In this document: piece by piece, positions 1-64,000 of the stretch
Position numbering within the stretch: the first letter of the stretch is position 1
How the letters are laid out: each line of letters opens with the position of its first letter
Assembly: GCF_036231355.1 (NCBI RefSeq)
Contig: NZ_CP109496.1
Coordinates: forward strand, 6,634,001 to 6,698,000
DNA: 64,000 bases
Reading direction: 5' to 3'
Source: Streptomyces sp. NBC_01431
GTDB lineage: Bacteria; Actinomycetota; Actinomycetes; Streptomycetales; Streptomycetaceae
Program-made: the position numbers and the translations under genes
The notes under the pieces: model-generated
The model's database searches: none
Seen by the model: the letters and a program-made list of their open reading frames with translations, nothing else
What the model was told of the DNA's origin: nothing

Positions 1-302
1 GCACCGTGATGGGCACCGCCCAAGCCAGCGCCGTCGCCATGCTATGCGCGTCCCGGCGCGGCATCCCCGTCGCCCTGCACACCCCCAGCGAGGTCAAGGC
101 CGCCGTCACCGGAAGCGGCCGCGCCGACAAGGCGCAGGTCGGTGCCATGGTGACCCGGCTGCTCCGGCTGGACGCGCCGCCCAGACCGGCCGACGCGGCC
201 GACGCCCTCGCTCTCGCCATCTGCCACATCTGGCGCGCCCCGGCCCTGAACAGGCTCCAACAGGCCCACGCCCAGCACTCCGTACGGAAGGTCACCCGAT
301 GA
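1..302 (+). CDS. ruvC: Holliday junction resolvase RuvC, C-terminal part
   Basis: This is the 3' end of ruvC; the start lies before the window and the first full codon begins at base 3. RuvC is the dimeric endonuclease that cuts Holliday junctions moved by RuvAB. The visible segment has the RuvC signature [12 protein letters not shown] and the late acidic motif [12 protein letters not shown], which supplies catalytic Asp residues in this family. Its stop overlaps the ruvA start (ATGA), so the two genes are translationally coupled in the usual ruvCAB order. The assignment is firm; only the upstream extent is unknown. Confidence 0.95.
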
Positions 303-904
303 TCGCCTTCGTCAGCGGCCCGGTCGCCGCCCTCGCTCCCGACACCGCGGTGGTCGAGGTCGGCGGCATCGGCATGGCCCTCCAGTGCACGCCCAACACA
401 CTGGCCGAACTGCGCGTCGGCCAGCACGCCAAACTCGCCACGTCCCTGGTCGTACGCGAGGACTCGCTGACCCTGTACGGCTTCGCGGACGACGACGAGA
501 AGCAGGTCTTCGAACTGCTCCAGACCGCCAACGGGGTGGGCCCCCGGCTCGCCCAGGCGGTGCTCTCCGTGCACACCCCGAACGCGCTGCGCCGTGCGTT
601 CGCCACCGGTGACGAGAAGGCGCTCACCGCGGTGCCCGGCATCGGCAAGAAGGGCGCCCAGAAGCTCCTCATCGAGCTGAAGGACCGGCTCGGCGCGCCC
701 GTCGGGAACGCCCCGGCGGCAGCGGCGCCGGTCACCGCGGCCTGGCGGGACCAGCTGCACGCGGCTCTCATCGGGCTCGGCTACGCGACCCGGGAGGCCG
801 ACGAGGCGGTCGCCGCCGTCGAGCCGCAGGCCGAGGCCTCGGACAAGCCGAACGTCGGCGCCCTCCTGAAGGCCGCCCTGCAGAGCCTCAACCGCGCCCG
901 CTGA
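299..904 (+). CDS. ruvA: Holliday junction DNA helicase subunit RuvA
   Basis: RuvA (201 aa) is the tetrameric junction-binding subunit that loads the RuvB motor during branch migration. The N-terminal OB-fold begins [12 protein letters not shown]. Two helix-hairpin-helix motifs follow ([14 protein letters not shown] and [14 protein letters not shown]), and the C-terminal ~45 residues are the usual mobile RuvB-binding domain after an Ala/Pro linker. The ATG at 299 overlaps the ruvC stop by four bases. The length matches the family, and ruvB follows after 55 bases. Confidence 0.97.
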
Positions 905-959
905 GCCCGTCCGCGCCCCACCGGCCCACCCATCGCGACCACGATCCGAGGCACACCGC

Positions 960-2057
960 ATGAACTGGGAAGACAGCTCCGACACGGCGGATCTGTCCGC
1001 GACGGCCGGTCCCGGCGACCGCCTGGTCGGCGCCGACGCCGACGGCGAGGACACCGCCGTCGAGGCCGCGCTGCGCCCGAAGGACCTGGACGAGTTCGTC
1101 GGCCAGGAGAAGGTCCGCGAGCAGCTCGACCTGGTGCTGCGCGCCGCCCGCGCCCGCGGCGCCACCGCCGACCACGTCCTGCTCTCCGGCGCGCCCGGCC
1201 TCGGCAAGACCACCCTCTCGATGATCATCGCGGCCGAGATGGGCGCCCCGATCCGCATCACCAGTGGCCCCGCCATCCAGCACGCGGGAGACCTCGCCGC
1301 GATCCTCTCCTCCCTCCAGGAGGGCGAGGTCCTCTTCCTCGACGAGATCCACCGGATGTCGCGCCCCGCGGAGGAGATGCTCTACATGGCGATGGAGGAC
1401 TTCCGGGTCGACGTCATCGTCGGCAAGGGCCCCGGAGCCACCGCCATCCCGCTCGAACTGCCGCCCTTCACGCTGGTCGGCGCCACCACCCGGGCCGGTC
1501 TGCTGCCGCCCCCGCTGCGCGACCGCTTCGGCTTCACCGGCCACATGGAGTTCTACGAGCCCTCCGAGCTGGAGCGGGTCATCCACCGCTCGGCCCGGCT
1601 GCTCGACGTGGAGATCGACTCCGCCGGCGCCGCAGAGATCGCGGGTCGCTCCCGCGGCACCCCGCGCATCGCCAACCGCCTCCTGCGCCGCGTCCGCGAC
1701 TACGCCCAGGTCAAGGCCGACGGCGTCATCACCCCCGCGATCGCCTCAGCCGCACTGGGGGTCTACGAGGTCGACGCCCGGGGCCTGGACCGCCTGGACC
1801 GGGCCGTGCTCCAGGCGCTCCTGAAGCTGTTCGGTGGGGGGCCGGTCGGCCTGTCGACCCTGGCGGTCGCGGTGGGGGAGGAGCGCGAAACGGTGGAGGA
1901 GGTGGCCGAGCCCTTCCTGGTGCGCGAGGGCCTGCTCGCCCGCACCCCGCGCGGCCGGGTGGCCACCCCCGCCGCCTGGGCCCACCTCGGTCTCGTACCG
2001 CCGCAGCACGGCGGGGGCGCGCCAGGAAGCGGACAACAGGGTCTCTTCGGGGCGTGA
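960..2057 (+). CDS. ruvB: Holliday junction DNA helicase RuvB
   Basis: RuvB (365 aa) is the hexameric AAA+ motor that drives branch migration. Walker A is GAPGLGKTT (G77 to K83) and Walker B is LFLDEIH (D128-E129). The sensor/arginine-finger segment [18 protein letters not shown] and a C-terminal winged-helix domain follow. The N terminus carries a ~35-residue acidic extension before the conserved [15 protein letters not shown], which is common in actinobacteria. It is the last gene of the ruvCAB group; the next gene starts after a gap holding a candidate promoter. Confidence 0.97.
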
Positions 2058-2104
2058 CGGCGCGGAGGGTCGCAGCCCGAGGAACCCCGGTGGGATGCTG
2101 GGCG

Positions 2105-2134
2105 TTGTTCCATCTGTGCGGACTCGCTTAGACT
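2105..2134 (+). promoter_or_regulatory. Candidate housekeeping promoter for yajC-secDF-apt
   Basis: In the 164-base gap after ruvB there is TTGTTC (2105-2110), an 18-base spacer and TAGACT (2129-2134), which fits the TANNNT -10 of Streptomyces HrdB promoters. The -35 matches TTGACA only in TTG. A start about seven bases downstream would fall near an ATG at 2141, in frame with yajC, so an N-terminally longer leaderless YajC is a theoretical alternative. Confidence 0.4.
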
Positions 2135-2221
2135 CCGCCGATGCCGCCCTTCCAGGCCGGCGTACCCACCCCCGAAGATCAGGCCGCGATCCACCGCGGT
2201 CGTGCGAAGGAAGTTCCCCCC

Positions 2222-2680
2222 GTGAGTCTCGTGACCCTCCTCCCCTTCATCGTGCTCATCGGGGCCATGTTCCTGATGACCCGGTCCGCCAAGAAGAAGC
2301 AGCAGGCGGCCGCCGCCATGCGCAACGAGATGCAGCCCGGCACCGGTGTCCGCACCATCGGGGGCATGTACGCCACCGTCAAGGAAGTCGGCGACGAGAC
2401 CGTGCTTCTCGAGGTGGCTCCCGGCGTCCACGCCGTCTTCGCCAAGAACGCCATCGGCGCCGTGCTTGACGACGCCGAGTACAACCGCATCGTGCACGGC
2501 GACACCGAAGAGGAGCTCCCGGCGGTGCCGGACGACGCCTCTTCGCTGACCGAGGCCGCCGAGGCCGAGGACACCAAGGACGCCAAGATCGACCTGGGCA
2601 AGAAGGACGAGGCGGCGGACGTCGCCGCGCCCAAGGACGACAAGGACGGCAAGGCCGACGGCGGGGCCGACGCGAAGTAG
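2222..2680 (+). CDS. yajC: Preprotein translocase subunit YajC
   Basis: YajC (152 aa) is the small accessory subunit of the SecDF-YajC complex that assists SecYEG secretion. The GTG at 2222 is preferred over an in-frame ATG at 2141: GGAAG lies just upstream and the protein then starts with the typical membrane segment SLVTLLPFIVLIGAMFLM followed by basic residues. The conserved GTGVRTIGGMYATV core follows. The C-terminal ~60 residues are an acidic, Lys/Asp-rich tail that is probably disordered. secD follows 145 bases later, consistent with one operon. Confidence 0.92.
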   Translation: MSLVTLLPFIVLIGAMFLMTRSAKKKQQAAAAMRNEMQPGTGVRTIGGMYATVKEVGDETVLLEVAPGVHAVFAKNAIGAVLDDAEYNRIVHGDTEEELPAVPDDASSLTEAAEAEDTKDAKIDLGKKDEAADVAAPKDDKDGKADGGADAK

Positions 2681-2825
2681 TCACGCACCCAGGCCGCGCC
2701 GCGCCCGACCGGTGCGCGCGGTCCTCACAGCGGGCCGACTTCCACGGGGGAACGTCCCCACAACACTTCGTGGCCGCCCACGCGCACACCCGGCGCGGGG
2801 CGGTTGGACAGGGAGAAACGACAAG

Positions 2826-4571
2826 GTGGCAGCACCGAACAAGGGCCGAAGGCCGGCGGCGGGGGGCCAGAGCAAGCCGGGGCGTGCCCTGGCCTTCATC
2901 CTCATCGCCATGGTCGCGCTCACCGGTGGGATGTTCCTTTCCCACAACACCACCCCGAGGCTGGGCATCGACCTCGCGGGCGGTACGAGCATCACGCTCA
3001 AGGCGAAGGCCGAGCCCGGCCAGGAGTCGGCGATCAACAAGGCCAACATGGACACCGCCGTGTCCATCATGGAGCGGCGCGTCAACGGCCTTGGTGTGAC
3101 CGAGTCCGAGGTTCAGACCCAGGGCAGCGACAACATCATCGTCAACATCCCCAAGGGTACGAACTCCGAGCAGGCCCGCGCGCAGGTCGGCCAGACCGCC
3201 AAGCTGTACTTCCGGCCGGTCCTGACCGCCCAGCAGAGCGCGGCACCCGCGCCGAGCGCCTCCCCGAGCTCCTCGACAGGCGGCAAGGCCACCCCTTCGG
3301 GCAGCCCGAGCGCTTCCAGCTCCGCCAAGAGCAAGCCCTCAACGAAGCCGAGCACGAACAGCAGCCCCCAGGGCCGTGCGGTCTCCGACGCGCTGAAGGC
3401 CTCGCCGACCCCGAGCGGCAAGCCCAGCAGCCCCACGCCCAACCCGTCCGGGTCCGCCTCCTCCGGTGACGCGGCCGCGGCGGCCAAGCTGCAGGCGCAG
3501 TTCGCGGCGCTCGACTGCTCCACCAAGGAAGCCCGCTCCAAGGCCGGAGAGGGCGCCAAGCCCACCGACCCGACGGTGTCGTGCAGCCAGGACGGCAGCG
3601 AGAAGTACATCCTCGGCCCGGCCGAGGTCGACGGCACCGACGTCGCCAAGGCGCAGGCCGTGATCAACCAGAACGGTCAGTGGATCGTTCAGATGGACTT
3701 CACCGGCGGCGGCTCGAAGAAGTTCGCGTCGATCACCGGCAAGCTCTCGCAGCAGCAGTACCCGAACAACCGCTTCGCGATCGCCCTGGACAACCAGGTC
3801 GTCTCGGCCCCCACCGTGAGCTCCACGCTCAGCGGCTCCGCCGAGATCTCCGGCAGCTTCACCCAGCAGTCCGCGCAGGACCTGGCCAACGTGCTCTCCT
3901 ACGGTGCGCTGCCCCTCTCCTTCCAGGAGCAGAGCGTCACCACCGTGACCGCGGCCCTCGGCGCCGACCAGCTGCACGCCGGTCTGATCGCCGGCGCCAT
4001 CGGTCTGGCGCTGGTCATCATCTACCTGGTGGCCTACTACCGCGGCCTCGCGATGATCGCCATCCTCAGCCTCGTCGTCTCGGCGATCCTGACCTACACG
4101 ATCATGACGCTGCTCGGCCCCGGCATCGGCTTCGCGCTGAACCTGCCCGCGGTCTGCGGTGCGATCGTCGCGATCGGCATCACCGCGGACTCGTTCATCG
4201 TGTACTTCGAGCGCATCCGCGACGAGATCCGCGAGGGCCGCACGCTGCGCCCCGCCGTCGAGCGGGCCTGGCCGCGCGCCCGGCGCACCATCCTGGTCTC
4301 CGACTTCGTGTCGTTCCTCGCCGCGGCGGTGCTGTTCATCGTCACCGTCGGCAAGGTCCAGGGCTTCGCGTTCACGCTCGGTCTGACCACCCTGCTCGAC
4401 GTGGTCGTGGTGTTCCTCTTCACCAAGCCGGTGATGACGCTCCTCGCCCGCACGAAGTTCTTCGCGAGCGGCCACCCGTGGTCCGGTCTGGACCCGAAGC
4501 GGCTCGGCGCCAAGCCCCCGCTGCGCCGTGCCCGCCGCACCTCCGCCCCCGTAGACCCGAAGGAGGCGTGA
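2826..4571 (+). CDS. secD: Protein translocase subunit SecD
   Basis: SecD (581 aa) is a polytopic RND-family membrane protein that uses the proton gradient to pull proteins through the Sec channel. It has an N-terminal membrane segment, an extracytoplasmic region with the P1 signature LGIDLAGGTSITL, and five C-terminal membrane helices with the D/E-containing cluster ITADSFIVYFERIRDE. The GTG start at 2826 has GGGAG 11 bases upstream and gives a clean N terminus (VAAPNKGRRPAAGG). Residues ~136-219 are a Ser/Pro/Lys low-complexity insert inside the extracytoplasmic domain. secF begins one base after the stop. Confidence 0.96.
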   Translation: MAAPNKGRRPAAGGQSKPGRALAFILIAMVALTGGMFLSHNTTPRLGIDLAGGTSITLKAKAEPGQESAINKANMDTAVSIMERRVNGLGVTESEVQTQGSDNIIVNIPKGTNSEQARAQVGQTAKLYFRPVLTAQQSAAPAPSASPSSSTGGKATPSGSPSASSSAKSKPSTKPSTNSSPQGRAVSDALKASPTPSGKPSSPTPNPSGSASSGDAAAAAKLQAQFAALDCSTKEARSKAGEGAKPTDPTVSCSQDGSEKYILGPAEVDGTDVAKAQAVINQNGQWIVQMDFTGGGSKKFASITGKLSQQQYPNNRFAIALDNQVVSAPTVSSTLSGSAEISGSFTQQSAQDLANVLSYGALPLSFQEQSVTTVTAALGADQLHAGLIAGAIGLALVIIYLVAYYRGLAMIAILSLVVSAILTYTIMTLLGPGIGFALNLPAVCGAIVAIGITADSFIVYFERIRDEIREGRTLRPAVERAWPRARRTILVSDFVSFLAAAVLFIVTVGKVQGFAFTLGLTTLLDVVVVFLFTKPVMTLLARTKFFASGHPWSGLDPKRLGAKPPLRRARRTSAPVDPKEA

Positions 4572-4572
4572 G

Positions 4573-5679
4573 ATGTCGAAGCTCGGCACTCTCGGCGCCA
4601 GGCTGTACCGCGGTGAGGTCGGTTACGACTTCGTCGGCAAGCGGAAGATCTGGTACGGCGTCTCGATCCTGATCACCATCACGGCCATCGTGGGCCTGGC
4701 GGTGCGGGGTCTGACGATGGGCATCGAGTTCGAGGGCGGTGCGGTCTTCACCACCCCGAAGACCGCGGTATCGGCCTCGCAGGCGGAGACGGCCGCGCAG
4801 GCCGCCTCCGGCCACGACGCGATCGCCCAGAAGCTCGGCAACGGCGGGCTCCGCATCACCATCGGCGGGGTCGACACCGCCAAGTCCGACCAGATCAAGA
4901 CGGAGCTCGCCAAGGACCTCAAGGTCCAGGCGAACGACATCAACGCCGATCTGGTGGGCCCCAGCTGGGGTGAGACGATCGCCAACAAGGCCTGGACCGG
5001 CCTGGTCGTCTTCATGATCCTGGTGGTGATCTATCTGGCCATCGCCTTCGAGTGGCGCATGGCACTCGCGGCCCTGGTCGCCCTGATCCACGACCTCACG
5101 ATCACGGTCGGCGTCTACGCGCTGGTCGGCTTCGAGGTCACCCCGGGTACCGTGATCGGTCTGCTAACCATCCTCGGTTACTCCCTCTACGACACCGTCG
5201 TCGTCTTCGACGGACTCAAGGAGGGCCAGAAGGGGATCACCAAGCAGACCCGGGTCACCTACAGCGAGATGGCGAACAAGAGCCTCAACGGCACCCTGGT
5301 CCGCTCCATCAACACCACGGTCGTGGCGCTGCTTCCGGTGGCGGGCCTGCTGTTCATCGGTGGCGGCGTGCTCGGCGCCGGCATGCTGAACGACATCTCG
5401 CTGTCGCTCTTCGTCGGCCTCGCGGCCGGTGCGTACTCCTCGATCTTCATCGCCACTCCGCTGGTCGCCGACCTGAAGGAGACCATGCCGGAGATGAAGG
5501 CCCTCAAGAAGCGGGTGCTCGCCAAGCGCGCGGCGGCCGCCGCCAAGGGCGAGACCGAGCAGGACCCGCAGGACGAGGCGCCGTACGACGACGAGGCCGA
5601 CGACGACGCGGCGCCCGCCGGCGCGGTCGTCGGCCAGCGCCGCCAGCCCAACCGCAACAACCGGGGGAAGCGTCGATGA
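4573..5679 (+). CDS. secF: Protein translocase subunit SecF
   Basis: SecF (368 aa) is the partner of SecD. It carries the family signature MGIEFEGGAVF after the first membrane helix, a shorter extracytoplasmic domain, and the five-helix RND core with TILGYSLYDTVVVFDGLKE. The Asp in that helix is the type of residue implicated in proton coupling. AGGAGG in the end of secD serves as its ribosome site. The C-terminal ~50 residues are charged and probably cytoplasmic. Its stop overlaps the apt start (ATGA), so apt is co-translated with the secretion genes. Confidence 0.97.
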   Translation: MSKLGTLGARLYRGEVGYDFVGKRKIWYGVSILITITAIVGLAVRGLTMGIEFEGGAVFTTPKTAVSASQAETAAQAASGHDAIAQKLGNGGLRITIGGVDTAKSDQIKTELAKDLKVQANDINADLVGPSWGETIANKAWTGLVVFMILVVIYLAIAFEWRMALAALVALIHDLTITVGVYALVGFEVTPGTVIGLLTILGYSLYDTVVVFDGLKEGQKGITKQTRVTYSEMANKSLNGTLVRSINTTVVALLPVAGLLFIGGGVLGAGMLNDISLSLFVGLAAGAYSSIFIATPLVADLKETMPEMKALKKRVLAKRAAAAAKGETEQDPQDEAPYDDEADDDAAPAGAVVGQRRQPNRNNRGKRR

Positions 5680-6227
5680 CCAGCGTCTCCACCGAGACCG
5701 CCGGGCTGCTGCTCAGCCGCATCCGTGACGTGCCCGACTATCCGCTGCCGGGCGTGATGTTCAAGGACATCACCCCGCTGCTCGCGGACCCGGAGGCGTT
5801 CACGGCCCTCACCGACGCGCTCGCGGCGCTGTGCATGGAGCACGGCGCGACGAAGATCGTCGGCCTGGAGGCGCGCGGCTTCATCCTTGCGGCCCCGGTC
5901 GCGGTCCGCGCGGGGATCGGCTTCATCCCCGTACGCAAGGCGGGCAAGCTCCCCGGAGCGACGCTCAAGCAGGCGTACGAGCTGGAGTACGGCACCGCTG
6001 AGATCGAGGTGCACGCCGAGGACCTCAGCGCGGGCGACCGCGTCATGGTCATCGACGACGTGCTGGCCACCGGCGGCACCGCCGAGGCCTCGCTGGAGCT
6101 GATCCGGCGGGCCGGTGCCGAGGTGGCCGGGGTCGCGGTCCTGATGGAGCTCGGCTTCCTCAGCGGCCGCGAGCGGCTGGAGCCCGCCCTGCGCGGCGCC
6201 CCGCTGCACGCGCTGATCACGGTCTGA
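5676..6227 (+). CDS. apt: Adenine phosphoribosyltransferase
   Basis: Apt (183 aa) converts adenine and PRPP to AMP in purine salvage. It shows the type I PRTase PRPP loop VMVIDDVLATGGTAEA and the adenine-hood segment GLEARGFILAAPVA. The start overlaps the secF stop by four bases. It lies directly before relA, an arrangement known from other streptomycetes, and links purine salvage to (p)ppGpp control. A strong terminator follows at 6246-6282, so relA is likely expressed separately. Confidence 0.97.
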   Translation: MTSVSTETAGLLLSRIRDVPDYPLPGVMFKDITPLLADPEAFTALTDALAALCMEHGATKIVGLEARGFILAAPVAVRAGIGFIPVRKAGKLPGATLKQAYELEYGTAEIEVHAEDLSAGDRVMVIDDVLATGGTAEASLELIRRAGAEVAGVAVLMELGFLSGRERLEPALRGAPLHALITV

Positions 6228-6245
6228 GCCGCACGGCGAACGGCG

Positions 6246-6282
6246 CGGAGGCGGGCCCGGAGGAATCCGGTGCCCGCCTCCG
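6246..6282 (+). terminator. Terminator of the yajC-secDF-apt operon
   Basis: An 11-bp perfect outer stem (CGGAGGCGGGC paired with its complement at 6272-6282) is extended by a 5-bp inner stem (CCGGA/TCCGG), with a single-base bulge and a GGAA loop. It begins 18 bases after the apt stop and is followed by GTGTTTCTCC. Confidence 0.8.
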
Positions 6283-6381
6283 GTGTTTCTCCAGGCAGAG
6301 CCGTCACACCCGGCCGAGGGCGAGCGGAGGCTCCTGGCTCGATACCATGTACTTCCGGGCCTGACCGGGGGACCCGGACCC

Positions 6382-6405
6382 TCCCCCAGACTTCGTCCGG
6401 GGGGA
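6382..6405 (+). repeat. C/G-rich hairpin in the relA leader
   Basis: The sequence pairs CCCCC (6383-6387) with GGGGG (6399-6403) around an inner GAC/GTC stem. It sits a few bases before the relA ribosome site at about 6410-6416. From memory, similar CCTCCCCCAG...CGGGGGG elements recur in Streptomyces intergenic regions; this was not checked. Confidence 0.45.
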
Positions 6406-6421
6406 CCCCAGAGGAGCGCTT

Positions 6422-8893
<2,472 letters not shown>

Positions 8894-8929
8894 CCGCCGA
8901 CCGCGCCGAGCGGCCCGCAACCGGAACGC

Positions 8930-8962
8930 CAAGGGGCCCCCTGTCCAACAGGGGGCCCCTTG
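8930..8962. terminator. Bidirectional terminator between relA and the DUF349 gene
   Basis: A perfect 14-bp stem (CAAGGGGCCCCCTG with its exact complement) around a 5-base loop TCCAA lies in the 87 bases between two converging genes. It is symmetric, so it can serve both directions. Confidence 0.88.
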
Positions 8963-8980
8963 CCGGTACTTGACGGAGCG

Positions 8981-10210
8981 TCAGCCGCCGAACTCCTCAA
9001 GCCCCTTCAGCGCCTGGTCGAGCAGCGCCTGGCGGCCTTCCAGCTCGCGGCCCAGCTTGTCGGCCTTCGCGTCGTTACCGGACGCGCGGGCCGCGTCGAT
9101 CTGCCGCTGCAACTTGTCGACCGCGTCCTGGAGCTGGCCCGTCAGGCCCGCGGCGCGCGCCCGCGCCTCCGGGTTGGTGCGCCGCCACTCGGCCTCCTCG
9201 GCCTCCTGGATCGCCCGCTCCACGGTGTGCATCCGGCCCTCGACCTTGGGACGCGCGTCCCGCGGTACGTGGCCGATGGCCTCCCAGCGCTCGTTGATCG
9301 AGCGGAACGCGGCGCGGGCCGCCTTCAGATCGGTCACCGGGAGGATCTTCTCGGCCTCCTCGGCCAGCTCCTCCTTCAGCTTCAGGTTCTCGGTCTGCTC
9401 GGCGTCCCGCTCCGCGAAGACCGAACTGCGCGCCGCGAAGAAGACGTCCTGGGCGCCGCGGAAGCGGTTCCACAGCTCGTCCTCGGCCTCGCGCTGGGCG
9501 CGGCCCGCCGCCTTCCAGTCCGCCATCAGGTCGCGGTAGCGCGCCGCCGTCGTGGCCCAGTCCGTGGACCCGGACAGCGACTCGGCCTCGGCGACCAGCT
9601 TCTCCTTGACCTTGCGGGCGTCCTCACGCTGCGCGTCGAGCGACGCGAAGTGCGCCTTGCGACGCTTGGAGAACGCCGAGCGGGCGTGCGAGAAGCGGTG
9701 CCACAGCTCGTCGTCGGACTTCCGGTCGAGCCGCGGCAGGCCCTTCCAGGTGTCCACCAGGGCGCGCAGCCGCTCGCCCGCCGAGCGCCACTGCTCGCTC
9801 TGGGCAAGCTCCTCGGCCTCGGCGACCAGCGCCTCCTTGGCGTGCTTCGCCTCGTCGGTCTGCTTGGCCTTCTGGACCTTGCGCTCCTCGCGGCGCGACT
9901 CGACCGTCCGCACCAGCTTGTCGAGGCGCACCCGCAGCGCGTCGAGGTCGCCGACCGCGTGATGCTCGTCGACCTGCGTGCGCAGGTGGTCGATGGCGGT
10001 CTGGGCGTCCTTCGCCGACAGGTCGGTGGTCTTCACCCGCCGTTCGAGGAGGCCGATCTCAACAACCAGGCCCTCGTACTTGCGCTCGAAGTAGGCCAGA
10101 GCCTCCTCGGGAGAGCCCGCCTGCCACGATCCGACGACCACTTCGCCATCGGCTGTACGCACATACACGGTGCCCGTCTCGTCGACGCGGCCCCACGGGT
10201 CGCTGCTCAC
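8981..10210 (-). CDS. DUF349 repeat protein
   Basis: This 409-aa, highly charged and mostly helical protein has several DUF349 units, each with W..a.....R..e..LW.RFR-type signatures (for example DELWHRFSHARSAF and DELWNRFRGAQDVF). The N terminus SSDPWGRVDETGTVYVRT forms a small distinct domain. The GTG at 10210 is chosen because GGAGGAGG precedes it and the conserved N terminus starts there; an upstream in-frame ATG would add 29 unlikely residues. The molecular role is not known. It lies next to relA in this genus. Confidence 0.9.
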   Translation of the reverse strand: MSSDPWGRVDETGTVYVRTADGEVVVGSWQAGSPEEALAYFERKYEGLVVEIGLLERRVKTTDLSAKDAQTAIDHLRTQVDEHHAVGDLDALRVRLDKLVRTVESRREERKVQKAKQTDEAKHAKEALVAEAEELAQSEQWRSAGERLRALVDTWKGLPRLDRKSDDELWHRFSHARSAFSKRRKAHFASLDAQREDARKVKEKLVAEAESLSGSTDWATTAARYRDLMADWKAAGRAQREAEDELWNRFRGAQDVFFAARSSVFAERDAEQTENLKLKEELAEEAEKILPVTDLKAARAAFRSINERWEAIGHVPRDARPKVEGRMHTVERAIQEAEEAEWRRTNPEARARAAGLTGQLQDAVDKLQRQIDAARASGNDAKADKLGRELEGRQALLDQALKGLEEFGG

Positions 10211-10296
10211 AGCGCCTCCTCCACATGATGCCTGCGCGGGGGGTTCGTCCCCCGGGGCATCGTCCACAGTTCCCGGCGGGCCTCGCCCGCCCTCCA

Positions 10297-10320
10297 CAGC
10301 GCGGGTACGAGCCCGCGCTG
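10297..10320 (-). other. Hairpin at the start of the DUF349 gene leader
   Basis: A perfect 9-bp inverted repeat (CAGCGCGGG / CCCGCGCTG) with a 6-base loop lies just downstream of the candidate promoter at 10330-10359. It would form at the 5' end of the transcript, or could act as a terminator for the cyclophilin gene. Confidence 0.5.
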
Positions 10321-10329
10321 CACAACGCC

Positions 10330-10359
10330 AATCTAGGCGACCGGCCGCCCGGCTGTCCG
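10330..10359 (-). promoter_or_regulatory. Candidate promoter of the DUF349 gene
   Basis: Read on the minus strand: CGGACA (10359-10354), an 18-base spacer, then TAGATT (10335-10330). The elements match HrdB-type consensus at GACA and TANNNT. The predicted start is about 110 bases upstream of the GTG at 10210. Confidence 0.5.
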
Positions 10360-10414
10360 CACTCAGCGCGGCCGAATTCGGCGGTTCACGCTCGGTGCCG
10401 GGCGCCCGGCCCGG

Positions 10415-11197
10415 TCACCCCTTGGTGACCGACGCCGTCTGGATGGTGACGGCCTTCTTGGGGGCTCCGTCACCCGCGCCGCCCTCGACACCCTCCTTGG
10501 CGACGTCCTGGACGGCCTTCAGGCCGTCCGCGTCGATCGTGCCGAACGGCGTGTAGGTGGGCGGCAGTTTGCTGTCCTTGTAGACCAGGAAGAACTGGCT
10601 GCCACCGGTGTGCGGTTGGCCGGTATTCGCCATCGCGACGGTGCCCGCCGGGTAGGTCACCGTGCCGTCCGCGCCCGCCTTGCCGAGCCCCGTCAGGTTC
10701 TCGTCGGGAATCGTGTAGCCGGGGCCGCCGGAACCGGTGCCCTGCGGGTCGCCGCACTGGAGCACGTAGATGCCCTGCGTGGTCAGCCGGTGGCACTTGG
10801 TGTTGTTGAAGAACCCCTTGTCGGCGAGGTACTTGAACGAGTTCGCGGTGTGCGGCGTCTTGGCCGCGTCCATCGCGAACTTGATCTCGCCGACGTTCGT
10901 CTTCAGCGCCATGTCGTACGTGCCCTTGGCGTCGATCGCCATCTTGGGCTCCGCCGCGCCGCTGGGCTGCGCCGACGGGCTGTCCGAAGGGGCCGAGGCA
11001 TCCGGCTTCTTGTTGCTGTCGCCGGAGAAGGCGCCCGTCGCGAAGGCGGCACCGCCCGCCGCCACGACCACCGCGAGCGCGGCCGCGATGACGGTGTTGC
11101 GACGCCTTGCCTTGCGCCGTGCTTCCTCCCGGCGCTGCTGCTGCCGCTCGAACTTCTCGCGGGCGAGCTGGCGCCGACGCTGTTCGCTGCTGACCAC
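10415..11197 (-). CDS. Membrane-anchored cyclophilin-type peptidyl-prolyl isomerase
   Basis: This 260-aa protein has a strongly basic cytoplasmic N terminus (residues 1-33), one membrane segment (~34-56), a Ser/Pro/Asp linker, and a cyclophilin domain from ~85. Family motifs are GEIKFAMDAAKTPHTANSF, FFNNTKCHRL and GTVAMANTGQPHTGGSQFF, with the conserved GSQFF core. It probably isomerises prolyl bonds of secreted proteins on the outer face of the membrane. No lipobox is visible, so it is a signal anchor rather than a lipoprotein. It diverges from the MBL hydrolase gene. Confidence 0.92.
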   Translation of the reverse strand: MVSSEQRRRQLAREKFERQQQRREEARRKARRRNTVIAAALAVVVAAGGAAFATGAFSGDSNKKPDASAPSDSPSAQPSGAAEPKMAIDAKGTYDMALKTNVGEIKFAMDAAKTPHTANSFKYLADKGFFNNTKCHRLTTQGIYVLQCGDPQGTGSGGPGYTIPDENLTGLGKAGADGTVTYPAGTVAMANTGQPHTGGSQFFLVYKDSKLPPTYTPFGTIDADGLKAVQDVAKEGVEGGAGDGAPKKAVTIQTASVTKG

Positions 11198-11349
11198 CGG
11201 TCGTCTCCTTGTACGGTCTCGTGAGCTGTGGGTACGGGCGTGCGAGCTGACTTTGCCCCGTACCGTATATGGGTTCGCTGTGACCCGAGCAGCGCCGGTA
11301 GGCTCTGAGCAGCCGTAATCACCCGCCGCGCAAGAAATCGAGGACGATC

Positions 11350-12060
11350 GTGCTGATTGCCGGGTTCCCCGCCGGAGCCTGGGGGACCAACTGCTACCTG
11401 GTCGCCCCCGCCGCAGGCGAGGAATGCGTGATCATCGACCCCGGCCACCAGGCCGCCCAGGGCGTCGAGGAAACGCTGAAGAAGCATCGGCTCAAGCCCG
11501 TCGCCGTCGTCCTCACCCACGGCCACATCGACCACTGCGCCTCGGTCGTCCCGGTCTGCGGAGCCCATGACGTACCCGCCTGGATCCACCCCTCGGACCG
11601 CTACATGATGAGCGACCCGGAGAAGGCTCTCGGCCGGGCCTTCGGCGCGCAGCTCATGGGCGAGCTGACGGTGGGGGAGCCCTCGGACGTCAAGGAGCTG
11701 ACCGACGGCGCCGCCCTGAGGCTCGCGGGCCTGGAGCTCGCCGTGTCGCATGCGCCCGGCCATACCAAGGGGTCGGTGACGTTCGGGCTGCCCGAGGCGG
11801 AGGACATTCCTCCGATCCTGTTCTCGGGCGACCTGCTCTTCGCCGGCTCCGTCGGACGCACCGACCTGCCCGGCGGCAGCCACGCCGAGCTCCTCGAGTC
11901 GCTGGGCCGCGTGTGCCTGCCGCTCGACGACTCGACCGTGGTGCTGTCCGGCCACGGCTCCCAGACGACCATCGGCCAGGAGCGCGCCACCAACCCGTAT
12001 CTGCGGCAGGTGGCGGCCGGCCAGGGAGAGAGCACCGCCTCTCCCCGACGAGGAATGTGA
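11350..12060 (+). CDS. MBL-fold metallo-hydrolase (glyoxalase II-like)
   Basis: This 236-aa metallo-beta-lactamase-fold hydrolase has the metal motif THGHIDH and downstream ligands in [12 protein letters not shown] and [15 protein letters not shown]. This pattern is typical of the glyoxalase II/YcbL group, which hydrolyses thioesters such as S-lactoyl-thiols. The exact substrate cannot be read from sequence. The GTG start at 11350 gives the conserved N terminus [17 protein letters not shown]. It is followed after 14 bases by hisS, and the pair is probably one transcript. Confidence 0.9.
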
Positions 12061-12074
12061 CGAGAAGCCTTCCC

Positions 12075-13337
12075 ATGAGTACTTTCCAGGCCCCCAAGGG
12101 CACGTACGACCTGATCCCGCCGGACTCGGCGCGCTTCCTCGCCGTGCGCGAGGCCATCTCGGCACCCCTGAAGCGGTCGGGCTACGGCTACATCGAGACC
12201 CCGGGCTTCGAGAACGTCGAGCTCTTCGCACGCGGTGTTGGCGAATCGACCGACATCGTCACGAAGGAGATGTACGCCTTCGAGACCAAGGGCGGCGACA
12301 GGCTCGCGCTGCGCCCCGAGGGCACCGCCTCCGTGCTGCGCGCGGCCCTGGAGGCCAACCTGCACAAGGCGGGCAACCTCCCCGTCAAGCTCTGGTACTC
12401 GGGCTCGTACTACCGCTACGAGCGCCCGCAGAAGGGCCGCTACAGGCACTTCTCGCAGGTCGGTGCCGAGGCGATCGGCGCGGAGGACCCGGCGCTCGAC
12501 GCCGAGCTGATCATCCTGGCGAACGACGCGTACCGCTCGCTGGGGCTGCGCGACTTCCGCATCCTGCTCAACTCGCTCGGCGACAAGGAGTGCCGCCCGG
12601 TCTACCGCGACGCGCTCCAGGACTTCCTGCGCGGGCTCGACCTCGACGAGGACACGCTGCGCCGGGCCGAGATCAACCCGCTGCGGGTCCTCGACGACAA
12701 GCGGGACGCGGTCCAGAAGCAGCTCGTGGGTGCGCCGCTCCTGCGCGACTACCTGTGCGACGCCTGCAAGGCGTACCACGAGGAGGTCCGTGACCTTCTG
12801 ATCGCGCAGGGCGTGGCCTTCGAGGACGACGAGAAACTGGTGCGCGGCCTCGACTACTACACCCGCACGACCTTCGAGTTCGTCCACGACGGTCTGGGCT
12901 CGCAGTCCGCGGTGGGCGGCGGCGGCCGCTACGACGGCCTCTCCGAGATGATCGGCGGCCCCGCGCTGCCGTCGGTGGGCTGGGCCCTCGGCGTCGACCG
13001 CACGGTCCTGGCCCTGGAGGCCGAGGGCATCACCCTCGAACTCCCCTCCACGACCAGCGTGTTCGCGGTTCCGCTCGGCGATGAGGCACGGCGCGTGCTG
13101 TTCGCGAAGGTCGCGGAGCTGCGGCGGGCGGGCATCGCGGCGGACTTCAGCTTCGGCGGGAAGGGCCTGAAGGGCGCGATGAAGAACGCCAACCGCTCGG
13201 GCGCGCGCTTCACCCTGGTCGCGGGCGAGCGCGACCTCGCGGAGGGCGTGGTCCAGCTCAAGGACATGGAGTCCGGGGAACAGGGACCGGTCCCGCTGGA
13301 GGAGATCCTCCCGACCCTGCGGGCTCGCCTGGCCTGA
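12075..13337 (+). CDS. hisS: Histidyl-tRNA synthetase
   Basis: HisS (420 aa) is a class II synthetase that charges tRNA-His. It shows the N-terminal [15 protein letters not shown], motif 2 around [15 protein letters not shown], the histidine signatures [14 protein letters not shown] and GGGGRYDGL, and a C-terminal anticodon-binding domain. The ATG at 12075 gives the family N terminus; earlier in-frame codons lie inside the hydrolase gene. A perfect hairpin terminator follows the stop. Confidence 0.97.
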
Positions 13338-13347
13338 GGGCCCGAGA

Positions 13348-13389
13348 GCGGGGCGGCACCGGGGGCTGGACCCATCGGTGCCGCCCCGC
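13348..13389 (+). terminator. Terminator of hisS
   Basis: A perfect 14-bp stem, GCGGGGCGGCACCG (13348-13361) with its complement at 13376-13389, encloses a 14-base loop and starts 11 bases after the hisS stop. Confidence 0.8.
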
Positions 13390-13419
13390 GCCGAACAGCC
13401 CGGGTTGCCCCGTGCGTAC

Positions 13420-13449
13420 TTCCTTATGTCCATCTTCCTTATGTCCATC
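13420..13449. repeat. 15-bp perfect tandem duplication upstream of the VKOR gene
   Basis: TTCCTTATGTCCATC occurs twice in direct succession, about 85 bases before the VKOR start. The unit is markedly AT-richer than its surroundings. It may be a duplicated operator or promoter element; no known binding site was recognised. Confidence 0.75.
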
Positions 13450-13533
13450 GAACGGTGGACAGTGCCCGCGGTGCGGCAGAATGAAGCCGTCCAGCAGGCC
13501 GAGCACACGATGACGGGATGACGGAACGGCGCT

Positions 13534-14172
13534 ATGACAACAACAGTTGACGACGTCTCCTCCGGCTCCGACCACCAGGAGGTGAGCACCAAGGGGACGA
13601 TCGGCGGCAGCCGCGCCTTCGCCTGGCTGCTCGTGATCACCGGCGCGGCCGGTGTGCTGGCGGCCTGGGTCATCACGCTCGACAAGTTCAAACTGCTCGA
13701 AGACCCGAACTTCGTGCCGGGATGCAGCCTCAACCCCGTCGTGTCCTGCGGCAACATCATGAAGAGCAGCCAGGCGGCGGCCTTCGGGTTCCCCAACCCG
13801 ATGCTGGGTCTGGTCGCGTACGGCATCGTCATCTGCGTCGGCATGAGCCTGCTCGCGGGCGGCCGCTTCCGCCGCTGGTACTGGCTCACCTTCAACGCGG
13901 GCACGCTCTTCGGCGTCTGCTTCGTCAGCTGGCTCCAGTTCGAGTCGCTGTACCGGATCAACTCGCTGTGCCTGTGGTGCTGCCTGGCCTGGGTCGCCAC
14001 CATCTTCATGTTCTGGTACGTGACGTCCTTCAACCTCCGCAAGGGCCTGCTCCCCGCGCCGCGCTGGGCGAAGAACTTCCTGTCCGAGTTCACGTGGGTG
14101 CTGCCGGTGCTGCACATCGGGGTCATCGGGATGCTGATCCTGACCCGCTGGTGGGACTTCTGGACCAGCTGA
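13534..14172 (+). CDS. Vitamin K epoxide reductase (VKOR) family protein
   Basis: This 212-aa integral membrane protein has about five hydrophobic helices. It carries both VKOR cysteine pairs: C64 and C72 in the extracytoplasmic loop ([12 protein letters not shown]) and the CLWC redox pair C146-C149. Actinobacterial VKORs reoxidise DsbA-like thiol oxidases, feeding electrons to quinones, so a role in disulfide formation of exported proteins is likely. No thioredoxin-like partner is adjacent. The ~30-residue N-terminal extension before the first helix is hydrophilic. Confidence 0.93.
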
Positions 14173-14228
14173 CCGGCGTTTTCGCAGGTCAGGCTGGATT
14201 GTCAGAGGCGTGCCATAGGCTCGTGGAC

Positions 14229-15584
14229 GTGGAACCCGACTTGTTCACCGCAGCCGCAGAGGACCGCCAGGAGAAAGACCCGGCGGGCAGCCCCCTCGCC
14301 GTCAGGATGCGCCCGCGCGTCCTGGACGAGGTGGTCGGCCAGCAGCACCTCCTGAAACAGGGCTCGCCGCTGCGGCGCCTGGTGGGGGAGGGTGCGGGTG
14401 GACCCGCCGGGCCGTCGTCGGTCATCCTGTGGGGCCCGCCGGGCACCGGGAAGACGACGCTCGCCTACGTGGTGTCGAAGGCCACGAACAAGCGGTTCGT
14501 GGAGCTATCCGCCATCACCGCCGGGGTGAAGGAGGTGCGCGCGGTCATCGACGGCGCGCGCCGGGCGATCGGCGGCTTCGGCAAGGAGACGGTCCTCTTC
14601 CTGGACGAGATCCACCGCTTCTCCAAGGCCCAGCAGGACTCGCTGCTCCCGGCGGTCGAGAACCGCTGGGTCACGCTGATCGCGGCGACCACGGAGAACC
14701 CGTACTTCTCGGTGATCTCCCCCCTCCTGTCCCGCTCCCTCCTGCTCACCCTCGAACCGCTCACGGACGACGATCTGCGGGCCCTGGTGCGGCGGGCGCT
14801 CACCGAGGAGCGGGGTCTTGGCGGAGCGGTCACTCTGCCCTCCGACGCGGAAGCGCACCTGCTGCGCATCGCGGGCGGCGACGCGCGCCGGGCGCTGACC
14901 GCGCTGGAAGCCGCGGCCGGATCGGCCATCGCCAAGTCCGAGCAGGAGATCACCCTCCAGACCGTCGAGGAGACCGTCGACCGCGCGGCGGTCAAGTACG
15001 ACAAGGGCGGCGACCAGCACTACGACGTCGCCAGCGCCCTGATCAAGTCCATCCGCGGCTCCGACGTCGACGCGGCGCTGCACTACCTGGCCCGGATGAT
15101 CGAAGCGGGCGAGGACCCCCGCTTCATCGCACGGCGACTGATCATCTCCGCGAGCGAGGACATCGGTCTGGCCGATCCGACCGCGCTGCCGACGGCGGTG
15201 GCCGCGGCCCAGGCGGTCGCCCTGATCGGCTTCCCCGAGGCCGCCCTGACGCTGAGCCACGCCACGATCGCGCTGGCGCTCGCCCCGAAGTCCAACTCCG
15301 CGACGACTGCGATCGCCGCCGCGATGGAGGACGTACGCAAAGGGCTGGCGGGCCCCGTCCCGCCGCACCTGCGCGACGGCCACTACAAGGGCGCGGCCAA
15401 ACTGGGGCACGCGCAGGGGTACGTCTATCCGCACGACGTGCCCGGCGCGATCGCCGCCCAGCAGTACGCCCCGGACGCCGTGGCGGACCGGCGCTACTAC
15501 GAACCCACGCGCTACGGAGCGGAGGCGCGCTACGCGGACGTGGTGGAAAAGGTCCGCGAGCGCCTGGGCCGAGACCCGGAGTAG
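14229..15584 (+). CDS. rarA: Replication-associated recombination protein RarA (MgsA), AAA+ ATPase
   Basis: This 451-aa member of the clamp-loader AAA+ family acts at stalled forks. Walker A is [12 protein letters not shown], Walker B is [10 protein letters not shown], and sensor 1 is [10 protein letters not shown]. The C-terminal tetramerisation part includes [16 protein letters not shown] and [11 protein letters not shown]. The start is uncertain: GTG 14229 (MEPDLF) gives a typical length, and GTG 14223 is an alternative. No strong ribosome site is seen for either. The gap after the VKOR gene is only 56 bases, so co-transcription is possible. Confidence 0.92.
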
Positions 15585-15609
15585 CCCCGAGCCCCGCGGG
15601 GAGCCCTGT

Positions 15610-16464
15610 CTAGCGGGCCGCGGCGGCGAAGAGCCGCCGCATCGCGCGCCGCAGGGCGGCGAGGTCGCCCACCGGCTCCGGGAAGTCGAAGCGCGCGTCG
15701 AAGGTGTGGCCGTCGACCCCGGTGAACCGCACCCGCAGCCCGAACCGGTCGAGCGCCAGCGGTGTGACCCGTGCCATACCCTCCCGCTCGACCACCGTGC
15801 ACAGCGTCCGCACCTGCTGGCCATGGGCCGAGTCGAGGTGCTGGAGCAGCTCGCTCTCGTGGCGTACGAACGGATCAGGCTCGGCCAGGGCGAACTCCTC
15901 GGCCTCCACCGCGCTCGCGCCCCACAGGTCGTCCACGTACGCGTCGCCGATCTCCAGGCGGAGCATCGTGCGGCCGGGCCCCGCCTGGCCGGGCACCCGG
16001 GTCAGCCAGCCGGAGATCCAGGCGCGGCCCCGGATACGGTGGGGGACGGACACCGGAGCCACGTCCGTGATCTCCACGACGGCCGGGACGTCGTCGTCCT
16101 GCGCGTGTGTGGCGGCCCTTACGGCCGGGGAGTCGGCCGGGAAGACCATGAATAGGTCGCCGTCCGGGCCGACGCCGCGGACATCGGCCGCCACCGGCTC
16201 GGGACGGGCTCCGGCAAGGCCGGGAATGACCAGCGCCGCCGAGCAGGTACTATGTACGAGAGTTCGTGTGCGCTCGGCTGCTGACGGCATCCGTGCGATT
16301 TCAAGTCCGCTGGGACGCGGCTGACCACGATCTGATCGGACCTCCGTCACGTGCCCGGCCCCATGCTTCAACTGGGGGCCGGTGGAGTCGACTTCTCCTG
16401 TGGGAGCAGAGTCGGCCTTCTTCGTGCTGTCCGTGATGTGACTGGTGTTCCCCGGACGCGACAT
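15610..16464 (-). CDS. DUF2470 / split-barrel protein, probable iron-regulated haem-utilisation-type protein
   Basis: This 284-aa protein has a central region like the FMN-binding/PNPOx split barrel and a C-terminal DUF2470 domain (from about ESELLQHLDSAHG to the end). That combination is found in haem-iron utilisation (HugZ-like) proteins. The ATG at 16464 has AGGAG with 5-base spacing; an internal ATG at 16290 (MPSAAERT) starts closer to the conserved domain and is an alternative, because the first ~58 residues are low-complexity. An iron-box-like operator lies 15-33 bases upstream, suggesting repression by a DmdR/IdeR-type regulator. Enzymatic activity is not shown by sequence alone. Confidence 0.8.
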   Translation of the reverse strand: MSRPGNTSHITDSTKKADSAPTGEVDSTGPQLKHGAGHVTEVRSDRGQPRPSGLEIARMPSAAERTRTLVHSTCSAALVIPGLAGARPEPVAADVRGVGPDGDLFMVFPADSPAVRAATHAQDDDVPAVVEITDVAPVSVPHRIRGRAWISGWLTRVPGQAGPGRTMLRLEIGDAYVDDLWGASAVEAEEFALAEPDPFVRHESELLQHLDSAHGQQVRTLCTVVEREGMARVTPLALDRFGLRVRFTGVDGHTFDARFDFPEPVGDLAALRRAMRRLFAAAAR

Positions 16465-16478
16465 GCGATCTCCTTGAG

Positions 16479-16497
16479 TAAGGTGAGCCTAACCTAA
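16479..16497 (-). promoter_or_regulatory. Iron box (DmdR/IdeR/DtxR-type operator)
   Basis: TAAGGTGAGCCTAACCTAA on the plus strand matches the 19-bp actinobacterial iron-box consensus TTAGGTGAGCCTAACCTAA at 18 of 19 positions. It lies between the divergent DUF2470 and rpsD starts and overlaps where the DUF2470 promoter must be. The match is read by eye from the known consensus. Confidence 0.8.
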
Positions 16498-16521
16498 CCC
16501 AACCATGGAGGTTTGGAGAAC

Positions 16522-17136
16522 GTGCCTAACCAGTCGCGTCCCAAGGTCAAGAAGTCTCGTGCGCTCGGCATCGCGCTGACGCCGAAGGCCGTCAAGTACT
16601 TCGAGGCCCGCCCCTACCCGCCGGGCGAGCACGGCCGTGGCCGCAAGCAGAACTCGGACTACAAGGTCCGTCTGCTCGAGAAGCAGCGTCTGCGCGCCCA
16701 GTACGACATCAGCGAGCGCCAGATGGCGCGTGCCTACGACCGCGCCAAGAAGGCCGAAGGCAAGACGGGCGAGGCGCTGGTCGTCGAGCTCGAGCGTCGC
16801 CTCGACGCCCTGGTTCTGCGTTCGGGCATCGCCCGCACCATCTACCAGGCCCGCCAGATGGTCGTGCACGGTCACATCCAGGTCAACGGTGGCAAGGTCG
16901 ACAAGCCGTCGTTCCGTGTCCGTCCGGACGACGTCGTGACCGTCCGCGAGCGCAGCCGCGAGAAGGTCCCCTTCCAGGTCGCCCGCGAGGGTGGCTACGC
17001 CGGCGAGGGCGAGACCCCGCGCTACCTCCAGGTGAACCTGAAGGCCCTGGCCTTCCGCCTGGACCGCGACCCGAACCGCAAGGAAATCCCGGTCATCTGC
17101 GACGAGCAGCTCGTCGTCGAGTACTACGCCCGCTGA
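16522..17136 (+). CDS. rpsD: 30S ribosomal protein S4, zinc-free form
   Basis: S4 (204 aa) is a primary 16S rRNA-binding protein of the small subunit. The N terminus [19 protein letters not shown] lacks the Cys residues of zinc-binding S4 proteins, so this is the C-minus form. The S4 RNA-binding domain begins near [20 protein letters not shown]. The GTG at 16522 is preferred over an ATG/GTG region nine bases earlier because it gives the conserved VPNQSRPKV start and has GGAGGT upstream. It ends before a strong hairpin located in the 3' end of the converging gene. Confidence 0.96.
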
Positions 17137-17165
17137 TCCGGACGTAGCACCGGAGCCTCAGCGCT

Positions 17166-19322
17166 TCAGCCCGCCGTCCCCCGCTCCGCACGGAGCGGGA
17201 GGCGGCGGGCTTCCGCATGTCCGGACCCTTCGCGCCGCTGCGCTGGGGAGGCCGGCGTCTCGCGTGCCGGGGTCAACTCCCGTACGCCGTCGCCCTCGTG
17301 GCCGCCGCCAAGGGCGCGCGCCACCGCCTGCGCCGCGTCGAGCCGGGCGCCGCGCCGCCGGTGTTCCAGGTACCCGGTGTCCCCGAGCCGCTCCCTGGTC
17401 CGCTCCTCGCACAGTACGTGCGCCGCGTAGAAGTACGCCGAGCCGAACAGGGGCAGGCCCACCGATGGCCAGATCCGCTCGGCGGCCCCTTGCAGCACGG
17501 CCGCCTCCACCGGGTCCCCGTCGTCCACCGCGATGAGCGCCAGCATCTCCAGGGTGAGCACCGTGCCCACCAGATCGTGGAAGGCGTGGTTGGTGGCGAG
17601 GGTCTCACGGAGCAGCTCGCGCGCGCGGCGCCGGTCGCCGCCGTGCCAGGCCGCGTACGCCAGGACGTACAGCGCATAGCCGCGCGCCCAGCGCTCGCCG
17701 TGGTCCTCGCAGACCTCCACGACCTGCTCGCAGAGGGACACAGCTTCGTCGAGCCGGCCGCGGAAGCCCACCGCCATCGCCAGCTCGATGCGGCACATCA
17801 GGACATTGCTGTTGAGCTCGCCGGCCTCCTCGTAACCGGCCAGCGCCGAACCGAGCAGCTCCTCGGCGCGCGCCATGTCGTCGGTGACCAGGGACAGACA
17901 GCCGGTGCGGTGCACCGCGTACGCCGTGGCCACCGCGTCGCCGCACCCCTCGGCCTGCTCGCGGCACTCGTGCAGCGCCGCGATCGCCGCCACCGCGTCG
18001 CCCTGCAACACCGCGACATAGCCGAGCACCCACAGCGCCCTGAGGCGGGAACTGCCGTGCTCGCCCTCGGCCTCCAGGACGTGCGCGAGCCAGTGCCGCC
18101 CCTCGGCGAGCCGCCCGCAGCCGACCCAGTAGAACCAGAGCGTCCCCGCCAGGTACTGCGCCAGGTGGGCGTCCCGCGCGGACTGGAGCGAGAACTCCAT
18201 CGCGGCCCGCAGGTTGGGGAGTTCGCCCTCCACGCGCGCCGCGACCTCCGCCTGCCGGGGGCTGAACCAGTCCAGCTCGCACCAGGTGGCGAGGCCCAGG
18301 TACCAGTCGCGGTGGCGTCGGTGCAGGCGGACCGCGTCGCCCGACGCCGCCAGCCACTCGGCGCCGTACTCGCGCACCGTGTCGAGCAGCCGGTAGCGGA
18401 CGCCGCCCGCGGTGTCCTCGCGCACCACCACCGACTGGTCGAGGAGCTCGCCGAGCACGTCGAGCACCGCCTCCTGCGGCAGATCCGGACCCACGCAGAT
18501 GTACTCGACGGCCTCCAGGTCGAAGGGCCCGGCGAAGACCGAAAGCCGCGCCCACAGCAGCCGCTGGGCCGTCGTGCACAGCTCGTGGCTCCAGCCGATG
18601 GTCGTCCGCAGCGTCTGGTGGCGCGGCAGCGCACCCCGCCCGCCGCCGGTCAGCAGCTGGAACCGGTCGTCGATGCGGCGCAGCAACTGCTCCACCGAGA
18701 GCGCGCCGAGCCGTCCGGCGGCCAGCTCAAGCGCCAGCGGGATCCCGTCCAGGCGCCGGCACAGCTCCGCGGCCGCCGTCTCGTGCCCGTCGACCGGTCG
18801 CTCGCCCGCCCGCTCGCAGAAGAGTCGCAGCGCGTCCTGTCCGTTCAGCGGCGCCAGCGTCAGCACCCGCTCGCCGTCGATCCTCAGCGGCAGCCGCCCC
18901 GCCGCGAGCACCCGCAGTCCGGGCGCGCCCCGCAGCAGCTCCCGCACGAGCTCGGCACAGGCGTCCACCAACTGCTCGAACCCGTCGACGATCAGCAGCA
19001 GTTGACGCCTGGCCAGATGGTCGAGCAGCGCCTGGCGCGGCGCCCGCGCGGTGTGGTCGGTCAGGCCGAGCGCCTCCACGACGGCGTGGTCGAGCAGGCC
19101 GGGATCGGTCAGCGCGGCCAGTTCCACCAGCCGCACACCGTCGCAGTACCGTTCCTGCTCGGCCAGGCCCGCTGCGGCCCGCAGCACGAAGCGCGTCTTG
19201 CCGACCCCGCCGACGCCCGTCACGGTGACCATGCGCGCATCGCGGAGCAGATCGTCCAGTTGGGCCAGTTCACGGTCTCGGCCGACGAAGCGGTTCAACT
19301 CTGCGGGCAGATGGGAGCGCAT
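17166..19322 (-). CDS. STAND-type NTPase with TPR-like helical repeats, no visible DNA-binding domain
   Basis: This 718-aa protein starts with an NB-ARC-like domain: LNRFVGRDRELAQLDDLL, Walker A GVGGVGKT (G36-T43), LLLIVDGFEQL as Walker B, and IPLALELAAGRLGAL (the GxP-like region). A helical TPR-like C-terminal half follows. It resembles the ATPase/TPR part of AfsR and LuxR-type LAL regulators but has neither an N-terminal SARP domain nor a C-terminal LuxR helix-turn-helix. The last ~25 residues are encoded by the hairpin that terminates rpsD. The ATG at 19322 gives the start used by related proteins. The target is unknown. Confidence 0.85.
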   Translation of the reverse strand: MRSHLPAELNRFVGRDRELAQLDDLLRDARMVTVTGVGGVGKTRFVLRAAAGLAEQERYCDGVRLVELAALTDPGLLDHAVVEALGLTDHTARAPRQALLDHLARRQLLLIVDGFEQLVDACAELVRELLRGAPGLRVLAAGRLPLRIDGERVLTLAPLNGQDALRLFCERAGERPVDGHETAAAELCRRLDGIPLALELAAGRLGALSVEQLLRRIDDRFQLLTGGGRGALPRHQTLRTTIGWSHELCTTAQRLLWARLSVFAGPFDLEAVEYICVGPDLPQEAVLDVLGELLDQSVVVREDTAGGVRYRLLDTVREYGAEWLAASGDAVRLHRRHRDWYLGLATWCELDWFSPRQAEVAARVEGELPNLRAAMEFSLQSARDAHLAQYLAGTLWFYWVGCGRLAEGRHWLAHVLEAEGEHGSSRLRALWVLGYVAVLQGDAVAAIAALHECREQAEGCGDAVATAYAVHRTGCLSLVTDDMARAEELLGSALAGYEEAGELNSNVLMCRIELAMAVGFRGRLDEAVSLCEQVVEVCEDHGERWARGYALYVLAYAAWHGGDRRRARELLRETLATNHAFHDLVGTVLTLEMLALIAVDDGDPVEAAVLQGAAERIWPSVGLPLFGSAYFYAAHVLCEERTRERLGDTGYLEHRRRGARLDAAQAVARALGGGHEGDGVRELTPARETPASPAQRREGSGHAEARRLPLRAERGTAG
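17168..17211 (+). terminator. Terminator of rpsD inside the 3' end of the converging gene
   Basis: A 21-base arm (17168-17188) pairs with 17191-17211, with one G-T pair and one mismatch, separated by two bases. It starts 31 bases after the rpsD stop and overlaps the last codons of the opposite-strand gene, so it is coding on one strand and a terminator on the other. Confidence 0.75.
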
Positions 19323-19480
19323 GGAACACGCAGCGTACTCAGGGGCATGCGCTGCGTACAATCCGCTTGCCCAAGCCCGCTCGCGGCGGCCCGGAATGCG
19401 GTACGGGAAGCCACCCCCGGCGCGATAGGGTCGGAGGACGACTTTTTTCGGGTTCCGACGGGTTGCGGGGAGCGGTGCAA

Positions 19481-19921
19481 GTGTCCGGTGGAGAGGTGGC
19501 CGGGATCCTGGTGGCCGTCTTCTGGGCGATCCTGGTGTCCTTCCTCGCGGTCGTTCTCGTGAGGCTGGCCCAGACGCTGAAGGCGACGACCAAACTGGTC
19601 GCGGACGTGACCGACCAGGCCGTCCCGCTGCTCGCGGACGCCTCATCGGCGGTGCGCTCGGCGCAGACCCAGCTGGACCGGGTCGACGCGATCGCCTCCG
19701 ACGTCCAGGAAGTCACCTCCAACGCGTCCGCGCTCTCCACCACCGTCGCCTCCACCTTCGGCGGACCGCTGGTGAAGGTGGCGGCCTTCGGGTACGGCGT
19801 GCGCCGGGCCCTCGGGCGCAAGGGCGCCGCACCGGCCGATGTGCCCGCCCGGGAGAGCCGACGTAACGTGATCGTCGGGCGGACCGTGCCGGCCGCGCGG
19901 CGCTCGAAGCGAAAGGGCTGA
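19481..19921 (+). CDS. DUF948 membrane-anchored coiled-coil protein
   Basis: This 146-aa protein begins with one membrane helix (EVAGILVAVFWAILVSFLAVVLV) followed by a helical stretch rich in alternating Val/Ala/Ser (VADVTDQAVPLLADASSAV), as in the DUF948 family. The GTG at 19481, with GGGGAG upstream, gives the normal N terminus. Earlier in-frame codons would add a hydrophilic extension. It is the first gene of a tight run ending in ruvX. The family has no established molecular function. Confidence 0.85.
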   Translation: MSGGEVAGILVAVFWAILVSFLAVVLVRLAQTLKATTKLVADVTDQAVPLLADASSAVRSAQTQLDRVDAIASDVQEVTSNASALSTTVASTFGGPLVKVAAFGYGVRRALGRKGAAPADVPARESRRNVIVGRTVPAARRSKRKG

Positions 19922-19928
19922 CGCTGCG

Positions 19929-20258
19929 ATGTTCCGCCGTACGTTCTGGTTCACCGCGGGCGCTGCCGCCGGAGTCTGGGCCACCACCAAGGTCAACCGG
20001 AAGCTGAAGCAACTGACCCCGGAGAGCCTGGCCGCGCGCACCGCCGACAAGGCGGTCGAGGCCGGCCACCGGCTCAAGGACCTCGCCCTCGACATCAAGT
20101 CCGGCATGGCGCAGCGCGAGGCCGAACTCAACGACGTCCTGGGCATCGGCGAGAGCGGGTCGCCGCGCGAACTCCCGGCGCAGCGCCGCCTCGTCGCCAT
20201 CGAGACCACACAACAGCAGTACACCAAGCATTCGTACAACCGGAATGAGGACCACTGA
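19929..20258 (+). CDS. Small membrane-associated protein (DUF6167-like)
   Basis: This 109-aa protein starts [22 protein letters not shown], a short hydrophobic segment after basic residues, followed by an amphipathic helical, charged region ([21 protein letters not shown]). It starts seven bases after the DUF948 gene, and its stop overlaps the alaS start by one base (TGATG). The constant placement in front of alaS in streptomycetes suggests co-expression, but nothing in the sequence gives its function. Confidence 0.85.
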
Positions 20259-22927
20259 TGGAGTCGGCCGAGATTCGCCGCCGCTGGTTGAGCTTCTTCG
20301 AGGAGCGCGGGCACACCGTCGTCCCTTCGGCGTCGCTCATCGCGGACGACCCGACTCTGCTGCTCGTCAACGCGGGCATGGTCCCCTTCAAGCCGTACTT
20401 CCTCGGTGAGACCAAGCCGCCCGCCCCGCGCGCCACCAGCGTGCAGAAGTGCGTGCGCACGCCGGACATCGAAGAGGTCGGCAAGACCACCCGGCACGGC
20501 ACGTTCTTCCAGATGTGCGGCAACTTCTCCTTCGGCGACTACTTCAAGGAAGGCGCCATCAGCTACGCCTGGGAGCTGCTCACCAGCCCCGTGGCGGACG
20601 GTGGCTTCGGCCTGGAGCCGGAGAAGCTGTGGATCACCGTCTACCTGGACGACGACGAGGCCGAGCAGATCTGGCGCGACAAGATCGGCGTGCCGGCCGA
20701 GCGCATCCAGCGCCTGGGCAAGAAGGACAACTTCTGGTCCATGGGCGTGCCCGGACCGTGCGGCCCCTGCTCCGAGATCAACTACGACCGCGGCCCCGAG
20801 TTCGGCGTCGAGGGCGGCCCGGCCGTCAACGACGAGCGGTACGTGGAGATCTGGAACCTGGTCTTCATGCAGTACGAGCGCGGCGCCGGCGAGGGCAAGG
20901 AGGACTTCCCGATCCTCGGCGACCTGCCCTCCAAGAACATCGACACCGGCCTCGGCCTCGAACGCCTCGCGATGATCCTGCAGGGCGTGCAGAACATGTA
21001 CGAGACCGACACCCTGCGCGTGGTCATGGACAAGGCCACCGAGCTGACGGGCGTCCGCTACGGCGACAAGCACGAGTCCGACGTGTCGATGCGCGTGGTC
21101 GCCGACCACATCCGTACGTCCGTGATGCTCATCGGCGACGGTGTGACCCCGGGCAACGAGGGCCGCGGCTATGTGCTGCGCCGCATCATGCGCCGCGCCA
21201 TCCGCAACATGCGGCTCATGGGCGCCACCGGGCCGGTCGTCCAGGACCTGATCGACGTCGTGATCAACACGATGGGCCAGCAGTACCCGGAGCTCATCAC
21301 CGACCGCAAGCGTATCGAGACCGTCGCCGGCGCCGAGGAGGCCGCCTTCCTCAAGGCCCTGCGCGGCGGCACCAACATCCTCGACACCGCCATCACCGAG
21401 ACCAAGGCCACCGGTGGCACGGTCCTGGCCGGCGACAAGGCGTTCCTGCTCCACGACACCTGGGGCTTCCCGATCGACCTCACCCTGGAGATGGCCGCCG
21501 AACAGGGCCTCTCGGTGGACGAGGACGGCTTCCGCCGCCTGATGAAGCAGCAGCGCGACCAGGCCAAGGCCGACGCCAGGGCCAAGAAGACCGGCCACGC
21601 CGACCTGTCCGCCTACCGCGAGGTCGCCGACCGGTCCGGCGAGACCGACTTCACGGGCTACACCCACACCGGGAACGAGTCGACCATCGTCGGCCTGCTC
21701 GTCGACGGCGTGCCCTCACCCGCCGCCACCGAGGGCGACGAGGTCGAGGTCGTCCTCGACCGCTCGCCGTTCTACGCCGAGGGCGGCGGCCAGCTCGCCG
21801 ACCAGGGCCGCATCAAGCTCGACAGCGGCGCGGTCATCGAGGTCCGCGACGTACAGAAGCCGGTCCCCGGCGTCCACGTGCACAAGGGTGTCGTGCAGGT
21901 CGGCGAGGTCACGGTCGGCGCCGCCGCCTACGCCGCCATCGACACCAAGCGCCGCCGCGCCATCGCCCGCGCCCACTCCGCCACCCACCTCACCCACCAG
22001 GCGCTGCGCGACGCGCTCGGCCCGACGGCCGCCCAGGCCGGCTCCGAGAACTCGCCCGGCCGCTTCCGCTTCGACTTCGGTTCGCCCGCCGCCGTTCCCG
22101 GCACGGTCCTCACCGACGTCGAGCAGAAGATCAACGAGGTGCTCGCCCGCGAGCTGGACGTGCAGGCCGAGGTCATGTCGATCGACGAGGCCAAGAAGCA
22201 GGGCGCCATCGCCGAGTTCGGCGAGAAGTACGGCGAGCGGGTGCGCGTCGTGACCATCGGCGACTTCTCCAAGGAGCTGTGCGGCGGTACGCACGTGCAC
22301 AACACCGCCCAGCTGGGTCTGGTGAAGCTGCTCGGCGAGTCGTCCATCGGCTCCGGCGTGCGCCGCATCGAGGCCCTGGTCGGCGTCGACGCGTACAACT
22401 TCCTGGCCCGCGAGCACACGGTCGTCGCTCAGCTCCAGGAGCTGGTCAAGGGCCGTCCCGAGGAGCTTCCGGAGAAGATCTCCAGCATGCTCGGCAAGCT
22501 GAAGGACGCCGAGAAGGAGATCGAGAAGTTCCGCGCCGAAAAGGTGCTCCAGGCCGCCGCCGGTCTCGTGGACTCCGCCAAGGACGTCCGCGGTACGGCG
22601 CTGGTCACCGGGCAGGTGCCGGACGGCACCTCCGCCGACGACCTGCGCAAGCTGGTCCTGGACGTGCGCGGCCGCATCCCGGGCGACCGCCCGGCGGTCG
22701 TGGCGCTGTTCACCACGGCCAATGGCCGCCCGGTGACGGTCATCGCCACCAACGAGGCGGCCCGCGAGCGCGGTCTCAAGGCCGGTGAGCTGGTCCGTAC
22801 CGCCGCCAAGACCCTCGGCGGCGGAGGTGGCGGCAAGCCGGACGTCGCCCAGGGCGGCGGTCAGCACCCGGACGCGATCGGCGACGCCATCGACGCCGTC
22901 GAGCGCCAGGTAGCCGAGACCGCCTGA
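20258..22927 (+). CDS. alaS: Alanyl-tRNA synthetase
   Basis: AlaS (889 aa) charges tRNA-Ala and edits mischarged Ser/Gly. The class II catalytic core is in the first ~400 residues ([44 protein letters not shown]). The editing domain has the zinc motifs [11 protein letters not shown] and [11 protein letters not shown]-terminal coiled coil and the Gly-rich [15 protein letters not shown] tail of the C-Ala domain complete it. The length and motifs are standard. Start and stop are each overlapped by one base with the neighbouring genes, so translation is coupled. Confidence 0.97.
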
Positions 22928-23391
22928 TGCGACGAGGACGCCGACTGGCGATCGATGTCGGGGACGCCCGGATCGGGGTCGCCTCGTGCGACCCCGACGG
23001 GGTGCTCGCCACGCCGGTGGAGACCGTGCCGGGACGCGACGTCCCGGCCGCCCACCGGCGGCTGCGGCAGCTCGTCGCCGAGTACGAACCGATCGAGGTG
23101 GTCGTCGGACTGCCCCGCTCCCTCAACGGGGGCGAGGGCCCGGCCGCGGCCAAAGTCCGCCTGTTCGCCCGGGAGTTGGCGCGCGGCATCGCCCCCGTCG
23201 GGGTGCGTCTCGTGGACGAACGGATGACGACGGTGAGCGCGAGCCAGGGGCTGCGCGCCTCGGGCGTGAAGTCCAAGAAGGGCCGATCCGTCATCGACCA
23301 AGCCGCCGCGGTGATCATTCTTCAGACCGCTCTTGAGGCCGAACGGGTGTCGGGTAACGCCCCCGGGGAAGGCGTCGAAGTGGTTATCTGA
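22927..23391 (+). CDS. ruvX: Putative pre-16S rRNA nuclease RuvX (YqgF)
   Basis: This 154-aa RNase H-fold protein shows the YqgF motifs LAIDVGDARIGVASCDP, VVVGLPRSLNG and VRLVDERMTTVSA, plus the terminal acidic DQAAAVIILQ. Family members trim the 5' end of 16S rRNA. The ATG overlaps the alaS stop by one base. An alaS-ruvX-mltG-aroE order is usual for actinobacteria. Confidence 0.93.
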   Translation: MRRGRRLAIDVGDARIGVASCDPDGVLATPVETVPGRDVPAAHRRLRQLVAEYEPIEVVVGLPRSLNGGEGPAAAKVRLFARELARGIAPVGVRLVDERMTTVSASQGLRASGVKSKKGRSVIDQAAAVIILQTALEAERVSGNAPGEGVEVVI

Positions 23392-23492
23392 TCGCGATAC
23401 GGTAACGTTCCGCGCGATGCGGAGGCATTCGAACAGTCGCCGCACAGCACAAGAGGCGGACCGTCCGGATGCCTCGCGGCTCTAGGGGACCG

Positions 23493-25238
23493 ATGACTGA
23501 GTATGGCCGGGGCGCAGGCTCCGAACCGTGGCACCCAGAGGACCCCCTCTACGGGGACCAGGGGTGGGGAGCGCAGCAGGCTGCCTCCGGTCAGGCTCCG
23601 CACGGCGGCCAGCAGCAGCCGCAGCACCAGCAGCAGTACTACCCGCAGGACCAGTACGCGCCCCAGCCGCAGGAGCAGTACGTCCCGCAACCTCAGGGCC
23701 AGTACGTCCCGCAGCCGCACTACGCCGAGCAGCCCCAGCAGGGCTACCCGCAGCAGCAGTACCCGGCGCAGCCGCACTATCCGGACCAGTACGCGCAGCA
23801 ACCCCAGCAACCCCAGCAACCCCAGCAGTACAACGGGGGCTGGGACACCGGTCAGCAGGCCGCCATGCCGTACGCGGGTCACCAGGCCGACCCGTACAAC
23901 GACGGCTACGCGGGCGAGAGCCACGACTTCTACGGCACGCCTGAGGCGTATCCGCCGCCGCAGCCGCCCGGCCAGCGTCAGGCGCCCGTCGTCCCCGAGG
24001 TCCCCGAGCAGGGCCAGGAGTGGGACGCGGAGGCCGAGCCGGAGGAGGAGAAGCACCCGTTCTTCACCGGCGTTGGCGACAGCGAAGGCGAAGACGACGA
24101 CCCGCGCGAGTCCCGCCGCGGCGGCCGTGACCGGCGGGGCAAGACCAAGAACAAGAAGAAGGGCAAGAGCGGCCGCGCCTGCCTGGTCCTGACGGTCATC
24201 TTCGCCGTGGGCGTGGGCGGAGTCGGCTATGTCGGCTACGAGTTCTACCAGAGCAAGTTCGGCGCGGCCCCCGACTATGTGGGCGAAGGGTCCGGCGAGA
24301 CGGTCACCGTCGAGGTGCCGACGGGCGCGGGTGGCTCCGAGATCGGCCAGCTCCTCAAGCAGGCCGGTGTCGTCAAGAGCATCGACGCTTTCGTCCAGGC
24401 CCAGAACGACAACCCCAAGGGCAAGACGATCCAGGCCGGCGCCTACACGTTGAAGAAGGGCATGTCCGCGGCCAACGCGGTCGCCCTCATGCTCAATCCG
24501 AGCAGCCGTAACGCGCTCATCATTCCCGAAGGCAAACGCGACGCGTGGGTCTACGAGCAGATCGACAAGCGGCTCGGCGTCCCCGATGGAACCACCAAGA
24601 ACGTCGCCTTCAAGAGCGCCGACAGCCTCGGCCTGCCCGACTGGGCCAAGGGCCACAAGAACGTCAAGGACCCGCTGGAAGGTTTCCTGTACCCGGCGAG
24701 CTACCCCGTCGCCAAGGGCATGAAGCCCGAGGACGTACTGCGGAAGATGGTCAACAGGGCCAGCTCGGAGTACGGCAAGCAGGATCTGGCTGCGGAGGCC
24801 AGGAAGCTCGGGCTCGAAGGCCCGTGGCAGGTCATCACCGTCGCCAGCCTCGTGCAGGCCGAGGGCAAGACCCACGACGACTTCACCAAGATGGCCGAGG
24901 TCGTCTACAACCGCCTCAAGCCGGACAACACCCAGACCAACCAGAAGCTCCAGTTCGACTCGGCGTACAACTACCTCACCGGCAAGAGCAACATCAAGAT
25001 CGGTCTGGCCGAGATCAACAGCAACCCGGACCCGTACAACACGTACAAGTGGCGGGGCCTGACACCCGGACCCATCGGCAACCCGGGCAGCGAGGCGCTG
25101 GCCGCCGCGCTCAGCCCGACGAACGAGGGCTGGATGTACTTCGTGGCCACGGACGGTGAGCAGAAGACCGAGTTCGCCAAGACCCTTCCCGAATTCAACA
25201 AGCTGAAGGAAAAGTTCAATGGCCAGTCCGGCCAGTGA
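23493..25238 (+). CDS. mltG: Endolytic murein transglycosylase MltG (YceG-like)
   Basis: This 581-aa membrane protein cleaves nascent peptidoglycan glycan strands. Residues 1-~160 form an unusual cytoplasmic region of Gln/Pro/Tyr repeats (QYVPQPQ-type units), followed by acidic and basic stretches. One membrane helix lies at ~229-250, then a LysM-like portion and the YceG catalytic domain, in which E457 (VQAEGKTHDDF) aligns with the catalytic Glu. The ATG at 23493 (MTEYGRG), preceded by AGGGGA, is preferred over an ATG at 23469. The end overlaps aroE by 20 bases. Confidence 0.92.
   Translation: MTEYGRGAGSEPWHPEDPLYGDQGWGAQQAASGQAPHGGQQQPQHQQQYYPQDQYAPQPQEQYVPQPQGQYVPQPHYAEQPQQGYPQQQYPAQPHYPDQYAQQPQQPQQPQQYNGGWDTGQQAAMPYAGHQADPYNDGYAGESHDFYGTPEAYPPPQPPGQRQAPVVPEVPEQGQEWDAEAEPEEEKHPFFTGVGDSEGEDDDPRESRRGGRDRRGKTKNKKKGKSGRACLVLTVIFAVGVGGVGYVGYEFYQSKFGAAPDYVGEGSGETVTVEVPTGAGGSEIGQLLKQAGVVKSIDAFVQAQNDNPKGKTIQAGAYTLKKGMSAANAVALMLNPSSRNALIIPEGKRDAWVYEQIDKRLGVPDGTTKNVAFKSADSLGLPDWAKGHKNVKDPLEGFLYPASYPVAKGMKPEDVLRKMVNRASSEYGKQDLAAEARKLGLEGPWQVITVASLVQAEGKTHDDFTKMAEVVYNRLKPDNTQTNQKLQFDSAYNYLTGKSNIKIGLAEINSNPDPYNTYKWRGLTPGPIGNPGSEALAAALSPTNEGWMYFVATDGEQKTEFAKTLPEFNKLKEKFNGQSGQ
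23799..23825 (+). repeat. Three tandem 9-bp units within mltG
   Basis: CAACCCCAG is repeated three times without change, encoding QPQ QPQ QPQ inside the low-complexity N terminus of MltG. It is a likely site of length variation by slippage. Confidence 0.8.
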
Positions 25239-26061
25239 GGGCGCGCGCCGGGCGGCTGTGCTCGGCTCGCCCATCGCGCACTCGCTCTCCCCGGTCCTGC
25301 ACCGGGCCGCGTACGCCGAACTCGGCCTCGGCCACTGGTCTTACGACCGCTTCGAGGTGGACGAGGCCGGGCTCCCCGGCTTCGTCGCGGAACTCGACGC
25401 GTCCTGGGCGGGGCTCTCGCTCACGATGCCGCTGAAGCGGGCGGTCATCCCGCTGCTCGACGGCATCAGCGACACGGCGGCCTCGGTCGAGGCGGTCAAC
25501 ACCGTCGTCCTCACCCATGACGGGCGCCGCCTCGGCGACAACACCGACATCCCCGGCCTGGTCGCAGCCCTGGACGAACGAGGCGTGAGCAAGGTGGAGT
25601 CCGCCGCCGTCCTCGGCGCGGGCGCGACCGCCTCCTCGGCGCTCGCCGCGCTCGCGCGGATCTGCGCCGGCCCGGTCACCGCGTACGTCCGCAGCGAGGC
25701 GCGGGCCGCGGAGATGCGGGGCTGGGGCGAGCGGCTCGGCGTCGACGTCCGTACCGCCGACTGGTCGCGCGCGGCGGAGGCCTTCGAGGCGCCGCTCGTC
25801 ATCGCCACCACCCCGGCCGGCACCACCGACGCCTTGGCCGCGGCCGTCCCCGAGCACCCCGGCACCCTCTTCGACGTGCTGTACGAACCGTGGCCGACGC
25901 CGCTCGCAGCCGCCTGGGCCGGGCGCGGCGGAGCGGTGGTCGGCGGGCTCGACCTCCTCGTGCACCAGGCGGTGCTCCAGGTCGAGCAGATGACGGGGTG
26001 CGCGAGCGCTCCGCTGGAGGCGATGCGCAAGGCGGGCGAGGCGGCACTGGCAGGCCGCTGA
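25219..26061 (+). CDS. aroE: Shikimate dehydrogenase
   Basis: AroE (280 aa) reduces 3-dehydroshikimate to shikimate with NADPH. The N-terminal substrate domain has [17 protein letters not shown] and the catalytic Lys K73 in [10 protein letters not shown], with the partner Asp in GDNTDIPGL. The Rossmann part has [14 protein letters not shown]. The ATG overlaps mltG by 20 bases and is preceded by AAGGAAAAG. It is separated from the aroC-K-B-Q block by 244 bases containing a repeat-like element. Confidence 0.94.
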
Positions 26062-26118
26062 GCCCGGCGGGGTTGCCGACCTGCGTCGGACGCGCCGCAC
26101 GCACGGGGGTGCGTCACC

Positions 26119-26175
26119 TACAGGGGCGCGCGGAACCGCGCGAGCGGCCCACGACGGCCCGCACCTGCCCGGATC
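26119..26175. repeat. Streptomyces-type intergenic repeat (GGGGCGCG...CGCGCGA...CACGACGGCCCGCA)
   Basis: From CAGGGGCGCGCGGAACC on, this segment closely resembles the frequent Streptomyces intergenic element that runs GGGGCGCGGGGAACTGCGCGA...CCACGACGG-CCCGCA. It lies between aroE and aroC. The resemblance is from memory, and only one copy occurs in this window. Confidence 0.55.
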
Positions 26176-26305
26176 ACAGTCCGCCTGCTGGACCACGGCC
26201 CGGCCCACCGTCCGGGACGTGGGAGGATCAGGGGTGGCGGGCCAGGGCCGCGCACCCCGGCCGCGCCGTAGTGGTACAAGGACGCGCGAGCAACGAGGAG
26301 CACCG

Positions 26306-27490
26306 TTGAGCAGGCTGCGCTGGCTGACCGCTGGGGAATCCCACGGACCCGCACTTGTCGCGACGCTGGAGGGCCTTCCCGCCGGCGTACCGATCACCAC
26401 GGAGATGGTGGCCGACCACCTGGCCCGGCGGCGGCTCGGCTATGGACGCGGCGCCCGCATGAAGTTCGAGCGCGACGAGGTGACCTTCCTCGGCGGCGTC
26501 CGGCACGGTCTGACCATGGGCTCGCCCGTCGCGGTCATGGTCGGGAACACCGAGTGGCCCAAGTGGGAGCAGGTCATGTCGGCCGACCCGGTGGACCCCG
26601 AGGTCCTCGCCGAACTGGCCCGCAACGCCCCGCTGACCCGGCCCCGGCCCGGCCACGCCGACCTCGCTGGCATGCAGAAGTACGGCTTCGACGAGGCCCG
26701 CCCGATCCTGGAGCGCGCCAGTGCCCGGGAGACCGCCGCCCGCGTCGCGCTCGGCGCGGTCGCCCGCTCCTACCTCAAGGAGACGGTCGGCATCGAGATC
26801 GTCTCGCACGTCGTGGAGCTGGCCGCGGCCAAGGCGCCGTACGGCGTCTACCCGACCCCCGCCGACGTCGAGAAGCTGGACGCCGACCCGGTGCGCTGCC
26901 TGGATGCGGACGCGTCGAAGGCGATGGTCGCCGAGATCGACCAGGCCCACAAGGACGGCGACACTCTCGGCGGAGTCGTCGAGGTGCTCTCCTACGGAGT
27001 GCCGGTCGGCCTCGGCTCGCACGTGCACTGGGACCGGCGTCTGGACGCCCGGCTCGCCGCCGCCCTCATGGGCATCCAGGCCATCAAGGGCGTCGAGGTC
27101 GGCGACGGCTTCGACCTGGCCCGGGTGCCCGGCTCGCAGGCCCACGACGAGATCGTGAACACCGCCGAGGGCGTCAAGCGCACCTCCGGCCGCTCCGGCG
27201 GCACCGAGGGCGGCCTGACCACCGGTGAACTGCTGCGCGTACGGGCCGCCATGAAGCCCATCGCGACCGTGCCGCGCGCGCTCGCCACCATCGACGTCGC
27301 CACCGGCGAGGCCGCCAAGGCCCACCACCAGCGCTCCGACGTGTGCGCCGTACCGGCCGCGGGCATCGTCGCCGAGGCCATGGTCGCGCTCGTCCTGGCG
27401 GACGCGGTCGCCGAGAAGTTCGGCGGCGACAGCGTGGCCGAGACCCGCCGCAACGTCCGCTCGTACCTCGACAACCTGCAGATCCGGTGA
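26306..27490 (+). CDS. aroC: Chorismate synthase
   Basis: AroC (394 aa) forms chorismate from EPSP using reduced FMN. It begins [22 protein letters not shown] and carries the signatures [29 protein letters not shown] and [24 protein letters not shown]. The TTG at 26306 is the only start giving the family N terminus, and GAGGAG sits at 26295-26300. It overlaps aroK by four bases (GTGA), and the following three aro genes are joined the same way. Confidence 0.96.
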
Positions 27491-28005
27491 GCACCGGACC
27501 GCTGGTCGTCCTGGTCGGCCCGATGGGCTCCGGCAAGTCCACCGTGGGCGCGCTGCTGGCCGAGCGGCTCGGTGTGCCCTACCGGGACACCGACGCCGAC
27601 ATCGTGGCCGCCGAGGGCCGGGAGATCTCGGACATCTTCATCGAGGACGGCGAGCCGCACTTCCGCGACCTGGAGCGTGCCGCTGTGCGGGCCGCGCTCG
27701 CCGAGCACACGGGGGTGCTGTCCCTCGGCGGCGGCGCGATCCTCGACGCCTCGACGCGCGCGCTGCTCGCGCCGCATCCCGTGGTCTATCTGTCGATGGA
27801 CGTGGAGGAGGCCGTCAAGCGCGTCGGCCTGAACGCCGCCCGGCCGCTCCTCGCCGTCAATCCGCGCCGGCAGTGGCGCGAGCTGATGGACGCGCGCCGC
27901 CATCTGTACACCGAAGTCGCCCGTGCGGTCGTCGCGACCGACGAGCGCACGCCCGAAGAGGTCGCCCAGGCGGTCCTCGACGCACTGGAGTTGAAGGACG
28001 CATGA
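27487..28005 (+). CDS. aroK: Shikimate kinase
   Basis: AroK (172 aa) phosphorylates shikimate at the 3-OH. The P-loop GPMGSGKST occupies residues 11-19, the shikimate-binding [18 protein letters not shown] follows, and the [11 protein letters not shown] segment is the conserved GGG region. The GTG start at 27487 overlaps the aroC stop, and its own stop overlaps the aroB start. Confidence 0.96.
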
Positions 28006-29096
28006 CGGAGCAGGCACCCACCCGGATCCAGGTCGGCGCCACGGCCGGGACGGACCCGTACGACGTGCTCGTCGGCCGCAACCTGCTGGGCGAACTGGCC
28101 GGGCTCATCGGCGACAAGACCCAGCGGGTCGCGATCATCCACCCGGAGGCGCTGGCCGGTACCGGCGACGCGATCCGCTCGGACCTCGCGTCCGAGGGCT
28201 ACGAAGCCATCGCCATCCAGGTCCCGAACGCCGAGGAGGCCAAGACCGCCGAGGTCGCCGCCTACTGCTGGAAGGCGCTCGGCCAGTCCGGCTTCACCCG
28301 CACCGATGTCGTCATCGGCGTGGGCGGAGGCGCCACCACCGACCTCGCGGGCTTCGTCGCGGCCACCTGGCTGCGCGGGGTGCGCTGGATCTCGGTGCCG
28401 ACCACCGTGCTCGGCATGGTGGACGCGGCCGTCGGCGGCAAGACCGGCATCAACACCGCCGAGGGCAAGAACCTCGTCGGCGCCTTCCACCCGCCCATCG
28501 GCGTCCTGTGCGACCTCGCCGCGCTGGACTCGCTGCCGGTCCACGACTACGTGTCCGGCATGGCCGAAGTCATCAAGAGCGGCTTCATCGCCGACCCGGT
28601 CATCCTCGACCTCATCGAGGCCGACCCGGCCGGCGCCCGCACCCCCGAGGGCCCGTACACCGCCGAGCTGATCGAGCGCTCCATCCGGGTCAAGGCCGAC
28701 GTGGTCTCCAGCGACCTGAAGGAATCGGGCCCGCGCGAGATCCTCAACTACGGCCACACCCTCGCGCACGCCATCGAGAAGAACGAGCGCTACAAGTGGC
28801 GGCACGGCGCGGCCGTGTCCGTCGGCATGGTCTTCGCGGCCGAACTCGGCCGCCTGGCAGGGCGGTTGGATGACGCCACCGCCGACCGGCACAGCGCCAT
28901 CCTGGAGTCCGTGGGCCTGCCGCTCACCTACCGCGGCGACCAGTGGCCCAAGCTCCTGGAGAACATGAAGCTGGACAAGAAGTCCCGCGGCAACCTGCTC
29001 CGCTTCATCGTCCTGGACGGCCTCGCCAAGCCGTCCGTCCTGGAGGGCCCGGACCCGGCGGTGCTGCTCGCCGCGTTCGGCGAGGTCTCCGCGTGA
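28002..29096 (+). CDS. aroB: 3-dehydroquinate synthase
   Basis: AroB (364 aa) cyclises DAHP to 3-dehydroquinate, using NAD+ and a divalent metal. Motifs are [47 protein letters not shown] and the metal ligands in EVIKSGF and [11 protein letters not shown]. The ATG at 28002 overlaps the aroK stop by four bases, and its stop overlaps aroQ by four. Confidence 0.97.
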
Positions 29097-29545
29097 GCCG
29101 GCGGGTGTTCGTCCTCAACGGCCCGAACCTCGGCCGCCTCGGCTCCCGCGAGCCGGACGTCTACGGCGCCACCACGTACGCGGGTCTGGTCGAGGTGTGC
29201 GAGGAACTCGGCAAGGAACTCGGCTTCGAGGTGTCGGTCCGCGAGACCAACGACGAGGGTGAACTCGTGCGCTGGCTGCACGAGGCCGCCGATGGCCGGA
29301 TTCCGGTGGTCATCAACCCGGGCGCGTTCACCCACTACTCGTACGCGATGCGAGACGCGGCCGCTCAGCGCACCGCGCCCCTCATCGAGGTGCACATCTC
29401 CAACCCGTACGCCCGTGAGGCATTCCGCCACACCTCGGTGATCGCGCCGGTCGCGACCGGCACCGTCGCGGGCTTCGGCATCGGCTCCTACCGGCTGGCC
29501 CTGCGCGCGCTCGCCGGCGAACTCGCCGACGACAGCCACGGCTGA
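29093..29545 (+). CDS. aroQ: Type II 3-dehydroquinate dehydratase
   Basis: AroQ (150 aa) is the dodecameric type II enzyme that dehydrates 3-dehydroquinate. The conserved [17 protein letters not shown] holds the catalytic Tyr (Y24) on its flexible loop; [27 protein letters not shown] and [13 protein letters not shown] follow. It is the last gene of the aroC-K-B-Q chain and is followed by a strong hairpin. Confidence 0.96.
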
Positions 29546-29562
29546 CGGGCACTGTCGCCGCT

Positions 29563-29592
29563 CCCCGGCCGTTCACACTGTGACGGCCGGGG
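29563..29592 (+). terminator. Terminator of the aro operon
   Basis: A perfect 10-bp stem CCCCGGCCGT/ACGGCCGGGG encloses a bulged T and a 3-bp CAC/GTG inner stem with loop ACT. It starts 17 bases after the aroQ stop. Confidence 0.8.
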
Positions 29593-29676
29593 GAGGTACG
29601 GTTCTGCACCGGGCCGTCCGCCGCCGACGGGCGCCCGACCAGCGCCAGTTGCCTGTACGAGACGGAGTGGCACCGG

Positions 29677-30624
29677 ATGCAACACGCAGGGGGGGCTCCA
29701 CTGCCGCCGCCCCACGCCCCGGGGCAGCCCCCGCACGACTGGGCCCAGGGGACCGAGCCCGAGCGGACGACCGCGCTGCGGCCGGGCGCGCCCACGGCCG
29801 GGCCGACCGTCCCGATCCCGCAGCCGCCGCCGTACCAGCCCGGCCCCCCGCGGCCGGAGCCGACGACCGCACAGCTCCCCGCGCCCCCACACCCGCCGGC
29901 CCCGGCCCCGCATCACGCCGGGGCTCCGCAGCCGCCCGGTCAGGGCTGGCACGGACCGGCGCCCCAGCACGCTTCGGCGCGCCCGCCGTCCCGCGACACC
30001 ACCGGTCATGTCGCCCTGCCGCCCGGTGGCCCCGTCCCGCTGCCCCAGGCGCCCGAGGGGACCGGGGCGACGACGCTCGCGGTGCTGCTCATCGGCCCGG
30101 CCGGGGCCGGGAAGACGACCGTGGCGCGGTACTGGGCCCAGCACCGCCGCGTGCCGACCGCGCACATCAGCCTCGACGACGTACGCGAATGGGTGTGTTC
30201 GGGGTTCGCCGACCCGCAGTCGGGCTGGAACGACCATTCCGAGGCCCAGTACCGCCTCGCCCGCCGCACCTGCGGCTTCGCCGCGCGCAACTTCCTGGCC
30301 AACGGCATCTCCTGCATCCTTGACGACGCCGTGTTCCCCGACCGGCCGGTCGTGGGTCTCGGCGGCTGGAAGCGGCACGTGGGTCCGGGCCTGCTGCCGG
30401 TCGTGCTCCTGCCGGGCCTCGAAGTGGTCCTGGAGCGCAACGCGGAGCGCAGCGGCAACCGCCGCCTGTCGGACGAGGAGGTCGCCGGCATCCACGGCCG
30501 CATGGCCGGCTGGTACGGCTCGGGCCTGCCGATCATCGACAACTCCCAGTACGACGTCCCCACCACGGCCCGCCTCCTGGACGACGTCCTGGCCCGAACC
30601 ATCGCCAGCCCCCCGAGCTGGTAG
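29677..30624 (+). CDS. P-loop ATP-binding protein, kinase-like, with Pro-rich N terminus
   Basis: This 315-aa protein has ~125 residues of Pro/Ala/His-rich, probably disordered sequence followed by a P-loop domain. Walker A is GPAGAGKTT (G140-T148), with SLDDVREWVCSGF as the nucleoside-kinase-like second motif and ERNAERSGNRRLSDEEV as a lid-like region. This resembles the zeta-toxin/polynucleotide-kinase-like AAA_33 group. The substrate is unknown. It stands alone between two hairpins. The ATG at 29677 has GGAG upstream. Confidence 0.8.
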   Translation: MQHAGGAPLPPPHAPGQPPHDWAQGTEPERTTALRPGAPTAGPTVPIPQPPPYQPGPPRPEPTTAQLPAPPHPPAPAPHHAGAPQPPGQGWHGPAPQHASARPPSRDTTGHVALPPGGPVPLPQAPEGTGATTLAVLLIGPAGAGKTTVARYWAQHRRVPTAHISLDDVREWVCSGFADPQSGWNDHSEAQYRLARRTCGFAARNFLANGISCILDDAVFPDRPVVGLGGWKRHVGPGLLPVVLLPGLEVVLERNAERSGNRRLSDEEVAGIHGRMAGWYGSGLPIIDNSQYDVPTTARLLDDVLARTIASPPSW

Positions 30625-30645
30625 CGGGCTCGAAAACGAGCCCGC
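30624..30645 (+). terminator. Terminator of the P-loop protein gene
   Basis: A perfect 9-bp stem GCGGGCTCG/CGAGCCCGC with loop AAAA begins at the last base of the stop codon. Confidence 0.75.
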
Positions 30646-30851
30646 GCAGGACAACACCCGGGCCGGCCGATAACCGGGCCCGTCCGGCACCTGAGGACAG
30701 GGCGCCGGGGCTGCCGGGGCCGGCCGAGCGGGGCAACCCCGAGCCCGTCCGGCGACCGAGAACGGACCGACTCCCGGACCGACTCCCGGGGCGGCCCCCG
30801 GTCGGACGCGCTCGGACAGCCAACCCCCGCCCGCGCTCATACGCTCAAGTC

Positions 30852-31958
30852 ATGTCAGAGGTGTTCGCGGTGCGCCGGGGCTGGCTGCGGGACCGCTGCG
30901 CGGCCGCAGGCAGCGCGGCGGCCCTCGTCTCGCGTCCGGCCAACGTCCGCTATCTCGCGGGCGGTGCCCCGCCCGGCGCGGTCCTGCTGATCGGCCCCGC
31001 CGAGGACGTCCTGCTGTGCCCGCGCACTCCGTCGGGCGACCTCATCGAGGGGCACCTGGACGAGCAGCTGCGTCTCATCGTGCTGCCCGCACCCGGCGGC
31101 GACCCCGCTGTCGCGGCCGCCGACCTCGCCCAGGCCACCGGCGCGGACTCGCTCGCCGTGGAGGAGCACCACCTCTCCGTGGCCCGCCACCGCGCCGTCG
31201 GTTCGGTGGCGACCCGGCTGCTCCTGAGCGATCTCGGCAGCGCCGTCGAGCAGCGCCGCCTCGTCAAGGACGAGGAGGAGATCGCCTGCCTGCGCATCGC
31301 CGCCGAGATCGCCGACCAGGCGCTGGGGGAGCTCCTGGAGTCGATCCTGGTGGGCCGCACCGAGCGCCACCTCGCCCTGGAGCTGGAGCGCCGCCTGGTC
31401 GACCACGGCGCCGACGGGCCCGCTTTCATGACCTCGGTCGGCACCGGCCCCAACTCCGGCCGGGCGGGCCACCGTCCAGCCGATCGAAGGGTCGAGGAGG
31501 GCGACTTCCTCTCCGTCTGCCTGGGCGCCTCCTACCGCGGATACCGCTGCGAGATCGGCCGTACGTTTGTGATCGGCACCACCCCCGCCGACTGGCAGAT
31601 CGAGCTGTACGACGCTGTTTTCGCAGCCCAGCGGGCCGGCCGGGAGGCCCTGCTGCCGGGCGCGGAGTACCGCGCGGTGGACCGCGCGGCCCGACAGGTA
31701 CTGGATGCCGCGGGCCACGCCGAGGCCTTCGGACCCCTCACCGGACACGGCGTCGGCATCGAAATCGACGAGGAGCCGCAGCTCGCACCTGGAGCCATGG
31801 GTAAACTGGACACTTGCGTGCCGGTCACCGTCGAACCGGGGGTCCACCTCCCGGGCCGGGGCGGCGTCCGGATCGATGACACGCTCGTCGTGCGCCCCGA
31901 GGCGGACGGCGGCCCCGAGCTACTCACCATCACGACCAAGGAGCTGCTAGCGCTCTAG
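30852..31958 (+). CDS. M24 family (Xaa-Pro peptidase-like) protein with altered metal site
   Basis: This 368-aa protein has a creatinase-like N-terminal domain and a pita-bread M24 domain, and precedes efp as Xaa-Pro peptidase genes often do. The five usual metal ligands Asp-Asp-His-Glu-Glu align with C223 (SVCLGASYRGY), E234 (CEIGRTF), H299 (GHGVGIE), E328 (TVEPGVH) and D342 (RIDDTLV). Three are therefore changed, and the His of the usual VHE motif is Asp. It may use a different metal, act without metal as creatinase does, or have lost peptidase activity. A classical PepQ role should not be assumed. Confidence 0.85.
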   Translation: MSEVFAVRRGWLRDRCAAAGSAAALVSRPANVRYLAGGAPPGAVLLIGPAEDVLLCPRTPSGDLIEGHLDEQLRLIVLPAPGGDPAVAAADLAQATGADSLAVEEHHLSVARHRAVGSVATRLLLSDLGSAVEQRRLVKDEEEIACLRIAAEIADQALGELLESILVGRTERHLALELERRLVDHGADGPAFMTSVGTGPNSGRAGHRPADRRVEEGDFLSVCLGASYRGYRCEIGRTFVIGTTPADWQIELYDAVFAAQRAGREALLPGAEYRAVDRAARQVLDAAGHAEAFGPLTGHGVGIEIDEEPQLAPGAMGKLDTCVPVTVEPGVHLPGRGGVRIDDTLVVRPEADGGPELLTITTKELLAL

Positions 31959-32027
31959 CACGCGTACGCGCCCCAGGTGCGTACCCTCGGTCGTCCACCA
32001 GCTTTCAGTCCAGGAGATTCCGCAACC

Positions 32028-32594
32028 GTGGCTTCCACGAACGACCTCAAGAACGGCCTGGTGCTCAAGCTCGACGGAGGCCAGCTCTGGTCCGTCGTCG
32101 AGTTCCAGCACGTCAAGCCCGGCAAGGGCCCGGCCTTCGTGCGCACCAAGCTCAAGAACGTGCTCTCCGGCAAGGTGGTCGACAAGACCTTCAACGCCGG
32201 TGTGAAGGTCGAGACGGCCACCATTGACCGCCGCGACATGCAGTTCTCGTACATGGACGGCGAGTACTTCGTCTTCATGGACATGAGCACGTACGACCAG
32301 CTGATGGTCGACCGCAAGGCTGTCGGCGACGCCGCCAACTTCCTGATCGAGGGCTTCACCGCCTCGGTCGCGCAGCACGAGGGCGAGGTGCTCTACGTCG
32401 AGCTGCCGGCCGCTGTCGAGCTGACGATCCAGCACACCGACCCGGGCGTCCAGGGCGACCGCTCCACCGGCGGCTCCAAGCCGGCCACCCTGGAGACCGG
32501 TTACGAGATCGGCGTCCCGCTCTTCATCACCACCGGTGAGAAGATCAAGGTCGACACCCGCACCGGCGACTACCTCGGCCGGGTGAACAGCTAA
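32028..32594 (+). CDS. efp: Translation elongation factor P
   Basis: EF-P (188 aa) relieves ribosome stalling at polyproline stretches. It has a KOW-like domain I, two OB domains, and the tip loop [15 protein letters not shown] with K33. The loop reads PGKGP, the actinobacterial form reported to work with an unmodified Lys, and no epmA/epmB-like gene is nearby. The GTG at 32028 has CAGGAGA upstream. nusB starts two bases after the stop. Confidence 0.97.
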
Positions 32595-32596
32595 CC

Positions 32597-33028
32597 GTGG
32601 CTGCCCGGAACAAGGCCCGCAAGCGCGCCTTCCAGATCCTCTTCGAGGCCGACCAGCGCGGTGAGTCCGTGCAGACGGTCCTCGCGGACTGGGTGCGGCA
32701 CTCGCGGTCCGACGACCGTCAGCCGCCGGTCGCCGAGTACACGATGCAGCTCGTCGAGGGGTACGCGGGTCACGTGGACCGCATCGACGACCTGATCTCC
32801 ACGTATGCGGTGGGCTGGACGCTCGACCGGATGCCGGTCGTGGACCGGAACATCCTGCGGCTCGGCGCGTACGAGCTGGTCTGGGAGGACGAAACGCCCG
32901 ACGCGGTCGTCATCGACGAAGCCGTGCAGCTGGCGAAGGAGTTCTCCACGGACGACTCGCCTGCCTTTGTGAACGGGCTGCTGGCCCGTTTCAAGGACCT
33001 CAAGCCGAGCCTGCGCCGCGACGCCTAG
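32597..33028 (+). CDS. nusB: Transcription antitermination factor NusB
   Basis: NusB (143 aa) is an all-helical RNA-binding protein that pairs with NusE (S10) in rRNA antitermination. The N-terminal Arg-rich ARNKARKRAFQILFEAD and the C-terminal DEAVQLAKEFSTDDSPAFVNGLL are diagnostic. The GTG start follows the efp stop by two bases, so the pair is coupled. Two strong hairpins separate it from the converging bldD. Confidence 0.96.
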   Translation: MAARNKARKRAFQILFEADQRGESVQTVLADWVRHSRSDDRQPPVAEYTMQLVEGYAGHVDRIDDLISTYAVGWTLDRMPVVDRNILRLGAYELVWEDETPDAVVIDEAVQLAKEFSTDDSPAFVNGLLARFKDLKPSLRRDA

Positions 33029-33050
33029 CCGTCCGCCGCACCACCGGCCA

Positions 33051-33088
33051 CGAAGGGCCCGCAGCACGAACGTGCTGCGGGCCCTTCG
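33051..33088. terminator. Terminator downstream of nusB
   Basis: A perfect 17-bp stem, CGAAGGGCCCGCAGCAC with its complement, around the 4-base loop GAAC. It is one of two tandem hairpins between nusB and bldD. Confidence 0.88.
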
Positions 33089-33114
33089 GCGTCGCCCCGG
33101 GAACACCCGAAAAC

Positions 33115-33162
33115 GCCGTCGGGGTGGGCCGGAAGCAATTACTTCCGGCCCACCCCGACGGC
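33115..33162. terminator. Second hairpin between nusB and bldD, probable bldD terminator
   Basis: A perfect 21-bp stem (33115-33135 with 33142-33162) and a 6-base loop CAATTA, flanked by AAA and TTT. It lies 20 bases beyond the bldD stop and is one of the longest perfect stems in the window. Confidence 0.88.
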
Positions 33163-33182
33163 ACGTTTCTGCTGAAGTGGCG

Positions 33183-33683
33183 TCAGCCCTCTTCGTGGGC
33201 GACCGCACGGCGGGCATCCGCGTCCAGGACGCCCCAGCTGATCAGCTGCTCGGTCAGCACCGAAGGCGACTGGTCGTAGATCACGGCAAGCGTGCGCAGA
33301 TCGTCCTGGCGGATCGAGAGGACCTTGCCGTTGTAGTCGCCGCGCTGCGACTGGATCGTCGCGGCATAGCGCTGCAGCGGGCCCGCCTTCTCCGGCGGCA
33401 CGTGCGCGAGGCGCTCAAGGTCGAGGACCAGCTTCGGCGGCGGCTCGGCGGCTCCGCCCGGCGTGGTGCCCGGCAGCAGCTCCTGCACCGGCACCCCGTA
33501 GAAGTCCGCCAGCTCGGCAAGGCGCTGTACGGTCACGGCGCGGTCGCCACGCTCGTACGAGCCCACCACTACGGCCTTCCAGCGGCCCTGCGACTTCTCC
33601 TCCACACCATGGAGGGAGAGGCCCTGCTGGGTGCGGATGGCGCGGAGCTTGGCCCCGAGCTGTTTTGCGTATTCGCTGGACAT
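33183..33683 (-). CDS. bldD: Developmental master regulator BldD (c-di-GMP-responsive)
   Basis: BldD (166 aa) represses sporulation and antibiotic genes during vegetative growth when dimerised by tetrameric c-di-GMP. The N-terminal XRE helix-turn-helix spans MSSEYAKQLGAKLRAIR to ~70 (SLHGVEEKSQGRWKAVVV). The C-terminal domain carries the ligand signature R114-G-D116 and R125-Q-D-D128, all present. The ATG at 33683, with GGGAG upstream, matches the known start; an in-frame ATG at 33707 is less likely. Its promoter overlaps a candidate BldD operator, in line with known autoregulation. Confidence 0.97.
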   Translation of the reverse strand: MSSEYAKQLGAKLRAIRTQQGLSLHGVEEKSQGRWKAVVVGSYERGDRAVTVQRLAELADFYGVPVQELLPGTTPGGAAEPPPKLVLDLERLAHVPPEKAGPLQRYAATIQSQRGDYNGKVLSIRQDDLRTLAVIYDQSPSVLTEQLISWGVLDADARRAVAHEEG

Positions 33684-33729
33684 ATAGCTCCCCGGACGCT
33701 GTGACAACGTGCGGCTCCGCCGCGCGGCT

Positions 33730-33772
33730 GTAACTCACTGTGAGGTTACGCAGCGTTACTTGGCCGCGTCAA
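33730..33772 (-). promoter_or_regulatory. bldD promoter with overlapping BldD-like operator
   Basis: On the minus strand TTGACG (33772-33767), an 18-base spacer and TAACCT (33748-33743) form a good promoter. The -10 lies inside the near-palindrome GTAACTCACTGTGAGGTTAC (33730-33749), which contains TNAC and GTNA half-sites as in BldD operators. Autoregulation of bldD is established; this exact site is inferred. Confidence 0.7.
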
Positions 33773-33842
33773 GCCGAATGGTCCACACCCCCGTCCCAGA
33801 GGAGTGACGGGCTCCGCCCGGCGCACGCCCTTGCGGGCCACC

Positions 33843-33876
33843 GTGATTCCTCACGCGTATTCACCCGTTCGGGTGA
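33843..33876. repeat. Two GTGA/TCAC-type inverted repeats between bldD and pyrR
   Basis: GTGATTCCTCAC (33843-33854) and TCACCCGTTCGGGTGA (33861-33876, 6-bp arms) lie close together in the divergent bldD/pyrR gap. Both use GTGA/TCAC arms like those at the bldD promoter. The binding protein is unknown. Confidence 0.6.
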
Positions 33877-33913
33877 CGACCCCGTGCCGGGCGCCCATCG
33901 GCCCCTGGTACCG

Positions 33914-33969
33914 TTGACCAAGCAATTCCGACGTCCTTTAAGGTCCGTCCCGTGAGGCGGAGAAGGAGG
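33914..33969 (+). promoter_or_regulatory. pyr operon promoter region and PyrR-binding RNA loop
   Basis: TCCCGTGAGGC (33948-33958) fits the PyrR-binding loop UCCNGNGAGGY, closed by CCG/CGG. An outer pairing of TCCTT (33934-33938) with AAGGA (33963-33967) would cover the pyrR ribosome site AAGGAGG. This suggests translational repression by PyrR with UMP, as described in mycobacteria. TTGACC (33914-33919) could be a -35, but with TAAGGT (33939-33944) as -10 the start would fall within the loop, so the true promoter may lie upstream. Confidence 0.6.
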
Positions 33970-33979
33970 TCCGTTTCAT

Positions 33980-34582
33980 ATGGACACGCAGCACCAGCAC
34001 GACCCGCAGGATCCGGCGCACTCCGATGTGGCGCGGCCCGTTCTCGAAGGCCCCGACATCGCCCGCGTCCTGACCCGTATCGCGCACGAGATCGTCGAAC
34101 GCGCCAAGGGTGCCGACGACGTGGTTCTCCTCGGCATCCCGACCCGCGGCGTCTTCCTCGCCGAGCGGCTCGCCGCCAAGCTCGAATCGATCACCGGGCG
34201 CAAGACCCCGGTCGGTTCCCTCGACATCACCATGTACCGCGACGACCTGCGGATGAAGCCCGCCCGCGCGCTCGGCCGCACCGAGATCCCCGGTGACGGC
34301 ATCGACGGCCGCCTGGTCGTCCTGGTCGACGACGTCCTCTTCTCCGGCCGCACCATCCGCGCCGCCCTCGACGCGCTCGGTGACATCGGCCGTCCCCGCG
34401 CCGTCCAGCTCGCGGTCCTCGTCGACCGCGGCCACCGCGAACTTCCGATCCGCGCCGACTACGTCGGCAAGAACCTCCCCACGTCGCTGCGGGAGACGGT
34501 CAAGGTCCAGCTCGCCGAGGAGGACGGCCGCGACGCCGTGCTGCTCGGCGTCAAGCAGACCGCCCCGGCCGGCGAGCAGTAG
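33980..34582 (+). CDS. pyrR: Bifunctional pyr operon regulator / uracil phosphoribosyltransferase PyrR
   Basis: PyrR (200 aa) binds pyr mRNA in response to UMP/UTP and has residual uracil PRTase activity. It shows the PRPP loop [19 protein letters not shown] and the RNA-binding basic region [18 protein letters not shown], with KPVG-like and DITMYRDDL segments. The ATG at 33980 follows AAGGAGG, which is predicted to be masked by the leader RNA. It heads pyrR-pyrB-pyrC-orf-carA-carB-pyrD-pyrF. Confidence 0.96.
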
Positions 34583-34674
34583 CTGCCACCCCGCCGTACG
34601 GCCACCCAAACCCGTACGGCCTGCTTCTGCGCGCCCGCACGCCCAAACCTCCACCACACCTGGAGAACCCCCAG

Positions 34675-35658
34675 ATGATGCGTCACCTCATCTCGGCCGC
34701 CGACCTCACCCGCGACGACGCCGTGCTCATCCTCGACACCGCCGAGGAGATGGCCCGGGTCTCCGACCGGCCCATAAAGAAGCTCCCCGCGCTGCGCGGC
34801 CGAACGATCTGCAACCTCTTCTTCGAGGACTCCACCCGCACCCGGATCTCCTTCGAAGCCGCCGAGAAGCGCCTGTCGGCAGATGTCATCAACTTCGCGG
34901 CCAAGGGCTCCTCGGTCTCCAAGGGCGAGTCCCTCAAGGACACCGCGCAGACCCTGGAGGCCATGGGCGTCGACGCCGTCGTCATCCGGCACAGTGCGTC
35001 GGGCGCCCCCTACCGGCTGGCCACCTCCGGCTGGATCGACGCCCCGGTGATCAACGCCGGTGACGGCACCCACCAACACCCCACCCAGGCGCTGCTCGAC
35101 GCGTTCACCATGCGCCGCCGCCTGGTCGGCAAGGACGCGCTCGGCCAGGACCTGGCCGGCAAGCGCATCACCCTCGTCGGCGATGTGCTGCACAGCCGGG
35201 TGGCCCGCTCCAACGTCGACCTGCTGCACACGCTCGGCGCCGAGGTCACCCTGGTGGCCCCGCCGACCCTGCTGCCGGTCGGCGTCGAGCACTGGACCTG
35301 CGACGTGTCGTACGACCTGGACGCCGTGCTGCCGAAGTCCGATGCGGTGATGATGCTGCGTGTGCAGCGCGAACGTATGAACGCCGCCTTCTTCCCGACC
35401 GAGCGCGAGTACTCGCGCCGCTACGGGCTCGACGGCGAGCGGATGGCCAGGATGCCGGAGCACGGCATCGTCATGCACCCCGGCCCGATGGTGCGCGGCA
35501 TGGAGATCACCGCAGAGGTCGCCGACTCCGAGCGCTGCACGGTCGTCGAGCAGGTCGCCAACGGCGTCCACACCCGCATGGCGGTCCTGTACCTGCTGCT
35601 CGGCGGCAACGAGCCCGCCGTCAGCCACGCCCGTCCCACCGATTCGGAGAACAAGTAA
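34675..35658 (+). CDS. pyrB: Aspartate carbamoyltransferase catalytic subunit
   Basis: PyrB (327 aa) condenses carbamoyl phosphate and aspartate, the first committed step of pyrimidine synthesis. The carbamoyl phosphate motif STRTR is at 53-57, [11 protein letters not shown] follows near residue 140, and the C-terminal aspartate domain has [12 protein letters not shown]. No regulatory pyrI is adjacent; regulation is via PyrR. A second ATG codon directly follows the first, so the start is uncertain by one residue. Confidence 0.97.
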
Positions 35659-35660
35659 CC

Positions 35661-36947
35661 ATGAGCAAGATCCTTATCCGTGGTGCGAAGGTCCTCGGCG
35701 GCGAGGTCCAGGACGTCCTGATCGACGGCGAGGCCATCGCGGCCGTCGGCACCGGCCTGGACGCCCAGGACGCCACCGTCGTGGACGCCGAGGGCCAGAT
35801 CCTGCTGCCCGGCCTCGTCGACCTGCACACCCACCTGCGCGAGCCCGGCCGCGAGGACTCCGAGACGGTGCTGACCGGCACCCAGGCGGCCGCACGCGGC
35901 GGCTACACCTCGGTGTTCGCCATGGCCAACACCTTCCCGGTCGCCGACACCGCGGGCGTGGTCGAGCAGGTCTGGCGGCTCGGCAAGGAGTCCGGCTACT
36001 GCGACGTGCAGCCCATCGGCGCCGTCACCGTCGGCCTTGAGGGCAAGAAGCTCTCCGAGCTCGGCGCCATGCACGACTCGGCCGCGGGCGTCACCGTCTT
36101 CTCCGACGACGGCAAGTGCGTGGACGACGCCGTGATCATGCGCCGCGCCCTGGAGTACGTGAAGGCCTTCGGCGGCGTCGTCGCCCAGCACGCCCAGGAG
36201 CCGCGCCTGACCGAGGGCGCCCAGATGAACGAGGGCGTCGTCTCGGCCGAGCTCGGCCTCGGCGGCTGGCCCGCCGTCGCCGAGGAGTCGATCATCGCCC
36301 GCGACGTGCTGCTCGCCGAGCACGTCGGCTCCCGCGTCCACATCTGCCACCTGTCGACCGCCGGTTCGGTCGAGATCGTCCGGTGGGCCAAGTCCCGCGG
36401 CATCGACGTCACCGCCGAGGTCACCCCGCACCACCTGCTCCTGACCGACGAGCTGGTCCGCTCGTACAACCCGGTCTACAAGGTCAACCCGCCGCTGCGT
36501 ACGGAGAAGGACGTCATGGCGCTGCGCGAGGCGCTCGCCGACGGCACCATCGACATCGTCGCCACCGACCACGCGCCGCACCCGCACGAGGACAAGGACT
36601 GCGAGTGGGCCGCGGCCGCCATGGGCATGGTCGGCCTGGAGACCGCGCTCTCCGTCGTCCAGCACACGATGGTGGAGACCGGGCTGCTCGACTGGGCCGG
36701 CGTCGCCGACCGCATGTCCCACAAGCCCGCCCAGATCGGGCAGGCCACCGGCCACGGCCGCCCCGTCTCGGCAGGCGAACCCGCCAACCTGACGCTGATC
36801 GATCCGGCATACCGTGGAGAGGTGAACCCGGCGGGCTTCGCCTCCCGCAGCCGCAACACCCCTTACGAGGGTCGCGAGCTGCCCGGACGCATCACCCACA
36901 CCTTCCTGCGGGGCCGGGCAACGCTCGTGGACGGGAAGCTGGCGTGA
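35661..36947 (+). CDS. pyrC: Dihydroorotase
   Basis: PyrC (428 aa) is a type I zinc dihydroorotase. The metal motif [10 protein letters not shown] holds H56 and H58, later ligands are in AQHAQEP and [10 protein letters not shown], and the catalytic Asp is in [12 protein letters not shown]. It starts two bases after the pyrB stop, and its own stop overlaps the next gene (GTGA). Confidence 0.97.
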
Positions 36948-37573
36948 CGTACGCATCACTGATCAACCTGGCCGCCGAGGAGAAGTCCGCCGAGGTGACC
37001 AACTGGGGCGGACGGATCGGCTGGCTCGTCGGTCTCGCGCTCTTCGTGGCGCTCGTCTACTGGCTGATGCGCCAGGGCTGGCAGTGGCGCGGTCGCCTCC
37101 AGTCCGACCTGCCGGACCTCCTCACCCGCCCGTCTCCCACCGCCGCCCTCAACGGAGGCGGCGAGCCGCCGCTGCCTGGGATGCCCGAGACGCCGGGCGA
37201 CGCGAAACTGAGGCTGAGCGGCCGCTACCACGGCTCCACCACCGCCGGGCAGTGGCTCGACCGCATCGTCGCGCACGGTCTGGGCGTGCGCAGCAGGGTC
37301 GAGCTCACCCTGACGGACGCGGGTCTGGACGTCGTACGCCCCGGCGCGAACGACTTCTTCGTCCCGGCCGCCCAGCTGCGCGAGGCCCGCCTCGACAAGG
37401 GCATCGCCGGCAAGGTCCTCACCGAGGGCGGTCTGCTCGTCGTCACCTGGAGCCACGGCGACAAGCTGATCGACTCGGGCTTCCGCTCCGACCGGGCCGA
37501 GCAGCACGCCGCCTGGGTCGAAGCCATCAATTCCATGATCACCACCAACACGACGGAAGGCGCCGCACGATGA
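36944..37573 (+). CDS. Single-pass membrane protein with PH-like domain, pyr operon orphan
   Basis: This 209-aa protein is conserved in position between pyrC and carA in streptomycetes. It has one membrane helix ([20 protein letters not shown], about residues 24-43), a short linker, and a ~120-residue beta-rich C-terminal domain ([32 protein letters not shown]) that looks PH-like. It overlaps both neighbours by four bases, so it is firmly part of the pyr operon. No link to pyrimidine chemistry is visible. Confidence 0.85.
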
Positions 37574-38704
37574 CGACCTCCACCAGGGGAGCCGCCAAGG
37601 CTCCCGCCGTACTCGTCCTGGAGGACGGCCGCATCTTCCGCGGCCGTGCCTACGGGGCCGTGGGGGAGACCTTCGGCGAGGCCGTGTTCTCCACCGGCAT
37701 GACCGGCTACCAGGAGACCCTCACCGACCCGTCGTACCACCGTCAGGTCGTCGTGATGACCGCCCCGCACGTCGGCAACACCGGCGTGAACGACGAGGAC
37801 CCCGAGTCCGAGCGGATCTGGGTGGCCGGCTACGTCGTGCGCGACCCCGCCCGCCTCCCCTCCAACTGGCGCTCGCGCCGCACGCTGGACGACGAGCTCG
37901 TCCAGCAGGGCGTCGTCGGGATCTCCGGCATCGACACCCGCGCGCTCACCCGCCACCTGCGCGAGCGCGGCGCCATGCGCGTCGGCATCTTCTCCGGCGC
38001 CTCGGTCGCCGACGACGCCGCACTGCTCGCCCGCGTGAAGGAAGCGCCCCAGATGGTCGGCGCGAACCTCTCCGCGGAGGTCGCCACCAAGCAGACCTAC
38101 GTCGTCCCCGCCATCGGTGCGAAGAAGTTCACCGTGGCCGCCGTCGACCTCGGCATCAAGGGCATGACCCCGCACCGCATGGCCGAGCGCGGCATCGAGG
38201 TGCACGTGCTGCCCGCGACCGCCACCGCCGAAGACGTCTACGCCGTGAACCCCGACGGCGTGTTCTTCTCTAACGGCCCCGGTGACCCGGCCACCGCCGA
38301 CGGACCGGTCGCCGTGATGCAGGCCGTCCTGGAGCGCAGGACCCCGCTCTTCGGCATCTGCTTCGGCAACCAGATCCTCGGCCGCGCGCTCGGCTTCGGC
38401 ACGTACAAGCTGAAGTACGGCCACCGCGGCATCAACCAGCCGGTGCAGGACCGCACCACCGGCAAGGTCGAGGTCACCGCGCACAACCACGGCTTCGCCG
38501 TGGACGCCCCGCTCGACAAGGTCTCCCAGACGCCCTACGGGCGCGCCGAGGTCTCACACGTCTGTCTGAACGACCAGGTCGTCGAAGGACTCCAGCTGCT
38601 CGACCAGCCGGCCTTCAGCGTCCAGTACCACCCCGAAGCCGCCGCGGGACCGCACGACGCCGCGTACCTCTTCGACCGCTTCGTAGAGCTCATGGAGGGC
38701 CAGC

Positions 38705-38712
<8 letters not shown>
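37570..38712 (+). CDS. carA: Carbamoyl-phosphate synthase small (glutaminase) subunit
   Basis: CarA (380 aa) hydrolyses glutamine and passes ammonia to CarB. The class I glutamine amidotransferase domain has the nucleophile C264 in [11 protein letters not shown] and the His-Glu pair in SVQYHPEAA. The N-terminal domain has [22 protein letters not shown]. The ATG overlaps the preceding gene by four bases, and carB begins eight bases before its end. Confidence 0.97.
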
Positions 38713-42013
<3,301 letters not shown>

Positions 42014-42024
42014 CAGACGGCGAC

Positions 42025-42054
42025 GAGGGGGACACCGGAAACGGTGTCCCCCTC
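42025..42054 (+). terminator. Hairpin between carB and pyrD (partial terminator or processing site)
   Basis: A perfect 13-bp stem GAGGGGGACACCG/CGGTGTCCCCCTC with loop GAAA, followed by TTC. It sits in the 68-base carB-pyrD gap and may reduce read-through inside the pyr operon. Confidence 0.7.
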
Positions 42055-42081
42055 TTCATGAGCCTCCTGAGGACACCGAAC

Positions 42082-43194
42082 ATGTACAAGCTCTTCTTCA
42101 ACCTCGTCTTCAAGCGTATGGACCCCGAGCAGGCCCACTATCTGGCCTTCCGCTGGATCCGCGGCGCGGCCCGCGTCCCCGTCCTGCGCACGTTCGTCGC
42201 CGCCGTGCTCGCGCCCCGCTACAAGGAGCTGCGCACCGAGGCGCTCGGCCTGCGCATGCACGGCCCGTTCGGCCTCGCGGCCGGCTTCGACAAGAACGCC
42301 GTCGCGATCGACGGCATGTCGATGCTCGGCTTCGACCACATCGAGATCGGCACCGTCACCGGCGAGCCCCAGCCCGGCAACCCGAAGAAGCGCCTCTTCC
42401 GCCTCGTGCCGGACCGCGCGCTGATCAACCGCATGGGCTTCAACAACGAGGGCTCGGCGGCGGTGGCGGCCCGCCTGGCGGCCCGCACCGCGGTCTTCAG
42501 GACCGTCGTGGGCGTCAACATCGGCAAGACCAAGGTCGTCCCCGAGGCGGAGGCCGCCGCCGACTACGTGAAGTCGACCGAGCGCCTCGCCGCGCACGCC
42601 GACTACCTCGTCGTGAACGTCTCCTCGCCGAACACGCCGGGCCTGCGCAACCTCCAGGCCACCGAATCGCTCCGGCCGCTGCTCACGGCGGTACGCGAAG
42701 CCGCCGACCGCAGCGTCACCGGTCGCCGCGTGCCGCTGCTCGTCAAGATCGCGCCCGACCTCGCCGACGCGGACGTCGACGCGGTCGCCGACCTCGCCGT
42801 CGAACTCGGCCTGGACGGCATCATCGCCACCAACACGACGATCGCCCGCGACGGGCTCGGCCTGAAGTCCTCGGCGGACCTCGTCAAGGAGACCGGCGGC
42901 CTGTCCGGCGCTCCGCTCAAGGAGCGCTCCCTTGAAGTGCTCGGCCGCCTGTACGCCCGCGTCGGCGACCGCCTCGTCCTGATCGGCGTCGGCGGCATCG
43001 AGAACGCCGAGGACGCCTGGCAGCGCATCCTCGCCGGCGCCACCCTGGTCCAGGGCTACAGCGCCTTCATCTACGAGGGTCCGTTCTACGCCCGCGCGAT
43101 CCACAAGGGCCTCGCCGCCCGGCTCGCCACCTCCCCGTACGCAACGCTCGCCGAGGCCGTCGGCGCCGAGACCCGGAAGAAGGCAGCCGCATGA
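42082..43194 (+). CDS. pyrD: Dihydroorotate dehydrogenase (quinone), class 2
   Basis: PyrD (370 aa) is the membrane-associated class 2 FMN enzyme that oxidises dihydroorotate using quinone. The N-terminal helical part ([20 protein letters not shown]) is the membrane-associating quinone tunnel. Core motifs are [36 protein letters not shown] (catalytic Ser) and [13 protein letters not shown]. The ATG at 42082 with GAGGA upstream is preferred over an ATG at 42058 that lies against the hairpin. The stop overlaps pyrF by four bases. Confidence 0.96.
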
Positions 43195-44024
43195 TCCCCT
43201 TCGGTACCCGACTGCGCGAGGCGATGGACACCCGCGGACCGCTCTGCGTGGGCATCGACCCGCACGCCTCCCTGCTCGCGGACTGGGGCCTGAACGACGA
43301 CATCGCCGGCCTTGAGCGCTTCACCCGCATCACGGTCGAGGCGCTGGCGGACCGGGTGGCGGTGCTCAAGCCGCAGTCGGCGTTCTTCGAGCGCTTCGGA
43401 TCGCGTGGGATCGCGGTCCTGGAGAAGGCGGTCCAGGAGGCGCGGGCGGCCGGAGCACTGGTCCTGATGGACGCCAAGCGGGGCGACATCGGCTCCACGA
43501 TGGCGGCGTACGCGGCCACCTATCTGGACCCCGCCTCCCCGCTCTTCTCGGACGCCGTGACCGTCTCGCCGTACCTGGGCTTCGGTTCGCTGCGCCCGGC
43601 GCTCGACCTGGCGGCGAAGTCCGGCTCGGGCGTCTTCGTGCTCGCCCTCACCTCCAACCCGGAGGGCGCCGAGGTCCAGCGCTCGACGGCGGCCGACGGC
43701 CGGTCCCTGGCCCAGCTGATGCTGGACCACATGGCGGCGGAGAACGCGGGCGCCTCGCCCATGGGCTCGGTGGGCGCGGTGGTCGGCGCGACCCTGGGCG
43801 ACGCGGGGGCGAACCTCGACATCAACGGCCCGCTCCTCGCCCCGGGCATCGGTGCCCAGGGTGCGACCCCGGCCGACCTTCCCGGAGTCTTCGGCTCCGC
43901 CGTGCGCAACGTGGTCCCGAGCGTCAGCCGCGGCGTCCTGCGCCACGGGCCGGACGCCGGCGCCCTGCGCGCGGCGGCGGCCCGCTACGCCGACGAGGTC
44001 CGCGCGGCGATCCCGGGGGCCTGA
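43191..44024 (+). CDS. pyrF: Orotidine 5'-phosphate decarboxylase (type 2)
   Basis: PyrF (277 aa) converts OMP to UMP. It belongs to the longer type 2 group of actinobacteria: [17 protein letters not shown] near the start, the catalytic [17 protein letters not shown], and a C-terminal PGIGAQG phosphate site. The ATG overlaps the pyrD stop. It is the last gene of the pyr operon and is followed by a strong terminator; pyrE is not in this window. Confidence 0.96.
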
Positions 44025-44030
44025 TCGGGG

Positions 44031-44070
44031 GCGGTGCCCCGGTGTGACATGTGTCGCACCGGGGCACCGC
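44031..44070 (+). terminator. Terminator of the pyr operon
   Basis: A perfect 14-bp stem GCGGTGCCCCGGTG/CACCGGGGCACCGC continues through a T-G pair into GAC/GTC with loop ATGT. It begins six bases after the pyrF stop. Confidence 0.88.
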
Positions 44071-44205
44071 GCTTCGCGGACGTGCCGCGATGGCCACCCG
44101 GCCGCCTCCCGGAAGGGGGAAACCGTTCCTCCGGGGAGCCCGTGAGGTGCGCGCACACGGAAAGTTGACAATTTCCTTACACGAAACCAGGGTGTTTTGT
44201 CCGGA

Positions 44206-44239
44206 AAGTCCCGGTCGGCTGAGGCTGACCAGGACTTTT
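44206..44239 (+). other. Hairpin with T-run upstream of the mihF promoter
   Basis: AAGTCCCGGTC (44206-44216) pairs with GACCAGGACTT (44227-44237), with one mismatch, and ends in TTTT. TTGACA at 44165-44170 could be the -35 of an upstream promoter, in which case this would be an attenuator; otherwise it may be a back-up pyr terminator. Confidence 0.5.
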
Positions 44240-44251
44240 CGTCTGTTCTCG

Positions 44252-44280
44252 CTGACTGGAGCGGCCTTGGCCGCTAGTCT
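44252..44280 (+). promoter_or_regulatory. Candidate mihF promoter with palindrome in the spacer
   Basis: CTGACT (44252-44257), a 17-base spacer and TAGTCT (44275-44280) fit an HrdB-type promoter. The inverted repeat AGCGGCCTTGGCCGCT (44260-44275) fills the spacer, so a repressor bound there would block the promoter. The predicted leader is about 110 bases. Confidence 0.55.
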
Positions 44281-44398
44281 CCGACGAGAGCAGCGAGCAC
44301 GTGCGCGAGTGCGTTGTCCGTTGCTCGCCCCTGGTGCGGGGCGACTAGGTTCCGCACCGGTCCGTATCCGACAGTTCGACATCCGAGGTGACGTAGGC

Positions 44399-44722
44399 GT
44401 GGCTCTTCCGCCCCTTACCCCTGAACAGCGCGCAGCCGCGCTCGAAAAGGCCGCCGCGGCTCGCCGGGAGCGGGCCGAGGTCAAGAATCGACTCAAGCAC
44501 TCCGGCGCCTCCCTCCACGAGGTCATCAAGTCGGGCCAGGAGAACGACGTCATCGGGAAGATGAAGGTCTCCGCCCTCCTTGAGTCCCTGCCCGGCGTGG
44601 GCAAGGTCCGTGCCAAGCAGATCATGGAGCGGCTCGGGATCTCCGAGAGCCGCCGCGTGCGGGGGCTCGGCTCCAACCAGATCGCGTCCCTTGAGCGTGA
44701 GTTCGGCGGCTCCGGGGCCTGA
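44399..44722 (+). CDS. mihF: Integration host factor, actinobacterial type (mIHF/sIHF)
   Basis: This 107-aa nucleoid protein of the actinobacterial IHF family bends DNA and stimulates topoisomerase; in S. coelicolor its loss affects sporulation and antibiotics. The sequence has the long N-terminal helix ([19 protein letters not shown]) and the helix-two-turns-helix [20 protein letters not shown]. The GTG at 44399 is supported by GAGGTGA upstream and the family start [10 protein letters not shown]. It sits before gmk, as in other actinobacteria. Confidence 0.95.
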
Positions 44723-44724
44723 CG

Positions 44725-44754
44725 TCTCGGGCATACCCGAGAAGCTGGAATAAT
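44725..44754 (+). promoter_or_regulatory. Inverted repeat and extended -10 promoter in front of gmk
   Basis: TCTCGGG-CATA-CCCGAGA (44725-44742) directly follows the mihF stop. TGGAATAAT (44746-44754) reads as an extended -10 (TGN plus AATAAT), placing the start at or beside the gmk ATG at 44761. No -35 is evident. Confidence 0.5.
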
Positions 44755-44760
44755 CGCCGC

Positions 44761-45354
44761 ATGGCAGCAACACTCCGGGGGACCACCCCCGTACCCCCGG
44801 ACGCACGTCCGCGGCTGACCGTGCTCTCCGGCCCCTCCGGGGTCGGCAAGAGCACGGTCGTCGCCCATATGCGCAAGGTCCACCCCGAGGTCTGGCTCTC
44901 CGTGTCGGCCACCACCCGCAAGCCGCGGCCCGGTGAGCGGCACGGCGTGCAGTACTTCTTCGTGGACGACGAGGAGTTCGACAAGCTCGTCGCCAACGGC
45001 GAACTGCTCGAATGGGCCGAGTTCGCGGGGAACCGTTACGGCACCCCGCGCGCGGCCGTCCTTGAGCGCCTCGAAGCGGGCGAGCCCGTCCTCCTGGAGA
45101 TCGACCTCCAGGGCGCCAGGCTCGTACGCGAGTCGATGCCCGAGGCCCAGCTCGTCTTCCTCGCGCCGCCGAGCTGGGACGAACTGGTCCGCCGGCTCAC
45201 CGGCCGCGGCACCGAGGCGCCCGACGTCATCGAGCGCCGGCTCACCGTCGCCAAGGTCGAACTGGCCGCCGAGGCCGAGTTCGACACCACGCTGGTCAAC
45301 ACCTCGGTCGAGGACGTGGCCCGCGAGCTGCTAGCCTTGATGCGAGTTGTCTGA
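44761..45354 (+). CDS. gmk: Guanylate kinase
   Basis: Gmk (197 aa) converts GMP to GDP. The P-loop is [13 protein letters not shown], the GMP-binding region is [19 protein letters not shown], and [12 protein letters not shown] is the conserved helix. No purine-rich ribosome site precedes the ATG at 44761; a -10-like AATAAT seven bases upstream suggests a leaderless mRNA. rpoZ follows 71 bases later, so purine nucleotide supply and the ppGpp-binding omega subunit share a transcript. Confidence 0.95.
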
Positions 45355-45425
45355 TCGAGTCGTGTGCCGTTCACCGGCCCACCTCGGTTCAGCTCACATC
45401 TTCGATCCCCATCGGAAGGCAGAGA

Positions 45426-45698
45426 GTGTCCTCTTCCATGACCGCGCCCGAGGGCATCATCAACCCTCCGATTGATGAGCTCCTCGAAGCAACCGACTCG
45501 AAGTACAGCCTGGTGATCTACGCGGCCAAGCGTGCCCGCCAGATCAACGCGTACTACTCGCAGCTCGGTGAGGGCCTGCTCGAGTACGTCGGCCCGCTGG
45601 TGGACACCCACGTCCACGAGAAGCCGCTCTCGATCGCGCTGCGCGAGATCAACGCGGGTCTGCTGACCTCCGAGGCCATCGAGGGCCCCGCTCAGTAG
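45426..45698 (+). CDS. rpoZ: RNA polymerase omega subunit
   Basis: RpoZ (90 aa) helps assemble the beta' subunit and contributes to a ppGpp site in other bacteria. It has the omega motifs [30 protein letters not shown] and [13 protein letters not shown] near the C terminus. The GTG at 45426 is preceded by GGAAGG. In Streptomyces, rpoZ is needed for normal antibiotic production and sporulation. A perfect terminator follows. Confidence 0.95.
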
Positions 45699-45711
45699 GC
45701 ACCAGATGTTC

Positions 45712-45750
45712 CACCACAGGCCCGGCAGCGCGACTGCCGGGCCTGTGGTG
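45712..45750 (+). terminator. Terminator of gmk-rpoZ
   Basis: A perfect 17-bp stem CACCACAGGCCCGGCAG with its complement at 45734-45750 and loop CGCGA, 13 bases after the rpoZ stop. Confidence 0.88.
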
Positions 45751-45811
45751 TGTCATGGGTACGTACACGCAGACCGAAGGTCGCAGGGCGCGGGGAGAGG
45801 CGAAATTTCCG

Positions 45812-47044
45812 ATGGGCAAGCCGAAGGTCGTTCTCGGGGTCAGCGGTGGCATCGCCGCCTACAAGGCGTGCGAGCTGCTGCGCAGGCTGACCGAATCGGG
45901 CCATGACGTCCGGGTGGTGCCGACCGCGTCCGCGCTGCACTTCGTCGGGGCGGCCACGTGGTCCGCGCTCTCCGGCCACCCCGTCTCGACCGAGGTCTGG
46001 TCGGATGTCCACGAGGTGCCCCACGTGCGGATCGGACAGGGCGCCGATCTGGTGATCGTGGCTCCGGCCACCGCCGACATGCTGGCCAAGGCGGCCCACG
46101 GTCTCGCCGACGACCTGCTCACCAACACCCTGCTCACCGCGCGCTGTCCGGTCGTCTTCGCCCCCGCGATGCACACCGAGATGTGGGAGCACCCCGCGAC
46201 CCAGGAGAACGTGGCGACCCTGCGCCGCCGTGGCGCCGTCGTCGTCGAGCCCGCCGTGGGGCGCCTCACCGGCGTCGACACCGGCAAGGGCCGACTGCCC
46301 GACCCCGACGAGCTGTTCGAGGTGTGCCGCCGGGTGCTCGCGCGGGGGAGCGCGGGGCGGGACCTCGCCGGGCGGCACGTCGTGATCAGCGCGGGAGGCA
46401 CGCGCGAGCCGCTCGACCCGGTGCGCTATCTCGGCAACCGCTCCTCCGGGAAGCAGGGGTACGCGCTGGCCCGCACCGCCGTCGCGCGCGGGGCAAGGGT
46501 CACCCTGATCGAGGCCAACACCTCTCTCGCGGACCCGGCGGGCGCGGACGTGGTCCGCGTCGGCACCGCCGTCCAGCTGCGCGACGCCGTCCTGAAGGCG
46601 GCGCCGGACGCCGATGTCGTGGTGATGGCCGCGGCCGTCGCCGACTTCCGCCCCGATTCGTACGCCACTGGGAAGATCAAGAAGAAGGACGGCCAGGAGC
46701 CCGCGCCGCTCACTCTGGTGCGCAATCCGGACATCCTCGCCGAGATCTCGGCCGACCGGGCGCGGCCCGGACAGCTCGTCGTCGGCTTCGCCGCCGAAAC
46801 CGACGACGTCCTCGCCAACGGCCGCCTCAAGCTCGCGCGCAAGGGATGTGACCTGCTCGTCGTCAATGAGGTCGGGGAGCGCAAGACGTTCGGGTCCGAG
46901 GAGAACGAGGCGGTCGTCCTCGGCGCCGACGGCTCACAGACCCCGGTGCCGTACGGCCCCAAGGAGGCCCTCGCGGACACCGTGTGGGACCTGGTGGGCC
47001 AGCGTTTCGGACAAACAGGCGACGCGCCCGGCGACCGGACCTAG
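45812..47044 (+). CDS. coaBC: Bifunctional phosphopantothenoylcysteine decarboxylase / phosphopantothenate-cysteine ligase
   Basis: CoaBC (410 aa) carries two steps of coenzyme A synthesis. The N-terminal flavoprotein CoaC half has VVLGVSGGIAAYKACELLRRL and the substrate-binding PAMHTEMWEHPATQ. The C-terminal CoaB half has ISAGGTREPLDPVRYLGNRSSGKQG and the KIKKKDG lysines. The ATG at 45812 (GKPKVVLGV) with GGGGAGAGG upstream is preferred to an ATG at 45755, which lies just after the rpoZ terminator. Confidence 0.95.
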   Translation: MGKPKVVLGVSGGIAAYKACELLRRLTESGHDVRVVPTASALHFVGAATWSALSGHPVSTEVWSDVHEVPHVRIGQGADLVIVAPATADMLAKAAHGLADDLLTNTLLTARCPVVFAPAMHTEMWEHPATQENVATLRRRGAVVVEPAVGRLTGVDTGKGRLPDPDELFEVCRRVLARGSAGRDLAGRHVVISAGGTREPLDPVRYLGNRSSGKQGYALARTAVARGARVTLIEANTSLADPAGADVVRVGTAVQLRDAVLKAAPDADVVVMAAAVADFRPDSYATGKIKKKDGQEPAPLTLVRNPDILAEISADRARPGQLVVGFAAETDDVLANGRLKLARKGCDLLVVNEVGERKTFGSEENEAVVLGADGSQTPVPYGPKEALADTVWDLVGQRFGQTGDAPGDRT

Positions 47045-47090
47045 TGCCGCGGGACCGCGTGCCCCGGCCTCTTTCCCGGCCTCCTTCGGC

Positions 47091-47139
47091 GTCTCGCTGC
47101 GACCGGTTCCGGAGATCTCCGGACTCCACGGAGCGAGAC
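47091..47139 (+). other. Nested inverted repeats between coaBC and metK
   Basis: GTCTCGCT (47091-47098) pairs with AGCGAGAC (47132-47139), enclosing a perfect 14-base palindrome CCGGAGATCTCCGG (47109-47122). It may be the coaBC terminator or a metK regulatory element. TAAACT (47168-47173) downstream could be a metK -10. No SAM riboswitch signature was recognised. Confidence 0.5.
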
Positions 47140-47254
47140 ACGTGGTCCAACGAGTACAACCGACCGATAAACTGGTCTCGGAACGCAGCCGGGCGCAGCT
47201 CCCGGCGCGACCTACCATGATCAGCCAGCAGCCGCTGCAACCCCAGGGAGCGTT

Positions 47255-48463
47255 GTGTCCCGTCGTCTCTTCACCTCGGAGTCCGTGACCGAGGGTCACC
47301 CCGACAAGATCGCTGACCAGATCAGCGACACGATCCTCGACGCGCTCCTGCGCGAGGACCCGACCTCCCGCGTCGCCGTGGAGACCCTCATCACCACGGG
47401 CCTCGTGCACGTGGCCGGCGAGGTCACCACCAAGGCCTACGCGCCCATCGCGCAGCTCGTCCGCGACAAGATCCTCGAGATCGGCTACGACTCGTCGAAG
47501 AAGGGCTTCGACGGCGCCTCCTGCGGCGTGTCGGTGTCCATCGGCGCCCAGTCCCCGGACATCGCGCAGGGTGTCGACACCGCGTACGAGAAGCGGGTCG
47601 AGGGCGATGAGGACGAGCTCGACAAGCAGGGCGCCGGCGACCAGGGCCTGATGTTCGGGTACGCAACGGACGAGACCCCCGAGCTGATGCCGCTGCCGAT
47701 CCACCTCGCGCACCGGCTCTCCCGCCGGCTCACCGAGGTCCGCAAGAACGGGACCATCCCCTACCTGCGCCCCGACGGCAAGACCCAGGTCACCATCGAG
47801 TACGACGGTGACAAGGCCGTGCGCCTGGACACGGTCGTCGTCTCCACGCAGCACGCGAGCGACATCGACCTGGAGTCGCTGCTCGCTCCCGACATCCGCG
47901 AGTTCGTGGTCGAGCACGTCATCAAGCAGCTGGTGGACGACGGCATCAAGCTGGACACCGACGGCTACCGCCTGCTGGTGAACCCGACCGGCCGCTTCGA
48001 GATCGGCGGTCCGATGGGTGACGCGGGCCTGACCGGCCGGAAGATCATCATCGACACCTACGGCGGCATGGCCCGCCACGGTGGCGGCGCGTTCTCGGGC
48101 AAGGACCCGTCGAAGGTGGACCGCAGCGCCGCGTACGCGATGCGCTGGGTCGCCAAGAACGTCGTGGCCGCGGGTCTCGCCGCGCGCTGCGAGGTCCAGG
48201 TCGCGTACGCGATCGGCAAGGCCGAGCCGGTGGGCCTGTTCGTCGAGACCTTCGGCACCAACACCGTCGACAACGAGAAGATCGAGACGGCCATCACCGA
48301 GGTCTTCGACCTCCGCCCGGCCGCGATCATCCGCGACCTCGACCTGCTGCGCCCGATCTACGCCCAGACCGCCGCGTACGGCCACTTCGGCCGCGAGCTG
48401 CCCGACTTCACCTGGGAGCGCACGGACCGCGTGGACGCCCTGCGCAAGGCCGCGGGCCTGTAG
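47255..48463 (+). CDS. metK: S-adenosylmethionine synthetase
   Basis: MetK (402 aa) makes SAM from methionine and ATP. Signatures are [37 protein letters not shown] and [19 protein letters not shown]. In Streptomyces, extra SAM stimulates antibiotic production, so this step has regulatory weight. The GTG at 47255 has AGGGAG upstream. It ends at the longest perfect loop-stem terminator of this region. Confidence 0.98.
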
Positions 48464-48475
48464 CCCAACGCCACT

Positions 48476-48518
48476 CCACGAGGGCCCCGGACCGGTTTTC
48501 GGTCCGGGGCCCTCGTGG
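48476..48518 (+). terminator. Terminator of metK
   Basis: A perfect 19-bp stem CCACGAGGGCCCCGGACCG with its exact complement and the loop GTTTT, 12 bases after the metK stop. Confidence 0.9.
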
Positions 48519-48575
48519 TGCCCGGCGGGCCTCCGCCCGGCGCCGTTGTCAGTAGGGTCTGGTAGGAATTTGGCT

Positions 48576-50708
48576 GTGAGCAGCGAGAACGAACGGCCGG
48601 GCGGGGTGCCGGAGCAGCTTGCGCTCATTCGCGAGAGCGTGCGCAACGCCAAGGTGCCCAAGGCCAAGCCGCGGACCTGGCGGGGGGCGGCGCTGGCCAA
48701 GGAGCTGCCCGTGGCCCGGGTCGTGGTGAACAAGGGGGTGCTGCACCTCGATCAGTACTTCGACTACGCCGTGCCCGAGGAACTGGACGCCGACGCGCAG
48801 CCGGGCGTGCGGGTGCGGGTGCGTTTCGGGGCCGGGGCGCGCAACGTGCGGGAGGGGCGCCGGGAGGGCGGCGGCCTGATCGACGGGTTCGTCGTCGAGC
48901 GGCGTGCCGATTCGGACTACTCGGGTCCGCTGGCCGCGCTCGCCGGTGTCGTCTCACCGGAGCGGGTGCTGAGCGCGCAGATGCTCTCCCTGGCCCGCGC
49001 CGTCGCGGACCGGTACGCGGGCAGCCTCGCCGATGTGCTCCAGCTCGCCGTCCCGCCCAGGAACGCGAGGGCCGAGGCCAAGCCGTCGCCCGAGCCGTCC
49101 GCGCCACCGGCCGAACCGGACGCCGGGACCTGGGAGCGCTATCAGCAAGGGCCCGCGTTCCTGCGGGCGTTGGGGAGCGGCGGGGTGCCCCGGGCGGTGT
49201 GGACCGCGCTGCCCGGACCGCACTGGGCCGAGGAGATCGCGCGGGCGGTCCGGGCGACGCTCGCCTCCGGGCGGGGCGCCCTGGTCGTCGTGCCGGACGG
49301 GCGCAGTGCGGGCCGCCTGGACGCGGCGCTGACCGCGCAGCTCGGCGAGGGCCGCCACGCGCTCCTCACCGCCGATTCGGGCCCCGAGCGGCGCTACCGG
49401 CAGTGGCTCGCGGTGCGGCGCGGCGCGGTGCGGGCCGTGGTCGGCACCCGCGCGGCGATGTTCGCACCCGTGAAGGACCTCGGGCTCGTCGTGGTGTGGG
49501 AGGACGGGGACTCCAGCCACAGCGACGACAACGCGCCGTTCCCGCACGTGCGGGAGGTGCTGGAACTACGGGCAGCGCACGACAAGTGCGCCTTCCTCCT
49601 CGGCAGTACGAGCTGCACGGTCGAGGCCGCCCAGCTCGTACAGAGCGGCTGGGCCGCGCCGCTGGTCGCCGACCGCACGGTGGCGCGGGCCGCGGCTCCG
49701 CTCGTACGCACCGTCGGCGACGGGGAGCTGGCGCGCGACGAGGCCGCGCGGGCGGCCCGGCTGCCGAGCCTGGCCTGGCAGGCGGTGCGCGAGGGACTCA
49801 AGAGCGGCCCCGTCCTCGTGCAGGTCCCGCGGCGGGGGTACGCCCCGCGGCTGGCCTGCGCCCGGTGCCGTACGCCGGCCCGGTGCAGACACTGTGCGGG
49901 CCCGCTTGAAGCCCCGGACGAGCGCGAGCTGCGGTGCGCCTGGTGCGGGACGGCGGAGGGCGACTGGCACTGCGTGGAGTGCGGCTCGACGCGGCTGAGG
50001 GCGCAGGTGGTAGGCGCCCGGCGGACCGCCGAAGAGCTAGGGCGGGCGTTTCCCGCGGTGCCCGTGCGGACTTCGGGGCGCGACCACGTTCTGGACAGCG
50101 TGCCGGGACAGCCCGCGCTCGTCGTGTCCACCCCCGGCGCCGAACCCGTCGCCGACGGCGGCTACGCGGCGGCGCTGCTCCTCGACGGCTGGGCGATGCT
50201 CAACAGGCCCGACCTCAGGGCCGGCGAGGAGGCACTGCGGCGCTGGATCAACGCGGCCTCGCTGGTACGCGGGCAGGACGAGGGCGGCACCGTGGTCGTG
50301 GTCGCCGAGCCGACGCTGCGGCCCGTGCAGGCCCTGGTCCGCTGGGATCCGGTCGGGCACGCGCTGCGCGAACTGGCCGAGCGCGCCGAGCTGGGTTTCC
50401 CCCCGGTCTCCCGGATGGCCGAGGTCATCGGACGCCCGGACGCGGTCGAGTCCTTCCTGCGCGCGGCCCAACTGCCGCCCGACGCCCAGGTGTTGGGGCC
50501 GGTGCCGCTGCCCGTCGCCGATCCCGGCCGGGCCCGGCGGCCCGGCGACCCACCGGTCGGGGAGCAGTGGGAGCGGGCGCTGGTGCGGGTGCCGCCGGGC
50601 AGCGGGGCGGCACTTGCCGCCGCGCTGAAGGCGGCCCAGGCCGGGCGGCTGGCACGCGGCGGTGGCGACCCGGTGCGGCTCAGGATCGACCCGCCCGACA
50701 TCGGCTGA
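48576..50708 (+). CDS. priA: PriA-like primosomal protein N', ATPase motifs degenerate
   Basis: This 710-aa protein has the PriA 3'-DNA-end-binding domain (ARVVVNKGVLHLDQYFDYAVPEEL), a helicase-like core and the zinc module with four CxxC pairs between ~CARCRTPARCRHC and CVECG. In the core, the expected Walker A GxGKT is missing (the region reads WTALPGPHWAEEIA) and the DEEH box reads WEDGDSSH. It is thus probably not an active helicase and may act as a scaffold in fork restart, as proposed for other actinobacterial PriA. The GTG at 48576 gives VSSENERPGG. Confidence 0.9.
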   Translation: MSSENERPGGVPEQLALIRESVRNAKVPKAKPRTWRGAALAKELPVARVVVNKGVLHLDQYFDYAVPEELDADAQPGVRVRVRFGAGARNVREGRREGGGLIDGFVVERRADSDYSGPLAALAGVVSPERVLSAQMLSLARAVADRYAGSLADVLQLAVPPRNARAEAKPSPEPSAPPAEPDAGTWERYQQGPAFLRALGSGGVPRAVWTALPGPHWAEEIARAVRATLASGRGALVVVPDGRSAGRLDAALTAQLGEGRHALLTADSGPERRYRQWLAVRRGAVRAVVGTRAAMFAPVKDLGLVVVWEDGDSSHSDDNAPFPHVREVLELRAAHDKCAFLLGSTSCTVEAAQLVQSGWAAPLVADRTVARAAAPLVRTVGDGELARDEAARAARLPSLAWQAVREGLKSGPVLVQVPRRGYAPRLACARCRTPARCRHCAGPLEAPDERELRCAWCGTAEGDWHCVECGSTRLRAQVVGARRTAEELGRAFPAVPVRTSGRDHVLDSVPGQPALVVSTPGAEPVADGGYAAALLLDGWAMLNRPDLRAGEEALRRWINAASLVRGQDEGGTVVVVAEPTLRPVQALVRWDPVGHALRELAERAELGFPPVSRMAEVIGRPDAVESFLRAAQLPPDAQVLGPVPLPVADPGRARRPGDPPVGEQWERALVRVPPGSGAALAAALKAAQAGRLARGGGDPVRLRIDPPDIG

Positions 50709-50734
50709 GGACCCGCGTCGAAATCCACATGGGT

Positions 50735-50767
50735 GTGCCCTCGCGGTATGTCGGGACGCGAGGGCAC
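50735..50767. terminator. Bidirectional terminator between priA and the HTH gene
   Basis: A perfect 11-bp stem GTGCCCTCGCG/CGCGAGGGCAC with an 11-base loop lies between the converging stops at 50708 and 50787. Confidence 0.8.
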
Positions 50768-50786
50768 GAATGGCGGAACGCGGCGG

Positions 50787-51661
<875 letters not shown>

Positions 51662-52606
51662 GTGAAGCTCGTCTTCGCAGGCACCCCCGAGGTCGCCGTA
51701 CCCGCCCTGGACGCCCTGATCGCCTCCGGGCGGCACGAGGTCGCCGCGGTGGTCACCCGGCCCGACGCACCCGCCGGACGGGGCCGCCGCCTGGTGGCGA
51801 GCCCCGTGGCCGAGCGCGCCGAGGAGGCCGGCATCGAGGTCCTCAAGCCCCTCAAGCCGCGCGACGAGCAGTTCCTGGCCCGGCTGCGCGAGATCGCGCC
51901 GGACTGCTGCCCGGTCGTCGCGTACGGGGCGCTGCTGCCGAAGGTCGCCCTCGACATCCCGGCGAAAGGCTGGGTCAACCTGCACTTCTCGCTGCTGCCC
52001 GCCTGGCGCGGGGCCGCGCCTGTGCAGCACGCGGTCATGGCCGGCGACGAGATCACCGGCGCCTCCACCTTCCTGATCGAGGAGGGCCTCGACTCGGGTC
52101 CCGTGTACGGCACGGTCACCGAGGAGGTGCGGCCCACGGATACCAGCGGTGACCTGCTCACCCGGCTCGCCTTCGCGGGTGCCGGGCTGCTCGCCGCGAC
52201 CATGGACGGCATCGAGGACGGCTCCCTGAAGGCCGTCGCGCAGCCCGCCGAAGGGATCTCGCTCGCGCCGAAGATCACCGTCGAGAACGCGCTGATCGAC
52301 TGGTCGGCCCCGGCGCTGCGGGTCGACCGGGTGGTGCGCGGCTGCACGCCCGCCCCCGGGGCCTGGAGCGTCTTCCGCGGCGAGCGCCTCAAGCTCATCC
52401 AGGCGGCGCCCGTCACCGACCGGACCGACCTCGCGCCCGGTGAGCTGTCCGTCGCCAAGAACAACGTGTACGTGGGCACCGGCTCGCACGCCGTGGAACT
52501 GCTCTGGGTCCAGCCGCAGGGCAAGAAGCCGATGCGCGGCGCGGACTGGGCGCGCGGGGTCCGGATCGCCCCGGGTGAGCGCCTCGGGGCGGCGGACGTA
52601 CGCTGA
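51662..52606 (+). CDS. fmt: Methionyl-tRNA formyltransferase
   Basis: Fmt (314 aa) formylates initiator Met-tRNA using 10-formyl-THF. It begins [19 protein letters not shown], has the catalytic segment [21 protein letters not shown], then the [11 protein letters not shown] region and a C-terminal OB domain. The GTG start at 51662 is the conserved start. rsmB follows 38 bases later, as in many bacteria. Confidence 0.96.
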
Positions 52607-52644
52607 GAGGGTTCGCCCCATCTGATCCGCGGAGCACCTTTCAC

Positions 52645-54102
52645 GTGAACGATTCGCCACCTCGCAGCCCGAACAACAGCGCGGGCAAGGCCGCAAAGCC
52701 CTACCGCCGTCCCAAGAAGGACCCGGTCCGCATCCTGGCCTTCGAGGCGCTGCGGGCCGTCGACGAGCGGGATGCCTACGCCAACCTGGTCCTGCCGCCG
52801 CTGCTGCGCAAGGCGCGCGACGGCGGGAACTTCGACGCCCGGGACGCGGCGCTCGCCACCGAGCTCGTCTACGGGACGCTGCGCCGCCAGGGCACGTACG
52901 ACGCGATCATCGCGGCCTGCATCGACCGGCCGCTGCGCGAGGTCGACCCGCCGGTGCTCGACGTGCTCGCGCTCGGCGCGCACCAGCTGCTCGGCACGCG
53001 GATCCCGAGCCACGCCGCGGTCTCGGCGAGCGTGGAACTCGCCCGGGTGGTGCTCGGCGACGGGCGGGCCCGGTTCGTCAACGCCGTCCTGCGGAAGATC
53101 GCGGCGGACGACCTCGACGGCTGGCTGGAGAAGGTGGCGCCCTCCTACGAGGAGGACGCCGAGGACCACCTCGCCGTCGTCCACTCGCACCCGCGCTGGG
53201 TCGTCTCCGCGCTCTGGGACTCGCTCGGCGGCGGCCGGGCGGGCATCGAGGACCTCCTGGAGGCGGACAACGAGCGCCCCGAGGTGACTCTGGTCGCCCG
53301 TCCCGGCCGCTCCACCACCGACGAGCTCCTCGACGCCCTGGGTGAGGACGGCGGTCTGCCCGGCCGCTGGTCGCCGTATGCCGTGCGGATGGCCGAGGGC
53401 GGCGAACCAGGAGCGCTGGACGCCGTGCGCGAGGGCCGGGCGGGCGTCCAGGACGAGGGCAGCCAGCTGGTGGCCGTGGCCCTCGCCAACGCGCCCATCG
53501 AGGGCCGCGACGAGCGCTGGCTGGACGGCTGCGCGGGCCCCGGCGGCAAGGCCGCCCTGCTCGCCGCGCTCGCCGCCGGGCGCGGCGCCGCGCTGCTCGC
53601 CTCCGAGAAGCAGCCGCACCGGGCCCGCCTGGTCGAGCGCGCGCTGGCCGGCAACCCGGGCCCGTACCAGGTCATCGCGGCCGACGGCACGCGCCCGCCG
53701 TGGTTGCCCGGATCCTTCGACCGCGTCCTGGTCGACGTCCCCTGCTCGGGCCTCGGCGCGCTCCGCCGTCGCCCGGAGGCCCGCTGGCGGCGTCGCCCCG
53801 AGGACCTGGAGGGCTTCGCCCCGCTCCAGCGGTCGCTGCTGCGCGAGGCGCTGTCGGCGGTGCGGGTCGGCGGGGTCGTCGGGTACGCCACGTGCTCGCC
53901 GCACCTGGCCGAGACGCGCATCGTGGTCGAGGACGTCCTCAAGGGCCGCGGCGGCGCCGAGCCGGTCGAGGCCGACTGGATCGACGTGCGCCCCCTGATG
54001 CCGTCGGTGGCGGGCCTGGGCGACGGCCCTGACGTCCAGCTGTGGCCGCATCTGCACGGCACGGACGCGATGTACCTCGCGCTGCTCCGGCGGACGGCCT
54101 GA
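52645..54102 (+). CDS. rsmB: 16S rRNA (cytosine-C5)-methyltransferase RsmB/Sun
   Basis: This 485-aa protein methylates a cytosine of 16S rRNA (C967 in E. coli). A basic N terminus leads into a NusB-like domain (RILAFEALRAVDERDAYANL). The methyltransferase domain has the SAM site LDGCAGPGGKAALLAAL, catalytic C367 in VDVPCSGLGALRRRPE, and the second Cys C417 in YATCSP. The GTG at 52645 has GGAG upstream. It ends the conserved fmt-rsmB pair; the accessory unit begins 250 bases later. Confidence 0.93.
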   Translation: MNDSPPRSPNNSAGKAAKPYRRPKKDPVRILAFEALRAVDERDAYANLVLPPLLRKARDGGNFDARDAALATELVYGTLRRQGTYDAIIAACIDRPLREVDPPVLDVLALGAHQLLGTRIPSHAAVSASVELARVVLGDGRARFVNAVLRKIAADDLDGWLEKVAPSYEEDAEDHLAVVHSHPRWVVSALWDSLGGGRAGIEDLLEADNERPEVTLVARPGRSTTDELLDALGEDGGLPGRWSPYAVRMAEGGEPGALDAVREGRAGVQDEGSQLVAVALANAPIEGRDERWLDGCAGPGGKAALLAALAAGRGAALLASEKQPHRARLVERALAGNPGPYQVIAADGTRPPWLPGSFDRVLVDVPCSGLGALRRRPEARWRRRPEDLEGFAPLQRSLLREALSAVRVGGVVGYATCSPHLAETRIVVEDVLKGRGGAEPVEADWIDVRPLMPSVAGLGDGPDVQLWPHLHGTDAMYLALLRRTA

Positions 54103-54352
54103 CCCCTGACCCCGGGGCGACAGGACCTGAAGCCGCGGTTGTGCCGCTTCCTTGAAGGGTTCGTGCCTTTCTCGGGGAGACGGGGTATGGCATGGACAGC
54201 TCAGGTGGACAGTGGCCTGCGTGGTAGGGGAGGAGTGCCGGGCCGCGTTCGGGACGGGGCCCGCCCTTGTCGGCGGAGTGAGGCTGTGGTGACGGGTTTT
54301 CATGTCACCGGGCGGTCACTGGCGTGCGTTGTCCAGCGAGGGGCGGGGGCCA
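54103..54352 (+). other. Gap before the accessory unit with a GGTGAC/GTCACC inverted repeat
   Basis: No gene is seen in these 250 bases. GGTGAC (54288-54293) and GTCACC (54304-54309) form a 6-bp inverted repeat with a 10-base spacer, 44 bases before the first gene of the unit, which could be an operator. No convincing promoter hexamers were found. Confidence 0.5.
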
Positions 54353-54772
54353 GTGCTGACGTGGGTCGAGGCCGCGGCGTGCGGCGCGGGCGGTGGGCTG
54401 ATCGTTGAGGCGGTCGTCACTTTCGGGCGGCTGAACGCCTGGCAGCAGGCCAGGCACATGGCGAGAGCGGCGGCGGCCGAGTTGCCTCGCATCGACGCGT
54501 ACGTCGATCCCCTCGCGGATTCGCTCGCCGCGCTCTTCCGGGTGGCACTGGGCGGTACAGCCGCCTGGCTGCTCCATGCCGAGGTCACCGGCGTGTACGC
54601 GGCCGTGACCGTGGGAGCCTCAGCGCCCGCGCTGCTCGCCCAGGTCGGTAGGGCGACCTCCGCCGCCGATGCGCTTCGGGGTGGGCCGGAGCCGGGTGGG
54701 GAGCCGAGTGGCCCCGTGCCCCCGTCCGGGCCTCCAGGACCTCTCCCGACCCGCGAGGAGACGGCTTCATGA
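54353..54772 (+). CDS. Small membrane protein, gene 1 of the accessory unit
   Basis: This 139-aa protein is not recognised. It starts LTWVEAAACGAGGGLIVEAVV, a weak hydrophobic segment, then has a charged helix (GRLNAWQQARHMARAAAAEL), the motif LPRIDAYVDPLADSLAALF, and a strongly hydrophobic region of about 35 residues ending near APALLAQVG that can form one or two membrane helices. A Pro/Gly-rich tail follows. The GTG at 54353 is chosen for the GAGGGG upstream and because it starts the hydrophobic segment. The stop overlaps the next ATG by four bases, so it is the leader gene of a coupled set. Confidence 0.7.
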   Translation: MLTWVEAAACGAGGGLIVEAVVTFGRLNAWQQARHMARAAAAELPRIDAYVDPLADSLAALFRVALGGTAAWLLHAEVTGVYAAVTVGASAPALLAQVGRATSAADALRGGPEPGGEPSGPVPPSGPPGPLPTREETAS

Positions 54773-55512
54773 GTGCTGGTTCGGTCGCCCGGCGCAGCTG
54801 GGGGTCGTTCATCGGAGGGCGGCCGCACGTCCCGCGCGCAGGGGGACGGGCACGTGACGGATACACCGTGCGCCAGCGGTTCTGGGCGTCGTTCACCGGC
54901 CTGGACCTGCCCTGGGCCCGTGTCGGCTCGGTGTCGGCGCCCGAGGCGCCGGTCCGCCCACCCGCGCCGTCGGCCCGGCCCGCCGCCAGCAGCGATGCGA
55001 TCGCAGGGCGACTCGAACCGGGCTGGTTCGCCCTGCCCCCGATCCTGACGGTCGCCGGTCTGACCGCTGCGGGAGGCGACGCGGTGATTCTGGAGACGTC
55101 GTCCCCCGACGGCGGAGCCAGGTTCCTGCTGCGCACGCAGGGTGCCGGCCGGCCCGAGTACTGGCTGGAGCTGGTCCTGCGGGGCGTCGACGCCGCCCGG
55201 CCGCTGGTGTCCCCGGTCCGGTACACAACGGCGGGCGGCGGTGAGAAAGTGCTGCTCGTGCCGGTGGTACGGGGTCGGCTCGGACCTCCCGCCTCATTGG
55301 TCCGCCTCCCCGGTTTCGCCGCCGACTCGTCGTCGGGAGGGTGGACGGCCCGTGCTCCCGCTCCGGTGACGCCGGACACCGACTGGGACGCCGCCACGGT
55401 GGCCGACTCGGTTCGGGCGGCGCTCAACGAGGCGACCCGCGACGCCTGGCGCCAGGTGCGGGAGATCGTCGGCGACGACCTGCGCGCGACCATCGACGGT
55501 GAGCTGTCGTGA
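54769..55512 (+). CDS. Protein of unknown fold, gene 2 of the accessory unit
   Basis: This 247-aa protein is not recognised. Near the N terminus two similar short motifs occur, SWGSFIGGRPHVP and RFWASFTGLDLP, separated by a basic stretch. An Ala/Pro linker leads to a ~110-residue beta-rich part (WLELVLRGVDAARPLVSPV; EKVLLVPVVRGRLG) and a helical C terminus (SVRAALNEATRDAWRQVREIV). There is no membrane helix or signal peptide. GAGGAG precedes the ATG. It overlaps both neighbours by four bases, so it is produced together with the membrane protease-like gene 3 and may be its partner or substrate. Confidence 0.75.
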   Translation: MSAGSVARRSWGSFIGGRPHVPRAGGRARDGYTVRQRFWASFTGLDLPWARVGSVSAPEAPVRPPAPSARPAASSDAIAGRLEPGWFALPPILTVAGLTAAGGDAVILETSSPDGGARFLLRTQGAGRPEYWLELVLRGVDAARPLVSPVRYTTAGGGEKVLLVPVVRGRLGPPASLVRLPGFAADSSSGGWTARAPAPVTPDTDWDAATVADSVRAALNEATRDAWRQVREIVGDDLRATIDGELS

Positions 55513-58500
55513 GGCCGCCGTGGTCGTCCCGGCGCCGGTCCGAGGCCCCGCCGGATTCGTTCCCGTATCGCACGGAACTCGACGGCGTGGTGGAAGACGC
55601 GAGCCCGCAGACCGCCGTGCAAGCCCTGCTCGGTGGACGGCAGCTGTGGTGGCGGTGCTGTAGCGAAGCAGTGCGCACCGATCCGTCCTGGCTGTCCCGA
55701 ACACGCGGCAAGGATCTGCTCGCCTGGCTCAACAGCACGGCGGCGGGCCGCGCGAGCGCGGCCGTAACGGCGGCCGACCACGCGTGGCTGCTGGGCAGAG
55801 CCCTGACGGCAACCGAGGACCACGACGGGGAACACGACGAGGCGCTGGACCGGTTGGCGCGGGCGTGGAAGCAGAGCGGACTGGTCTCGGCGGAGGCGGC
55901 TCCCGGTCCGGCTCAGCTGTCGGGAAAGGGACTTGAGTGCCTTGCGCCGGACGTCGCGGACGCTCTGAACGTCGCCGTCGGGCGGATTCAGGCCCGGTGC
56001 GAGGCTCCCGCCGAGCAGCCGGAAGCGGGCGTCCTGGTGATCGCCGCCCTGCTGATGGCAGGGGCCGAAGCAGGCGGGCGGCCCCGCGTCAGCGTGCCGG
56101 TGGTGTTCGGCCGATCCGCCGGCCCCGCCGGGCAGTCCGCCGTGGAAGAGGGCGACACCGGCGTGCTGGAACTGCGCGAATTCCCCGCCGGTCCGGCCGG
56201 CCTGTATCCCGATCCACGGGCGATGGCGGGGGTGCGGAGCCCGAACGGGCAGTTCGCCGCCTCGCTGGGCCACGCGTGGAACGCGGCCGGCTCCCGGCGC
56301 GAGGGACGCTGTGTCCTGTGGCGCCTGGTCCTGTCGGACGACCCCATGCCTCCGGCGCAGATCGACGGCCCCTCCCTCGGCGCGGCGTTCGCGCTCGGCC
56401 TGCGCGACCTCTTACGGCACCCGCCGTCCCGTCGGCCCAGCATGGCCGGGCTTCGCGGCTTCTTCTACGGGCTGCGCCCGCGGACCGCGGTGACCGGCGC
56501 GCTCGACGGTGGGGAGCGCCTCCTCCAAGTAAGCGACATGAACGCCAAGTTGCTCGCCGCGCGCCGCAGGAGACTGCGGCTCGTGGCGCCCGAGGCGAAC
56601 CGGCTCGACGTCACCAGGGCGCCCGAGCCCGGCGACGTGAAGTTCGCCGCGACCCTGCGCCAGGCCGACCGGTACGCCCGCCGGTTCCGCACCGGCAGGC
56701 TGGCCGTCGCCCTGGCCCTCATCGCCACGGCCGCCACCACCGGATCGGTGGTGACACAGCGGGACCAGGCGGACGCGCAGCGGCTGGCCACCGCGCATCG
56801 GCTCGTCCAGGTGGCACAGAGCCTGCTCCCCAGCGATGTCGGACTCGCCGAACTGTTCGCCGTGCAGGCCTACCGCCGGCACGCCGATTCGCTCACCCGC
56901 ACCGCGCTCCTCCAGGCCGTCACGGCTGGCCCGTACCTGGCGGGCGGCATGCAGGCGAGCGGGCCGGTCTCCGCACTCACAAGCTCGGCGGACGGACATG
57001 TCGTGCTCGCCGGAACCCAGCAGGGCGACGTGGAGCAGTGGACCCTCACCGGGACGCGAGCCGGCCCCCCGAAGCGGCTGGGCCAACTGCCCGGACCCGT
57101 CACCTCGGTCGCGGCCGGCACCGACGGCGCGACGGTCGCCGCGATCGACCACAGCACGGTCCGTCTCTGGGTGGGCGGGCGGCAGACCACGGCTCCGCAG
57201 CTGCCCGCCGAGCAGAGCCCCACGGCCGTGGCGGTCTCCCCCTCGGGACGCTTCACCGTCGTGGCCACCACGAACCGTTCGACGACACAACCGCCCGTCC
57301 TCTCGGTGCTGGACCGGACCACGGGACGCACCACTCACCTCGACCTCCACCTGGCCTCCGCCGCCGGCGCCATCGCCTTCCGCGACGACTCGACCGTGGT
57401 CGCCTTCGAGGACGCCTACGGCTCCTGGCAACGGATCGCCCTTCCGGCCCTGGCCCCAACCGGCGGAAGCACCCTCGGCTTCGGTGTCCACAACCAGGCA
57501 TCCGCACTCGCCCCGGACGGCAGCTACTTCAGCTACACCAACGGCGGGGCGATACTCCCGCTCTGGCCGTCCCAAGGCACGCCCGACATCGACAAACCGG
57601 CCTTGCAGGCGCAGACCCAGACCGGTCATCCGGCCGCGGCCCTGGCCGTCAGCAGCGGCGGCTCCTGGACCGGCGAAGCCGTGGGCAGCAGCATCTACGT
57701 CTCACGGACCGAGGCATCGGGCCAAAAGCTTTCCGCGCCCATCACTCTGGCCGGAGCAGGGGCGGTGACGCGCGGCGCCCTCGCCTTCCTCGGCAGGGAC
57801 GGGGGCAGACTGCTCTCGGCCTCCGGCGCCGTCCTGAGCCTGTGGGACCTCGGGCAGTACGCCGGGATCGCGACGGGCGTGGGAGTCACCGTCCCGCATT
57901 CGTGCAACGGCTGCCGGGGGCCGGGTCTCTCGCTGTCTCCCAACGGCCGCTCCGCGGCGGTCATCGACGGCAACGGGACGACCCTCGATCTCCAGAGCCT
58001 GGACGCGGCCGGAGCCGTACGGAAGTCCTTCGCGGCGGGCGGGCCCCTGATGAAGGACCAGGGCTTCGCGGCGGCGCTGTGGCAGAACGACGACAGGGTC
58101 ATCGTGGTCTCCGCGCAGGACGGCAGTGCCCAGATCCTCACCCCCTCCCAGGGGTTCCGGATCACTGGCAGCTGGCAGCCGCCCCCGGACCCGCTCCAAC
58201 TCGCCGATCCCGCGGCTCTGTTGCGGCTGCTGCCGGACGGTCGGCAGGTGGCCGAGGTGGACACCTCCGGCACCATCCGCTTGCGGGACGTGGCGACGGG
58301 GAAGGTGCTGCGCCGGCTGGACGGCCCCCGTGACATGGCCCCGACGGGGGGCGGCGGCCGGGAGCTCTCGCAGGGAAGGGTGGCCCTGGACTCCACGGGC
58401 GGCCACGCGGCCGTCATCGACACGAGCTCCCTCGGCCTCGCGAGCGACAAGGTGGTTGTCACCGACACCGCCACGGGCCACTCGCGGCTGCTGCCCGGGA

Positions 58501-58976
58501 CCAACGCCGTGGGCGTCGCCTACGCCGGGGACCACCTGCTCGTCCAGCGGCTGAGCGGCGGCATGGAGGAGTGGACCGCCGCGGGGGACCGGCGCCTGGG
58601 CACGCTCGCAGGCGAAGGCCGCACGAGCGTGGGCCCGGCCGTCGGCGAAGACGTCATCGCCGAGAAGCTGGACGACGACACCGTACGGCTCATCGACCTC
58701 GCGTCCGGCCACGCCTTCGGCACCCTCCAGCTCCCGCCCGGCAGCAAAGCCGAGTCCACCGCTCTCGCCTTCTCGGCCGACGGCGGCGAACTGGTCACCG
58801 TGACGGAGTCCGGCGGGGACGTCACCGGCGACGTGGGCACCCTGATCACCTGGAAGCTCGACCCGGACGCCTTGACGCGCGCCGCCTGCGCGTCGGCCGG
58901 GCGGGACCTCACTCCCGATGTCTGGAGTCAGTACATGGGATCCGGCACCCCTTCGAACCTGCACTGCCTGACATGA
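55509..58976 (+). CDS. Membrane protein with Lon-like (S16) protease domain and WD40-type propeller, gene 3 of the accessory unit
   Basis: This 1155-aa protein has three parts. Residues ~190-370 resemble a Lon protease domain: DGPSLGAAFALGL with S289 at the position of the Lon catalytic Ser, then AVTGALDGGERLLQV and NAKLLAARRRRLRL with K347 at the catalytic Lys position. One membrane helix lies at ~398-415, followed by helical heptads (QRLATAHRLVQVAQSLL) as in AAA-WD40 proteins. A propeller with repeats such as GTIRLRDVATGKVL runs from ~484 to the end, closing with two Cys. No Walker A or AAA module is visible. Codon 302 is TTA (56412-56414), so translation should depend on bldA tRNA. The GTG start overlaps gene 2. 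Confidence 0.75.
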   Translation: MRPPWSSRRRSEAPPDSFPYRTELDGVVEDASPQTAVQALLGGRQLWWRCCSEAVRTDPSWLSRTRGKDLLAWLNSTAAGRASAAVTAADHAWLLGRALTATEDHDGEHDEALDRLARAWKQSGLVSAEAAPGPAQLSGKGLECLAPDVADALNVAVGRIQARCEAPAEQPEAGVLVIAALLMAGAEAGGRPRVSVPVVFGRSAGPAGQSAVEEGDTGVLELREFPAGPAGLYPDPRAMAGVRSPNGQFAASLGHAWNAAGSRREGRCVLWRLVLSDDPMPPAQIDGPSLGAAFALGLRDLLRHPPSRRPSMAGLRGFFYGLRPRTAVTGALDGGERLLQVSDMNAKLLAARRRRLRLVAPEANRLDVTRAPEPGDVKFAATLRQADRYARRFRTGRLAVALALIATAATTGSVVTQRDQADAQRLATAHRLVQVAQSLLPSDVGLAELFAVQAYRRHADSLTRTALLQAVTAGPYLAGGMQASGPVSALTSSADGHVVLAGTQQGDVEQWTLTGTRAGPPKRLGQLPGPVTSVAAGTDGATVAAIDHSTVRLWVGGRQTTAPQLPAEQSPTAVAVSPSGRFTVVATTNRSTTQPPVLSVLDRTTGRTTHLDLHLASAAGAIAFRDDSTVVAFEDAYGSWQRIALPALAPTGGSTLGFGVHNQASALAPDGSYFSYTNGGAILPLWPSQGTPDIDKPALQAQTQTGHPAAALAVSSGGSWTGEAVGSSIYVSRTEASGQKLSAPITLAGAGAVTRGALAFLGRDGGRLLSASGAVLSLWDLGQYAGIATGVGVTVPHSCNGCRGPGLSLSPNGRSAAVIDGNGTTLDLQSLDAAGAVRKSFAAGGPLMKDQGFAAALWQNDDRVIVVSAQDGSAQILTPSQGFRITGSWQPPPDPLQLADPAALLRLLPDGRQVAEVDTSGTIRLRDVATGKVLRRLDGPRDMAPTGGGGRELSQGRVALDSTGGHAAVIDTSSLGLASDKVVVTDTATGHSRLLPGTNAVGVAYAGDHLLVQRLSGGMEEWTAAGDRRLGTLAGEGRTSVGPAVGEDVIAEKLDDDTVRLIDLASGHAFGTLQLPPGSKAESTALAFSADGGELVTVTESGGDVTGDVGTLITWKLDPDALTRAACASAGRDLTPDVWSQYMGSGTPSNLHCLT
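56412..56414 (+). promoter_or_regulatory. In-frame TTA leucine codon (bldA target)
   Basis: TTA occurs in frame as codon 302 of gene 3, 13 residues after the putative catalytic Ser. In Streptomyces TTA is read only by the developmentally controlled bldA tRNA. No other in-frame TTA was noticed in the genes of this window. Confidence 0.9.
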
Positions 58977-60148
58977 GAGGGCCCCGCGGCGGACGTGAGC
59001 CCCGCCCTCGGGGACGGGACGGCCACAGCATGCGCGACCGCGGCACGGGAGGTTCCCGCCGCGCGAGGGGCCCGGGGCGGGGCCGTCCCGGGCCCGCACC
59101 GAACCCGCTCAGCCCGCTCCCCACGCGCTCCGCCGTACGCGCCCTTTCCAGCATCGCGCTGACGCTCGCCCTCACGCTCACCGGGTGCACCGACGCCCCC
59201 CGTCGTGCCGCCCCCGAGAACAGCGCCACCGTGACCGCGGCCCCACGCTCGCCCCAGGCCGTCGAGCTGCCCGGCAACTCCTGGCCGGCCGAACTAGCCG
59301 TGGCGCCGGACGGCACCGTATGGACCGCGGAGTCCTCCCTCGGCTTCCTCGCGTCCATCAGTCCCGACGGGACGATCACCCAGCACCGCCTCGCCGACGC
59401 CCTCCACGCCCCCTCCCTCGACCCCACCTACCTCGCGGTCGCCTCCGACGGCTCCGTCTGGTTCACCTGTCCGAACCACGTCGGCCGACTCGCACCGGAC
59501 GGGAAGGTCAGCCTCTTTGACGGACCGGTCATGGGGCCCGGCTCGCCCGACGCCATCACCGCGGGCGCCGACGGCTCCGTCTGGTACGGGAGCGCGTCCG
59601 TCGACGCGTCGCAACTGACCCACCTGACCCCCTCGCTCTCGGCCACCCGCGTTCCTGTGCCACTGGCGCCGTTCGCACCGCACGTCACGTCACTGACGTT
59701 CGGACCGGGCGGACGCCTCTGGTTCGCCGAGTCCCCGATCACCGACCAGCCCAGCGAAATCGGCTACGTGGACACCGGCGGGCACCCCAAGGTCTGGCTG
59801 CTGCCGACCGCCGCCACGCCCGTCGGGTCGCTCGTGCCCGGCCCCGACGGAGCGCTCTGGTTCAGCGAGACCAACGCCATCGGGCGGATCACACCGAGCG
59901 GCGCCATCTCGTCCTACCGGACGGGCGCCATGCGATACGTCCGGTCCGTGATCGCCGGACCCGACCAAGCGCTGTGGTTCACCACCGACACGGCCGTGGG
60001 ACGGATCACCACGGCGGGTGTGATCACCCTCTGGCCTCTTCCCGGCGCCCAGGGCCTCGCAGATCTTGTCTATGACTCTCGCCACCGCGGATTCCTGATC
60101 GCCGACGCCAAGGCCGCGGTGCTGCGCTGGTTCCCGATGCCCGCCTGA
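58973..60148 (+). CDS. Putative lipoprotein with streptogramin-lyase-like beta-propeller, gene 4 of the accessory unit
   Basis: This 391-aa protein has a long Arg-rich start, a hydrophobic segment ending in the lipobox-like LTLTGC, and then six repeats of the Vgb type: [45 protein letters not shown] and DQALWFTTD. These fit a streptogramin lyase-like propeller exported and lipid-anchored outside the cell. Lyase activity is not implied. The ATG at 58973 overlaps the gene 3 stop (ATGA), like the other junctions; the ATG at 59030 gives a more usual signal peptide length and is a serious alternative. Confidence 0.78.
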
Positions 60149-60431
60149 GGTGCGATCACGGTCGGCCACGCGGGCCAGGCCCTCGCCCGCACCGGTTCCG
60201 CGCGTGCGGCCCGGTCAACTCAAGCTGAATGAAAGGGAGTTGGACCCTGCGGCCACATTCCGTCGACCGGTCCGGCTCGTCTCCCGGCCCGTCGCGATCG
60301 CGAACTCCACCGGCCGCCGGCGCGGCCGGCCACGCGCCCGGTGTGCCCGCCCGGCCCCGGCGGCCGGATCCCCGCAGGGTTCGTCCGCCGCCGTGGCAGG
60401 CAAGTCGCCCAGGGCATGGCAGGCTTGTGGC

Positions 60432-61115
60432 ATGGCTCAGATCAACCCCAGCATTCTCTCCGCGGACTTCGCCAGGCTGGCCGACGAGGCCCGAGCCGTC
60501 GAAGGCGCCGACTGGCTGCACGTCGACGTGATGGACAACCACTTCGTGCCGAACCTCACGCTGGGGGTGCCCGTCGTGGAATCCCTCAGCCGGGCGACGG
60601 ACACGCCACTGGACTGTCATCTGATGATCGAGGATCCGGACCGCTGGGCCCCGCAGTACGTGGAGGCGGGTGCCGGATCGGTCACCTTCCACGTGGAGGC
60701 GGCCGCCGCCCCGGTACGGCTGGCCCGGGAGATCCGCGCCAAGGGTGCCCGCGCGTCGATGGCGCTGAAGCCCGCGACGCCGATCGAGCCGTACGAGGAC
60801 CTGCTCCCCGAGCTCGACATGCTGCTGATCATGACAGTGGAGCCGGGCTTCGGCGGCCAGTCCTTCCTGGACATCATGCTGCCGAAGATCCGCCGGACCC
60901 GTGAGCTGATCAGCAAACACGGACTTGAACTCTGGCTCCAGGTCGACGGTGGCGTCTCGGCCTCCACCATCGAGCGGTGCGCCGAGGCGGGCGCCGATGT
61001 GTTCGTCGCCGGTTCGGCCGTCTACGGGGCCCACGACCCGGCCGAAGCGGTGCGGACCCTGCGTTCCATGGCCGAACGGAGCACGGCCGGCGCACCCTGG
61101 GCGTGCGCACACTGA
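60432..61115 (+). CDS. rpe: Ribulose-phosphate 3-epimerase
   Basis: Rpe (227 aa) interconverts ribulose-5-P and xylulose-5-P in the pentose phosphate pathway. The TIM-barrel motifs [54 protein letters not shown] and [10 protein letters not shown] contain the metal-binding His/Asp residues. The ATG at 60432 gives the standard N terminus; no strong ribosome site is visible. A 283-base GC-rich gap without a recognised gene precedes it. Confidence 0.96.
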
Positions 61116-61193
61116 GCCACGGCTCGGTGAACGGGAGGCCGCGGGGCTGATCAAGGTCCGTTGGATCTGACAGGATGAACAGCGAGTCCGGTG

Positions 61194-61219
61194 TGTGAAC
61201 AGCAGTTGTGAACAGCAGT
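61194..61219. repeat. 13-bp tandem repeat before the SorC-type regulator gene
   Basis: TGTGAACAGCAGT occurs twice in direct succession, and a weaker copy TGAACAGCGAGT lies at 61176-61187. The repeats end just before the ribosome site of the regulator gene and are good candidates for its own operator. Confidence 0.7.
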
Positions 61220-61231
61220 GAGGAGATCGCG

Positions 61232-62257
61232 GTGTCTGCAATGTCGGCGGGTCGGTCAGCCCTGCGGATGGGACCCGCGGAGCTGGTGCAGGCGGCGGCC
61301 ATGGCCCGCCGCTTCTACCTGGAGGGGAAGTCCAAGATCCAGATCGCCGAGGAGTTCGGCGTGAGCCGCTTCAAGGTGGCCCGGGTCCTGGAGACCGCCC
61401 TGGAGCGTGATCTCGTACGGATCGAGATCCGCGTCCCCGCCGAACTGGACGCGGAGCGCTCCGACGCGCTGCGGGCCCGGTACGGACTGCGGCACGCGGT
61501 GGTGGTGGAATCCCCGGCGGAGGGCGAGGAGACCTCGCCCGACCCCGAGAACCTCGGCGAGGTCGCCGCCGACCTGCTCGGCGAGCTGGTCAGCGAGGGC
61601 GATGTGCTCGGCCTCGCCTGGGGCCGCTCCACCATCCACATGGCCGCGGCCCTCGACCGGCTGCCGCCCTGCACCGTCGTCCAGCTGACCGGTGTCTACG
61701 ACGCGGGCACCGCCGAGCGCGGCTCCGTCGAGGCGGTCCGCCGGGCCGCCCAGGTCTCCGGCGGCGAGGCGCACCCCATCTACGCCCCGATGCTGCTGCC
61801 CGACCCCGCCACGGCCGCGGCCCTGCGCAACCAGACCGGGATCGCCCGCGCCTTCGAGTACTTCGACAAGGTCACCGTCGCCGCGGTGTCCATCGGATCG
61901 TGGGAGCCCGGCATCTCCACCGTGCACGACATGCTGAGCGACGAGGAGCGGGCGCACTACGCCTCGCTCGGTGTCGCCGCCGAGATGTCCGCCCACCTCT
62001 TCGACGCCCAGGGGCGCCGGGTCGGGCGCGATCTGGGCGAGCGCTGCATCACCGTCGAGGCCGACCGGCTTCGCCGGATCCCGGAGGTCGTCGCGATCGC
62101 GGGCGGCCAGCGCAAGGCGTCCGCGATCGACGCGGTCCTGCGGTCCGGGCTCGTGACGAGCCTGGTCACGGACACGGCCGCGGCGGACTTCCTCCTCAAC
62201 GAGACCGGCCCCCAGCCCCGGCCCGCGCTGGACCGCGCGGACCCGGACGGGGTCTGA
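61232..62257 (+). CDS. SorC/DeoR-type sugar-binding transcriptional regulator
   Basis: This 341-aa protein has an N-terminal helix-turn-helix at ~33-55 (KSKIQIAEEFGVSRFKVARVL) and a C-terminal sugar-phosphate-binding SorC domain (GDVLGLAWGRSTIHMAAAL; ITVEADRLRRIPEVVAIAGG). Such proteins are released from DNA by a phosphorylated sugar. Its position after rpe suggests a pentose-related effector, but that is inference. The GTG at 61232 with AGGAG six bases upstream is preferred to GTG 61208, which lies inside the tandem repeat. Confidence 0.9.
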   Translation: MSAMSAGRSALRMGPAELVQAAAMARRFYLEGKSKIQIAEEFGVSRFKVARVLETALERDLVRIEIRVPAELDAERSDALRARYGLRHAVVVESPAEGEETSPDPENLGEVAADLLGELVSEGDVLGLAWGRSTIHMAAALDRLPPCTVVQLTGVYDAGTAERGSVEAVRRAAQVSGGEAHPIYAPMLLPDPATAAALRNQTGIARAFEYFDKVTVAAVSIGSWEPGISTVHDMLSDEERAHYASLGVAAEMSAHLFDAQGRRVGRDLGERCITVEADRLRRIPEVVAIAGGQRKASAIDAVLRSGLVTSLVTDTAAADFLLNETGPQPRPALDRADPDGV

Positions 62258-62276
62258 CCACCCGCACGGGGCGGGG

Positions 62277-63362
62277 TCAGTACAGCCGCTCCGCGTTTTC
62301 CGCGGACACGAGGCGGGCCACCCGCCCGGCGTCCTCGGCCGACCAACTCCCGGACGCGGTCCACCCGTTGAGGAGCCGGTCCAGGGCGTCCTGGTAGAGA
62401 CGGGCGCCCACCACGTACAGCTCGGCCAGACCGTAGGCGTCCGTCGAGAAGAGCAGCTTGCCGAACGGGGCCAGTTCGAGGAACTCGGCGAGCACCGCCC
62501 CGGCGCGCGCCCCGGTGTGCGAGAGCGAGAGGCCCACGTCCGCGTACACATGCGGATACACCTGCGCCAGATAGCCCGCGCCGCGGTGGTACGGGTAGCC
62601 GTGCAGCAGGACCAGGCGGCAGCCCGTCGGTCGGACGGCCCGGATGAAATCGGTGAGCAGCAGCGGATCGCAGCGGTGCAGCCGCAGATCGGGGTCGCCG
62701 AACCCGGTGTGCAACTGGAGCGGCAGCCCCGTCGCCGCCGCCGACCACAGCAGATGGCGTAGCAGCACGGGATCGGTGAGCCGGCCCGCACCGGCCGCCA
62801 GCCAGGCGGCGGTGGCGGCGCGGAGCTCGGCCGGGCCCGGCGGCTCGGGGGCGAGATCCAGGCCATGGCGGTAGCCGGCGACCGATTTGAAGCCCGCCGC
62901 CGTGCGGGCGGCCGCCCCGACGGCGTCGGCGAGGGCCACCAGGAACTGGTCCGGATCCGGCGTCGCCTCGGCGGCGATGGTTTCCGCCAGGAGTTCCAGG
63001 CGTACGATCTCGCGCGCGGTGGCCCCGCTCAGCTCGGCGAGCTCCGCCGGGCTCGTCAGGTCGCCCGGCAGACCGGTGTCCACCAGGAACGCGGTGATGC
63101 CGCTGGCGCTCAGGAGCAGCTGGTTGGCCTCCCGGGCGCCCACCTCGTGGCGGCGGGCCAGATAGCGCTCCGGCGGGCAGTGCGCTTCCAGACCGAGCAG
63201 CGGCGGGCACCAGCGGCGCACCGCGAAGCCGAGCTGGGTGTCGAAGAAACTGGTGCCGGGCGCGGCCGGGGCGTCCGACTCGGTCAGGAACGACGCGAAG
63301 AGCGCGTCGTCGGGATCGGAGCGCAGCACGCCGTGGCAGTGGTGGTCGACCAGCGGCGGCAT
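62277..63362 (-). CDS. Amidohydrolase family protein paired with a glutamine synthetase-like gene
   Basis: This 361-aa metal-dependent hydrolase has the N-terminal HxH motif in VDHHCHG (H8, H10), LQLHTGFGDPDLRL and LLHGYPYH with further His ligands, and FSTDAYGLAELYV with the late catalytic Asp. Together with the glutamine synthetase-like gene directly upstream (stop and start adjacent, TGAATG), it resembles the two halves of FluG-type proteins. The substrate is unknown; a role in amide or gamma-glutamyl compound turnover is plausible. It converges with the regulator gene at a 19-base gap. Confidence 0.88.
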   Translation of the reverse strand: MPPLVDHHCHGVLRSDPDDALFASFLTESDAPAAPGTSFFDTQLGFAVRRWCPPLLGLEAHCPPERYLARRHEVGAREANQLLLSASGITAFLVDTGLPGDLTSPAELAELSGATAREIVRLELLAETIAAEATPDPDQFLVALADAVGAAARTAAGFKSVAGYRHGLDLAPEPPGPAELRAATAAWLAAGAGRLTDPVLLRHLLWSAAATGLPLQLHTGFGDPDLRLHRCDPLLLTDFIRAVRPTGCRLVLLHGYPYHRGAGYLAQVYPHVYADVGLSLSHTGARAGAVLAEFLELAPFGKLLFSTDAYGLAELYVVGARLYQDALDRLLNGWTASGSWSAEDAGRVARLVSAENAERLY

Positions 63363-64000
63363 TCAGTACCTCCCGCGGGTGGCTTCGGCGATCTCCCGCG
63401 GCGTCAGGCCGTCGAAGAGCTTCGTCTCGGCCTGGCGCACCGCGGTGACCGCCTCGAAGAGCGGATCGCCGAGCGCCTCGCGCAGCACCGCCGATCCGGT
63501 GAAGTGCCCGAGCGCCTCGGGGAGCGAGGAGGGGAGCCTTCGTTGCCCGTGCAGGTGGACGGGGTCGCCCGACACCGGCTCGGGCAGGCGCAGGCCCGCG
63601 TCGATCCCGGCGAGCCCCGCGGCGATCACCGCTCCGGTCACCAGGTACGGGTTGGCGGCCGGGTCGAAGCACTTGACCTCCGCGTTCGCGGCGTCCTCGG
63701 CGCCGGGTGGCCCGGCGATGAAGCGCAGCGCCGCCTCCCGGTTCTCCAGACCCCAGCACTGGAAGGCCCCCGCCCAGCGTGACGGCGCGAGGCGGAGGTA
63801 GCTCGCGGGGGAGGGGGCGCCGATGGCGAGCAGCGCGGGCAGCGCGTCCAGGATCCCGGCGAGGAAGGCCTCGCTGGTCGCGCTCATGTCGAACGGGCCC
63901 TCGCCGCCCCGGCACAGGTTGCGGCCGCCCTGCCAGAGGCTGAGGTGGAGGTGGCCGCCGTTGCCCACCCCGTCGGGGTCGATCACCGGCCCGAACCAGG
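63363..64000 (-). CDS. Glutamine synthetase-like protein, C-terminal part
   Basis: The 3' portion of a type I glutamine synthetase-like gene; the start lies beyond the window. The visible catalytic domain has GNGGHLHLSLW, the ammonia/ATP-site segment ENREAALRF and EVKCFDPAANPYL with the catalytic Glu. It differs from the housekeeping GlnA and pairs with an amidohydrolase, so it may attach glutamate to an amine other than ammonia, as other Streptomyces GlnA-like ligases do. The substrate cannot be inferred here. Confidence 0.9.
   Translation of the reverse strand, partial: WFGPVIDPDGVGNGGHLHLSLWQGGRNLCRGGEGPFDMSATSEAFLAGILDALPALLAIGAPSPASYLRLAPSRWAGAFQCWGLENREAALRFIAGPPGAEDAANAEVKCFDPAANPYLVTGAVIAAGLAGIDAGLRLPEPVSGDPVHLHGQRRLPSSLPEALGHFTGSAVLREALGDPLFEAVTAVRQAETKLFDGLTPREIAEATRGRY

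What the first reader, a model, noticed from the sequence alone, without database searches (positions are those of the whole stretch)
54353..60148. Four-gene unit built around a membrane Lon-like protease fused to a WD40 propeller
All junctions are 4-base stop-start overlaps (54769, 55509, 58973), so the genes are made together. Gene 3 combines a Lon-type Ser-Lys protease domain (S289 in DGPSLG, K347 in NAKLLAA), one membrane helix and a C-terminal propeller. No P-loop is visible; Lon proteases are normally joined to an AAA+ unfoldase, and Streptomyces WD40 membrane proteins usually carry an NTPase. Gene 4 is a second propeller predicted to be lipid-anchored outside the cell, gene 1 is a small membrane protein and gene 2 is unknown. 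I infer a transmembrane sensor-protease system in which outside propellers control a cytoplasmic protease. The Lon likeness and overlaps are seen in sequence; the system function is inference.
Basis: partly seen in the sequence, partly recalled or inferred. Interest (0 to 1): 0.88.

Follow-up and report, generated by a model that had tools for sequence, protein, structure and literature searches.

The report
Membrane Lon-propeller protease operon
A soil-bacterium operon joins a Lon-type protease domain to a membrane helix and a sensor-like propeller, and two of its small genes belong to a larger, apparently undescribed set of two-gene membrane modules whose second gene carries many different effector domains.

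Summary
In detail: the four frames, 4-base overlaps, S289, K347 and the missing P-loop are there. One sequence alone barely shows the Lon likeness (Pfam E 0.12), but relatives settle it. A profile comparison with canonical Lon (E 2.7e-12) puts S289 and K347 on Lon's catalytic Ser and Lys, kept in 16 of 16 proteins. Residues 192-393 are predicted to fold as the Lon proteolytic domain (Z 20).

The conserved unit is genes 1-2-3; gene 4, a Vgb-like lipoprotein propeller, is optional. The main new result: gene 1 is much commoner than gene 3 (40 of 297 family genomes). In 37 of 43 loci examined it is followed, at a 4-base overlap, by a protein with the same tandem motif as gene 2's N-terminus. The rest of that protein varies: NACHT, ParA-like ATPase, M48 protease, solute-binding, Septum_form, or the beta domain seen with the Lon protein.

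I read it as a membrane platform plus adaptor coupled to an ATPase-less, signal-gated protease. Proteolysis, orientation, trigger and target are inferred.

The parts
54353..54772 (+). gene 1: 139-aa membrane protein with three weakly hydrophobic segments (7-25, 58-76, 78-96); constant component of a wider two-gene module
   Evidence: no convincing Pfam family
54769..55512 (+). gene 2: 247-aa adaptor-like protein; ATGA overlap with gene 1
54769..54918 (+). gene 2 residues 1-50: tandem motif (VARRSWGSFIG ... RQRFWASFTGLDLP) shared with variable partners of gene 1 homologues
55021..55509 (+). gene 2 residues 85-247: beta domain plus helical tail; in 297 family genomes found only close to Lon-WD40 genes (10 of 10)
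55509..58976 (+). gene 3: 1155-aa protein, helical region - Lon proteolytic domain - TM - WD40-like propeller half; GTGA overlap with gene 2
56082..56687 (+). gene 3 residues 192-393: Lon-type proteolytic domain
56373..56375 (+). S289, aligned with the catalytic Ser of Lon; kept in 16 of 16
56547..56549 (+). K347, aligned with the catalytic Lys of Lon; kept in 16 of 16
56700..56756 (+). gene 3 residues 398-416: membrane helix
56757..58973 (+). gene 3 residues 417-1155: linker and WD40-like propeller half, ending in a Cys pair (1127, 1153) kept in 16 of 16
58973..60148 (+). gene 4: predicted lipoprotein (hydrophobic 54-72, ending LTGC) with a Vgb_lyase-like propeller (102-358); optional member, start uncertain

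Best explanation
Gene 3 is a membrane-anchored, ATPase-less Lon-type serine protease. Its protease domain most likely lies in the cytoplasm and its WD40 propeller outside the membrane. Gene 1 is a small membrane platform protein. Gene 2 is an adaptor: its tandem N-terminal motif docks on gene 1 or on the membrane beside it, and its beta domain docks on the Lon protein. An outside signal, read by the propeller half of gene 3 and in some strains by the lipoprotein propeller of gene 4, would change the assembly so that the Lon domain cleaves a flexible, nearby, membrane-associated substrate without unfolding it. That substrate could be the disordered middle of gene 2, or a client that gene 2 brings. 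The wider family uses the same platform-plus-tandem-motif pair with other effectors in place of the Lon branch. That modular habit, together with SLATT genes near two members of the divergent Lon-WD40 branch, makes a stress-sensing or anti-invader role the likeliest purpose. Shown by sequence or model: operon, fold, catalytic residues in register, membrane helix, no P-loop, clade, modular partner swapping. Inferred: proteolysis, orientation, docking, signal, target, purpose.
For: Lon fold and dyad: 6 of 6 relatives match Lon_C at E 0.5 or better, best 4.5e-7. Their profile hits PDB 1xhk (deposited as putative protease La homologue) at 1e-6. AF2 model pLDDT 80.9. Foldseek's top hits are E. coli Lon, E 1.2e-6, target TM 0.72-0.75 for the first two. 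VIA Z 20.2, rmsd 2.2, 166 aligned. hhalign E 2.7e-12 with S289 on the GPSAG Ser and K347 on the second Lys of KxK. Both are invariant in 15 of 15 aligned proteins down to 27% identity, among only 18 invariant columns, and are kept in a 16th, L081. Clade support 100/99. Operon: genes 1-2-3 in 12 of 17 Lon-WD40 loci, one of them degenerate. 4-base overlaps at both core junctions in 11 of 11 intact operons. Adaptor idea: partners in 26 of 32 non-Lon and 11 of 11 Lon loci of gene 1 carry the tandem motif in frame with a 4-base-overlap start. A model built without any Lon-operon sequence still finds the window's gene 2 at E 6.5e-7, and among 5178 ORFs none outside this set scores below 0.1. Partner domains: NACHT, AAA_31/ParA, M48, SBP_bac_3, Septum_form. 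Topology: the Lon-side flank of the TM is more positive than the other in 16 of 16 (+5 against +1 in the window), and a C-terminal Cys pair is kept in 16 of 16. Conflict context: SLATT_4 proteins 4-5 kb downstream of two of the four divergent-branch genes.
Against: No activity data exist. Lon-fold domains of ComM and BrxL, which I recall as not proteolytic, are also among the structural matches. PADLOC has no hit to any of the four proteins. Gene 2's beta domain matches nothing convincingly (no Foldseek hit below 0.001; best VIA Z 6.0). Five of 17 Lon-WD40 loci show no gene 1, four of them nothing of gene 2 either, so the platform is not essential to the protease. In 4 of 16 proteins a second hydrophobic segment passes the threshold, so 'one membrane helix' is not certain for all. 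The tandem motif's helices are low-confidence in the model, and 6 of 32 non-Lon gene 1 loci do not show the full pattern. Several partners of gene 1 look envelope- or cell-division-related (Septum_form, SBP_bac_3), which argues as much for envelope physiology as for defence. The SLATT genes are not immediate neighbours, and none was seen in the window's unit.
Confidence: 0.5

Rival explanations
1. Envelope quality control: gene 3 is a constitutive membrane protease that clears damaged or unassembled membrane proteins, in the manner of YlbL or LonB, with propellers as general docking surfaces rather than sensors.
For: An ATPase-less Lon protease that degrades only unfolded substrates is known (LonC, passages of PMC3391209). 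YlbL is a membrane Lon protease without AAA+ (passages of PMC6051672).
Against: Very patchy distribution (5 of 392 genus genomes; 11 of 249 family genomes with a strong match), insertion between two core genes that adjoin in 2 of 4 other strains looked at, and a dedicated adaptor pair are unlike housekeeping.
Confidence: 0.2
2. The Lon domain is a catalytically silent scaffold or oligomerisation domain, as recalled for ComM, RadA or BrxL, and the protein signals by binding only.
For: ComM and BrxL appear among the structural matches, and this genome has genes that look like RadA and ComM with the fold. The loop GPSLG differs from Lon's GPSAG.
Against: Ser and Lys are kept in 16 of 16 divergent proteins and align with both catalytic residues of active Lon. 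A silent domain would be expected to lose them.
Confidence: 0.12
3. The protein is inverted: the Lon domain is outside the cytoplasm, like YlbL, and cleaves envelope or extracellular proteins, while the WD40 half is cytoplasmic.
For: YlbL is thought to act outside the cell. Hydropathy alone does not fix orientation.
Against: No hydrophobic segment above the threshold precedes the Lon domain in the window protein, the more positive flank is on the Lon side, and the WD40 half ends in a conserved Cys pair.
Confidence: 0.1
4. The four genes are merely co-transcribed and functionally unrelated.
For: Gene 4 is optional, and the divergent Lon-WD40 branch shows no genes 1 and 2.
Against: In 297 family genomes the gene 2 beta domain was seen in ten, each time close to a Lon-WD40 gene. 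The core operon sits at different places: in G544 rsmB is at 7.70 Mb and the operon at 0.52 Mb, whereas in the window they adjoin.
Confidence: 0.03

Closest known systems
Lon protease (MEROPS S16; LonA/LonB)
   Same: Fold of the proteolytic domain, Ser-Lys dyad in register.
   Different: No AAA+ module or P-loop, unknown helical N-terminus, TM and WD40 C-terminus; separate clade with 100/99 support.
YlbL (PDZ-Lon membrane protease of Bacillus; two genes of this genome look YlbL-like by eye)
   Same: Membrane-anchored Lon domain without AAA+ (passages of PMC6051672).
   Different: YlbL has a PDZ domain and an N-terminal TM; here no PDZ is found and the Lon domain precedes the TM, with a propeller after it. 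The two do not group in the tree, though long branches make that placement weak.
LonC (MtaLonC)
   Same: Lon-type protease without ATPase activity (passages of PMC3391209).
   Different: LonC keeps a possible non-functional AAA-like domain; no AAA domain or P-loop was found here. LonC-specific insertions were not tested.
EACC1 two-gene membrane conflict system (Kaur et al. 2020, PMC7159879, section 33)
   Same: Principle: a 5' gene for a small constant membrane protein and a 3' gene with a strongly variable domain (STAND NTPases, peptidases, periplasmic-binding domains).
   Different: Gene 1 is not EACC1 (no hit; the EACC1 search of this genome does not ring at gene 1). No caspase found; the partner carries a tandem motif instead.
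Virginiamycin B lyase family (Vgb) propellers
   Same: Gene 4 matches PF24684 at 1.4e-42.
   Different: Far below the cut-offs for the resistance enzymes Vgb(A)/Vgb(B) (85 and 77 bits against 600); predicted lipoprotein.

Membership tests
Lon proteolytic domain (S16) | Lon proteolytic-domain fold | tested here: met
   Z 20.2 to 1rr9, rmsd 2.2, 166 aligned (predicted model)
Lon proteolytic domain (S16) | catalytic Ser and Lys in register | tested here: met
   16 of 16 kept, aligned with the GPSAG Ser and the second Lys of KxK
Lon proteolytic domain (S16) | curated Pfam score for this sequence alone | tested here: not met
   12.3 bits, 15.6, 14.6; cut-off 21.1. The best of six relatives reaches E 4.5e-7
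Lon proteolytic domain (S16) | proteolytic activity and oligomer | not testable with these tools
   no experiment or multimer prediction available
LonA/LonB ATP-dependent protease | AAA+ module with P-loop in the same chain | tested here: not met
   no AAA domain in the window protein; no P-loop pattern in 16 of 16
YlbL (PDZ-Lon) | PDZ domain and TM before the Lon domain | tested here: not met
   no PDZ; the TM follows the Lon domain
LonC | LonC-specific insertions and degenerate AAA-like domain | not tested
   no LonC alignment was built
EACC1 system | gene 1 belongs to PF19953 | tested here: not met
EACC1 system | caspase domain in the 3' gene | tested here: not met
   Searches (genes 2-4; 10 of the 27 tandem-motif partners): no caspase
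Catalogued anti-phage systems (PADLOC 2.0.0) | a match to any component model | tested here: not met
   0 of 4 proteins at E 1
SLATT-associated conflict loci | SLATT protein near the Lon-WD40 gene | tested here: inconclusive
   over cut-off in L011 and L064 (divergent branch, 4-5 kb downstream), the two candidates picked by eye; other loci were not scanned whole
Vgb streptogramin lyase | curated score of the resistance enzyme | tested here: not met
   85 and 77 bits against 600

The most novel reading that the evidence does not exclude
Gene 1 and the tandem-motif N-terminus define a previously undescribed modular membrane system of actinobacteria: a constant small membrane protein recruits, through two short helical motifs, interchangeable effectors (NACHT NTPase, ParA-like ATPase, M48 protease, solute-binding or septum-formation domains, or an adaptor for an ATPase-less Lon-WD40 transmembrane protease). 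The window's unit would be the first known case of a Lon protease domain wired to outside propellers as a receptor-protease.
Probability: 0.5. Interest if true: 0.85.

Novelty: new variant of a known kind. Interest (0 to 1): 0.72.

Why it matters
A Lon protease domain freed from its ATPase and joined through the membrane to a propeller would be a new receptor design: a protease switched from outside the cell. The gene 1/tandem-motif pair is potentially more general. It offers a simple sequence test (4-base overlap plus motif) for finding new effector or signalling modules in actinobacteria, much as EACC1 and related constant components did. It also makes one question directly testable: whether ATPase-less Lon domains are used for regulated cleavage rather than bulk degradation.

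Tried and rejected
Rejected: conservon-type operon (recalled: histidine-kinase-like, roadblock, DUF742 and GTPase genes), since no such Pfam domains appear. Known defence system: no hit. EACC1. Vgb resistance enzyme. YlbL membership: no PDZ and reversed order.

Led nowhere: the gene 2 fold search gave only generic beta-sandwich resemblance (MATH/TRAF-like, Siah; Z 6.0 at most), a level the tool's own note calls unsafe. A search of the own genome with the TM-WD40 half (E 1e-5) and with gene 2 (E 0.01) found no paralogue. A phylum-wide search with the Lon-WD40 profile found nothing above 41 bits outside the own genome. For a class-wide gene 1 search (12 of 296 genomes, 7 of 114 genera) the partners of the other-genus hits were not examined. 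My own small gene caller missed several genes, for example gene 3 in L063, so gene tables from it are incomplete.

Not examined: 5 of the 46 gene 1 places. Six of the 32 non-Lon places examined do not show the full pattern (L123, L125, L135, L138, L141, L143); L125 has the motif in another frame. In some searches the motif model was trained on 33 proteins; L125, L129, L131, L133, L135, L138, L141 and L123 were left out of training (and L143 was never in), of which L125, L129, L131 and L133 were then found at E 1.3e-3 to 6e-7.

In print: no paper describing a WD40-Lon fusion or this two-gene module was found in the searches (open-licence PMC papers only). 'Lon' as a whole word does not occur in the main text of PMC7159879, PMC8195603 or PMC5587647, and neither 'WD40' nor 'propeller' occurs in the serine-protease survey PMC2605481. 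I read passages of these papers and of PMC6051672 and PMC3391209, plus section 33 of PMC7159879 in full; the rest I saw only as search listings.
Full report
CHECK OF THE OBSERVATION. The four frames and three 4-base overlaps are as described. Gene 1 starts at GTG 54353, gene 2 at ATG 54769, gene 3 at GTG 55509 and gene 4 at ATG 58973. S289 and K347 are at the stated motifs. Gene 3 has one strong hydrophobic helix (398-416). No P-loop pattern is seen in it or in the other 15 full-length relatives examined. Against the closest relative, L008 (Streptomyces sp. WM6378), dN/dS is 0.17, 0.45, 0.46 and 0.40 for genes 1-4, so all four look like real, constrained genes.

THE LON DOMAIN. From this one sequence the Lon likeness is marginal: Pfam Lon_C E 0.12, below the curated cut-off, and PDB 1xhk E 0.077. 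Relatives settle it. Six of six aligned relatives match Lon_C at E 0.5 or better, best 4.5e-7, and their profile hits 1xhk (putative protease La homologue) at 1e-6 and mitochondrial Lon at 6e-6. An AF2 model of residues 1-482 on 15 sequences (mean pLDDT 80.9) is matched by Foldseek first to the E. coli Lon proteolytic domain (E 1.2e-6, target TM 0.72-0.75 for the first two rows) and by VIA-align at Z 20.2, rmsd 2.2 over 166 residues, model residues 192-394. A profile-profile comparison with nine canonical Lon domains from genomes of the phylum gives E 2.7e-12. It places S289 on the Ser of DGPSAG and K347 on the second Lys of the KxK motif, 15 residues of insertion lying between. The dyad S679/K722 of E. 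coli Lon is cited in PMC2605481 (passage); its spacing of 43 is that of the two aligned columns. Both residues are invariant in 15 of 15 proteins that share as little as 27% identity, among only 18 invariant columns, and are kept in a 16th, L081. In a tree of 28 Lon-fold domains the 15 Lon-WD40 domains form one clade (100/99). They are separate from canonical Lon, from two YlbL-like proteins and from ComM- and RadA-like proteins of the same genome (names by eye). The branches are long, the program warns that long branches may meet, and the placement of the outgroups is unsure.

DISTRIBUTION. The family is rare: 5 of 392 genomes of the genus. In 249 genomes of the family, 241 match at E 1e-5, but beyond 11 genomes with a long, strong match the listed rows score 37 bits or less on the Lys side only (apart from fragments of the broken G461 copy), in frames that are mostly about 800 codons long, as expected of ordinary Lon. 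All 13 such loci that I opened, hold the GPSAG motif. In 396 genomes of the phylum only the own genome has a strong match; the next is 40.6 bits. With the genome-contig scan (its Ru62 contig has the same length as G111's) and G1008, 17 Lon-WD40 loci are in hand.

OPERON. Genes 1-2-3 stand together in 12 of these 17 loci, one of them degenerate (L061, G461). In the 11 intact ones both junctions are 4-base overlaps. Gene 4 follows in the window, L008, L009, L012 and L081, and as a frame-broken copy in L057; L061 ends inside gene 3 and cannot tell. An overlap before gene 4 in the frame of gene 4 is seen only in the window and L008. In the other five loci (L010, L011, L062, L064, L065) tblastn at E 0.01 shows no gene 1, and gene 2 only as a beta-domain-like stretch inside a different, divergently oriented 644-aa protein in L010. 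In the divergent branch two loci have a SLATT_4 protein 4-5 kb downstream (L011 E 3.8e-30, L064 E 4.7e-26); the other loci were not scanned whole for SLATT. L065 has a nucleotidyltransferase-like gene two genes upstream (PolyA_pol E 2.1e-9). PMC7159879 describes SLATT as a predicted pore-forming effector (passages).

THE WIDER MODULE. A gene 2 profile hits 12 of 297 genomes of the family. Ten hold the whole gene, a broken copy (G461) or its beta domain (G032), and all ten have a Lon-WD40 gene close by. The other two (G275, G578) match only the N-terminal ~75 residues, and both have a gene 1 homologue directly upstream. A gene 1 profile hits 40 of 297 genomes at 46 places, many more than genes 2 or 3. 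Nine of the 46 are Lon-WD40 operons. I examined 32 of the 37 others. In 29 of 32 a start codon lies at the 4-base overlap; in 27 a tandem-motif protein follows, and in 26 it is in frame with that start. With the 11 intact Lon operons, three of them from outside, the count is 37 of 43. The motif is roughly x-R-R-x-x-x-S-L/F-x-G, a spacer, then R-R-x-x-A-S-L/F-x-G-x-x-L-P, with many departures. Because that model was trained on 33 of these proteins, I repeated the search with whole groups held out. A model without any Lon-operon sequence finds the window's gene 2 at E 6.5e-7 and the other nine at 1.5e-11 to 1.7e-3. Seven partners held out one at a time score 1.1e-6 or better. The weakest of all held-out members is L121 at 0.28. 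Among 5178 ORFs of 80 or more codons from 49 loci, the best one that is not beside a gene 1 homologue scores 0.18; one antisense ORF at gene 1 in L118 scores 0.11. Behind the motif the partners differ. Of ten scanned (of 27), five have Pfam domains at E 0.01: NACHT 4.9e-10, AAA_31/CbiA 2.3e-8, Peptidase_M48 3.2e-30, SBP_bac_3 9e-25, Septum_form 1.1e-13; five have none. The genes that follow the partners look different from locus to locus by eye, no clustering was run, and in L082 and L140 no following gene could be read. At class level gene 1 occurs in 12 of 296 genomes and 7 of 114 genera. None of 21 gene 1 proteins has a convincing Pfam match; the best E-value is 0.099.

ANATOMY AND MECHANISM. 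Net charge is +5 in the 15 residues before the gene 3 helix and +1 after it, and in 16 of 16 proteins the Lon-side flank is the more positive. A C-terminal Cys pair 24-27 residues apart is kept in 16 of 16. In 4 of 16 a second hydrophobic segment passes the threshold. The charges and cysteines fit Lon inside and propeller outside, but topology is not proven. Gene 2 is predicted as two short, low-confidence N-terminal helices, a low-confidence linker and a mostly confident beta domain with a helical tail (mean pLDDT 71.5); no solved fold matches it convincingly. The simplest reading is that the tandem motif docks on gene 1, or on the membrane beside it, because that pair is what most of these loci share. 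The beta domain then serves the Lon protein, because I never found it away from one. An ATPase-less Lon can cut only unfolded substrates (LonC precedent, passages of PMC3391209), and a membrane Lon without AAA+ can control a small membrane protein (YlbL and YneA, passages of PMC6051672; purified YlbL showed no activity there). I therefore propose regulated cleavage of a nearby flexible membrane-associated target, released by an outside signal. The target, the signal and the purpose are inference.

GENOMIC SETTING. The unit fills a 6330-base gap between rsmB (ends 54102) and rpe (starts 60432). Of four other genomes looked at, these two genes adjoin with about 150 bases between them in G005 and G012. 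In G031 and G013 other genes sit there (an MFS-like transporter with an HxlR-like regulator; an MMPL-like protein with argininosuccinate synthase, by eye). In G544 the operon lies about 7 Mb from rsmB. So it is an accessory insertion, not part of the core.

COMPARISON AND NOVELTY. The nearest organising principle that I found in print is the EACC1 two-gene membrane system (PMC7159879, section 33), but gene 1 is not EACC1 and no caspase was found. The Lon domain is a genuine S16-type domain with both catalytic residues but no AAA+, so gene 3 is not a LonA or LonB. It lacks YlbL's PDZ and has the opposite order. I found no report of a WD40-Lon fusion or of this two-gene module in seven searches of an open-licence library, which does not cover most subscription journals. 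I call it a new variant of a known kind. The bolder reading, a new class of modular membrane system, is not excluded.

Noticed in passing
window 54102-60432; L169-L172: The gap between rsmB and rpe is an insertion spot: about 150 bases in G005 and G012, other genes in G031 and G013, this operon in the window.
   Followed up: partly
L082:3-2576 (-): A NACHT NTPase with several hydrophobic stretches carries the gene 2-type tandem motif and follows a gene 1 homologue at a 4-base overlap.
   Followed up: yes
L125, L129, L131, L133; also L083, L130, L134, L136: Partners of gene 1 share, by eye, an uncharacterised segment (about VPQHLLSEDRxEYE...LDEALR...EQLRTMALNA) followed by hydrophobic stretches, sometimes before the tandem motif and sometimes after it.
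   Followed up: no
L057:3311-3934 (-): The gene 4 homologue is split between two frames: a real break or a sequencing error.
   Followed up: no
L061:6366-9727: Degenerate copy of the operon at a contig end in G461: genes 1 and 2 run together and gene 3 is in pieces.
   Followed up: partly
L065:5096-6229 (+): A PolyA-polymerase-head nucleotidyltransferase-like gene overlaps by 4 bases a 477-aa unknown, which overlaps the divergent Lon-WD40 gene; proteins in L062 and L064 look similar to the 477-aa protein by eye.
   Followed up: no
L173, L174, L175, L176: By eye the same genome carries two YlbL-like Lon proteins, a ComM-type and a RadA-type protein, besides canonical Lon at G000:C1:2791537-2792169.
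   Followed up: partly
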